Source: Candidatus Planktophila sp. (GTDB taxonomy: Bacteria; Actinomycetota; Actinomycetes; Nanopelagicales; Nanopelagicaceae). From it: a stretch of DNA of 43,334 bases. Below are positions 1 to 43,334 of the stretch, piece by piece (position 1 is the first letter of the stretch; every line of letters begins with the position of its first letter). Below the pieces are notes generated by a model. The model saw nothing but the letters and a program-made list of their open reading frames with translations. It had not been told where the DNA came from and did not search any database. The stretch covers positions 1 through 43,334 of the forward strand of contig SHUV01000006.1 in NCBI GenBank assembly GCA_009694515.1. The letters are read 5' to 3'. A program made the position numbers and the translations under genes.

Positions 1-387
1 TATTACGATGCTTACTACGGCAGAGCGCAGAAGATTCGCACCTTAATTATTCAAGATTACGCAAAGGCATTTACCAAAGCCGATGTCTTGGTCTCACCAA
101 CGGCTCCCACAACTGCCTATAAAATCGGGGAAAAAGTTGATGATCCGATGGCGATGTATTTAGGTGATGTGGCAACCATTCCGGTTAACCTCGCCGGAAT
201 CTGTGGCATGTCGCTGCCTGCAGGTTTAGCTGAAGAAGATAATTTGCCGGTTGGTTTCCAAATTATGGCACCTGCTATGCAAGATCAGCGTCTATACGAA
301 GCAGGGGCAGCCCTGGAAGCAGCGCTACTTTCAAAGTGGGGCGCACCCATTCTGTCCAAAGCACCAGTGCTGGCAGGAGGCAAGTAA
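1..387 (+). CDS. gatA: Asp-tRNA(Asn)/Glu-tRNA(Gln) amidotransferase subunit A, 3' part
   Basis: The reading frame is already open at base 1, so only the last 128 residues are present. They match the C-terminal part of amidase-signature GatA: a [13 protein letters not shown] stretch, the [15 protein letters not shown] segment, then the GMSLPAG and [10 protein letters not shown] motifs typical of the family. GatA releases ammonia from glutamine for the GatCAB complex, which converts misacylated Glu-tRNA(Gln) or Asp-tRNA(Asn). The catalytic Ser-Ser-Lys triad lies upstream of the window and cannot be checked. The TAA stop overlaps the ATG of gatB by one base, which fits translational coupling inside a gatCAB operon. 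Confidence 0.95.
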
Positions 388-1892
388 TGGCGCTTCCAAC
401 ATATGACGAAGTAGTTGCTAAATGGGATCCAGTACTGGGTCTTGAGGTTCACGTTGAGCTCAATACTCATAGCAAGATGTTCTGTTCTTGTGCCACGGAG
501 TTTGGGGCAGAGCCAAATACCCAAACATGTCCGGTCTGTTTAGCACTTCCGGGCGCCCTGCCGGTGGTGAACGAAAAAGCAATTGAATCAACGATTCTGA
601 TTGGCCTGGCACTGAACTGCAAAATCGCGCCCTATAGCCGCTTTGCGCGCAAGAACTACTTCTATCCAGATATGCCTAAGAACTTTCAAATTTCACAGTA
701 TGACGAACCGATCTGCTTTGATGGCTATGTCGATGTCGAAATTGATACTGATGAAGGTCCGAAGCAATTCCGGATTGAAGTTGAACGCGTGCATATGGAA
801 GAGGACACTGGAAAGTCACTCCACGTTGGTGGTGCTACCGGTCGTATTCATGGCGCCGACTACTCGCTACTTGATTACAACCGTGCTGGAATTCCACTAG
901 TTGAAATTGTCACCAAGATTGTTCCTGGCACAGGTAAGTACGCGCCAGAGGTGGCTAAGGCTTATGTGGCAGAACTCCGCGACATCCTTCGCGGCCTGAA
1001 AGTATCTGATGTGAAGATGGAGCAGGGCTCACTGCGATGTGATGCCAACGTTTCACTCAAGCCAATCGGCTCTGATGTTCTAGGCACCCGATCTGAGACA
1101 AAGAATGTGAATTCACTTCGCTCGGTCGAGCGCGCCATCCGGGGTGAAATGATTCGTCACGCAGAGCTGCTCAATGAAGGCAAGAAAGTTAAGCAAGAGA
1201 CTCGTCACTTCCAAGAAGATACTGGTCTAACCCGTTCTGGCCGCTCGAAAGAGCAAGCAGAGGATTACCGATACTTCCCAGATCCAGATTTACTTCCAGT
1301 CACACCGGCTGCCACCTGGATTGAAGAGCTGCGTGCAACCTTGCCTGAGCGTCCATCGCTACGTCGCAAGCGCATCAAAGAAGAGTGGAACGTGCCTGAT
1401 AAAGAGATGCAGGCGATGATTAACGCTGATGTTCTAGATATTGTTGAAGCGACAGTATTACTCGGCGCCGATCCCACCAAGGCACGCACCTGGTGGCTTG
1501 GTGAAATATCGCGTATCGCCAATGATCAAAATATTGCAGTGACTGAACTTGCCATCACACCGGCAGATGTTGCCGAACTTATCGCATTGGTTGCAGCAGG
1601 TGAACTCACCGACAAACTTGCCCGTCAAGTTGTTGAGGGCGTTATCGCTGGCGAAGGAAAACCAGCTGAAGTTGTGGCAAAGCGTGGTATTAAAGTTGTT
1701 AACGATGATGGCGCGCTCATGGCAGCCATTGAGAAAGTCTGCGCTGAACAAGCAGAGACCGCCGAGAAAGTTCGCGGGGGACACTTACCTGCAGCTGGCG
1801 CCTTGATTGGCGCGGTCATGAAAGAGACAAAGGGCCAAGCAGATGCGGCGCGAGTTCGCGAGCTTCTACTTGGCCACTTAGGTCAAGGCTAG
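387..1892 (+). CDS. gatB: Asp/Glu-tRNA amidotransferase subunit B
   Basis: This 501-residue protein is the tRNA-binding kinase-like subunit of GatCAB. It phosphorylates the misacylated Glu/Asp on tRNA and amidates it with ammonia from GatA. The N-terminus shows the [15 protein letters not shown] signature and four cysteines (C33, C35, C48, C51) in the CSC...CPVC arrangement that binds zinc in many GatB proteins. The C-terminal Yqey-like tail ends in the usual [16 protein letters not shown] pattern. I chose the ATG at 387 over the upstream in-frame start at 336, because a GGAGG sits just before it and the TAATG overlap with gatA is typical. It ends 7 bases from a convergent transporter gene, with no visible terminator between them. 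Confidence 0.97.
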
Positions 1893-1899
1893 TAACTAG

Positions 1900-3363
1900 T
1901 TAGTGCGCGCCTGCGCCTTCAGTTTCAACGAGTGACTCTTTTCCAATATTGATAAAGAAGAAGAGCACGATGGCACCAGCAAAAAGCATCGCGGCACTGA
2001 ACTTAAATGCCGTTGTGAAGCCATGCGTCACAGCAAATGGTTGAACCATCTTTCCAAGTTCGGTGTGTGTTGCTGCATAGGCTGTCGTTGCAGTTGCCGC
2101 AATGGTATTAAGTAGTGCAACTCCTAATGACCCACCAATCTGCTGAGAGGTGTTCACCATTGCACTTGCTACACCGGTGTCACGACCAGAGACGCCATGG
2201 AGCGAAGTTGATGTCAGCGGGATAAACACCAGTGCCATACCCGAGCTCATGATGAGAAGTGATGGAAGAACGTGTGTGGCATAACCAGTTTCAGGTGTGA
2301 TGCGGGTGAGCATGATGAGCCCAATTCCAGCGAAGATAAGCCCTGGCACCATGAGCGGCTTTGGTCCAATCTTCGGTAGCAGTTGGGAAGCAACTCCAGC
2401 AAAGATGATGATGCCAACAGAGAATGGCAAGAATGCAAAGCCAGATCGAAGCGGTGTGTATCCAAGAATCACTTGTAGGTAGAGACCAAGGAATAGGAAC
2501 ATTGAAAATAGCCCAGCTCCCACAATGAGTGAACCAAGGTATGAACCACCACGGTTACGCTCGGTAATAACGCGAAGAGGCATCAGCGGACTTGCCACCT
2601 TTGATTCAATAATGACAAAGGCCACTAGCAGTACAACTGCGGCAGCAAAGAAGGTGAGAGTTAGGGAGTCAGTCCAGCCTTCGCGAGCTGCTTCATTAAA
2701 TCCGTAGGTGAGTGCGAAGAGGCCGGCAGTTGCTGTCACAACGCCAGGAATGTCATATTTCTTATCGCCAGCAGCTCTTGATTCATGCACGAATTTAGCC
2801 GCCAAGATGGCTGCCAAGATGGCAATCGGAGTATTGACGCCAAGGCACCAACGCCACGATGTGTATTCAGTAAGAACGCCGCCGACGATTAAGCCAATAG
2901 CTGCGCCGCCACCAGAGATCGCGCCAAATACTCCAAATGCTTTTGCCCGCTCTTTTGGAACGGTAAATGTCACAGAGATGATTGCAAGGGCGGCCGGTGC
3001 AAGCAGGGCGCCGAAGACACCTTGTAAGGCACGGGATGCAAAGAGCAGGCCTTGCGTTGAGGCAATACCACCGAGTGCTGATGCACCCGCAAATCCAAGG
3101 AGTCCGATAATGAAGATCTTCTTACGGCCCATGAAATCACCAATACGACCACCAAGTAGCAGCAGTGAACCAAATGCCAATGTGTATGCGGTGATAATCC
3201 ACTGCTGATTGGCATCAGAGATTCCCAAATCAACCTTGGCGCTTGGAATCGCAATATTCATAATCGAGCTATCGAGAATCAACATCAATTGGGATATGGC
3301 TACGACGAAAAGCGTGCGCCATCTGGTTGGGTCAAGGGTCGTATCGATTTCTTGCTTTGACAC
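1900..3363 (-). CDS. MFS transporter, DHA2 (14-TMS drug:H+ antiporter) family
   Basis: This 487-residue integral membrane protein has many hydrophobic segments, consistent with the 14-helix DHA2 group. The loop 2-3 motif appears as LGGRIGDFMGRKK, preceded by the typical first helix ending in LDSSIMNIAIP. The motif-C-like helix GVFGAISGGGAAIGLIVGG followed by WRW marks drug/proton antiporters. It probably exports a toxic compound or metabolite; the substrate cannot be read from sequence. The start is GTG with GGAG eight bases upstream. It is divergent from ilvD across 66 bp and convergent with gatB. Its position next to BCAA genes makes amino-acid export conceivable, but nothing shows that. 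Confidence 0.9.
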   Translation of the reverse strand: MSKQEIDTTLDPTRWRTLFVVAISQLMLILDSSIMNIAIPSAKVDLGISDANQQWIITAYTLAFGSLLLLGGRIGDFMGRKKIFIIGLLGFAGASALGGIASTQGLLFASRALQGVFGALLAPAALAIISVTFTVPKERAKAFGVFGAISGGGAAIGLIVGGVLTEYTSWRWCLGVNTPIAILAAILAAKFVHESRAAGDKKYDIPGVVTATAGLFALTYGFNEAAREGWTDSLTLTFFAAAVVLLVAFVIIESKVASPLMPLRVITERNRGGSYLGSLIVGAGLFSMFLFLGLYLQVILGYTPLRSGFAFLPFSVGIIIFAGVASQLLPKIGPKPLMVPGLIFAGIGLIMLTRITPETGYATHVLPSLLIMSSGMALVFIPLTSTSLHGVSGRDTGVASAMVNTSQQIGGSLGVALLNTIAATATTAYAATHTELGKMVQPFAVTHGFTTAFKFSAAMLFAGAIVLFFFINIGKESLVETEGAGAH

Positions 3364-3392
3364 AGGAGTGTCTCCTTTTAATTGTTTTGGGC

Positions 3393-3423
3393 TTGTCTCA
3401 TATCGAGTAGGTAAGGGTAGAAT
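3393..3423 (+). promoter_or_regulatory. Putative ilvD promoter (leaderless type)
   Basis: A TAGAAT -10 hexamer (3418-3423) lies six bases before the ilvD ATG. TTGTCT (3393-3398) is a possible -35 with a long 19-base spacer. No Shine-Dalgarno sequence precedes the start, so transcription probably begins at or next to the ATG. The hexamers are seen; activity is inferred. Confidence 0.5.
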
Positions 3424-3429
3424 TCTCTC

Positions 3430-5103
3430 ATGTCGACCATGAAACCACGTTCTGGACTTGTCACTGATGGATTAGAGCGCGCCCCAGCGCGTGGAATGTT
3501 ACGTGCTGTTGGAATGGGTGATGAAGATTGGGTAAAACCTCAGATTGGTATCGCCTCTTCCTGGAATGAAATTACTCCATGCAATCTTTCATTAGATCGC
3601 CTTGCTAAAGCATCTCGCAAAGGAATCATCGATGCTGGTGGATTTCCAATGCAGTTTGGAACTATCTCTGTCTCCGATGGAATCTCCATGGGCCACGAAG
3701 GTATGCACTTCTCACTCGTTTCGCGCGAGGTAATTGCTGATTCAGTAGAGACTGTGATGCAGGCAGAACGCCTAGATGGAATGGTGACCTTCGCTGGTTG
3801 CGATAAATCACTTCCTGGCATGATGATGGCTGCGGCACGCCTGGATGTGGCATCAGTATTTGTCTATGCCGGCTCGACTCTTCCTGGTCAGGTTGATGGA
3901 AAAGATGTCACCATCATCGATGCCTTTGAAGCAGTGGGCGCCTGTGCGCGTGGATTGATAACACAAGAGCGAGTAGATCAAATTGAAAAGGCCATCTGTC
4001 CCGGTGAGGGTGCGTGTGGTGGAATGTTTACCGCCAACACCATGGCAAGTATTGCTGAAGCAATTGGCTTGGCACTTCCAGGGTCAGCTGCCCCTCCGGC
4101 GGTAGATCGCCGTCGCGATAAATTTGCCGAGCAATCTGGTGCGGCAGTAGTGAATTTGATTGCCAAGGGAATTACTACTCGCGATATCTTGACCAAGAAA
4201 GCTTTTGAAAACGCCATCACAATCTTGATGGCACTGGGCGGTTCGACCAATGCAGTTCTACATCTTCTTGCAATCGCCCATGAAGCTGAAGTTGACCTGA
4301 CACTTGAAGATTTCCATCGCATTGGTTCCAAGGTTCCACTCATCGGAGATCTCAAGCCATTTGGAAAATATGTCATGACCGATATTGACCGCGTGGGTGG
4401 AATCCCGGTTGTCTTGCGCGTCTTACTCGATGCAGGTTATCTACATGGAGATTGCTTAACTGTTACTGGCAAGACCATGGCCGAGAATTTAGCTGACATC
4501 AAGCCTCCACTGGCTGACGGTGAAGTATTACGTGCTATTGATAAGCCACTTTCAACAGATGTGGGAATCACAATTCTTGCTGGCTCACTTGCTCCAGAAG
4601 GTGCGGTCAGTAAGACAGCAGGTATTGGGGTTGAAAAATTCGAAGGCCCAGCTCGGGTATTTGAGCGTGAACAATTGGCGATGGAAGCACTTGAAAACGG
4701 AACAATTAAAGAAGGTGATGTAGTTGTGATCCGTTATGAAGGTCCTAAGGGTGGACCGGGTATGCGCGAAATGTTGATGATTACTGGTGCAATTAAAGGT
4801 GCTGGTCTTGGTAAGAAAACACTTTTGCTTACCGACGGTCGATTCTCGGGCGGTTCCACCGGACTATGTGTGGGACACATCGCACCAGAAGCAGTTGATG
4901 GTGGACCGATTGCATTTATTAAAGATGGTGATCTCATTCGAATAGATATCGCTACTCGAAAACTAGATTTACTGGTCGATCCGGCAGAACTGGAAGCTCG
5001 CAAAGTGGGGTGGAAACCACTGCCTCATAAGTACACCCGCGGCGTGCTCGCTAAGTATTCAAAGCTTGTTGGGTCAGCATCAAAGGGCGCGGTCTGCGAT
5101 TAA
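3430..5103 (+). CDS. ilvD: Dihydroxy-acid dehydratase
   Basis: IlvD dehydrates 2,3-dihydroxy-isovalerate and 2,3-dihydroxy-3-methylvalerate to the 2-keto acids, the shared third step of valine and isoleucine synthesis. The 557-residue length fits the family. Cluster and metal residues are visible: C51 (TPCNLS), C124 in FAGCDKS with K126 as the likely carbamylated lysine, and C196 in [16 protein letters not shown]. The C-terminal GRFSGG/GHIAPEA region is present. The ATG has no SD but sits six bases after a -10-like hexamer. It is separated from the ilvB attenuator by about 90 bases, so it appears to be its own transcription unit, physically next to the rest of the pathway. Confidence 0.97.
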
Positions 5104-5124
5104 TTCAGCGCCCGCCCAATGGCT

Positions 5125-5141
5125 GTCTCATAAATTGAGAC
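5125..5141. repeat. Inverted repeat upstream of the ilvB leader promoter
   Basis: GTCTCA and TGAGAC form a perfect 6-bp palindrome with a 5-base spacer (TAAAT). It lies just after the ilvD stop and 14 bases before the -35 hexamer of the leader promoter. No T-run follows, so a simple terminator is unlikely. It could be an operator. The 8-mer GTCTCATA recurs at 3395-3402 in the ilvD promoter. Confidence 0.45.
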
Positions 5142-5155
5142 CTGCATCTCACCTC

Positions 5156-5185
5156 TTGACTCACACGGCACCTGCGTTGGATAAT
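5156..5185 (+). promoter_or_regulatory. Promoter of the ilvL-ilvBNC-serA-leuB-ilvE-cimA operon
   Basis: TTGACT (5156-5161) and GATAAT (5180-5185) are near-consensus sigma-70-type hexamers with an 18-base spacer. The leader-peptide ATG begins only six bases after the -10, so the transcript would start at about the ATG itself and be leaderless. This is the best-matching promoter in the window. Confidence 0.75.
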
Positions 5186-5191
5186 AGGCGG

Positions 5192-5239
5192 ATGCAATCA
5201 ACACGTTCGTCAGTTCTTTCAGTGGTGGTGATTCGATAG
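5192..5239 (+). CDS. Branched-chain amino acid leader peptide (attenuator peptide)
   Basis: A 15-codon frame encodes MQSTRSSVLSVVVIR. Six of its last eight residues are Val, Leu or Ile, including three consecutive GTG valine codons at 5222-5230. It follows a strong promoter and precedes an RNA hairpin and an intrinsic terminator ahead of ilvB. This is the classical layout of ribosome-mediated attenuation known for ilvBNC in Corynebacterium and for enteric ilv operons. Shortage of charged Val/Leu/Ile tRNA would stall the ribosome and favour read-through. Unusually, the ATG lies at the predicted transcription start, with no room for a ribosome binding site. The peptide and its context are seen; the mechanism is inferred from homologous systems. 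Confidence 0.85.
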   Translation: MQSTRSSVLSVVVIR

Positions 5240-5263
5240 CGCGTGCCTGTAAGTCACACGCGC
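5239..5263 (+). promoter_or_regulatory. Attenuator upstream hairpin
   Basis: GCGCGTG (5239-5245) pairs perfectly with CACGCGC (5257-5263). The stem begins at the last base of the leader stop codon and shares one base (5263) with the terminator stem. A ribosome at the leader stop would block its 5' arm, while one stalled on the Val codons upstream might leave it free. I could not find a clean long antiterminator that would fully exclude the terminator. Confidence 0.65.
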
Positions 5264-5286
5264 CCTCAGATATCTGAGGGTTTTTT
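5263..5286 (+). terminator. Intrinsic terminator of the ilvB attenuator
   Basis: An 18-base perfect palindrome, CCCTCAGATATCTGAGGG (5263-5280), is followed directly by six T residues. It lies between the leader peptide and ilvB, about 50 bases before the ilvB start. It would stop transcription when the leader peptide is translated without stalling. Confidence 0.85.
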
Positions 5287-5334
5287 CATTTAACAAGATT
5301 GAGCAGGATGAGATTACGAAAAGGGAGTACGAAG

Positions 5335-7098
5335 ATGGCCACACATGTTCCAACAGCAAACGGCACTGCGATGACTGGGGCTACTGCACTTGTGAAGAGC
5401 CTTGAAGCTGCTGGCGTTGAAGTGATGTTCGGACTTCCGGGCGGTGCGATTCTTCCTGCTTACGATCCAATTTATGATTCAACAATTCGCCACATTCTGG
5501 TGCGCCACGAGCAAGGTGCGGGCCATGCTGCAACTGGATATGCCCAAGTTTCTGGTCGCGCCGGAGTCTGTATTGCAACATCAGGACCAGGTGCGACAAA
5601 CCTGGTAACGCCATTGATGGATGCTTCAATGGACTCAGTGCCACTTGTTGCTATTACCGGTCAGGTGCCATCTGCTGCAATTGGAACCGATGCTTTTCAA
5701 GAGGCAGATATCCGGGGCATCACAATGCCATTTACTAAACATAACTATTTAGTTACTGATCCTGCCGAAATTGCTGGAGCTATCGCTGAAGCCTTCCACA
5801 TTGCAACAACAGGTCGTCCCGGCCCAGTTCTTGTCGATATTGCTAAAGATGCGCTGCAGAAGATGACAACTTTTAATTGGCCAACCTCAATTAATTTAGC
5901 TGGCTACAAGCCAAAGACGACTCCCAATGCACAAGCAATCACCGATGCGGCCGTGCTCATCGCACAGTCTTCCAAGCCAGTCTTCTATGTTGGAGGCGGT
6001 GTTATCAAAGCAAATGCTGCTGCCGAACTTCGCGCCCTTGTTGAACTTCTTGGTGCACCTGTTGTCACAACTTTGATGGCGCGCGGTGCTTTTCCGGATT
6101 CTCATCCTTTGCATATGGGAATGCCGGGAATGCACGGAACAGTTGCGGCCGTAACTGCGCTACAAAAAGCTGACCTGCTTATTACCTTAGGTGCTCGCTT
6201 TGATGATCGTGTGACCGGCAAGCTCTCTACCTTTGCACCGAATGCAAAGATTCTTCATGCCGATATTGATCCTGCTGAAATCGGTAAGAACCGTCATGCT
6301 GATGTGGCCGTAGTGGGCGACATCAGAGAGACCATGGCGGCGCTGGCTCCAGCGTTGAAGGCAGCACTTGCTAAGAACAAGCCTGATCTCACTGCCTGGC
6401 TAAAACAGATGAATTCACTTAAGTCAACCTATCCATTGGGATTTGATATTCCAGAAGATGGCTCGCTTTCACCGCAGCTTGTGATCCAACGCCTTGGCCA
6501 GATTTCTGGCACCGATACCATTTTCACCGCTGGTGTTGGTCAACACCAGATGTGGGCATCACAATTTATTTCTTACGAACATCCACGCACCTGGCTTAAC
6601 TCTGGTGGCGCCGGAACTATGGGCTATGGCGTTCCAGCTGCCATGGGTGCAAAAGTGGCAGCACCTGATTCAACGGTGTGGGCAATCGATGGCGATGGGT
6701 GTTTCCAGATGACTAACCAAGAGTTAGTGACATGTGCACTCAATAACATTCCGATCAAAGTTGCCATCATTAACAATGAATCACTCGGCATGGTTCGCCA
6801 GTGGCAGACACTTTTCTATGACAGTCGTTACTCAAATACATCACTTGATTCAAAGCGCGTTCCCAACTTTCCAATGCTTGCCGAATCCATGGGTTGCGTG
6901 GGACTTGCCTGCGATCGCCCAGAAGATCTTGATAAGACAATTGAAAAAGCTATGTCAATTAATGATCAACCAGTTGTTGTCGATTTCCGTGTTCACCGCG
7001 ATGCCATGGTCTGGCCAATGGTTGCCGCTGGCACATCAAATGACGAAATCTTGATCGCTCGGGCTACCGCCCCGGACTGGGATTCACAGGAGCTCTAA
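5335..7098 (+). CDS. ilvB: Acetolactate synthase, catalytic large subunit
   Basis: This 587-residue ThDP enzyme condenses two pyruvates to acetolactate, or pyruvate with 2-ketobutyrate to acetohydroxybutyrate. It is the committed step of BCAA synthesis. The N-terminal ThDP domain shows [13 protein letters not shown] and the catalytic glutamate E59 in [14 protein letters not shown]. The C-terminal domain has the GDGCFQM ... INNESLGMV ThDP motif and the conserved RQWQTLFY loop. I prefer the ATG at 5335, preceded by GGGAG, over the TTG at 5299, which lies close to the attenuator. The TAA stop overlaps the ilvN ATG by one base. Expression should depend on the upstream attenuator. Confidence 0.97.
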
Positions 7099-7397
7099 TG
7101 ACTACAGCATCGCGTCGCCAACACACGCTCGAAGTTCTGGTTGAAAACTCACCTGGAGTTTTGGCTCGCGTAGCTGGACTATTCTCACGTCGTGCCTTCA
7201 ATATTGATTCACTTAATGTGGGACCAACGCAAGACCCAACTATTTCCAAGATGGTTATCGTCGTTGGAGTGGAAGGTCACTCGCTCGAGCAGGTCATCGC
7301 CCAGCTCGATAAGTTGATTAGCGTGATATCAATTAAGGAAGTCTTAATCGGCAGCAAACCAGAAGTAATCAGCACACAACCCGACTATCAAAACTAA
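7098..7397 (+). CDS. ilvN: Acetolactate synthase regulatory subunit, short single-ACT form
   Basis: The protein starts TLEVLVENSPGVLARVAGLFSRR, the hallmark of the ACT domain of IlvN/IlvH, which binds valine and activates the large subunit. It is only 99 residues long. Most actinobacterial IlvN proteins are about 165-170 residues, with a second ALS_ss_C domain that is absent here. The frame stops 27 bases before ilvC, with an ilvC ribosome binding site in that gap, so no broken C-terminal remnant is hidden downstream. Single-ACT small subunits are known in E. coli (IlvN, IlvM). Start and stop are clear. The effect on feedback inhibition cannot be read from sequence. Confidence 0.92.
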   Translation: MTTASRRQHTLEVLVENSPGVLARVAGLFSRRAFNIDSLNVGPTQDPTISKMVIVVGVEGHSLEQVIAQLDKLISVISIKEVLIGSKPEVISTQPDYQN

Positions 7398-7412
7398 GCA
7401 AGAAACTACTAA

Positions 7413-10043
<2,631 letters not shown>

Positions 10044-10044
<1 letters not shown>

Positions 10045-11084
10045 TGTCACGCACAATTAACCTTGCAGTTATTGCTGGCGACGGAATCGGTACTGAAGTA
10101 GTCGGTGAAGGACTTAAAGTCCTTGATGTCATTGCGGCCAAGTACGACCTCACCATCAACAAGACTCACTACGACCTAGGTGCCGGGTATTGGCATCGCA
10201 CAGGTGAAGTACTCCCAGATTCAGTTCTGGCAGAGCTTGCCAAGTCAGATGTCATCTTGCTTGGCGCGGTCGGAGATCCGACTGTCCCCAGTGGAATTCT
10301 GGAGCGCGGACTTCTGCTTAAACTCAGATTCGCATTTGATCACTACATCAACTTGCGTCCGGCAAAGTTAATACCTGGCATCACAGGTCCACTTGCTACC
10401 AAGGCGCCCATCGATTTCATCGTTGTTCGCGAAGGCACCGAAGGCCCTTACGCGGGTGCTGGTGGAGTACTTGCTGAAGGCACACCTTTCGAGATTGCAA
10501 CCGAAGAGTCACTTAATACTCGTCGTGGCGCTGAGCGTGTTATTCGTGATGCCTTTGCTCGCGCTGCCGCACGCGAACGTAAGAAGCTCACCCTTGTTCA
10601 TAAGAACAACGTGCTCACCCGCTCGGGCAGTCTCTGGACTCGCACATTTAACGAAGTTGCTAAGGAATTTCCAACTGTAACTACCGATTACCTGCACGTT
10701 GATGCCGCCTCTATGTTCTTTGTTACCAACCCAGAACGCTTTGATGTGGTTGTCACAGATAATCTCTTCGGAGATATCTTGACTGATATCGCAGCTGCTA
10801 TTTGTGGTGGTATTGGCCTTGCTGCCTCTGGCAATATCAACCCAACGGGTCAATTCCCATCAATGTTTGAACCTGTGCACGGATCAGCTCCTGATATCGC
10901 AGGTAAGAATATCGCTGACCCAACGGCCACAGTGATGTCTATTTCAATGATGCTCGATCACTTGAAGCTACATGATGCAGCGCGCGATGTTGAAAAGGCT
11001 GTCGCTACAGATCTCGCATCACGTGGGACTACAAAGCGCAGCACCACTGAAGTGGGTTCAGCGTTAGCAGCACTGGTGAAGTAA
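10044..11084 (+). CDS. leuB: 3-isopropylmalate dehydrogenase
   Basis: LeuB oxidatively decarboxylates 3-isopropylmalate in leucine synthesis. In organisms using citramalate it also acts on 3-methylmalate for isoleucine. The 346-residue protein has the N-terminal [15 protein letters not shown] motif, the substrate-binding [10 protein letters not shown] and [11 protein letters not shown] segments, and the metal/substrate aspartates in the [13 protein letters not shown] signature. It overlaps serA by one base (TAATG) and abuts ilvE. No leuA or leuCD gene lies in this window, so those enzymes must be encoded elsewhere. Confidence 0.96.
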
Positions 11085-12167
11085 ATGAAGATCACTCTTA
11101 ATCCACATGCTGTTCCTGCTGCAGAGCGCGAAGAAAAAGTCGCCAACTGTGGTTTTGGAAAGTACTACACCGACCATATGGTCCTCTGTGAGTGGACTGA
11201 AAGTGGGGGATGGCAAGAACCGGAGCTCAAGCCTTATGGCCCGATCACTCTCGATCCGGCAACTGCAGTCTTTCATTACGGACAAGAAATCTTTGAAGGC
11301 ATGAAGGCTTATCGCCAACCAGATGGTGGTATTGCACTCTTTCGCCCGGAAGCAAATGCTCGACGCTTTGCAAAATCTGCTAATCGTCTTGCACTGCCGG
11401 AAATGCCAGAGGCGTTGTTTTTAGAAACAATCCAGACTCTGGTAAAGCAAGATGCTGGCTGGGTTCCAGGAAAAATCGGTGAAGCTCTTTATATTCGCCC
11501 ATTTATGATTGCAACAGAAGTTGGACTTGGTGTGCGCCCAACGAATAAGGCCACCTATCTTCTAATCGCAACTCCAGCAGGGGCATATTTTGATCCATCT
11601 AAGGCAGTCTCTGTCTGGATTTCTACTGAATATGTTCGCGCAGCCCAAGGTGGAACAGGTGAAGCCAAGTGTGGTGGAAATTACGCCGCCTCACTGATTG
11701 CTCAGAAAGCTGCCGCCCAAGAAGGATGCGATCAAGTTGTCTGGATTGATGCCAAAGAACGTAAATGGGTGGAAGAGATGGGCGGCATGAACCTCTACTT
11801 TGTTAAAGGTAGAGGCGCCGATGCAACTGTGATTACTCCAAAATTAACTGGAACGTTGTTGCCTGGAATTACTCGTGACTCAATTCTTTCGGTAGCGAAA
11901 GACCTTGGCTATAAGACAGATGAAGTCATGCTCTCCATCGATGATTGGCGAGATGGTGTGACTTCCGGTGAAATCACCGAAATCTTTGCCTGTGGCACGG
12001 CAGCTGTTGTTTCACCTGTTGGTCAAGCAAAATCTGCGATGGGCACCTGGGTAACTGGCAATGGCGAACCCGGCACAATCACTATGCAGATTCGCAACCA
12101 TTTATTAGCAATACAGCATGGCACTATGGAAGATAAGCACGGTTGGATGCAGCAGGTTGCACTGTGA
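11085..12167 (+). CDS. ilvE: Branched-chain amino acid aminotransferase
   Basis: IlvE is a fold-type IV PLP enzyme that makes the last step of valine, leucine and isoleucine synthesis with glutamate as donor. The 360-residue sequence fits the bacterial/eukaryotic BCAT II group, with FHYGQEIFEGMKAYR near residue 65 and CGGNYAASLIAQKAA, a region of the active site. The EMGGMNLYFV segment and the C-terminal GEITEIFACGTAAVVSPVG are typical. The ATG follows the leuB stop with no gap, and the TGA stop lies within the GTGA that starts cimA. Confidence 0.96.
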   Translation: MKITLNPHAVPAAEREEKVANCGFGKYYTDHMVLCEWTESGGWQEPELKPYGPITLDPATAVFHYGQEIFEGMKAYRQPDGGIALFRPEANARRFAKSANRLALPEMPEALFLETIQTLVKQDAGWVPGKIGEALYIRPFMIATEVGLGVRPTNKATYLLIATPAGAYFDPSKAVSVWISTEYVRAAQGGTGEAKCGGNYAASLIAQKAAAQEGCDQVVWIDAKERKWVEEMGGMNLYFVKGRGADATVITPKLTGTLLPGITRDSILSVAKDLGYKTDEVMLSIDDWRDGVTSGEITEIFACGTAAVVSPVGQAKSAMGTWVTGNGEPGTITMQIRNHLLAIQHGTMEDKHGWMQQVAL

Positions 12168-13753
12168 GCATCAGCGATGCCTTTCATATCTATGACACCA
12201 CCCTGCGAGATGGTGCACAGCAAGAAGGCTTAAACCTTTCAGTTCACGACAAAATCACCATTGCCCGCCACCTTGATGATCTCGGTGTTGGTTTCATTGA
12301 AGGCGGATGGCCGGGTGCCAACCCAAAAGATACGGAATTCTTTGCTCTCGCTAGAAAAGAGCTGAAACTTAAGAACGCCACCTTTGTGGCATTTGGTGCC
12401 ACCCGCCGCCCGAATGCGAAAGCAGCAGATGATGTACTCCTTGGCGCACTTCGTGACTCTGGGGCACCTGCCGTAACACTGGTTGCAAAGTCATATGATC
12501 GACATGTTGAGCTTGCACTCAAGACAACGCTGGCTGAAAACTTAGAAATGATTCGCGATTCCGTAACGCACTTGCGCCAGGAAGGTCAGAGAGTATTTCT
12601 TGATGCCGAGCACTTCTTTGATGGCTATCGCGCCAATCGTGCTTATGCACTAGAAGTAGTTCGCGTTGCAGCTGAAGCTGGCGCCGATGTGATTGCACTG
12701 TGTGATACCAACGGTGGAATGTTGCCTGATGAGATTGCAGATGTTGTACATGACATATTAGGTGCATCTTCTGCGCGCCTTGGTATTCACTGCCACAACG
12801 ACACCGGGTGCGCAGTTGCTAATTCAATGGCAGCAGTCAAGGCTGGTGTAACGCATGTGCAGGGAACACTTAATGGTTATGGTGAACGCACAGGTAACGC
12901 CGACCTGGTCACAATCATTGCCAACTTTGAGTTGAAGAAGAAGAAAGAAGTTCTGCCCCAGAACGCACTGCGTGAGGCATTTCGTATCTCCCATGCAGTT
13001 GCTGAAGTAACCAATATTTCGCCATCACCACGCCAGCCCTATACCGGCGTCTCTGCCTTTGCACATAAGGCCGGACTGCACGCATCTGCTATTAAAGTTG
13101 ATCCCAGCTTGTATCAACATGAAGATCCAGAATCTGTTGGCAACGATATGCGGATGTTGGTTTCAGATATGGCAGGCCGTGCATCAGTGGAATTAAAGTC
13201 CATGGAACTCGGAGTTGATCTCAATGGCGATCGCGAACTCATCGGTCGCGTTGTTGAACGCGTTAAAGAGATGGAAGCTCGTGGCTTCACCTTTGAAGCA
13301 GCCGATGCCTCATTCGAGCTCTTATTACGGGAAGAGGCAACCGGAAAGCGCCCATCATTTTTCACTATTGATCATTGGCTCACCACAACTGAACGTGGTG
13401 CTAACAATTCAATTGTTACTAAAGCCGAAGTCACTATTACTGCACAGGGCAAAGAGATCACATGTTCTGGTGCGGGCAATGGTCCGGTGAACGCATTTGA
13501 TACTGCACTTCGTGCCGGACTCAATCAGCTTTACCCAGAACTTTCTTCACTTGAACTTACTGACTACAAAGTGCGCATCCTAGAAGGGCGGCTGGGCACG
13601 GGCGCAGTTACTCGGGTACTGATTGAAACATCAGATGGAAAAGGTGAGTGGAATACCGTGGGCGTGCACGAGAACGTGATTGCCGCCTCGGCCATGGCGC
13701 TGGAAGATGCCCTTACCTTTGGTCTACTACGTCAGGGTCGCAAGTCGGAGTAG
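12164..13753 (+). CDS. cimA: (R)-citramalate synthase
   Basis: This 529-residue LeuA-type enzyme condenses pyruvate with acetyl-CoA to citramalate, giving 2-ketobutyrate for isoleucine without threonine deaminase. The HMGL-like domain begins YDTTLRDGAQQEGLNLSVHDK. The EGGWPGANPKDTEFF motif is the one seen in CimA rather than in isopropylmalate synthase. Metal and catalytic motifs HCHNDTGCAVANS and NGYGERTGNADL follow, and the C-terminus is a LeuA-type allosteric domain. The GTG start overlaps the ilvE stop (GTGA), and the alternative frame extension upstream lies inside ilvE. An isopropylmalate synthase role is less likely but not excluded without assay. Confidence 0.9.
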   Translation: MSISDAFHIYDTTLRDGAQQEGLNLSVHDKITIARHLDDLGVGFIEGGWPGANPKDTEFFALARKELKLKNATFVAFGATRRPNAKAADDVLLGALRDSGAPAVTLVAKSYDRHVELALKTTLAENLEMIRDSVTHLRQEGQRVFLDAEHFFDGYRANRAYALEVVRVAAEAGADVIALCDTNGGMLPDEIADVVHDILGASSARLGIHCHNDTGCAVANSMAAVKAGVTHVQGTLNGYGERTGNADLVTIIANFELKKKKEVLPQNALREAFRISHAVAEVTNISPSPRQPYTGVSAFAHKAGLHASAIKVDPSLYQHEDPESVGNDMRMLVSDMAGRASVELKSMELGVDLNGDRELIGRVVERVKEMEARGFTFEAADASFELLLREEATGKRPSFFTIDHWLTTTERGANNSIVTKAEVTITAQGKEITCSGAGNGPVNAFDTALRAGLNQLYPELSSLELTDYKVRILEGRLGTGAVTRVLIETSDGKGEWNTVGVHENVIAASAMALEDALTFGLLRQGRKSE

Positions 13754-13784
13754 ATATTTCGCCTGCTTCCTGTATTTTTTACCC

Positions 13785-14036
13785 ATGTCCAGGATGCTCA
13801 GTCGGAGATATACCAATACGGAGTCTTCTGAGTGGCTCGCCCAAAGACTGGTCAAGTTAGAGATTAGTAGTTACGAAGAATTTGCCAATCTTGTTGGCCT
13901 AGATCGCGGAACTATCTCGCGCTACTTCCGGCATGATCGCCGGCCATCTATCGATGTGATTGCGCCACTGTGTGAGGTTTTGGAAGTTTCCCCAGAAACG
14001 CTATTGATTGTCTTGGGGGCACTAGATAAGCGTTAG
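13785..14036 (+). CDS. Small helix-turn-helix (XRE-like) DNA-binding protein
   Basis: An 83-residue basic protein. Residues 28-66 (SSYEEFANLVGLDRGTISRY ... SIDVIAPLCEVLEVSPETLL) have the helix pattern of a Cro/CI-type HTH, with the recognition helix around DRGTISRYFR. No other domain is present. I chose the ATG at 13785, because it is just after the cimA gap and a TATTTT hexamer sits six bases upstream; no SD is seen. It could regulate neighbours or itself. It ends one base from the convergent small gene on the minus strand. Target and function are unknown. Confidence 0.75.
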   Translation: MSRMLSRRYTNTESSEWLAQRLVKLEISSYEEFANLVGLDRGTISRYFRHDRRPSIDVIAPLCEVLEVSPETLLIVLGALDKR

Positions 14037-14276
14037 TTACTTCCTGCTTTCAATAAAGAAGTCGGGAGTGCCTTCAATTGGTATGAAACTTCGCTTTGAT
14101 AGATCGTCAGCCCATAAGGTGTGGAAAATCAGGTACTCGTCATCGGTGAGTAAATCTCCAATGAATACCTTGATATCTTCATAGGAGAGCTCGGTATTGA
14201 TCAGTAGTTCAACTGAGCCATTCTCGCTGCGAGAAATAGATGGAACAGAGACAGACTCAGAAACCCGGATTCGCAT
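14037..14276 (-). CDS. Hypothetical small acidic protein
   Basis: An unrecognised 79-residue protein starting MRIRVSESVSVPSIS and ending GTPDFFIESRK. It is mildly acidic, with a predicted mixed strand/helix pattern including LSYEDIKVFIGDLLTDDEYLIFHTLW. There are no membrane segments, cysteines or known motifs. The ATG at 14276 is preferred over a TTG at 14294 because a TATCGT hexamer lies six bases upstream in its orientation. The stop abuts the convergent HTH gene. No good frame exists on the other strand here, and the composition looks protein-like, so I think it is real, but it may be lineage-specific. Confidence 0.55.
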   Translation of the reverse strand: MRIRVSESVSVPSISRSENGSVELLINTELSYEDIKVFIGDLLTDDEYLIFHTLWADDLSKRSFIPIEGTPDFFIESRK

Positions 14277-14357
14277 TTTTACACGATAGTCCAAATGTTG
14301 CTTATCCGCATCGGTTTATGACGGGGATATCGTGACTACGGGAGATATTCTTAATCT

Positions 14358-15269
14358 ATGTCAAACTTCGAGAAAATCCTGGCGCAATACACCGCCCATC
14401 TCGAAAAAGAGCGCACGCTTTCAGTGCACACAATTCGTGCATATCTAGGGGATCTCACTAGTTTCTTTGAAAGCCTTTCTACCCAAGGCGTGGGAGATAT
14501 ATCTGTGGTAACGATTGCCAACATTCGCTCCTGGCTTGCAACCCAACAAGTAACTGGCGGTGCGCGCACAACTCTCTCACGTCGAGCGGTCTCGATCCGC
14601 CTCTTTACCAAGTGGGCTGCTAAAAAGGGTTACTTAGCAAAGGATGTAGGGGCAACCCTTGCTACACCGAAAGGTCATCGCACGCTGCCAGATGTGCTTA
14701 CAGTCAGTGGTGCAAGCACTGCCATGGATTCACTTGCAACTCGCGTGGCCGAAGAAGAGAGTCCGCTCTCTAAGCGTGATTGTGCCATCGTTGAAGTTCT
14801 CTATGCATCCGGGGCTCGGGTTTCAGAACTTTGCGGACTAGATCTAGGCGATATCGATTATCAGCGCAACACCATCCGCGTGATCGGTAAAGGCGATAAG
14901 CAGCGCATGATCCCGCTGGGAAACCCCGCCATGAAAGCCCTTAATGACTGGTTAAAAAATGGCAGAGCCGAGATTGCAAAGGATGGCTTAGCCCAAGCTG
15001 TTTTCTTAGGTGCTCGGGGAGCGCGCATAGACCAGCGCACCGTTCGCACCATTGTCTATGAAGCACTTTCTGCTTTAGAAGGTGTAGAGCGAATGGGACC
15101 ACACGCACTTCGCCATTCAGCTGCAACACATCTGCTAGAAGGTGGGGCTGACCTTCGCACCGTGCAAGAGATATTGGGCCATGCATCCCTTGCCACCACT
15201 CAGATCTATACCCATGTATCGACTGAAAGACTGCAGAAAGCCTTTAAGCAGGCTCATCCTCGCGCGTAA
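14358..15269 (+). CDS. xerC: Tyrosine recombinase XerC
   Basis: A 303-residue site-specific recombinase for chromosome dimer resolution at dif, acting with XerD. The N-terminal SAM-like core-binding domain (about residues 1-90) is followed by the catalytic domain. All six catalytic residues are visible: R154 (SGARVSEL), K178 (GKGDKQR), H249 and R252 (HALRH), H275 (LGHAS) and Y284 (IYTHVS). The C-terminus HVSTERLQKAFKQAHPRA is typical of XerC/D. The ATG lacks an SD; a TATTCT hexamer lies six bases upstream. The gene stands alone between two small genes and rpsB. It shows no sign of being part of a mobile element, so a housekeeping role is likely. Confidence 0.92.
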   Translation: MSNFEKILAQYTAHLEKERTLSVHTIRAYLGDLTSFFESLSTQGVGDISVVTIANIRSWLATQQVTGGARTTLSRRAVSIRLFTKWAAKKGYLAKDVGATLATPKGHRTLPDVLTVSGASTAMDSLATRVAEEESPLSKRDCAIVEVLYASGARVSELCGLDLGDIDYQRNTIRVIGKGDKQRMIPLGNPAMKALNDWLKNGRAEIAKDGLAQAVFLGARGARIDQRTVRTIVYEALSALEGVERMGPHALRHSAATHLLEGGADLRTVQEILGHASLATTQIYTHVSTERLQKAFKQAHPRA

Positions 15270-15355
15270 TCGTTGAATTGGGCGTGGATTTAGCACCCCT
15301 TGGTGGCAGGTAAGATTTGCCCCGCACGCTAACTACTTGGAAACAAGGAATTGGC

Positions 15356-15469
15356 GTGACATCTCAGCATCTATGTATGACTCGCATTGCGATGATTACC
15401 AGCCTCTTCGGTCCACTCTTTATTGAAATGGTCGGCGTTGTAGATGCGACGGTCTTAGCAAATAGTTAA
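15356..15469 (+). CDS. Possible 37-residue small ORF in the rpsB leader
   Basis: A GTG-started frame of 37 codons lies in the xerC-rpsB gap, preceded by AAGGA at a good distance (six bases). It encodes a hydrophobic-rich peptide, containing MITSLFGPLFIEMVGVV, that could form one membrane helix. Its stop lies inside an inverted repeat at 15452-15472. It may be a membrane micro-peptide, a leader peptide for rpsB, or chance. Only the frame and the SD-like site are seen. Confidence 0.3.
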   Translation: MTSQHLCMTRIAMITSLFGPLFIEMVGVVDATVLANS

Positions 15470-15509
15470 GACATTAACCGAGCAGGTTCTTGTGCTGTGC
15501 ACAAAGACC
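15452..15509 (+). promoter_or_regulatory. rpsB leader hairpins
   Basis: Two inverted repeats lie just upstream of rpsB. GTCTTA (15452-15457) pairs with TAAGAC (15467-15472). TTGTGC (15490-15495) pairs with GCACAA (15499-15504), extended by GGT/ACC across a two-base internal loop (15485-15509). The second ends five bases before the AAGGAG ribosome binding site. This is a plausible autoregulatory leader for S2, as known in principle from E. coli, but it is not a recognised motif. The rest of the 15270-15528 gap shows no other clear signal. Confidence 0.45.
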
Positions 15510-15528
15510 TAAGAAGGAGCGTGCCGTC

Positions 15529-16323
15529 ATGGCAGTTGTAACAATGCGCGAACTCCTCGACAGCGGAGTCCACTTCGGACACCAGACTCGTCGTTGGAAT
15601 CCAAAGATGAAGCGTTTTATCTTCACCGAACGCAATGGCATCTACATCATCGACATCCAGCAATCACTTGCACTTATCGACTCTGCTTATGCATTCGTTA
15701 AGGACACTGTTGCTAAGGGTGGCCACGTCCTATTCGTAGGAACAAAGAAGCAGGCTCACAAGCCAATCATCGATCAAGCAGCTCGCGTTGGCATGCCAAC
15801 CGTTACAGAGCGCTGGTTAGGTGGAATGCTGACAAACTTCCCAACTGTCTACAAGCGTATTCAGCGCCTCAAGGAACTAGAAGCACTTGAGACCGCAAAT
15901 GACCTCTTGCTCACAAAGAAAGAACTTCTTGTTCTTCGCCGTGAGCGCGAAAAACTATTTAAGAACCTCGACGGTATTCGTCACATGACTAAGTTGCCTT
16001 CAGCAATCTGGGTTGTAGATACCAAGAAGGAGCACCTAGCGGTAGCTGAAGCTAAGAAGCTTGGTATTCCAGTCATTGCCATCCTTGATACCAACTGTGA
16101 TCCAGATGAAGTTGATTTCAAGATCCCAGGTAACGATGATGCGATTCGCTCCATCGAGCTACTTACTCGCGTGATCACTGACGCAATTGTTGAGGGCCTT
16201 AAGGCTCGCACCGCAGCTGCGCCAGCTCCAGTTGCAACAGCAGAAGCCGCAGCAGCAGCCGCGCTTGAGACAGAGATCCTGCAAGCAGCAGTACCAGCAA
16301 CCGATGCACCAGTGGAGGCATAA
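15529..16323 (+). CDS. rpsB: 30S ribosomal protein S2
   Basis: S2 is a 30S subunit protein at the head-body junction that is needed for S1 binding and initiation. The 264-residue sequence begins [27 protein letters not shown], the family signature, and contains GTKKQA and [10 protein letters not shown] segments. The last 45 or so residues are an Ala/Glu/Pro-rich tail that is common in Actinobacteria and unlikely to be structured. ATG at 15529 is preceded by AAGGAG nine bases upstream. It leads the rpsB-tsf pair, which is conserved across bacteria. Confidence 0.98.
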
Positions 16324-16328
16324 GTAAA

Positions 16329-17156
16329 TTGGCTAACTATTCAGCAAATGATGTAAAGCGCCTTCGCGAAGCAACTGCAGCAGGAATGCTCGATTGCAAG
16401 AAGGCACTTGATGAAGCAGACGGTGACTATGACAAGGCTGTTGAAATCATTCGGGTTAAAGGACAAAAGGGCGTTACCAAGCGCGAAGGTCGTTTAACTT
16501 CAAATGGTTTGGTCGTAGCAAAGGTTTCAGGCGACGTTGGTGTCATGCTAGAGCTGAACTGCGAGACAGACTTCGTGGCAAAGGGCGAGCGTTTTATCGC
16601 ACTTGGCGATGAAATGATTGAACACCTGCTTTCTGCTAAGTCAGCAGATGTTCCAGCATTCCTGGCATCAACCATGGCTAACGGCAAGACCGTGCAGTCT
16701 GTAATTGATGAAGGAAATGCCACATTGGGTGAGAAGATTGAAATTCGCAACGTTGCCGTAATTCAAGGTCCAGTTGGGCTTTATCTTCACAAGACCAGCC
16801 CAGATTTGCCACCACAAGTGGGCGTTCTGGTCTCACTTGCAAAGGAAGCAGCAGAAGTGGGTAAAGATGTTGCACAGCACATCGCAGCATTTGCGCCGCG
16901 TTTTGTTAATCGTGAAGATGTTCCAGCAGACCTCATTGAAACCGAGCGTCGACTAGCTGAGGAGAGCGCTCGCGCAGAAGGTAAGCCAGAGGCTTCACTT
17001 TCAAAGATTATCGAAGGCCGCGTTACCGGTTTTGTGAAGGAAGTTTCACTCATCGAGCAGGCTTTTGCCAAGGATGCCAAGAAGACCGTGAAGCAGATCC
17101 TCGATGAGGCAGGAACCGCCGTCAAGGCATTCCACCGTTTCCGCGTAGGTCAGTAA
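16329..17156 (+). CDS. tsf: Translation elongation factor Ts
   Basis: EF-Ts is the guanine-nucleotide exchange factor for EF-Tu. The 275-residue protein starts with a TTG codon; the N-terminus (M)[26 protein letters not shown] matches the UBA-like domain of the family, which fixes this start. GGAGG inside the end of rpsB (16314-16318) provides the SD. The exchange core shows the [15 protein letters not shown] motif. It begins 5 bases after rpsB. The TTG start may lower its translation relative to S2. Confidence 0.97.
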
Positions 17157-17159
17157 ACT

Positions 17160-17174
17160 AAATCCCAAGGATTT
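17160..17174 (+). repeat. Short hairpin between tsf and pyrH
   Basis: AAATCC and GGATTT form a perfect 6-bp stem with a 3-base loop, starting three bases after the tsf stop. It is followed by AAAAC rather than a T-run, so it is not a standard terminator. It may be a processing or stability element. Confidence 0.4.
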
Positions 17175-17202
17175 AAAACGAAGTAGAGCGAAAGGAGCAC
17201 CA

Positions 17203-17925
17203 ATGCCAGGTTCACGAGGAACTTATAAGCGGGTGCTCCTTAAGCTTTCTGGAGAAGTTTTCGGAGGCAAGAAGGGCATCGGTGTTGATCCCGATGTCTT
17301 GGCAGATGTGGCAAAACAGATTGCAGATGTTGTTCGCAGTGGAGTTCAAATCGCCATTGTTGTCGGTGGCGGTAATTTCTTCCGGGGCGCCGAACTATCT
17401 GAGCGGGGCATGGAGCGCTCAAGGGCTGACTACATGGGAATGCTCGGCACAGTAATGAACTGTTTAGCACTCCAAGACTTCCTTGAAAAAGAGGGCGTTG
17501 ATACTCGCGTTCAAACAGCGATTGCGATGGGTCAAGTTGCCGAGCCATATGTTCCACGCCGTGCTATTCGCCACCTGGAAAAGGGTCGAGTTGTGATCTT
17601 TGGTGCGGGCGCCGGAATGCCGTTCTTTACAACAGATACCGTTGCCGCCCAGCGCGCACTTGAAATCGGAGCCGGCGCACTCTTGCTCGCAAAGTCCGGA
17701 GTCGATGGCGTCTACAACGCTGATCCACGTAAAGATAAGAACGCAAAAATGTTTGACACTATTTCATATGACGAGGTCTTGCAGAAGTCACTGGCGGTAG
17801 CCGATGCTGCAGCTTTTAGCTTATGTCGCGAGAACCACCTACCTATCGTTGTCTTTGACCTCATGACCAATGGAAATATTGGCCGCGCAGTACGTGGTGA
17901 AAAGATTGGAACTCTCGTTTCTTAG
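17203..17925 (+). CDS. pyrH: Uridylate (UMP) kinase
   Basis: PyrH phosphorylates UMP to UDP and is an amino-acid-kinase-family hexamer, usually controlled by GTP and UTP. The 240-residue length is standard. Motifs include [14 protein letters not shown] at the N-terminus, [10 protein letters not shown] near residue 50, and [19 protein letters not shown], with the [11 protein letters not shown] loop of bacterial UMP kinases. The ATG has AAAGGAG upstream. The stop codon lies in the loop of an 8-bp hairpin just before frr. Confidence 0.97.
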
Positions 17926-17933
17926 AACGAGAG
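17912..17933 (+). repeat. 8-bp hairpin enclosing the pyrH stop codon
   Basis: CTCTCGTT (17912-17919) pairs perfectly with AACGAGAG (17926-17933). The 6-base loop contains the pyrH TAG stop. No T-run follows, and the frr ribosome binding site AAGGAG comes shortly after. It could be an RNase site or modulate pyrH-frr coupling. Confidence 0.5.
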
Positions 17934-17953
17934 ATACATAAGGAGCACAGACC

Positions 17954-18517
17954 ATGGCAGATGTAACCAGCGCACTTTCTGAGGCGAGCGCTAAAATGAA
18001 TAAGGCTGTGGAAGTTGCCAAAGATGACTTTGGCGCCATTCGCACCGGTCGCGCTCACCCTGCCATGTTTAACAAGATCATGGTCGATTACTACGGCACC
18101 TACACCCCACTTTCACAGCTTGCCTCTATTCAGATTCCGGAATCACGGATGGCAATCATCTCTCCCTTTGATAAGGGTGCAAGTGCCTCAATTGAAAAAG
18201 CAATCCGGGAATCAGATCTAGGAGTTAATCCAGCATCTGATGGCGCAGTGATTCGGGTGAGCTTTCCGCAGTTAACGGAGGAGCGCCGTAAGGATTACAT
18301 CAAGGTGGCAAAGACGAAGGCGGAGGATTCAAAGATTTCCGTGCGCAATATCCGCCGCACTGCGAAAGAATTGATGGAGAAGCTAGAAAAAGATGGCGAT
18401 ATCGGAAAAGATGATTTAAGTCGGGGTGAAAAAGAGCTTGAGAAGATCACATCAGATCATGTGGCCAAGATTGATGACCTTTTAAAGCATAAGGAGGCTG
18501 AGCTTCTAGAAGTCTAA
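17954..18517 (+). CDS. frr: Ribosome recycling factor
   Basis: RRF splits post-termination ribosomes together with EF-G. The 187-residue protein has the long helical hairpin domain and the small beta domain of the family. Recognisable stretches are FGAIRTGRAHPAMFNKIMVDYYG, ISPFDKGASASIEKAIRESDLG and VRISFPQLTEERRK-like VSFPQLTEERRKDYIK. The ATG is preceded by AAGGAG. It lies 28 bases after pyrH, in the order rpsB-tsf-pyrH-frr that is conserved widely. Confidence 0.97.
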   Translation: MADVTSALSEASAKMNKAVEVAKDDFGAIRTGRAHPAMFNKIMVDYYGTYTPLSQLASIQIPESRMAIISPFDKGASASIEKAIRESDLGVNPASDGAVIRVSFPQLTEERRKDYIKVAKTKAEDSKISVRNIRRTAKELMEKLEKDGDIGKDDLSRGEKELEKITSDHVAKIDDLLKHKEAELLEV

Positions 18518-18540
18518 GACTTCCTTGATGCTCACTTACC

Positions 18541-19401
18541 GTGTCTGATTTACATTCGATTAACGAGGCTATTAATAAGCGCGCTGGTCGAAAGCTTCTA
18601 CCCTCCATCCTGGTCAGCCTAGGAATTCTTCTCCTGGTCTGGTTATCACTTTCTACCTACCGAGTTCTTTTTGCGGTTCTAGTTACCTGCGCAGTCATTC
18701 TTGGAATCCGTGAAATCAATCGCGCCTTTACGGCCGTAGATATTCACATTCCACTCTGGTCCTTAACTACCGCCTCCATTGCACTGTGTGCATCAACCTG
18801 GCTTGGTGGAGTATCGGGTTTAGCTGTTGCAACCGCAATCTCCTTCCCGGCACTACTAGTACTCCTGCTACCGCGTGGAACCGAAAACTTCGTCAAGACC
18901 GCTTCCGCTTCAGCACTTGCGCTGATCTACCTACCATTTCTTGCAGGATTCTTGATTCTTCTAGCTCGCCCCTATAACGGACTTGAGCGCGTGATGACCT
19001 TCGTCATTCTGGTTTCGTGCAACGACACCTTTGCCTACCTAACTGGAGTCCTTTTGGGTAAGCATCCCCTTGCCCCAAAGATCAGCCCTAAGAAAACTAT
19101 TGAAGGCTCTATCGGTTCGCTCATCTTCACCGTGATCGGTGGTTCACTCGCTTTTCATTACATTATGGATTCTGATTGGTGGTTAGGTGCAGCCGCTGGA
19201 GTGCTCACCGTCTTTACAGCAACGGCCGGAGATCTCATTGAATCGGCTTTAAAACGAGATGTTGCCATTAAAGATATGGGAACTCTTTTACCTGGACATG
19301 GGGGAGTCATGGATCGCCTAGATTCAGTTCTCTTTGCCGCCCCTGCCTTGTGGCTTGCACTTGAAATTGTGCGACGTGCGCAAGATTCAGGTCTGTTATG
19401 A
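18541..19401 (+). CDS. cdsA: Phosphatidate cytidylyltransferase
   Basis: CdsA makes CDP-diacylglycerol from phosphatidate and CTP in the membrane, feeding phospholipid synthesis. The 286-residue protein has several hydrophobic segments. Near the C-terminus it carries the CTP-transferase signature [13 protein letters not shown] followed by [14 protein letters not shown], with the conserved KR...KD...HGG...DR residues. ISPKKTIEG is also present. The start is GTG at 18541 with no clear SD, so the exact start is less sure. The last bases overlap rlmN by four (ATGA). Confidence 0.93.
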
Positions 19402-20519
19402 CAACTAATTCAGAGTTGAAATTAGTCTTTGATGAGCCAGTACAACGCAAGAAGGCGCCAAAGCATCTGGCAGATTTCGCGCCCGCTGATAGAAAAGCAT
19501 GGGCGAAGGAACTTGGCTTCCAACCATTTCGCGCAGCACAGGTAGCAACTCACTACTTCTCACATTTGTCGAACAACCCTGAAGACTGGACTGATATTCC
19601 GGCAGCTGAGCGGCAAGTGATTGCAGATGCGCTGACTCCTAAGATGATTCAGCTTGTTACTACCCGCACAACAGATGGCGGCATGACCCGGAAAGACTTG
19701 TGGAAGTTACATGATGGCGTGCTAGTTGAATCTGTTTTGATGCGTTACACCGATCGCACAACAGTATGTATTTCATCCCAAGCAGGGTGTGGCATGAACT
19801 GCCCATTTTGTGCAACCGGGCAAGCTGGCCTCACACGAAACTTATCGGCGGCAGAAATTACAGATCAAATCGTTGCCGCAGCACGTGCATGTGCCAATGG
19901 CGAGCTGCCAGGTGGACCAACTCGACTATCCAACATTGTCTTTATGGGAATGGGTGAACCACTTGCCAACTACAACGCAGTGGTGCGCACACTACGCAAC
20001 ATCACTGATGCAAACCCTGATGGCCTAGGAATCTCTGCTCGTTCAGTAGTTGTCTCAACCGTTGGTCTTGTTCCAGGAATTGAAAAGCTGATGGATGAAG
20101 GAATCAACTGCACTTTGGCTGTCTCACTTCACACACCAGATGATGAACTACGAGACTCACTTGTGCCCATTAATAATCGTTTTAATGTTCGCGAAGTACT
20201 TGCAGCAGCCGACGCCTATGAGAAGAAGACGGGCCGCCGCTACTCGATTGAGTACGCACTTATTCGCGATATCAACGATCAATCTTGGCGTTCAGATTTA
20301 TTGGGAAGATTGCTAAAGAATCGCAATGCTCACGTGAATTTGATTCCGCTCAATCCAACACCTGGCTCTAAGTGGACCGCTTCGCGGCGGGAAGATGAAG
20401 CTGAATTTGTGCGAATTCTTGAGTCATACGGTGTTCCGGTAACGGTTAGAGATACTCGTGGCCGAGAAATTGATGGAGCTTGCGGTCAGTTGGCCGCTAG
20501 CGAGAAGGAGAAGATTTAA
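19398..20519 (+). CDS. rlmN: Dual-specificity 23S rRNA (A2503-C2)/tRNA (A37-C2) methyltransferase
   Basis: RlmN is a radical SAM enzyme that methylates C2 of A2503 in 23S rRNA and, in E. coli, A37 in some tRNAs. The 373-residue protein has the CxxxCxxC cluster motif at C131, C135 and C138 (CGMNCPFC), the [14 protein letters not shown]-binding segment and the C-terminal [14 protein letters not shown] stretch, which holds the catalytic cysteine. The ATG lies in the ATGA overlap with cdsA. The gene order frr-cdsA-rlmN is common in Actinobacteria. Confidence 0.96.
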
Positions 20520-20520
20520 C

Positions 20521-20526
20521 TAGTAT
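20521..20526 (+). promoter_or_regulatory. Putative -10 element for the DinB-like gene
   Basis: TAGTAT lies six bases before the ATG of the next gene, with no SD between. This is the same spacing as at ilvD and the ilvB leader, suggesting a leaderless transcript. No convincing -35 is visible. Confidence 0.35.
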
Positions 20527-20532
20527 CCTGAT

Positions 20533-21003
20533 ATGGATATGAAAGAAGCGGCTGCTGCCTATGAATCAGCGAGTCAATATTTTCTTAATTTAGCTCGCGG
20601 CATCACTGCAGATCTATTAGATATCCATGCAGAGAACGAATGGTCTGCGCGTCAATGTATTCATCACATGGCAGATTCTGAAGCGCAGTCATATGCGCGC
20701 CTGCGCAGACTCATTGCAGAACCAGAAGGGTCAGTCATTCAAGGTTATGACGAATCGGCATGGGCTAATGAGGCAAAGCTTGGTTATGTCGATACACCGG
20801 TTGCGAATGCAATTGCTGTTTATGCGGCCGTTCGGGCAAGTTCACTGGATTTATTTAAGCGCTTAGAAGAAAGTGATCTCGAGAAATTTGGTGAGCATAG
20901 CGAGTCCGGTAAATTCACTGTGGCTAGATGGCTAGAGGCATATACCAAGCATCCATATGATCATGGTGATCAGATGGTTAGGGCAACGAAGGGTCAGGCA
21001 TAA
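20533..21003 (+). CDS. DinB-like four-helix-bundle protein
   Basis: A 156-residue helical protein resembling the DinB/YfiT superfamily, whose members are often metal-binding thiol S-transferases or of unknown role. The N-terminal helix is followed by ENEWSARQCIHHMADSEAQSYARLRRL, with histidines at 44-45. KHPYDHGDQM near the C-terminus has H140 and H144, in positions fitting the usual His triad. In Actinobacteria some members use mycothiol, but nothing here proves that. It lies 3 bases before the aldehyde dehydrogenase and may be co-transcribed with the polyamine genes. An alternative start is the ATG two codons later. Confidence 0.7.
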   Translation: MDMKEAAAAYESASQYFLNLARGITADLLDIHAENEWSARQCIHHMADSEAQSYARLRRLIAEPEGSVIQGYDESAWANEAKLGYVDTPVANAIAVYAAVRASSLDLFKRLEESDLEKFGEHSESGKFTVARWLEAYTKHPYDHGDQMVRATKGQA

Positions 21004-21006
21004 AAA

Positions 21007-22434
21007 GTGAAGAAGTTACAGAATTTCATCAATGGAAAATCAGTTGATAGCGCATCCGGTGAAGTCACAACCCTAATTAACCCGGCAACTGCCCAGCCTT
21101 TCGCCACCGCGCCTAAATCAAACGCCACCGATATTGATAAGGCGATGAAGGCGGCCAGTAGCGCTTTTCTTGATTGGCGAGATTCCACACCTTCTGAGCG
21201 CCAGAAAGCTTTGCTCAAGATCGCCGATGCCATTGAATCTAGAGCTGATGAGTTTGTTGCCATTGAATCAGAAAACTGTGGAAAGCCAGTGGGGCTTACC
21301 GCGTCTGAAGAAGTTCCACCGATGGTGGATCAGATTCGTTTCTTTGCTGGTGCTGCTCGTAATTTGGAAGGTAAATCAGCCGGTGAATATATGAAGGGGA
21401 TGACCTCTTTTATTCGCCGTGAGCCTATTGGTGTGTGCGCACAAGTAACGCCATGGAATTACCCGATGATGATGGCGGTCTGGAAATGGGCACCAGCTAT
21501 TGCTGCTGGAAATACCGTAGTTCTGAAGCCAAGTGATACCACGCCAGCATCTACAGTATTTATGGCACAAATCATGAGTGAATTTCTACCTGATGGTGTT
21601 ATTAACGTTGTTACCGGAGAGCGTGAAACAGGTGCGCTACTAGTAGACCATGCAACACCTGCCATGGTCTCTATTACAGGTTCAGTGCGAGCAGGCATGG
21701 AAGTTGCAGCAGGTGCTGCTAAATCACTCAAGCGCGTGCACCTGGAATTAGGTGGCAAAGCCCCCGTTGTTGTCTTTAACGATGCAGATTTAGCCGCTGC
21801 TGCAGAAGGAATTGCGATTGCAGGATTTTTTAACGCCGGACAAGATTGCACCGCGGCTACTCGCGTGCTTGTGCAAGCTGGGGTATATGAGGAGATGGTG
21901 AACTTATTAGCGGATCAAGCAACCAATCACATTGCTATGGGTATGCCTTCAGAAGATGTCTTGGTGGGGCCGGTAAATAATAAGAACCAGTTTGATCGGG
22001 TGAGTGGCTTTATCACTCGCGTGCCATCACACGCTCGGGTTGTGGCAGGGGGAGCGCCTACTGGATTAGCTGGCTACTTCATCGCACCTACTGTGATTGC
22101 AGATCTGAAGCAAAGCGATGAGTTGATTCAATCTGAAATCTTTGGGCCAGTCATCACAATTCAGAAATTCGCTGATGAGACTGAAGCGGTTGCGATGGCA
22201 AATGGTGTTGATTACGGCCTGGCATCTTCGGTCTGGACCAAAGACCATGGGCGCGCAATGCGGATGGCTAAGGCCTTTGACTTCGGATGTGTCTGGATTA
22301 ATACCCACATCCCGTTGGTGGCGGAGATGCCACATGGTGGTTTCAAGCGCAGTGGATATGGCAAGGATCTCTCCAGCTATGGCTTTGAGGATTACACCCG
22401 CATCAAGCATGTGATGAGCAACCTCAACGCTTAA
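21007..22434 (+). CDS. Aldehyde dehydrogenase, 4-aminobutyraldehyde dehydrogenase-like
   Basis: A 475-residue NAD(P)-dependent aldehyde dehydrogenase. Catalytic residues are visible: N151 in TPWNYP, E247 in LELGGKAP and the nucleophile C281 in FFNAGQDC. The GQDCTAATRV context, the overall length and the adjacency to polyamine transport genes suggest oxidation of 4-aminobutyraldehyde to 4-aminobutyrate (PatD-type). Betaine-aldehyde and other omega-amino-aldehyde activities are close alternatives. The GTG start at 21007 follows the DinB-like gene by 3 bases and has only a weak SD. No putrescine aminotransferase or oxidase is encoded nearby to make its substrate. Confidence 0.85.
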   Translation: MKKLQNFINGKSVDSASGEVTTLINPATAQPFATAPKSNATDIDKAMKAASSAFLDWRDSTPSERQKALLKIADAIESRADEFVAIESENCGKPVGLTASEEVPPMVDQIRFFAGAARNLEGKSAGEYMKGMTSFIRREPIGVCAQVTPWNYPMMMAVWKWAPAIAAGNTVVLKPSDTTPASTVFMAQIMSEFLPDGVINVVTGERETGALLVDHATPAMVSITGSVRAGMEVAAGAAKSLKRVHLELGGKAPVVVFNDADLAAAAEGIAIAGFFNAGQDCTAATRVLVQAGVYEEMVNLLADQATNHIAMGMPSEDVLVGPVNNKNQFDRVSGFITRVPSHARVVAGGAPTGLAGYFIAPTVIADLKQSDELIQSEIFGPVITIQKFADETEAVAMANGVDYGLASSVWTKDHGRAMRMAKAFDFGCVWINTHIPLVAEMPHGGFKRSGYGKDLSSYGFEDYTRIKHVMSNLNA

Positions 22435-22453
22435 GCATCTGGGGCAAAAATCG

Positions 22454-22468
22454 GGTGAGAAAATCACC
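22454..22468. repeat. Inverted repeat upstream of potD promoter
   Basis: GGTGA (22454-22458) and TCACC (22464-22468) flank GAAAA, 20 bases before the candidate -35. It could be an operator or a small hairpin ending the dehydrogenase transcript. No T-run follows. Confidence 0.3.
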
Positions 22469-22488
22469 AGAAATTAACCGATTTATAT

Positions 22489-22517
22489 TTGGCCTAGGGG
22501 GCAAAGAGTTACATAAT
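22489..22517 (+). promoter_or_regulatory. Putative promoter of the pot operon
   Basis: TTGGCC (22489-22494) and CATAAT (22512-22517) are spaced by 17 bases, a good sigma-70-type arrangement. It lies in the 134-base gap before potD and would give an untranslated leader of about 45 bases ending in the AAAGGAG ribosome binding site. Confidence 0.5.
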
Positions 22518-22568
22518 GGGCCCTGCAAAACCGTCCCTTATTCCGGCAATTCAAAAGGAGCCTTAACC

Positions 22569-23735
22569 ATGGCTAGAAAACCGCTCTCTCCAGAAGCACG
22601 TTCAATAATCAATTCTAAAGTTTCGCGTCGCGCCGTTTTAGCTGGCGCTGGCGCAGTAGCTGGTGCAAGTGCGCTCGCTGCATGTGGTTCCGGTGGTGGA
22701 TCTTCTGAGAACGCCATTCGTTGGGGCAACTGGCCGCTCTACCTCGATGTTGATGACTCAGGTAAGAATTACCCAACGCTGCAAGCTTTTATTAAAGAGA
22801 GTGGCATTGATGTTAATTACTTTGAAGATTACAGCGATAACGATGAGTTCTTTGGAAAAGTTCAAGCTCAACTTAAATTAAAGGAAGACATTGGCTATGA
22901 CCTAGTCTGCCCAACAGATTGGATGGCGGCTCGCTGGATTCGTCTTGGTTACACACATAAATTTGATAAGGCAAACATTCCTAATGCTGGAAACATTCTT
23001 GACACTCTTGCATCTCCCTCATTTGATCCAACACGTGAACACTCCATGACCTGGCAAGGAATCATGAGTGGATTTGGTTGGAACACCGAAAAGGTTCCTG
23101 GCGGGGTTCGTACTCTTGATGAACTCTTTGCTCCACAAAATAAGGGAAAAATTGTTGTTCTCTCTGAGATGCGTGACACCATTGGCGTTATCTTGCGCTC
23201 ACGCGGCGTGGATTTGCAGACAGTGACCGAAAATCAGTATATGAGCGCTGTTGAATTCTTAGAACAGAAAGTTTCGGATGGCTGGATTCGCGGTGTTAAG
23301 GGCAACGAATATGCTGAAGACCTTAAGTCTGGCGATGCTATTGCAGTTATTGGTTGGTCTGGAGATATGTTTATCTTGAAGAATGATTACGATGGCAAGT
23401 TTGACTTCGCAATCCCTGAGTCAGGTGGAACCATTTCAGGTGATAACTTGATGATTCCTTACACAGCGACGGTTGAAGCGAAGGCAAGTGCTGAAAAGCT
23501 GATTAACTGGTATTACGACCCTGCAATTGCTGCAGAAGTTGCTGCCTACGTGAACTACGTAACTCCAGTAAAGGGTGCACAAGCCGAGATGGAGAAGATC
23601 GATCCAGATCTAGCGGCGAGTGAATTTATCTTTCCAACTGAGAAGACAATGGCTAACCTCTCTGTCTTCCGTTCACTCACACCTGCTGAAGAAAGCACTT
23701 GGACAGAGGCCTTCCAGAAGGCATCCGGCATCTAG
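22569..23735 (+). CDS. potD: Spermidine/putrescine ABC transporter, substrate-binding lipoprotein
   Basis: A 388-residue periplasmic-binding-protein-like lipoprotein that captures polyamines outside the membrane. The N-terminus has a twin-arginine pair (R20-R21, SRRAVLAG) and a lipobox LAAC with C39 as the lipidated residue, so export by Tat and lipid anchoring are likely. The mature part begins with the IRWGNWPLYLD motif of PotD-like proteins and contains LVCPTDWMAARWIRLG. I chose the ATG at 22569, preceded by AAAGGAG, over the in-frame start at 22455, which precedes the promoter-like region. It directly abuts potA. Exact substrate (putrescine, spermidine or a related amine) is not proven. 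Confidence 0.9.
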   Translation: MARKPLSPEARSIINSKVSRRAVLAGAGAVAGASALAACGSGGGSSENAIRWGNWPLYLDVDDSGKNYPTLQAFIKESGIDVNYFEDYSDNDEFFGKVQAQLKLKEDIGYDLVCPTDWMAARWIRLGYTHKFDKANIPNAGNILDTLASPSFDPTREHSMTWQGIMSGFGWNTEKVPGGVRTLDELFAPQNKGKIVVLSEMRDTIGVILRSRGVDLQTVTENQYMSAVEFLEQKVSDGWIRGVKGNEYAEDLKSGDAIAVIGWSGDMFILKNDYDGKFDFAIPESGGTISGDNLMIPYTATVEAKASAEKLINWYYDPAIAAEVAAYVNYVTPVKGAQAEMEKIDPDLAASEFIFPTEKTMANLSVFRSLTPAEESTWTEAFQKASGI

Positions 23736-24884
23736 GTGGCAGATAGCGCAAACTCGGCACGTGGTGACCTTAAACTCGCTAGTGTCACCAAGAGTTATGG
23801 CGACTTCACAGCTGTTGATGATCTCTCACTAACCATCCCTGAAGGTTCATTCTTTGCATTGCTTGGACCTTCAGGGTGTGGCAAAACCACCACACTTCGT
23901 ATGGTTGCTGGTCTGGAAGAGCCTACGGTGGGAACTATCCACTTAGGTTCAACTGACATCACCTTCACTAAGCCATATCAGCGCCCTATCAATACCGTTT
24001 TTCAGAACTACGCTCTTTTTCCGCATTTAACAATCTTTGAAAATATTGCATTCGGTCTGCGCCGTCGTGGAATTAAAGATGTGGATGAGTCCGTCAATAA
24101 GGTGCTGGACCTGGTGGAACTTCCTCATCTAGCACAGCGCAAACCAACACAGCTCTCTGGCGGTCAGCAACAGCGCATCGCACTTGCCCGTGCCATTGTT
24201 AATCGACCAGCACTTCTCCTTCTTGATGAACCACTAGGAGCACTTGATCTTAAGTTGCGACGTCAGATGCAGATTGAACTCAAGTGGATTCAAAAGGAAG
24301 TCGGACTCACATTCGTTCACGTGACCCACGATCAGGAAGAGGCCATGACAATGGCTGACACGATTGCGGTGATGAATGAGGGAAAGATTGAGCAGATGGG
24401 AAGCCCCGCTGAACTCTATGACAATCCGAAGACAGCATTTGTCGCAAACTTTCTCGGTCAATCAAATTTAATCAAGGGAACACTAGTCGGCACAGATGGA
24501 GATTCATTAGTTGCAGATCTCTTTGGCCAGAAGATTTCACTTCCGCGTTCTCGTTCTCATGCAGCAGATTCATCGATTTATGCGGGTATCCGCCCAGAAA
24601 AGTTTCGTATCTCTTTACTTCAAACCTCCACTTCAGGCAATCTATTAAGTGGTGGAAAGATTGAAGATGTTTCATATATTGGGGTCTCAACCCAGTATCA
24701 AGTCATGATGCCATGGGGACAAGAGCTAATGGTCTTTGAACAAAACGATGACGGGGTTGCACCTTTCCGAATTGGTGACCCAGTGAATATTTCATGGGAG
24801 CCAATTTTTACCTTTGCACTGCGTGGCGATGAAGATGCCGATGCAGGTACCGAAGTAGTTCCTGAAGATCTCGACGAAGAGTAA
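23736..24884 (+). CDS. potA: Polyamine ABC transporter, ATP-binding protein
   Basis: The ATPase of the Pot importer, 382 residues. The nucleotide-binding domain shows Walker A GPSGCGKTT (residues 44-52), the ABC signature LSGGQQQRIALARA, Walker B LLLLDEPLGALD and the H-loop VTHDQEEAMT. The C-terminal TOBE-type domain is typical of PotA/MalK-like proteins and ends in an acidic tail. The GTG start follows the potD stop without a gap. FHxxLTIFENIAFGLRRR-like sequence after the Q-loop (FPHLTIFENIAFGL) supports the polyamine/opine subfamily. Confidence 0.93.
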   Translation: MADSANSARGDLKLASVTKSYGDFTAVDDLSLTIPEGSFFALLGPSGCGKTTTLRMVAGLEEPTVGTIHLGSTDITFTKPYQRPINTVFQNYALFPHLTIFENIAFGLRRRGIKDVDESVNKVLDLVELPHLAQRKPTQLSGGQQQRIALARAIVNRPALLLLDEPLGALDLKLRRQMQIELKWIQKEVGLTFVHVTHDQEEAMTMADTIAVMNEGKIEQMGSPAELYDNPKTAFVANFLGQSNLIKGTLVGTDGDSLVADLFGQKISLPRSRSHAADSSIYAGIRPEKFRISLLQTSTSGNLLSGGKIEDVSYIGVSTQYQVMMPWGQELMVFEQNDDGVAPFRIGDPVNISWEPIFTFALRGDEDADAGTEVVPEDLDEE

Positions 24885-24900
24885 TCAAAAGACTCTGGCT

Positions 24901-25746
24901 ATGAAGAAAATAAGCACCCCCTACCTACTGCTCCTTCCTGGCTTCGCCTTCCTCTTTACATTTTTTGTTTTTCCGATACTCAGTCTGGCTCAAGTTTCAA
25001 CTGCAACCCCAATCAGTGGGGGAGACGTTGGAGAATTTGAGCAAACACTAAGATTTAGAAATTATCTGGAAGCTTTTCTCGAGAGTAGAGAGCACTTCGG
25101 ACGATCACTTGTTTATGCACTACTGGCAACTTTTATTGCGCTCATGATTTCTTATCCATTGGCATATGCCCTGGCATTCAAATCTGGAAAATATAAGAAT
25201 GTGCTTCTCGTGCTAGTCGTAGCCCCATTTTTCACTTCGTTTTTACTTCGTACTGTGGCGTGGAAGCAAATTCTAGGAGAAGAAGGCTTCGTAGTTCCTC
25301 CACTTAGAACTCTTGGATTAATCAGCGAATCAACCACCCTTACTTCAACTGCGGGTGCAGTAATTATCGGTATGGCATATAACTTCCTACCATTTATGAC
25401 GTTACCTCTTTATGCATCTATCGATCGAATTGATCCACGCACTCTTGAAGCATCAGGTGATCTATATGCAAATGGCTTCACCACCTTCCGCAAGGTAACG
25501 CTGCCCTTATCCATGCCAGGGGTTGTCGCGGGGACCTTACTCACATTTATTCCCGCTGCAGGTGATTACGTTAATGCTGAATTATTGGGCGGACCAAATA
25601 ACACGATGATTGGTAACGTCATTCAATCAAGATTTCTTATTCCAGACTATCCGACAACATCAGCGCTCTCCTTTATGCTGATGGCTGCAATTCTGATTAT
25701 AGTTATTGTGTATATCCGTAAAGCTGGAACGGATGAGGTCGTATGA
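24901..25746 (+). CDS. potB: Polyamine ABC transporter, permease 1
   Basis: A 281-residue inner membrane permease. It starts with an N-terminal hydrophobic helix (LLLLPGFAFLFTFFVFPILSL) and has about six transmembrane segments. The EAA loop for docking to the ATPase appears as ASGDLYANGFTTFRKVTLPLSMPGV. The order after PotA and before PotC is the standard potABC arrangement. The gap to potA is 16 bases, and the end overlaps potC by four bases (ATGA). Confidence 0.92.
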   Translation: MKKISTPYLLLLPGFAFLFTFFVFPILSLAQVSTATPISGGDVGEFEQTLRFRNYLEAFLESREHFGRSLVYALLATFIALMISYPLAYALAFKSGKYKNVLLVLVVAPFFTSFLLRTVAWKQILGEEGFVVPPLRTLGLISESTTLTSTAGAVIIGMAYNFLPFMTLPLYASIDRIDPRTLEASGDLYANGFTTFRKVTLPLSMPGVVAGTLLTFIPAAGDYVNAELLGGPNNTMIGNVIQSRFLIPDYPTTSALSFMLMAAILIIVIVYIRKAGTDEVV

Positions 25747-26582
25747 GTTCTATAGCGAAAGAAGTAATCGTCTCACGGCGACCTTTAGGTTCTTCGTTAT
25801 CGCGTTGGTTTGGCAAAAACCTCATACGTATCTATATGGCTCTAGCATTTACCTATCTCTTTATCCCTGTGGCCTATACCTTTGTCTTTTCCTTTAACGA
25901 CTCGGGTAAATCCAATATAACCTGGCAGGGGTTCACCTTTGATAAATGGTTAAATCCATGTGGGGCGCCACGTGTATGCGAGGCTCTTGGAAACTCAATT
26001 AAGATTGGTTTATTAGCAACGATATTTTCAACAATTTTAGGAACACTTATAGCTTTTGCGATCGGGCGATATGCATTTAGAGGACGATCAGCGTCAAATC
26101 TTCTAATTTTTCTTCCCATGGCAACGCCAGAGATTGTGTTGGGCGCCTCTATTCTCTCGCTCTTTCTTGTATTGCAAGTAAATCCAGGCTTCTGGCCAAC
26201 GGTTATCGCCCACGTTGTTTTCTGTGTCTCCTTCGTTGTTGTCACCGTGAAGGCGCGTATTGCATCTCTTGATCCTCGGCTTGAGCAGGCCGCCATGGAT
26301 CTCTATGCCAATGAATTTCAAACATTTCGTCGCGTGACTTTGCCATTGGTTGCACCAGGAATTGCAGCAGCAGCCCTTCTCGCCTTCAGCCTCTCTTTCG
26401 ATGATTTTATTATCACTAATTTCAACTCTGGAACTGTTACAACGTTTCCAAAATTTATTTACGGAGCAGCAGCACGCGGGATCCCGGCGCAGGCTAACGT
26501 GATTGCCTCGGCCGTCTTTTTCCTTGCCTTAGCCCTTGTTATCATTGGACAAGTGGTCAGCCGTAAGCGTAAAGTTTATTAA
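25743..26582 (+). CDS. potC: Polyamine ABC transporter, permease 2
   Basis: A 279-residue permease pairing with PotB. Hydrophobic segments start near residue 30 (ALAFTYLFIPVAYTFVFSF). The EAA loop is seen as AAMDLYANEFQTFRRVTLPLVAPGI. The FSLSFDDFIITNFNSG stretch is characteristic of PotC-like proteins. It overlaps potB by four bases and abuts the ureohydrolase gene, indicating one transcription unit. Confidence 0.92.
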   Translation: MSSIAKEVIVSRRPLGSSLSRWFGKNLIRIYMALAFTYLFIPVAYTFVFSFNDSGKSNITWQGFTFDKWLNPCGAPRVCEALGNSIKIGLLATIFSTILGTLIAFAIGRYAFRGRSASNLLIFLPMATPEIVLGASILSLFLVLQVNPGFWPTVIAHVVFCVSFVVVTVKARIASLDPRLEQAAMDLYANEFQTFRRVTLPLVAPGIAAAALLAFSLSFDDFIITNFNSGTVTTFPKFIYGAAARGIPAQANVIASAVFFLALALVIIGQVVSRKRKVY

Positions 26583-27581
26583 GTGGTGAATCATGGCAAT
26601 ATGTACGGTCCAAGCTTCACCTTCCTAGGTGTAGCCCAATGCGACCTTGATGATCGGGCAACTTACGCCAATGCTGATATTGTCATTGTAGGTGCACCAA
26701 TTGATTCAGGAACCTCGCATCGATCCGGTGCTAAGTTTGGTCCGCAAGCAATTCGCGGCGGAGATTATCTGCCCCATGATGCAAGTCGACCACACTTAGC
26801 GCTACGTACAGATGGTTTGAAAGATCTTACCGTTGTTGACGCTGGTGACTTGATGATGCCAGGAGGAGACCTCGCTGCATCTTTGACTGTGTTACGCGAG
26901 GCGACAGAGAAAATTTCACAAGCAGGTGCAATACCTGTGATTCTTGGGGGCGATCACTCGATTGTGTCGGCAGATGTTGCCGGGATTGCAAACCATCGCG
27001 GACATGGAAAGATTTCAATGATCCACTTTGATGCGCACGCTGATACTGGCGAAGATCACTTTGGTGCATTGATTGGGCACGGAACTCCAATGCGTCGCTT
27101 AATTGAAGATGGATATATGCGTGGAGATCGCTTTTTACAATTAGGCCTGCGTGGGTATTGGCCGGATCATGCCACTCTTGCGTGGATGCGCGATCAAGGT
27201 ATGCGTTCCTATGAGATGACTGAGATTCATCATCGTGGACTCAATACCGTTCTCGATGAATCTTTTGCGACTCTTACTGACGGCTGCGATGGAGTTTTTC
27301 TCTCAGTTGATATTGATGTTGTTGATCCAGGCATGGCGCCAGGTACCGGAACTCCAGAACCTGGTGGAATGACATCGCGTGAGCTACTTGAAGCTGTGAG
27401 GCGAATCTGTTTGGAGCTTCCTGTTGTGGGAATTGATATCGTTGAAGTCGCACCAGCTTTTGATAGCGCAGATATCACCGCAATTTTAGCTAACCGTGTT
27501 GTTCTTGAGGCGCTTAGTGCAATTGCCAAGCGCCGCACTGGAAGCAGTTATTCACCCATACAAAATCTTCTGGATCGTTAA
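26583..27581 (+). CDS. Ureohydrolase family protein (agmatinase / guanidinobutyrase-like)
   Basis: A 332-residue arginase-fold enzyme that releases urea from a guanidino compound. All six manganese ligands are visible: H125 (GGDHSI), D150, H152 and D154 (DAHAD), D243 and D245 (SVDIDVVDP). The EVAPAFDSAD ending region also fits. Arginase, agmatinase, guanidinobutyrase and newer guanidine hydrolases share these motifs. The neighbours favour agmatinase (giving putrescine) or guanidinobutyrase (giving 4-aminobutyrate), and sequence alone does not decide. The GTG start abuts potC; a second start at the ATG 26601 is possible. It ends 3 bases from dxr. Confidence 0.85.
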   Translation: MVNHGNMYGPSFTFLGVAQCDLDDRATYANADIVIVGAPIDSGTSHRSGAKFGPQAIRGGDYLPHDASRPHLALRTDGLKDLTVVDAGDLMMPGGDLAASLTVLREATEKISQAGAIPVILGGDHSIVSADVAGIANHRGHGKISMIHFDAHADTGEDHFGALIGHGTPMRRLIEDGYMRGDRFLQLGLRGYWPDHATLAWMRDQGMRSYEMTEIHHRGLNTVLDESFATLTDGCDGVFLSVDIDVVDPGMAPGTGTPEPGGMTSRELLEAVRRICLELPVVGIDIVEVAPAFDSADITAILANRVVLEALSAIAKRRTGSSYSPIQNLLDR

Positions 27582-27584
27582 TTC

Positions 27585-28733
27585 ATGCGTGATGTTGTCA
27601 TCCTAGGTTCCACCGGCTCAATCGGCGTTCAATCGCTGGAGATTGTGGAAGCTAATCCGGAGCTCTTTTCGGTAGTTGCTATCACTTCAGCTGGAACTCA
27701 TCCGCAGTTGGTTATTGATCAGGCGAAGAAGTTTGCGGTAAAGCTGGTGGGAGTTACTAAGAATGCGCAAATGATTCGCGAGGCACTTCCAGGAGTGCAA
27801 GTCATTGATGGTCCCCATGCATCAACTGAAGTAGCTGCAATTACCTGCGATGTTGTGCTCAACGCCATCACAGGCTCTATCGGCTTGGCGCCCACACTTG
27901 CTGCAATCAAAGCGGGCAATCGGGTGGCACTTGCAAATAAGGAATCACTTATTGCCGGCGGAGATTTAGTGATTGCCCACGCTAAAGCTGATCAGATACT
28001 CCCAGTTGATTCCGAGCATTCTGCAATCTGGCAAGCGCTGCTGGGTGAGAAGAAATCTGAAGTAGCTAAGTTAGTTCTCACCGCTAGTGGTGGCCCATTT
28101 CGCGATCGGGCAGATTTATCTACCGTGACTTTGCAAGAAGCACTTGCCCATCCCACATGGACTATGGGACCGGTTGTGACAATTAATTCAGCCTCCCTGA
28201 TGAATAAGGGTTTGGAAATTATTGAAGCTCACTATTTATTTGGTATTGCCTACTCTCAGATAGAGGCGGTAATCCACCCGCAATCTGTGGTGCACTCCAT
28301 GGTCGAATTCATCGATGGTTCAACTATCGCCCAAGCATCACCGCCAAATATGAAGGGGCCGATATCACTTGCGCTCAATCATCCGCATCGCGTTCCTGGG
28401 GCAACGAAGCCAATAGATTGGAGCACTTCTCACACTTGGAGCTTTGCTCCGATTGATGAGAGTCGTTTTCCAGCGGTCGCACTTGCTCGCACCTGCGGTG
28501 AAATTGGGGGAGGACTCCCAGCAATTTTTAATGCATCCAATGAGGTTGCCGTGCAAGCATTTATCGAGGGGCAGATCTCATTTACCGACATTTTCGCCAT
28601 TGTCAGTCAGAGTGTGGATCACTTGCGGTCAACAGCGGCTAAAACTCTGCGTGATTTGGAAGATGTCAGTGCGGCAGAAGATGATGCTCGCCAGATAGCC
28701 AGTGAATTAGTGAAGAAGGTAGCTCTGCGATGA
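27585..28733 (+). CDS. dxr: 1-deoxy-D-xylulose 5-phosphate reductoisomerase
   Basis: Dxr converts DXP to MEP, the committed step of the non-mevalonate isoprenoid pathway. The 382-residue protein starts VVILGSTGSIGVQSLEI (NADPH site). It carries ANKESLIAGG, the metal/substrate segment LPVDSEHSAIWQAL and LTASGGPFR, with NSASLMNKGLEIIEA further on. The overlap with rseP is four bases (ATGA). It begins 3 bases after the ureohydrolase gene, so it could be read from the polyamine operon promoter unless an internal promoter exists, which I do not see. Confidence 0.97.
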   Translation: MRDVVILGSTGSIGVQSLEIVEANPELFSVVAITSAGTHPQLVIDQAKKFAVKLVGVTKNAQMIREALPGVQVIDGPHASTEVAAITCDVVLNAITGSIGLAPTLAAIKAGNRVALANKESLIAGGDLVIAHAKADQILPVDSEHSAIWQALLGEKKSEVAKLVLTASGGPFRDRADLSTVTLQEALAHPTWTMGPVVTINSASLMNKGLEIIEAHYLFGIAYSQIEAVIHPQSVVHSMVEFIDGSTIAQASPPNMKGPISLALNHPHRVPGATKPIDWSTSHTWSFAPIDESRFPAVALARTCGEIGGGLPAIFNASNEVAVQAFIEGQISFTDIFAIVSQSVDHLRSTAAKTLRDLEDVSAAEDDARQIASELVKKVALR

Positions 28734-29869
28734 AAGTACTTGGAATCTTAGCTTTTGCAGTTGCGCTACTTCTCTCTGTCATGGTGCACGAATTCGGGCA
28801 TTACATCACCGCTAAGAAATTTAATATGAAGGTTACTGAATTCTTCCTAGGCTTCGGCACCAAGTTGTGGTCCTTTAGAAAGGGCGAGACAGAATTTGGC
28901 GTGAAGGCGATTCCGGCCGGGGGCTACTGTCGCATCGAAGGAATGACACCTACTGATCGGATGCCGGCGGGGGAAGAGTCGAGAGCTTTCTTTACCGCCT
29001 CATCAGGTAAGAAGCTGATTGTTTTAGGTGCAGGTTCTTTTGCCCATTTCCTGATTGGCTTCCTGCTCATCTTCACCATCTTCTTTGGAGTTGGTTACAC
29101 CGCACTACTTTCTAATATTGCCCAAGTTTCTCCCAACTCTGCCGCTTCCGAAGCAGGTTTTCTAGCCGGAGATAAAATCATTGAAGTAGATGGCCAGAAA
29201 GTTAAGGATTGGTATCTAGATTCGCGCAAGATTGCCGAGTCGCAAGGCAAGCAGATGCGATTTACTATCGAGCGTGCAGGTGAGGTTCTTACTCTTACCG
29301 CGACTCCACAATACGTTGAAGAGCAGAAGCGATATGTGCTGGGCGTGGTCACACAGATCGGAAACAAACGAGAAAGCTTTTTTCCTGCGCTAACTGCCTC
29401 TGCTAGAGCCACAGTAACGCTGACCAAAGAATCAGTGAAATCACTCTTTGCTCTTCCTTCTAAGGTGCCACAACTTATTCGCCAAACATTTATGGGAGAA
29501 GAGCGCAATCCTGATGGGCTTGTGGGAATTGTTGGCGCGGCTCGGGTCTCGGGCGATGCGGTGAGTTCGCAGAGACTTAATAGCAATGAACGAGTTTCCA
29601 CCTTTATTCTGATCGTTGCCAGCTTAAACATTTTCGTTGGTCTCTTTAACTTACTGCCATTTCTGCCACTCGACGGTGGTCATATGGCCATTGCAATCGC
29701 TGATGAAGTCCGCGCCCTCTTTGCACGCATTCGCAGGAAGCCTCGGCCAGCCAGCATCGATGTCAATGTCATGACACCAATTACTATGGCTGTCTTTGGC
29801 GTCTTAGCTGTGTTGACGTTGATACTTCTTGTGGCAGATATCATCAATCCAATTTCAATCAACTTCTAG
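28730..29869 (+). CDS. rseP: Site-2 protease family membrane metalloprotease (RseP/Rip1-like)
   Basis: A 379-residue M50 intramembrane protease that cleaves membrane-bound regulators such as anti-sigma factors. The zinc motif HEFGH lies at residues 20-24 in the first transmembrane helix, and the third ligand motif is in NLLPFLPLDGGH near the C-terminal helices. A PDZ domain (NSAASEAGFLAGDKIIEVDGQKV) sits between them. In Actinobacteria this gene regularly lies between dxr and ispG, as here (Rip1 in mycobacteria). The substrate is not known from sequence. Confidence 0.93.
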   Translation: MKVLGILAFAVALLLSVMVHEFGHYITAKKFNMKVTEFFLGFGTKLWSFRKGETEFGVKAIPAGGYCRIEGMTPTDRMPAGEESRAFFTASSGKKLIVLGAGSFAHFLIGFLLIFTIFFGVGYTALLSNIAQVSPNSAASEAGFLAGDKIIEVDGQKVKDWYLDSRKIAESQGKQMRFTIERAGEVLTLTATPQYVEEQKRYVLGVVTQIGNKRESFFPALTASARATVTLTKESVKSLFALPSKVPQLIRQTFMGEERNPDGLVGIVGAARVSGDAVSSQRLNSNERVSTFILIVASLNIFVGLFNLLPFLPLDGGHMAIAIADEVRALFARIRRKPRPASIDVNVMTPITMAVFGVLAVLTLILLVADIINPISINF

Positions 29870-29912
29870 CTCATACTACTCACCACCAGGAGCAAGATTG
29901 CGCGAGATAGGG

Positions 29913-29918
29913 CAGAAT
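29913..29918 (+). promoter_or_regulatory. Putative -10 element for ispG
   Basis: CAGAAT lies seven bases before the ispG ATG, in the 56-base rseP-ispG gap. No good -35 is seen. A GGAG at 29889-29892 is too far upstream to serve the ATG, so a leaderless start is possible. Confidence 0.3.
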
Positions 29919-29925
29919 ACGCATC

Positions 29926-31077
29926 ATGGTTGATCTCGGAATTCCAAGTGCTCCGCCGCCAACGCTGCACCCGCGTCGCAAGACGCGTCAGCTCAAAGTT
30001 GGCTCGGTTGGGGTTGGTTCGCAATCACAGGTCAGTGTGCAATCGATGTGCACCACTCTCACATCAGATGTAGATGCTACTTTGCAGCAGATTGCAGAAC
30101 TCACCGCATCTGGCTGCCAGATTGTTCGAGTTGCAGTGCCTTCCCAAGATGATGCTGATGCATTGGCACAAATTGCTAAGAAATCTCAGATTCCAGTGAT
30201 TGCAGATATTCATTTTCAACCAAAATATATCTTCGCCGCAATCGATGCTGGGTGCGCCGCCGTACGTGTGAACCCTGGAAATATTAAGCAATTCGATGAC
30301 AAGGTCAAAGAGGTAGCAAAGGCGGCCGGAGATGCCGGCATTCCAATTCGCATTGGCGTTAATGCTGGTTCGCTAGATCCACGACTGCTTGCAAAATATG
30401 GCAAGGCAACTCCCGAAGCCCTGGCTGAATCAGCGCTTTGGGAGGCATCACTATTTGAAGAGCATGGCTTTGGAGATATTAAGATTTCGGTCAAGCATCA
30501 CGATCCAGTCACGATGGTCAACGCCTATCGAATTCTTGCCGCCAAGTGTGATTACCCGTTACACCTCGGGGTAACAGAGGCTGGTCCAATCTTTCAAGGA
30601 ACGATTAAGTCAGCAACTGCCTTTGGAATCTTGTTGGCTGAAGGTATTGGCGACACTATTCGCGTCTCACTATCGGCGCCGCCTGTGGAAGAAGTCAAGG
30701 TTGGCATTTCTATTCTTGAATCGCTTAATTTGCGCCAGCGTAAATTGGAAATTGTTTCTTGCCCATCATGTGGTCGCGCTCAAGTTGATGTCTATACCTT
30801 GGCTGAGAAAGTACAGGCAGGTTTGCAAGGAATGACAGTTCCATTGCGCGTTGCGGTCATGGGTTGCGTGGTGAACGGACCTGGTGAAGCGCGTGAAGCA
30901 GACCTTGGTGTGGCATCTGGAAATGGAAAAGGTCAGATCTTTGTGAAGGGTCAAGTCATTAAGACTGTTCCGGAAGCACAGATTGTTGAAACTCTGATTG
31001 AAGAAGCGATGCGCTTAGCCGAAGAGATGGAAGCCGCCGGCGTTGCATCAGGAGTACCTTCCGTCACTACTTCGTAA
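29926..31077 (+). CDS. ispG: 4-hydroxy-3-methylbut-2-enyl diphosphate synthase
   Basis: IspG (GcpE) is a [4Fe-4S] enzyme that reductively opens MEcPP to HMBPP, the sixth step of the MEP pathway. The 383-residue length fits the bacterial two-domain form: a TIM barrel, then a cluster domain. Cluster ligands are C279 and C282 ([11 protein letters not shown]), C314 ([10 protein letters not shown]) and a glutamate in GEARE. The N-terminal [15 protein letters not shown] and [15 protein letters not shown] are typical. It follows rseP by 56 bases and precedes proS by 21. Confidence 0.97.
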
Positions 31078-31085
31078 TCCTCCGG

Positions 31086-31091
31086 TAGGGT
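31086..31091 (+). promoter_or_regulatory. Putative -10 element for proS
   Basis: TAGGGT lies seven bases before the proS ATG in a gap of only 21 bases that contains no SD. It fits the leaderless pattern seen elsewhere in the window, but no -35 was found. Confidence 0.3.
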
Positions 31092-31098
31092 TCGCATT

Positions 31099-32832
31099 AT
31101 GTTGCGAATGTCCACTCTGTTCTTGCGCACGCTTCGCGATGACCCAGCTGATGCTGAAGTTCCAAGTCATCGACTTCTAGTACGCGCCGGATATATTCGT
31201 CGAATCGCTGCCGGTGTCTATTCCTGGCTACCACTCGGGGTCATCACACTTCGCAATATCGAAAACATTGTCCGCCAAGAGATGGATAAGGCTGGCTTTC
31301 AAGAAGTTCATTTTCCAGCGCTCTTACCCAAAGATGCATATGAGCAGACTGGTCGCTGGACTGATTACGGCCCAGATCTCTTTCGTCTGCAAGATCGCAG
31401 AGGTGCAGATTACTTACTAGGGCCGACTCACGAAGAGATGTTCACGCTGATGGTCAAAGGTGAGTACTCCTCTTATAAAGATTTGCCACTCTCGCTCTAT
31501 CAAATTCAAACCAAGTATCGCGATGAAGCTCGTCCGCGTTCAGGAATTATTCGCGGGCGCGAATTTGTCATGAAAGATTCTTATTCTTTTGACCTCACCG
31601 ATGAAGGTCTCGTTGACTCCTACATGCGCCATCGCGCTGCCTATATTGCAACCTTTGATCGGCTGCGCCTTAAGTACAACATTGTCAGTGCGGTATCCGG
31701 TGCGATGGGTGGCTCGGCATCAGAGGAATTCCTAGCACCGTGTGAAACCGGTGAAGATACTTATGTGCTCTGTCAAAAGTGTGGTTATGCTGCAAATGTG
31801 GAAGCGGTGACAACAGTTGTTGCACCAAGTGATGCAGCTAGTGTGCTGGCGCAAGAAGTTTTTGACTCACCTAACACTCCCACCATCGACACACTTGTTG
31901 AACTTCTGAATGCAAAGTTCGGTGGGGGATATGACGGGGCAAAGACTCTTAAAAATGTGATGCTGATGGCTGATGAAAAAGCGATTGCAGTTCTTGTGCC
32001 GGGTGACCGAGAAGTTGATCTCAAGCGCTTGCAAGCAAATCTTGCCGGCGTCAATGACTTACGAGTATTTGAAGAGGCAGATTTTTCAAAGTTTCCTGGA
32101 CTTGTTAAGGGTTATCTCGGACCGCAAGATGCAAAGAAGAATGGCATCACTGTCTATGCCGATCCGCGAATTGCCCCCGGCACAGCGTGGGTAACAGGTG
32201 CCAATGCCAAAGATAAGCATGCACGCAATGTGGTTAATGGTCGAGATTTCGCTGTTGATTATTACGTTGAAGCGGCGCAAATTCGTCAAGGAGATGCATG
32301 CCCTAAGTGCGCAGCTCCAGTTGTAATTGATCGCGCAATTGAAATTGGTCATATCTTCCAGTTGGGTCGCAAATACGCGCAGGCACTTAATCTCACAGTT
32401 CTAGATCAAAATGGGAAATCACAAGTTGTGACAATGGGCTCTTACGGAATTGGAGTCTCGCGCGCAGTTGCCGCCATTGCCGAACAGAGTTATGACGAGA
32501 TTGGACTTTCTTGGCCGGTAGAAGTTGCACCTGCCAAAGTCCATGTTGTTGCCACAGGCAAGGAAGATAATATTTTCGAGACTGCCGAGAAGATTAGCGC
32601 CGAGCTTGAGGCCCGCGGAATATCTGTGATGTTAGATGATCGACGCGGCACTAGCCCAGGAGTTAAGTTTAAAGATGCTGAACTCATCGGAATTCCAGTC
32701 ATTGTTGTGGTGGGCAAGGCGCTGGAAAACGGTAACGTTGAAGTTCGGGTGCGCAAGAGTGGTGAAAAGTCAGAGATTGCGGTGGTGGGCGCAGTTGATG
32801 CAATCGCAGCTCTTCTTCCCACCTTGCCTTAA
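31099..32832 (+). CDS. proS: Prolyl-tRNA synthetase, bacterial type with insertion domain
   Basis: ProS charges tRNA(Pro). The 577-residue length and the start [35 protein letters not shown]-type N-terminus are those of the bacterial form. Class II motifs are visible: motif 2 around [25 protein letters not shown], and motif 3 near [15 protein letters not shown]. Between them is the editing (INS) domain, including [30 protein letters not shown] zinc-like segment is present, and the anticodon-binding domain closes the protein. It follows ispG closely, as in many Actinobacteria. Confidence 0.96.
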
Positions 32833-32863
32833 TTACCAGATTGCTTACATTCACTGATAAAAT
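32833..32863 (+). promoter_or_regulatory. Putative promoter of the rimP-nusA-infB operon
   Basis: TAAAAT (32858-32863) is a good -10 with an upstream TGA, making an extended -10. TTACCA (32833-32838) is a possible -35 at a 19-base spacing. It lies in the 73-base gap between proS and rimP and would leave an untranslated leader of about 35 bases. Confidence 0.5.
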
Positions 32864-32905
32864 CTGCGCGACAACTTAAGAACAATTAAATATGAAGGGC
32901 TAGAA

Positions 32906-33382
32906 ATGGCAATCACGGATCAAATAGCGCAACTGGTTACACCTGCAGTTGAAGCTCAAGGATTCTTCCTTGAAGAAGTCCTACTTGTATCACCCGGCAA
33001 ACATCGCATTGTTACCTGCATCGTTGACGGCCAAAGTTCGTTAAATATGGATCAGGTCACCGCCATCTCACGCGCCATCTCTGAACTTCTCGATGAAGCC
33101 GTCTTTATGGGAGAAGCGCCCTTTACGTTGGAGGTCACTTCTCCGGGTGTTGATCGCCCGCTGACCAAGCCCCGTCACTTTGCAAAGAACGTTGATCGCT
33201 TGCTCAAGGTTGTGGGCAATGATGGTGAGGTCGTTACTGGCCGAATCTCTGGCAATACTGAAAGCGATCTCACGCTGTCGGTAACGGGGAAGAAGGAAGT
33301 AAAAGAAGTTGTGATTGCACTTTCAGATATTAAGCGCGCAACAGTTGAAATTGAATTTAACCGGAAAGAGAGTGATAAGTAA
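32906..33382 (+). CDS. rimP: Ribosome maturation factor RimP
   Basis: RimP helps late 30S assembly. The 158-residue protein has the two-domain pattern of the family, with FFLEEVLLVSPGKHRIVTCIVDG, then AISRAISELLD and FTLEVTSPGVDRPLTKPRHF, the most conserved segment. A lysine-rich C-terminal Sm-like domain follows. The ATG at 32906 has GAAGGG about eight bases upstream. The stop overlaps the nusA ATG by one base (TAATG), matching the near-universal rimP-nusA pair. Confidence 0.95.
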   Translation: MAITDQIAQLVTPAVEAQGFFLEEVLLVSPGKHRIVTCIVDGQSSLNMDQVTAISRAISELLDEAVFMGEAPFTLEVTSPGVDRPLTKPRHFAKNVDRLLKVVGNDGEVVTGRISGNTESDLTLSVTGKKEVKEVVIALSDIKRATVEIEFNRKESDK

Positions 33383-34350
33383 TGGGTGTCGACATTGCAG
33401 CGCTCAAACAACTAACCGATGCAAAAGGTATGCCGCTAGAGCAGTTAATTCAGGCAATTGAAGCTGGAGTACTCACCGCATATTCCGAGACGCTGGAGCC
33501 GAACCGTTACGCACGAGTGCAACTTGATCGCGAAACCGGAGACATTGCGATATTTGTTCCCGAGTTCAATGAACTAGGGGAGCGCATTGCCGAGAAGGTG
33601 CTTGAGGTTGAGGGCTTTGATCGCACTGCCACTTCCACTGCTCGCCAAGTGATTAAGCTTCAAATGCGTGTAACTAACGATGCTGAAATCGTGGGAGAGT
33701 TCACCGCATCTGTGGGCGATGTTATCTCCGGAATCGTTCAACAGGGGCGCGATCCCAAGATGATTAACGTCAACCTTGGTCGAACAGAAGGTCGCATTCC
33801 GCCGCAAGAGCAGGTTCCTGGTGAAGTCTTCAACCACGGCGATCGCATCAAATGTTTTGTAGTTGAGGTAAAGCAAGGACTTAAGGGTCCAGAAATTATG
33901 TTATCTAGAAGCCATCCAGCACTGGTGAAGCAGTTATTTGCACTAGAAGTTCCAGAAATACAAGATCGCATCGTCGAGATCATGGCGGTAGCACGAGAGG
34001 CAGGACATCGCACAAAGATTGCAGTTCGCTCTCACCGCGCCGGAGTTTCATCGAAAGGTTCACTGATTGGCCCCATGGGCTCGCGCGCGCAGGCTGTGAT
34101 GAATGAATTACATGGAGAGAAGATTGATATCGTCGATTGGGATGAAGATCCAGTTAAGTTTGTCGCTCACGCACTTGCTCCGGCCAAAGTAACGAGTGTG
34201 ACTATCGTTGATGAATCAATTCGTTCTGCAAAAGTCATTGTTCCGGATTACCAACTATCGCTGGCCATCGGAAAAGATGGACAAAATGCCCGTCTTGCCG
34301 CACGACTTACCGGCTGGCGAATAGATATTCACCCCGATACTCCCGCGTGA
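33382..34350 (+). CDS. nusA: Transcription termination/antitermination factor NusA
   Basis: NusA binds RNA polymerase and nascent RNA and modulates pausing and termination. The 322-residue protein has the N-terminal polymerase-binding domain, an S1 domain (GDVISGIVQQGRD...INVNLGRTEGRIPP), and two KH domains including SKGSLIGPMGSRAQAVMNEL and LAIGKDGQNARLAARLTGWRIDI. It ends soon after the second KH, without the acidic repeats of the E. coli protein, as is usual outside Proteobacteria. The 180-base region after it would hold ylxR in most relatives, but no such gene is present. Confidence 0.96.
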   Translation: MGVDIAALKQLTDAKGMPLEQLIQAIEAGVLTAYSETLEPNRYARVQLDRETGDIAIFVPEFNELGERIAEKVLEVEGFDRTATSTARQVIKLQMRVTNDAEIVGEFTASVGDVISGIVQQGRDPKMINVNLGRTEGRIPPQEQVPGEVFNHGDRIKCFVVEVKQGLKGPEIMLSRSHPALVKQLFALEVPEIQDRIVEIMAVAREAGHRTKIAVRSHRAGVSSKGSLIGPMGSRAQAVMNELHGEKIDIVDWDEDPVKFVAHALAPAKVTSVTIVDESIRSAKVIVPDYQLSLAIGKDGQNARLAARLTGWRIDIHPDTPA

Positions 34351-34390
34351 AATAGGGATTTCTCACCTCATTCGCTAGACTGGGGCCATC

Positions 34391-34406
34391 GCATAAGCGC
34401 ATAAGC
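34391..34406 (+). repeat. Tandem 8-base repeat in the infB leader
   Basis: GCATAAGC occurs twice in direct succession (34391-34398 and 34399-34406), immediately before the small frame at 34407. It may be chance or a protein-binding site. It is the only such tandem copy I noticed in a non-coding part of the window. Confidence 0.35.
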
Positions 34407-34454
34407 GTGAGTGCAATTACTGAAATGGATGCGAAAGATATGAAACTCAAATGA
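34407..34454 (+). CDS. Possible 15-codon ORF in the infB leader
   Basis: A GTG-started frame encodes VSAITEMDAKDMKLK (first residue read as Met) and ends in TGA 76 bases before infB. No SD precedes it; a TAGACT -10-like hexamer is at 34376-34381. It resembles neither YlxR nor a known leader peptide. Low confidence; it may be chance. Confidence 0.2.
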   Translation: MSAITEMDAKDMKLK

Positions 34455-34485
34455 GCTCGTTTACATCATGAGGTCGAACAACTAG

Positions 34486-34516
34486 GGCTCGCATCCCACA
34501 AATTTTAATGCGGGCC
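34486..34516 (+). promoter_or_regulatory. Hairpin before the infB ribosome binding site
   Basis: GGCTCGCAT (34486-34494) pairs with ATGCGGGCC (34508-34516), nine base pairs with one G-U, around a 13-base loop. It ends a few bases before the AGGAG that serves infB. It could act as a stability or translation-control element. The loop lacks a T-run on its 3' side, so it is not a terminator. Confidence 0.5.
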
Positions 34517-34530
34517 AAGACAGGAGAAAT

Positions 34531-37236
34531 GTGTCAAAGGTCCGCGTACACGAGTTAGCAAAGCAACTCGGTATGGAGAGCAAGGAAGTCCTTGCAAAAC
34601 TCCAAGAAATGGGCGAATTCGTCCGATCAGCATCATCAACAGTTGAAGCACCGGTAGTGCGCAAGTTAGTTGCGCTATACCCAGATGCTAAACCGGTAGA
34701 AGAGAAGAAGCCTGTGAAGAAGGCTGCGGCAAAGAAAACTGCCGCCTCCAAGAAAACTGCTGAAGTAAATCCAGAACTTGCAGCAGAGTTAGCTGCCGAA
34801 CTCGGTGTCGATCTTGCAGCGCTAAAGGCATCGCGTGATGCGGCTGCAACTGCCCACGAAGAAGCGAAGGCTGCAGCAACTGCAGAAGCGCAAACTCCAA
34901 CAGTGCCAACTACTCCTGCCACACCCAGTGCACCTCGTCCAGGAAATAATCCATTTTCATCAGGGGCTGTGGTTCCACGTCCACCACGTCCTGGTAACAA
35001 TCCATTTTCAACAGGTGGCCTAGCTCCGCGCCCACCTCAAAGACCAGCAGGTTCAACTGGTGCACCACGTCCAGGTATGGCAGGTGCTCGTCCCGGTTCT
35101 GTTCGTCCAGGTTTTGCAGCACGTCCTGGTGGTGCACGTCCGCCAGGTGCAGGTACTGGAACTGGAAACTATCCACCACGCACAGGTGGCGCACCAACTT
35201 CATCAGGTCCATACCGTTCACAAGGTAACGCTCCAGCAGGTGGCGCACCTGGTGGCCCACAACGTCCAGGTGGCGGTGCTCCTAATCGCGGTCCAGGTCG
35301 TGGCGGAACTGCAGGTGCATTTGGAAAGAATGCAAGTAAATCTTCTAAGCGTAAGCAGAAGTCACGTAAGGCGCTGCGCGAAGAATTCGACAATATGCAA
35401 GCTCCTCAATTAGGTGGAGCAGTTATTCCTCACGGTGATGGCAAGACAAAGATTCGCATGCGCCGTGGCTCATCACTTGCAGATTTTGCAGAGAAGATCA
35501 ATGCAGATCCAGCAGCGTTGGTATCAGCGCTATTCCACTTAGGTGAAATGGTGACTGCAACTCAATCTGTTGACGCTGACACATTTGAAATTCTCGGAGC
35601 CCAACTTGGATATGTCATCGAAGTTGTTTCGCCTGAGGAAGAAGATCGTGAACTCTTGCAGGGATTTGATATCGATCTCGCTGCCGAAATGAGTGACTAC
35701 GACGAGGAAAACCTCACTGCCCGCCCACCAGTTGTCACCGTAATGGGACACGTGGACCACGGTAAGACTTCTCTTCTTGATGCGGTTCGTAAGACCGAAG
35801 TGATTAAGGGCGAAGCCGGCGGCATCACACAGCACATTGGTGCCTACCAAATTCACCATGATCACGATGGCGTCAATCGCGCGATTACATTTATTGATAC
35901 ACCAGGTCACGAAGCCTTTACCGCTATGCGTGCACGTGGTGCCAAGGTCACAGATATTGCAGTGCTGGTAGTTGCAGCAGATGACGGCATCATGCCTCAG
36001 ACAATTGAAGCGCTCAACCACGCACAGGCGGCTGATGTGCCAATTGTGGTTGCAGTGAACAAGATTGATAAGGAAGGTGCGAACCCAGATAAGGTCCGCC
36101 AGCAACTTACTGAGTACAACTTGATTGCGGAAGAATACGGTGGAGACACAATCTTCGTAAACGTCTCTGCTAAATCAGGTGTCGGAGTCAATGAACTTAT
36201 TGATTCAATCTTGCTGACAGCCGATGCTGCGATTGATCTGCGGGCAGTGGCACTCGATGTTGCTCGCGGTGTTGCCATTGAAGCTCACCTCGACCGTGGT
36301 CGTGGACCAGTTGCAACAGTTCTTGTGCAGCGCGGAACACTCAAAGTTGGAGATGCCATCGTTGCCGGAGGATCATTTGGTCGCGTGCGCGCTATGCACG
36401 ATGAAGATGGTAATACGGTCGAAGAGGCAGGGCCATCACGTCCAGTGCAGGTTCTCGGATTCACATCCGTTCCTAATGCTGGAGATACCTTCCTAGTTGC
36501 AGAAGATGACCGCACATCTCGTCAGATTGCCGAAAAGCGTCAAGCTGCAGAGCGCAACGCGCAATTGGCGAAGGCGCGCAAGAAGGTCTCACTGGAAGAC
36601 TTCATGGAGCAATCCAAGATTTCAACTCTTAACCTCATCCTGAAGGGTGACGTTTCTGGTTCAGTGGAAGCACTCGAAGATGCACTGATGCAACTCGATG
36701 TTGGTGCTGAAGTAGATCTACGAGTTATTCACCGCGGTGTTGGCGCAATTACCAAGAGCGATATCACTCTTGCATCTGCCTCAACTGCTGTTGTTATCGG
36801 CTTTAACGTTAAGCCAGAGCCACAGACTGCTATCTATGCTGATCAAGAAGGCGTCGAAGTTCGCTTCTACTCAGTTATCTATAACGCAATCGAAGAGATT
36901 GAACTCTCACTTAAGGGACTCCTTAAGCCAGAGTTTGAAGAGGTTGTACTCGGTAACGCTGAAGTACGCGATCTCTTTAAATCTTCAAAGGTTGGAACGA
37001 TTGCAGGTTCAGTCGTCAGCGACGGAATCATTCGCCGAAATGCAAAGGCACGTGTCATACGTGGCGGAGCAGTCATTGCCGAAGAGGTCACTATCGAATC
37101 GCTCAAGCGATTTAAAGATGATGCCACTGAAGTCCGCGAGGGCTTTGAATGCGGTATCGGCGTAGGTAAGGGTGCTGATCTTGCTGTAGGAGACATCATT
37201 CAGGTCTTTGAGATGCGTGAGAAGAAGCGCGCATAA
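34531..37236 (+). CDS. infB: Translation initiation factor IF-2
   Basis: IF-2 is the GTPase that places fMet-tRNA and joins the ribosomal subunits. The 901-residue protein has an N-terminal IF2_N domain (residues 1-50), an Ala/Lys-rich part, then a Pro/Gly/Arg-rich linker at about 120-265. The linker contains two RPGNNPFS copies (136-143 and 153-160) that are characteristic of Actinobacteria. A second IF2_N and the G domain follow: GHVDHGKTS (406-414), DTPGHE (456-461) and NKID (510-513). Domains II-IV complete the protein. The GTG start has GGAG seven bases upstream. It begins 180 bases after nusA, behind a hairpin. Confidence 0.97.
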
Positions 37237-37255
37237 CGCTTCGAAGAGTAAACAA

Positions 37256-37696
37256 ATGGGAAATTCACACCGCAGCCAGAAGGTTGCAGACCGCATCAAG
37301 GTAGTAGTGGCACAGCTGCTTGAGACAAAGATTAAAGATCCGCGTCTTGGCTTTGTCACTGTTACCGATGCGCGTGTGACCGGAGATCTACAGAACGCTT
37401 CCATCTTCTACACCGTCCTTGGTGGAGATGATGAGCGCGCTGCAACCGCAGCTGCCCTGGAATCTGCAAAAGGTGTTATCCGTAGCGCTGTTGGAAAAGA
37501 TTTAGGTACCCGCATCACTCCATCACTGGAATTCATTCTTGATGGACTTCCGGAATCTGCAAAAGCCCTAGATTCATTGCTAGAGCGAGTTCACCAACTT
37601 GATGCCGAAGTTGCGAAGGCACGCGAGAATGCAAAGCCAGTGATGGAAGATGCTTATAAAGTCCCACGCGTCGTAGAAGATAAATTTAATAACTAA
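37256..37696 (+). CDS. rbfA: 30S ribosome-binding factor A
   Basis: RbfA binds the 30S subunit near 16S helix 1 and aids maturation, especially in the cold. The product is 146 residues: [38 protein letters not shown] is the conserved KH-like region, and [15 protein letters not shown] the second signature. I chose the ATG at 37256 ([14 protein letters not shown]) because longer starts lie within infB and do not match the family. The SD (GAAGAG) is weak. The stop overlaps the truB ATG by one base. Confidence 0.94.
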
Positions 37697-38571
37697 TGAC
37701 AGACGGATTCCTCGTTGTTGACAAAGCTGGGGGAATGACCAGTCACGATGTCGTAGCAGTGGGGCGAAAAGCTCTGGGAACGCGCAAAGTGGGCCATGCC
37801 GGAACACTTGATCCGATGGCTACTGGAGTATTGGTCCTAGGTTTCGGAAATGGCACCCGCCTTTTGCAATACATCACCGATGGCGATAAGTCCTACGTTG
37901 CCACAATTGTTCTCGGGAGCTCAACAGTTACTGATGATAAAGAAGGTGAAGTACTTACCAGCACCGATGCCTCACAGGTAAATGATGCGGACATTGAAAA
38001 GATCCTTAAGGCCATGATTGGAACCATTGCCCAACGTCCGTCATCTGTCTCAGCCGTTAAAGTTGGTGGAGAGCGTGCCTATGATCGAGTACGTGCTGGT
38101 GAGAAGTTTGAACTTGAGCCACGCCAGATAACAATCACGCAACTAGATATTCTGGCAATTCGCCATTTAGCTGCCACAACCGAAGTTGATATTGAAGTCA
38201 CCTGCTCAGCTGGAACATTTATTCGAGCTATCGCCCGCGATTTAGGGGAGGCGTTAGAAGTTGGTGGACACCTGAGCGCCCTTCGGCGCACACGAGTTGC
38301 CGGCTTTACTGAAAAAGATGTGGTCTCATTTGCTGATCTGAAAGATCAGAAGTTCACGCCACTAAAGCTTGCAGATGTGGCCCGGACAACTTTCGCTGTG
38401 CGCGAGCTCACTCTGGAAGAAGTCAGAGAGTTATCTTTCGGTAGATCTCTCTCTGAGAATGGGCATACTTCCATCTCTGCTGCGATGTCACCAGATAATC
38501 GACTCATTGCCCTACTCAAAGACGATGGAGGGCACGCAAAACCAATATCTGTCTTTGCGGCCGCGAACTAG
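37696..38571 (+). CDS. truB: tRNA pseudouridine(55) synthase
   Basis: TruB makes pseudouridine 55 in the T-loop of tRNAs. The 291-residue protein has the start GFLVVDKAGGMTSHDVV and the catalytic aspartate D39 in HAGTLDPMATGVL. Later YDRVRAGEKFELEPRQI and CSAGTFIRAIARDLG are family signatures, and a PUA-like C-terminus follows. It overlaps rbfA by one base (TAATG) and ends 18 bases before ribF, matching the widespread infB-rbfA-truB-ribF-rpsO-pnp order. Confidence 0.97.
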   Translation: MTDGFLVVDKAGGMTSHDVVAVGRKALGTRKVGHAGTLDPMATGVLVLGFGNGTRLLQYITDGDKSYVATIVLGSSTVTDDKEGEVLTSTDASQVNDADIEKILKAMIGTIAQRPSSVSAVKVGGERAYDRVRAGEKFELEPRQITITQLDILAIRHLAATTEVDIEVTCSAGTFIRAIARDLGEALEVGGHLSALRRTRVAGFTEKDVVSFADLKDQKFTPLKLADVARTTFAVRELTLEEVRELSFGRSLSENGHTSISAAMSPDNRLIALLKDDGGHAKPISVFAAAN

Positions 38572-38589
38572 GTAAGGCAAGATTGGGGC

Positions 38590-39477
38590 ATGTCCGAGAC
38601 TAACGTTGTACTCATTGGGGTATTTGATGGGGTACATAAAGGACATCAACAACTGCTTAATCGGGCAAAAGAGATTGCAGCTGGACGATCAATCGTTGCC
38701 CTGACTTTTGATCCACACCCAACGACTGTTTATGCCCCCACGAAGGTGCCCACTGCTCTGACAACCCTGGCAGATCGAGTTGAGCTCTTAAAGATTCACA
38801 ACGCTGATCAAGTAGCAGTAATGAAGTTCAACGAGAACTTTGCCGCAATGTCGGCGGCAGATTTTGTCACCAATGTCTTGGTAGGCCAACTTCATGCCAG
38901 CACTGTGGTGGTGGGAAAGAATTTCACTTACGGTCATAAAGCAGCTGGAAACGTTGATTCACTTATTGCCGATGGCCTTACACATAATTTCACAGTCGAT
39001 GTGCAGGAGCTTAAAGCAGATACCGAAGTCATCTCCTCTTCACGTATTCGCGCACTTGTGATTGCAGGAAAAGTTGAGGAAGCGCGCGCACTTCTGTCTC
39101 GACCTCATCGACTCGATGGTGTGGTGGTGCACGGTGAAAAGCGCGGTCGGGAAATTGGTTACCCCACAGCTAATTTAGGAGACATTGATGGACAAACTAT
39201 TCCTGCCGATGGTGTCTATGCTGGGTGGTTGACTGTGGGAATTAATTTCTGGCCGGCAGCAATTTCGATTGGTACCAATCCAACATTTGCAGGTGAGCGC
39301 GGAAGGCAAGTAGAGGCATACGCACTTGATCAAGAGGGGCTAGAGCTCTATGACAAGAACGCATCGATTGAATTCGGTTGGTATCTGCGGCCCACTCTGA
39401 AATTCGATAGCTTGGAAGAGCTATTGGTCCAGATGAAGAAAGACTGCGATAAAGCGCGCGAATTAACCGAGAAATAA
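38590..39477 (+). CDS. ribF: Bifunctional riboflavin kinase / FAD synthetase
   Basis: RibF phosphorylates riboflavin to FMN and adenylates FMN to FAD. The 295-residue protein has the N-terminal nucleotidyltransferase domain (IGVFDGVHKGHQQLL, then FDPHP and the VVVGKNFTYGHKAAG loop) and the C-terminal kinase domain (RGREIGYPTANL, then IPADGVYAGWL). An ISSSRIRALV segment ends the first domain. The ATG at 38590 has no strong SD. The gene stands between truB and rpsO, its common place in bacteria. Confidence 0.95.
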   Translation: MSETNVVLIGVFDGVHKGHQQLLNRAKEIAAGRSIVALTFDPHPTTVYAPTKVPTALTTLADRVELLKIHNADQVAVMKFNENFAAMSAADFVTNVLVGQLHASTVVVGKNFTYGHKAAGNVDSLIADGLTHNFTVDVQELKADTEVISSSRIRALVIAGKVEEARALLSRPHRLDGVVVHGEKRGREIGYPTANLGDIDGQTIPADGVYAGWLTVGINFWPAAISIGTNPTFAGERGRQVEAYALDQEGLELYDKNASIEFGWYLRPTLKFDSLEELLVQMKKDCDKARELTEK

Positions 39478-39549
39478 GGGCAATTCAGCCTCAATTTCAC
39501 TTATCCACACCCCACGGGTAAACTTCGCATTGTCCAACGAGAAAGTGAT

Positions 39550-39596
39550 TTCCCGTGATTCAAACCGGGAAGCCTCTTGAACAGTACTGATGTACT
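39550..39596 (+). promoter_or_regulatory. Two hairpins in the rpsO leader
   Basis: TTCCCG (39550-39555) pairs with CGGGAA (39566-39571) around a 10-base loop. AGTAC (39583-39587) pairs with GTACT (39592-39596) around TGAT. Both lie in the 143-base ribF-rpsO gap, upstream of the AAAGGA that serves rpsO. S15 autoregulation by leader RNA is known in several bacteria, so a role is plausible, but the fold is not one I recognise. Confidence 0.4.
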
Positions 39597-39620
39597 TAAC
39601 ATGAAAAGGAATACAGCACC

Positions 39621-39890
39621 ATGGCATTAACACCAGAAGTAAAGAAAGAAATCATTGCGAAGTACGGCTCATCAGCTACTGATACAGGAAGCCCTGAAGC
39701 TCAGATCGCTTTATTGTCACGTCGCATCGATGACATTACGACTCACCTTAAGACCAACCCACATGATCACCACAACCGTCGTGGTCTGTTGTTGCTCGTA
39801 GGTCAGCGTCGTCGCATCTTGCAGTACCTCGCAAAGACAGATATCAATCGTTACCGTGGAATTCTCGAGAAACTCGGAATCCGTCGCTAA
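39621..39890 (+). CDS. rpsO: 30S ribosomal protein S15
   Basis: S15 binds 16S rRNA at the three-way junction early in 30S assembly. The 89-residue length is standard. Signatures include [42 protein letters not shown] and [27 protein letters not shown], the canonical C-terminal end. The ATG has AAAAGGA upstream. It is followed by pnp after a 172-base structured gap, the classic rpsO-pnp arrangement. Confidence 0.98.
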
Positions 39891-39900
39891 TTAAGTAAGA

Positions 39901-39956
39901 ACTACCCGCCGGGGGACTAATGGTCCTCGGTAGTGGTTTCCAGATGTTTGCATCTG
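39901..39956 (+). other. Hairpins after rpsO (rpsO-pnp spacer, part 1)
   Basis: ACTACC (39901-39906) pairs with GGTAGT (39929-39934), enclosing GGAC/GTCC (39914-39917 with 39923-39926, extended by a G-U and a G-C). CAGATG (39941-39946) then pairs with CATCTG (39951-39956) around TTTG. The first may act as an imperfect terminator or an RNase III site; the T-run after it is short. Confidence 0.5.
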
Positions 39957-39961
39957 TGAAC

Positions 39962-40049
39962 TTCGATCGAAGATTCATTCGTTTCGCCTTGCGAGTAGTT
40001 ACCGCTTCCAAGCTGTGCTCATGCACCTTGGAATATGCAACAAACGAAT
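39962..40049 (+). promoter_or_regulatory. Structured pnp leader (rpsO-pnp spacer, part 2)
   Basis: TTCGATCGAA (39962-39971) is a perfect palindrome. ATTCGTTT (39977-39984) is fully complementary to AAACGAAT (40042-40049), closing a region that ends next to the AAAGGAGG ribosome binding site. Inside it TTCCAAG (40006-40012) pairs with CTTGGAA (40027-40033), continued by GTGC/GCAC around a TCAT loop. In E. coli and Streptomyces, hairpins between rpsO and pnp are cut by RNase III and allow PNPase control. Confidence 0.55.
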
Positions 40050-40062
40050 CAAAGGAGGACCC

Positions 40063-42264
40063 ATGGAGGGTCAAGACGTAAAGACAGCAGTAGCCGTTAT
40101 CGATAACGGAAAGTATGGAAAGCGCGAGATCAAGTTCGAAACCGGACGCCTCGCAAAGCAAGCAGCAGGAGCTGCAGCTGTGTATCTAGATGATCAGACA
40201 ATGATCTTCTCAGCAACAACAGCATCAAAGACACCTAAAGATCAATTCGATTTCTTCCCACTTACAGTTGATGTAGAAGAAAAGATGTACGCAATTGGCA
40301 AGATCCCCGGATCATTCTTCCGTCGTGAAGGCCGACCATCAGAAGAGGCAATTCTTACCTGCCGTCTGATTGATCGCCCTTTGCGTCCATCATTTATCAA
40401 GGGACTTCGTAACGAAGTACAAATCGTTGTCACAGTAATGGCACTCGATCCTGACCACATGTATGACGTGATTGCTATCAACGCAGCATCAATGTCAACC
40501 CAACTTGCAGGTCTACCATTTTCAGGTCCTATCGGTGGAGTTCGTGTTGCACTTATCGAAGGCCAGTGGGTTGCATTCCCAAATCACTCACAGGTTGAGA
40601 ACGCTGTTTTCGACATGGTCGTTGCAGGTCGCGTCACAGCAGATGATGTAGCAATCATGATGGTGGAAGCAGAAGCGACATCACGCACAATCGGTCTCAT
40701 CGCCAGTGGCGCAGCAGCACCTACGGAAGAGATTGTTTCGCAAGGACTCGATGCAGCTAAGCCATTCATTCGCATTCTCTGCGAAGCTCAGTCAAAGCTG
40801 GCAGCAGTTGCTGCAAAGCCAACCGCAGATTTCCCAGTCTTCTTGGATTACCAAGATGATGTCTTTGCCGCAGTTGAAAAGGCTGCAAAAGACGATCTTG
40901 CAAAGGCGATGACAATCGCAGGTAAGCAAGAGCGCGAAACAAAGATCGATGAGATCTCTGCTTCAACTAAGGAATCTGTCTCTGCCGCCTTTGAAGGTCG
41001 CGAGAAGGAAGTTCCAGCAGCGTTTCGCTCACTAACAAAGAAGCTTGTTCGTCAGCGCGTATTGCGTGACAAGATCCGTATCGATGGTCGCGGTCTTCGT
41101 GATATTCGTGCCTTGTCTGCAGAAGTTGAAGTCATTCCTCGCGTTCACGGTTCTGCAATCTTCGAACGTGGAGAGACTCAGATTCTCGGTGTTACAACTC
41201 TTAATATGCTCAAGATGGAACAGCAGCTCGACACAATGAGCCCTGAAACATCAAAGCGTTACATGCACAACTACAACTTCCCACCATATTCAACTGGTGA
41301 GACCGGTCGTGTAGGAACTCCAAAGCGTCGCGAAATTGGCCACGGAGCACTTGCAGAGCGCGCACTCATTCCAGTACTTCCAACCCGCGAAGAGTTCCCT
41401 TATGCAATCCGTCAGGTCTCAGAAGCACTTGGTTCAAATGGATCCACATCAATGGGATCAGTTTGTGCATCAACACTGTCAATGCTCCAAGCTGGTGTGC
41501 CACTGAAGGCCCCTGTTGCTGGTATTGCAATGGGTCTTATCTCAGATGATGTTGATGGCAAGATTGAATACGTTGCCCTCACAGACATTCTCGGGGCCGA
41601 AGATGCTTTCGGAGATATGGACTTTAAGGTTGCCGGTACGAAGGACTTTATTACCGCCCTTCAGCTTGATACCAAGCTCGATGGCATCCCAGCTTCAGTT
41701 CTCGCTGGCGCACTTCACCAGGCAAAGGAAGCGCGGCTTGCGATTCTTGATGTCATGAATGAAGCAATCGATACCCCGGATGAGATGAGCCAATACGCTC
41801 CTCGCATCATCTCGGTAAAGATTCCAGTAGATCAGATCGGTGCTGTAATCGGGCCTAAGGGCAAGATTATTAATCAGATTCAAGATGAAACCGGCGCAGA
41901 TATCTCTATTGAAGATGATGGAACTATCTACATCGGTGCCACCGATGGACCATCGGCGGAAGCTGCTCGCGCGCAGATTAACGCGATTGCTAATCCACAA
42001 ATGCCAGAAGTGGGAGAGCGATACCTCGGAACTGTTGTAAAGCTTGCAACATTCGGTGCATTCATCTCATTGATGCCAGGTAAAGATGGCCTGCTCCACG
42101 TATCTCAGATTCGCAAGATGCATGGTGGAAAGCGCATTGAAAACCTTGAAGAAGTCATGAAGGTTGGCGACAAGATTCAGGTTGAAATCGGCGAGATTGA
42201 TCCAAAGGGCAAGCTCTCTTTGGTTCCGGTTCTCGAAGATGGAACAGCTCCAGCTGCCGAATAA
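40063..42264 (+). CDS. pnp: Polyribonucleotide nucleotidyltransferase (PNPase)
   Basis: PNPase degrades RNA from the 3' end with phosphate and can add tails in reverse. The 733-residue protein has two RNase PH domains joined by a helical linker, then a KH domain ([26 protein letters not shown]) and an S1 domain ([28 protein letters not shown]). The second PH core shows [15 protein letters not shown] and the [11 protein letters not shown] segment. I chose the ATG at 40063 because AAAGGAGG precedes it at a good distance; the in-frame start at 40015 lies inside the leader hairpin. Autoregulation through the leader is plausible. Confidence 0.97.
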
Positions 42265-42268
42265 GTAG

Positions 42269-43334
42269 ATGTCAGTTAAACGCTCAGTTCACGCAAGTGG
42301 CCTGCGTATTGTTACGGAAGAAGTTCCGTCAGTACGCAGCGCTGCTGTGGGAATTTGGGTCAATGTAGGTTCTCGTGATGAAGCACCGGCTACCGCTGGT
42401 GCTTCTCATTTTCTCGAGCACCTTCTCTTTAAAGGAACAACAAGTAGAACAGCGTTAGAAATCTCTTCATCCATTGAGTCAGTCGGTGGTGAGATGAATG
42501 CCTTTACATCTAAGGAATACACCTGCTTCTACGCCCGTGTAATCGATACTGACTTGCCAATGGCAATCGATGTTGTCAGTGATCTCATCACTTCATCAGT
42601 TGTCTCAGTCCTAGATGTCGATGCCGAGCGCAAAGTAGTACTTGAAGAAATTGCAATGCGCGATGATGATCCCAGTGATCTCGTGCACGATCTCTTTAGC
42701 GATACCTACTATGGCGATACCCCCATCGGGCGCCCAATTCTAGGAACGATTGATTCAATCAATGCGATGTCTCGCAACACTGTATTTAATTACTACAAGA
42801 AGAAGTACTTACCGCAAGACCTTGTCGTTGCTGTGGCTGGAAATATCAAGCATAAGCGCGTGGTCGCCATGGTTGAACAGGCCCTGTCGCGCGATAACTT
42901 CCTTGATGTTATGGCTGCTCCTGTTATTCGCCCCAATATTCCGATTAAGAATTCAAAGCAACAATCTGTTGGTCTTATGTATAAGAAGAGCGAACAAGCT
43001 CATATGTTCTACGGAATGCAAGCTGTTGCTCGAGCAGATGAACGTCGCTTTGCCATGGGAGTTCTTTCGGCAGCCCTCGGTGGCGGCATGTCATCGCGCC
43101 TCTTTCAAGAGATTCGCGAAAAACGTGGGCTTGCCTACTCTGTCTATTCATACGCGCAACAATTTGCTGGCTCTGGGTTGATCGGTTTTTATGCAGGATG
43201 TAACCCGTCTAAGGCGGTGGAGGTCGTCGAAATTATCCGAAGTGTCCTAAATGATGTTGCAGAAAACGGGATGACCCAGGAAGAAATTGATCGCGCCAAA
43301 GGAGCTGTCCGTGGCTCGCTGGTGTTAAGTCAGG
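42269..43334 (+). CDS. M16 family zinc metallopeptidase, 5' part
   Basis: The frame starts with ATG at 42269, 4 bases after pnp, and stays open to the window end, giving the first 355 residues. The inverted zinc motif HFLEH is at residues 47-51 in AGASHFLEHLLFKGT, and the distal glutamate lies in VVLEEIAMRDDDP about 76 residues later, so the catalytic half is complete. The second M16 half has begun (GGGMSSRLFQEIREKRGLAYSVYSY). It resembles the PqqL/processing-peptidase-like proteins that follow pnp in many Actinobacteria and Firmicutes; the substrate is unknown. The end of the gene lies beyond the window. Confidence 0.93.
   Translation, partial: MSVKRSVHASGLRIVTEEVPSVRSAAVGIWVNVGSRDEAPATAGASHFLEHLLFKGTTSRTALEISSSIESVGGEMNAFTSKEYTCFYARVIDTDLPMAIDVVSDLITSSVVSVLDVDAERKVVLEEIAMRDDDPSDLVHDLFSDTYYGDTPIGRPILGTIDSINAMSRNTVFNYYKKKYLPQDLVVAVAGNIKHKRVVAMVEQALSRDNFLDVMAAPVIRPNIPIKNSKQQSVGLMYKKSEQAHMFYGMQAVARADERRFAMGVLSAALGGGMSSRLFQEIREKRGLAYSVYSYAQQFAGSGLIGFYAGCNPSKAVEVVEIIRSVLNDVAENGMTQEEIDRAKGAVRGSLVLSQ

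Follow-up and report, generated by a model that had tools for sequence, protein, structure and literature searches.

The window analysed here, a 43,334-nt stretch of contig SHUV01000006.1 from Candidatus Planktophila sp. (assembly GCA_009694515.1, 0.92 Mb, 74% complete), has among its closest named relatives 'Candidatus Nanopelagicaceae bacterium' and Actinobacteria bacterium IMCC26103. It carries the genes ilvB, ilvN, ilvC, serA, leuB, ilvE and cimA in a run, all named by NCBIfam in agreement with the original prediction, and a leader region in front of ilvB (Table 1). These ORFs are co-directional and closely spaced or overlapping, and from this arrangement they are likely to be transcribed as one unit. 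The ilvD gene, also named by NCBIfam, lies 88 nt upstream in the same direction. The ilvN gene (7098-7397) encodes only 99 aa, which match positions 2-77 of the 164-position small-subunit model; its product has ~100-102 aa in several close relatives and ~170-190 aa in the order's other genera, a difference that suggests loss of the C-terminal half of this regulatory subunit in the subgroup of the window. Elsewhere in the window, an Actino-pnp RNA (RF01688, 65 bits) was found at 39919-39979.

Table 1. Features of the ilvB leader region and the downstream genes in the window
Feature	Position	Strand	Details
Palindrome TGAGACCTGCATCTCA, candidate operator	5136-5151	.	3' end 4 nt before the -35
Promoter	5156-5185	+	-35 TTGACT 5156-5161, 18-nt spacer, -10 GATAAT 5180-5185
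Leader peptide gene MQSTRSSVLSVVVIR and stop	5192-5239	+	Predicted leaderless; ATG is the expected +1
Sensor codons GTG GTG GTG ATT	5222-5233	+	Val Val Val Ile
Hairpin P1	5239-5263	+	GCGCGTG (5239-5245)/CACGCGC (5257-5263)
Intrinsic terminator	5263-5286	+	CCCTCAG-ATAT-CTGAGGG + TTTTTT
Shine-Dalgarno (SD) and ilvB start	5322-5337	+	AGGGAG 5322-5327, ATG 5335; ordinary SD, unlike the leader gene
ilvB, acetolactate synthase large subunit	5335-7098	+	NCBIfam NF005860 and TIGR00118 above cut-off; predicted first gene controlled
ilvN, ilvC, serA, leuB, ilvE, cimA	7098-13753	+	NCBIfam; starts at 7098, 7425, 8425, 10044, 11085 and 12143, respectively

Every part of the leader region that had been read from the letters (-35, -10, ATG, peptide, hairpin and terminator with its T6) is present in the window, base-exact. 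The -10 ends at 5185, 6 nt before the leader ATG (5192-5194), and the leader ORF has fifteen sense codons followed by a TAG at 5237-5239. Hairpin P1 has its first base within this stop codon and its 3' end flush with the terminator, whose stem CCCTCAGATATCTGAGGG (5263-5280) is an 18-base perfect DNA palindrome with the T6 tract at 5281-5286. The two hairpins share the single base C5263, as had been claimed, and G5262 can also wobble-pair with T5281. As expected of an ilvB attenuator, a short ORF with a Val/Leu/Ile run lies directly before ilvB, with a U-tract terminator between them.

Scans of the window by itself do not distinguish these parts from chance, with one promoter found by consensus scan (1.7 +/- 1.5 in shuffles) and three terminators found by pattern matching (1.6 in shuffles). 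The single-sequence fold of the window leader is weak (z -1.7), and Rfam, at the gathering cut-off and at E 1, has no match over the leader. The element is judged to be real because it is conserved across relatives, and not because of the single-sequence scans. All 121 genomes sampled from the order have an ilvB gene; the leaders compared come from these genomes and 80 named contigs. In the 181 upstream regions parsed, the start codon follows the -10 by 6 nt (142), 7 nt (38) or 8 nt (1), so that it is fixed at the expected transcription start, and it is ATG in 161/181. The parser demanded a distance of 5-8 nt from the -10 to the start; a wider first pass allowing 3-10 nt gave the same distances for nearly all recognised leaders. 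The -35 and -10 are conserved with a 17-18 nt spacing, and positions 2, 4, 5 and 6 of the -10 hexamer have frequencies of A 0.93, A 0.97, A 0.85 and T 0.99, respectively. Between the terminator and ilvB, an SD-like sequence is present in 117 of 118 relatives.

The comparison of Val/Leu/Ile codons among relatives, proposed with the original prediction, shows Val and Ile in all 118 distinct leaders and Leu in only 48. The commonest runs in the order (Nanopelagicaceae) are VVVI (47/118) and VVI (35/118), with mostly GTG and ATT as sensor codons. Since every peptide contains Val and Ile and Leu is often absent, the switch is probably, on codon content, mainly a valine sensor. The position of the leader stop varies by lineage (e.g., L010, L022 and 5237-5239 in the window), being placed right after VVVI (MSTTFVVVI-stop), just 5' of P1 (VVVIR-stop) or in the P1 loop (VVIRERAI-stop); in the last type, the ERAI codons make up the 5' arm of P1. 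In one clade (L019, L020, L160, L161 and L164), the Val run has been lost (peptide ~MLSRISVRLERAS), with P1 and the terminator kept.

The relatives' leaders were also compared for covarying stems; covariation is seen in P1, and hardly any change in the arms of the terminator. When 50 distinct leaders are aligned, double changes occur in 6 of the 11 P1 pairs, and 91% of the cells of the whole structure are paired, versus 22-49% with the partners slid. The covariation of P1 is, if anything, under-counted, because sequences with a short loop, in the subgroup of the window, are misaligned by one column. In the relatives' leaders, the mean folding z is -4.6 for P1 and -0.88 for the 5' part of the leader, the latter a weak signal only a little above shuffles. 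Across all 50 aligned relatives (50/50), the terminator arms CCCTCAG/CTGAGGG do not vary except at one U-A/U-G pair; this motif was ruled out as an everyday terminator of the lineage, as it occurs once per genome in six genomes. The gap from P1 to the terminator is -3 to +1 nt in 109/109 distinct leaders, versus 62% of shuffled segments, so the flush arrangement is partly expected because the segment is short. In other Actinobacteria, the gap lies within -3 to +3 nt in 48/50. The amount of overlap varies, and the contact between P1 and the terminator is kept. P1 begins 4-5 nt past the last BCAA codon in 83/109.

The leaders were folded with the ribosome modelled as covering the RNA to 15 nt beyond the first base of the P-site codon. 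Over 110 leaders, P1 has a probability of 0.998 when the A site holds the first codon of the run, 0.17 when it holds the last and 0.20 at the stop, and the terminator body forms in every ribosome state (0.98-0.999, equilibrium folding). In the window, masking toggles P1, which is only about half formed in one register, and, of the terminator, only the basal pair 5263-5280. This pair drops from 1.00 to 0.67-0.70 with the ribosome on V8 to V12, where P1 competes with it, and is 1.00 from V13 onward, a modest effect in this model. As the terminator body forms in all states at equilibrium, any switching must be kinetic or steric.

Here it is proposed that the element is probably a transcription attenuator of the kind found before ilvB in Actinobacteria, ribosome-dependent and with a leaderless leader gene, in which P1 acts on the base of the terminator. 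For the start site, the direction of regulation and the crowding step, we infer the following. Transcription would most likely start on the A of the ATG at 5192, and a ribosome would load on the 5' AUG and trail the RNA polymerase. When charged tRNA-Val (and, via V8/L9, Val or Leu) is short, the ribosome would halt at the first two Val codons of VVVI or earlier, its front edge would stay upstream of 5239, and P1 would fold to 5263, flush with the terminator. P1 may then take or crowd the basal pair C5263-G5280, which would have to close within the RNA exit channel, and with basal closure hindered, the polymerase would continue into the genes from ilvB to cimA. When valine is plentiful, the ribosome would stand at the stop codon with its front edge at ~5249, opening P1 without reaching 5263, and the terminator could close fully and stop transcription at the T tract. 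Throughout the parsed set, 17 nt or more separate the end of the leader stop codon from the terminator, so a ribosome at the stop would open P1 without touching the terminator. In the simplest reading, P1 would be the antiterminator, working through a few shared bases and crowding at the RNA exit on the terminator base only. It is possible, if doubtful, that this represents a distinct class of two-hairpin attenuators, in which a ribosome-gated P1 blocks only the basal closure of a near-invariant terminator without long alternative pairing; equally tentative is that, in such a class, a ribosome on the third-last sensor codon has its front edge at the foot of P1.

The position of a ribosome on a leader peptide also decides termination in the trp and his attenuators of E. 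coli and Salmonella, which, unlike the window, have an SD-led leader peptide and long mutually exclusive hairpins. Classical attenuation in E. coli does rely on an SD-led leader peptide; such peptides are not the norm in this phylum. The original prediction had presented leaderlessness as a departure from known attenuation, and its novelty is not upheld, the leaderless ilvB leader attenuator being already known in other Actinobacteria. Free 70S ribosomes, suggested there as a further input, might act in this way; the sequence argues neither for nor against it. Leader peptides with terminators upstream of ilvB were listed in 2005 for Corynebacterium, Mycobacterium and Streptomyces (PMC1262725). 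In C. glutamicum, the start of ilvL lies one nt from the mapped +1 (PMC11857589, citing Morbach et al.); in C. diphtheriae, the transcription start site (TSS) makes the ilvB leader leaderless (PMC5784534); and in S. lividans, IlvL is leaderless together with leuL, trpL, thrL and metL, with a mean distance of 6.3 nt from the -10 to the TSS (PMC8079986).

C. glutamicum ilvBNC (IlvL MTIIRLVVVTARRLP; PMC11857589, citing Morbach et al.) is like the window in its start at the 5' end, its VVV codons and its ilvB target, and the 3' edge of its hairpin touches the terminator base, there through a shared GCC; it is unlike the window in its proposed overlap of three bases, against 0-3 here, and in an additional hairpin, H1, proposed upstream, where the 5' part of the present leaders has only a weak folding signal. 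By analogy, the present arrangement resembles the proposed C. glutamicum 'fast attenuator'. Streptomyces IlvL (MRTRILVLGKRVG) has the same order of parts and is leaderless by TSS in S. lividans (PMC8079986, PMC1262725), and it differs in having ILVL for VVVI, a longer P1 and the stop codon inside P1. Two other systems are likened here by description. The ilvB-II motif, defined in Corynebacterium only, has an uORF in the P1 region, a P2 terminator, BCAA codons and ilvB, and its antiterminator is proposed to act through the P1 loop (PMC10272879); M. tuberculosis ilvB1 has LVVI codons, a stop-codon ribosome that masks the antiterminator and a terminator before ilvB1, and is described with mutually exclusive hairpins (PMC13236596). 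A covariance model built from the present lineage only (R1) matches ilvB leaders of Streptomyces, Kitasatospora, Jiangella, Blastococcus and others, including the characterised layout at Streptomyces loci encoding MRTRILVLGKRVG (e.g., L042 and L058); under strict filters, 35 of 198 genomes sampled from the class have a match. Weak extra matches of R1 (E 6e-4 to 0.03) at G010:C1 ~424160-424230, G014:C1 ~417990-418350 and G000:C15:416-475 are probably unrelated hairpins.

Mutants of these relatives bear on the proposed mechanism. Control in C. glutamicum is lost when Val codons are changed to Ala, and mutations of the terminator base raise expression there 7-8 fold, with switching proposed via the shared GCC (PMC11857589); in M. 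tuberculosis, changing LVVI to AAAA abolishes induction (PMC13236596). Against the P1 model, C. glutamicum expression drops by 80% when the leader start codon is lost (PMC11857589), whereas a free P1 predicts read-through without translation, and leader-codon changes had no effect in S. coelicolor (PMC1262725). The plain P1 model does not predict this and may lack an extra upstream hairpin or a step that depends on translation.

The terminator arms are more invariant than their stem alone requires, which makes a second pairing partner conceivable, and a pairing of P2a with the P1 loop has been proposed in Corynebacterium (PMC10272879). The element could then be a classical attenuator of the trp/his type, with a hidden, mutually exclusive antiterminator joining a leader segment to a terminator arm. 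In the window, CUUUCAG can indeed pair with CUGAGGG (7 bp with G-U); this pairing is absent in many relatives and was rejected as the antiterminator. A conserved leader segment complementary to a terminator arm was not found, as alternative pairing was no better than shuffles for the 5' arm in 109/110 leaders and for the 3' arm in 79/110, with scattered positions, and RNAalifold yields only P1 and the terminator. A hidden antiterminator is, on this evidence, unlikely, and the earlier remark that the antitermination step is not the textbook one stands, no alternative partner of the terminator arms having been found and P1 being flush with the terminator. Translation of the leader from a longer, leadered mRNA, arising from an upstream promoter or from read-through of the co-directional ilvD 88 nt upstream, with a GGAG in the -10 as the SD, would account for the SD-like string found within 20 nt of the leader start in 60/118 relatives, typically overlapping the -10 (GGAGAAT). 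However, the window has GGATAAT, without GGAG; the conserved last T of the -10 (0.99) and the 17-18 nt distance to the -35 match a promoter and not an SD; and the mapped starts are leaderless in C. diphtheriae, S. lividans and C. glutamicum (PMC5784534, PMC8079986, PMC11857589), which renders a leadered mRNA very unlikely. The GGAG was discarded as an SD, being absent from the window and not conserved outside the order.

The palindrome upstream of the promoter is probably a transcription-factor operator. Of 116 distinct relatives in the order, 94 match TGAGAY-N4-RTCTCA perfectly (12/12), with shuffles reaching 10/12 in 1/116, and 101 of the 104 good matches in these relatives end 4-5 nt before the -35; looser counterparts exist in other Actinobacteria. 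The exact pattern occurs once in genome G000, and two exact extra sites (L200 and L202) lie inside or near genes without evident BCAA function. In Streptomyces, the ilvB promoter is bound by NdgR, an IclR regulator (PMC4340878), and G000 has an IclR-type gene next to recA/recX-like genes. The palindrome does not read like the published NdgR motif (PMC4340878, PMC8222616), and an IclR-regulon site was rejected, with no convincing site at IclR genes. Control might be exerted entirely by a factor on this palindrome, with the terminator ending ilvD read-through or setting a fixed level and the codons not acting as sensors. Conservation of the palindrome is roughly on a par with that of the attenuator, and NdgR binding in Streptomyces, the IclR-type gene of G000 and the S. 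coelicolor leader-codon mutants, which stayed regulated (PMC1262725), all point this way. Such control leaves the VV(V)I codons, their fixed distance to P1 and the covariation of P1 unexplained, and is considered highly improbable; operator and attenuator layers can coexist.

As a ribosome-dependent attenuator, the element would extend the known valine/BCAA control to the small-genome freshwater Nanopelagicaceae, where the leaderless geometry, the sensor codons, P1 and the flush terminator are kept together over ~120 genomes of the order. This comparative set sharpens a question posed by C. glutamicum and S. coelicolor, namely how switching is achieved in an attenuator with so little overlap between its two hairpins, and the clade that has lost the Val run provides a natural experiment on the role of the codons. 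The same set also brings to light the palindrome as a candidate operator, a second conserved site of control beside the promoter.
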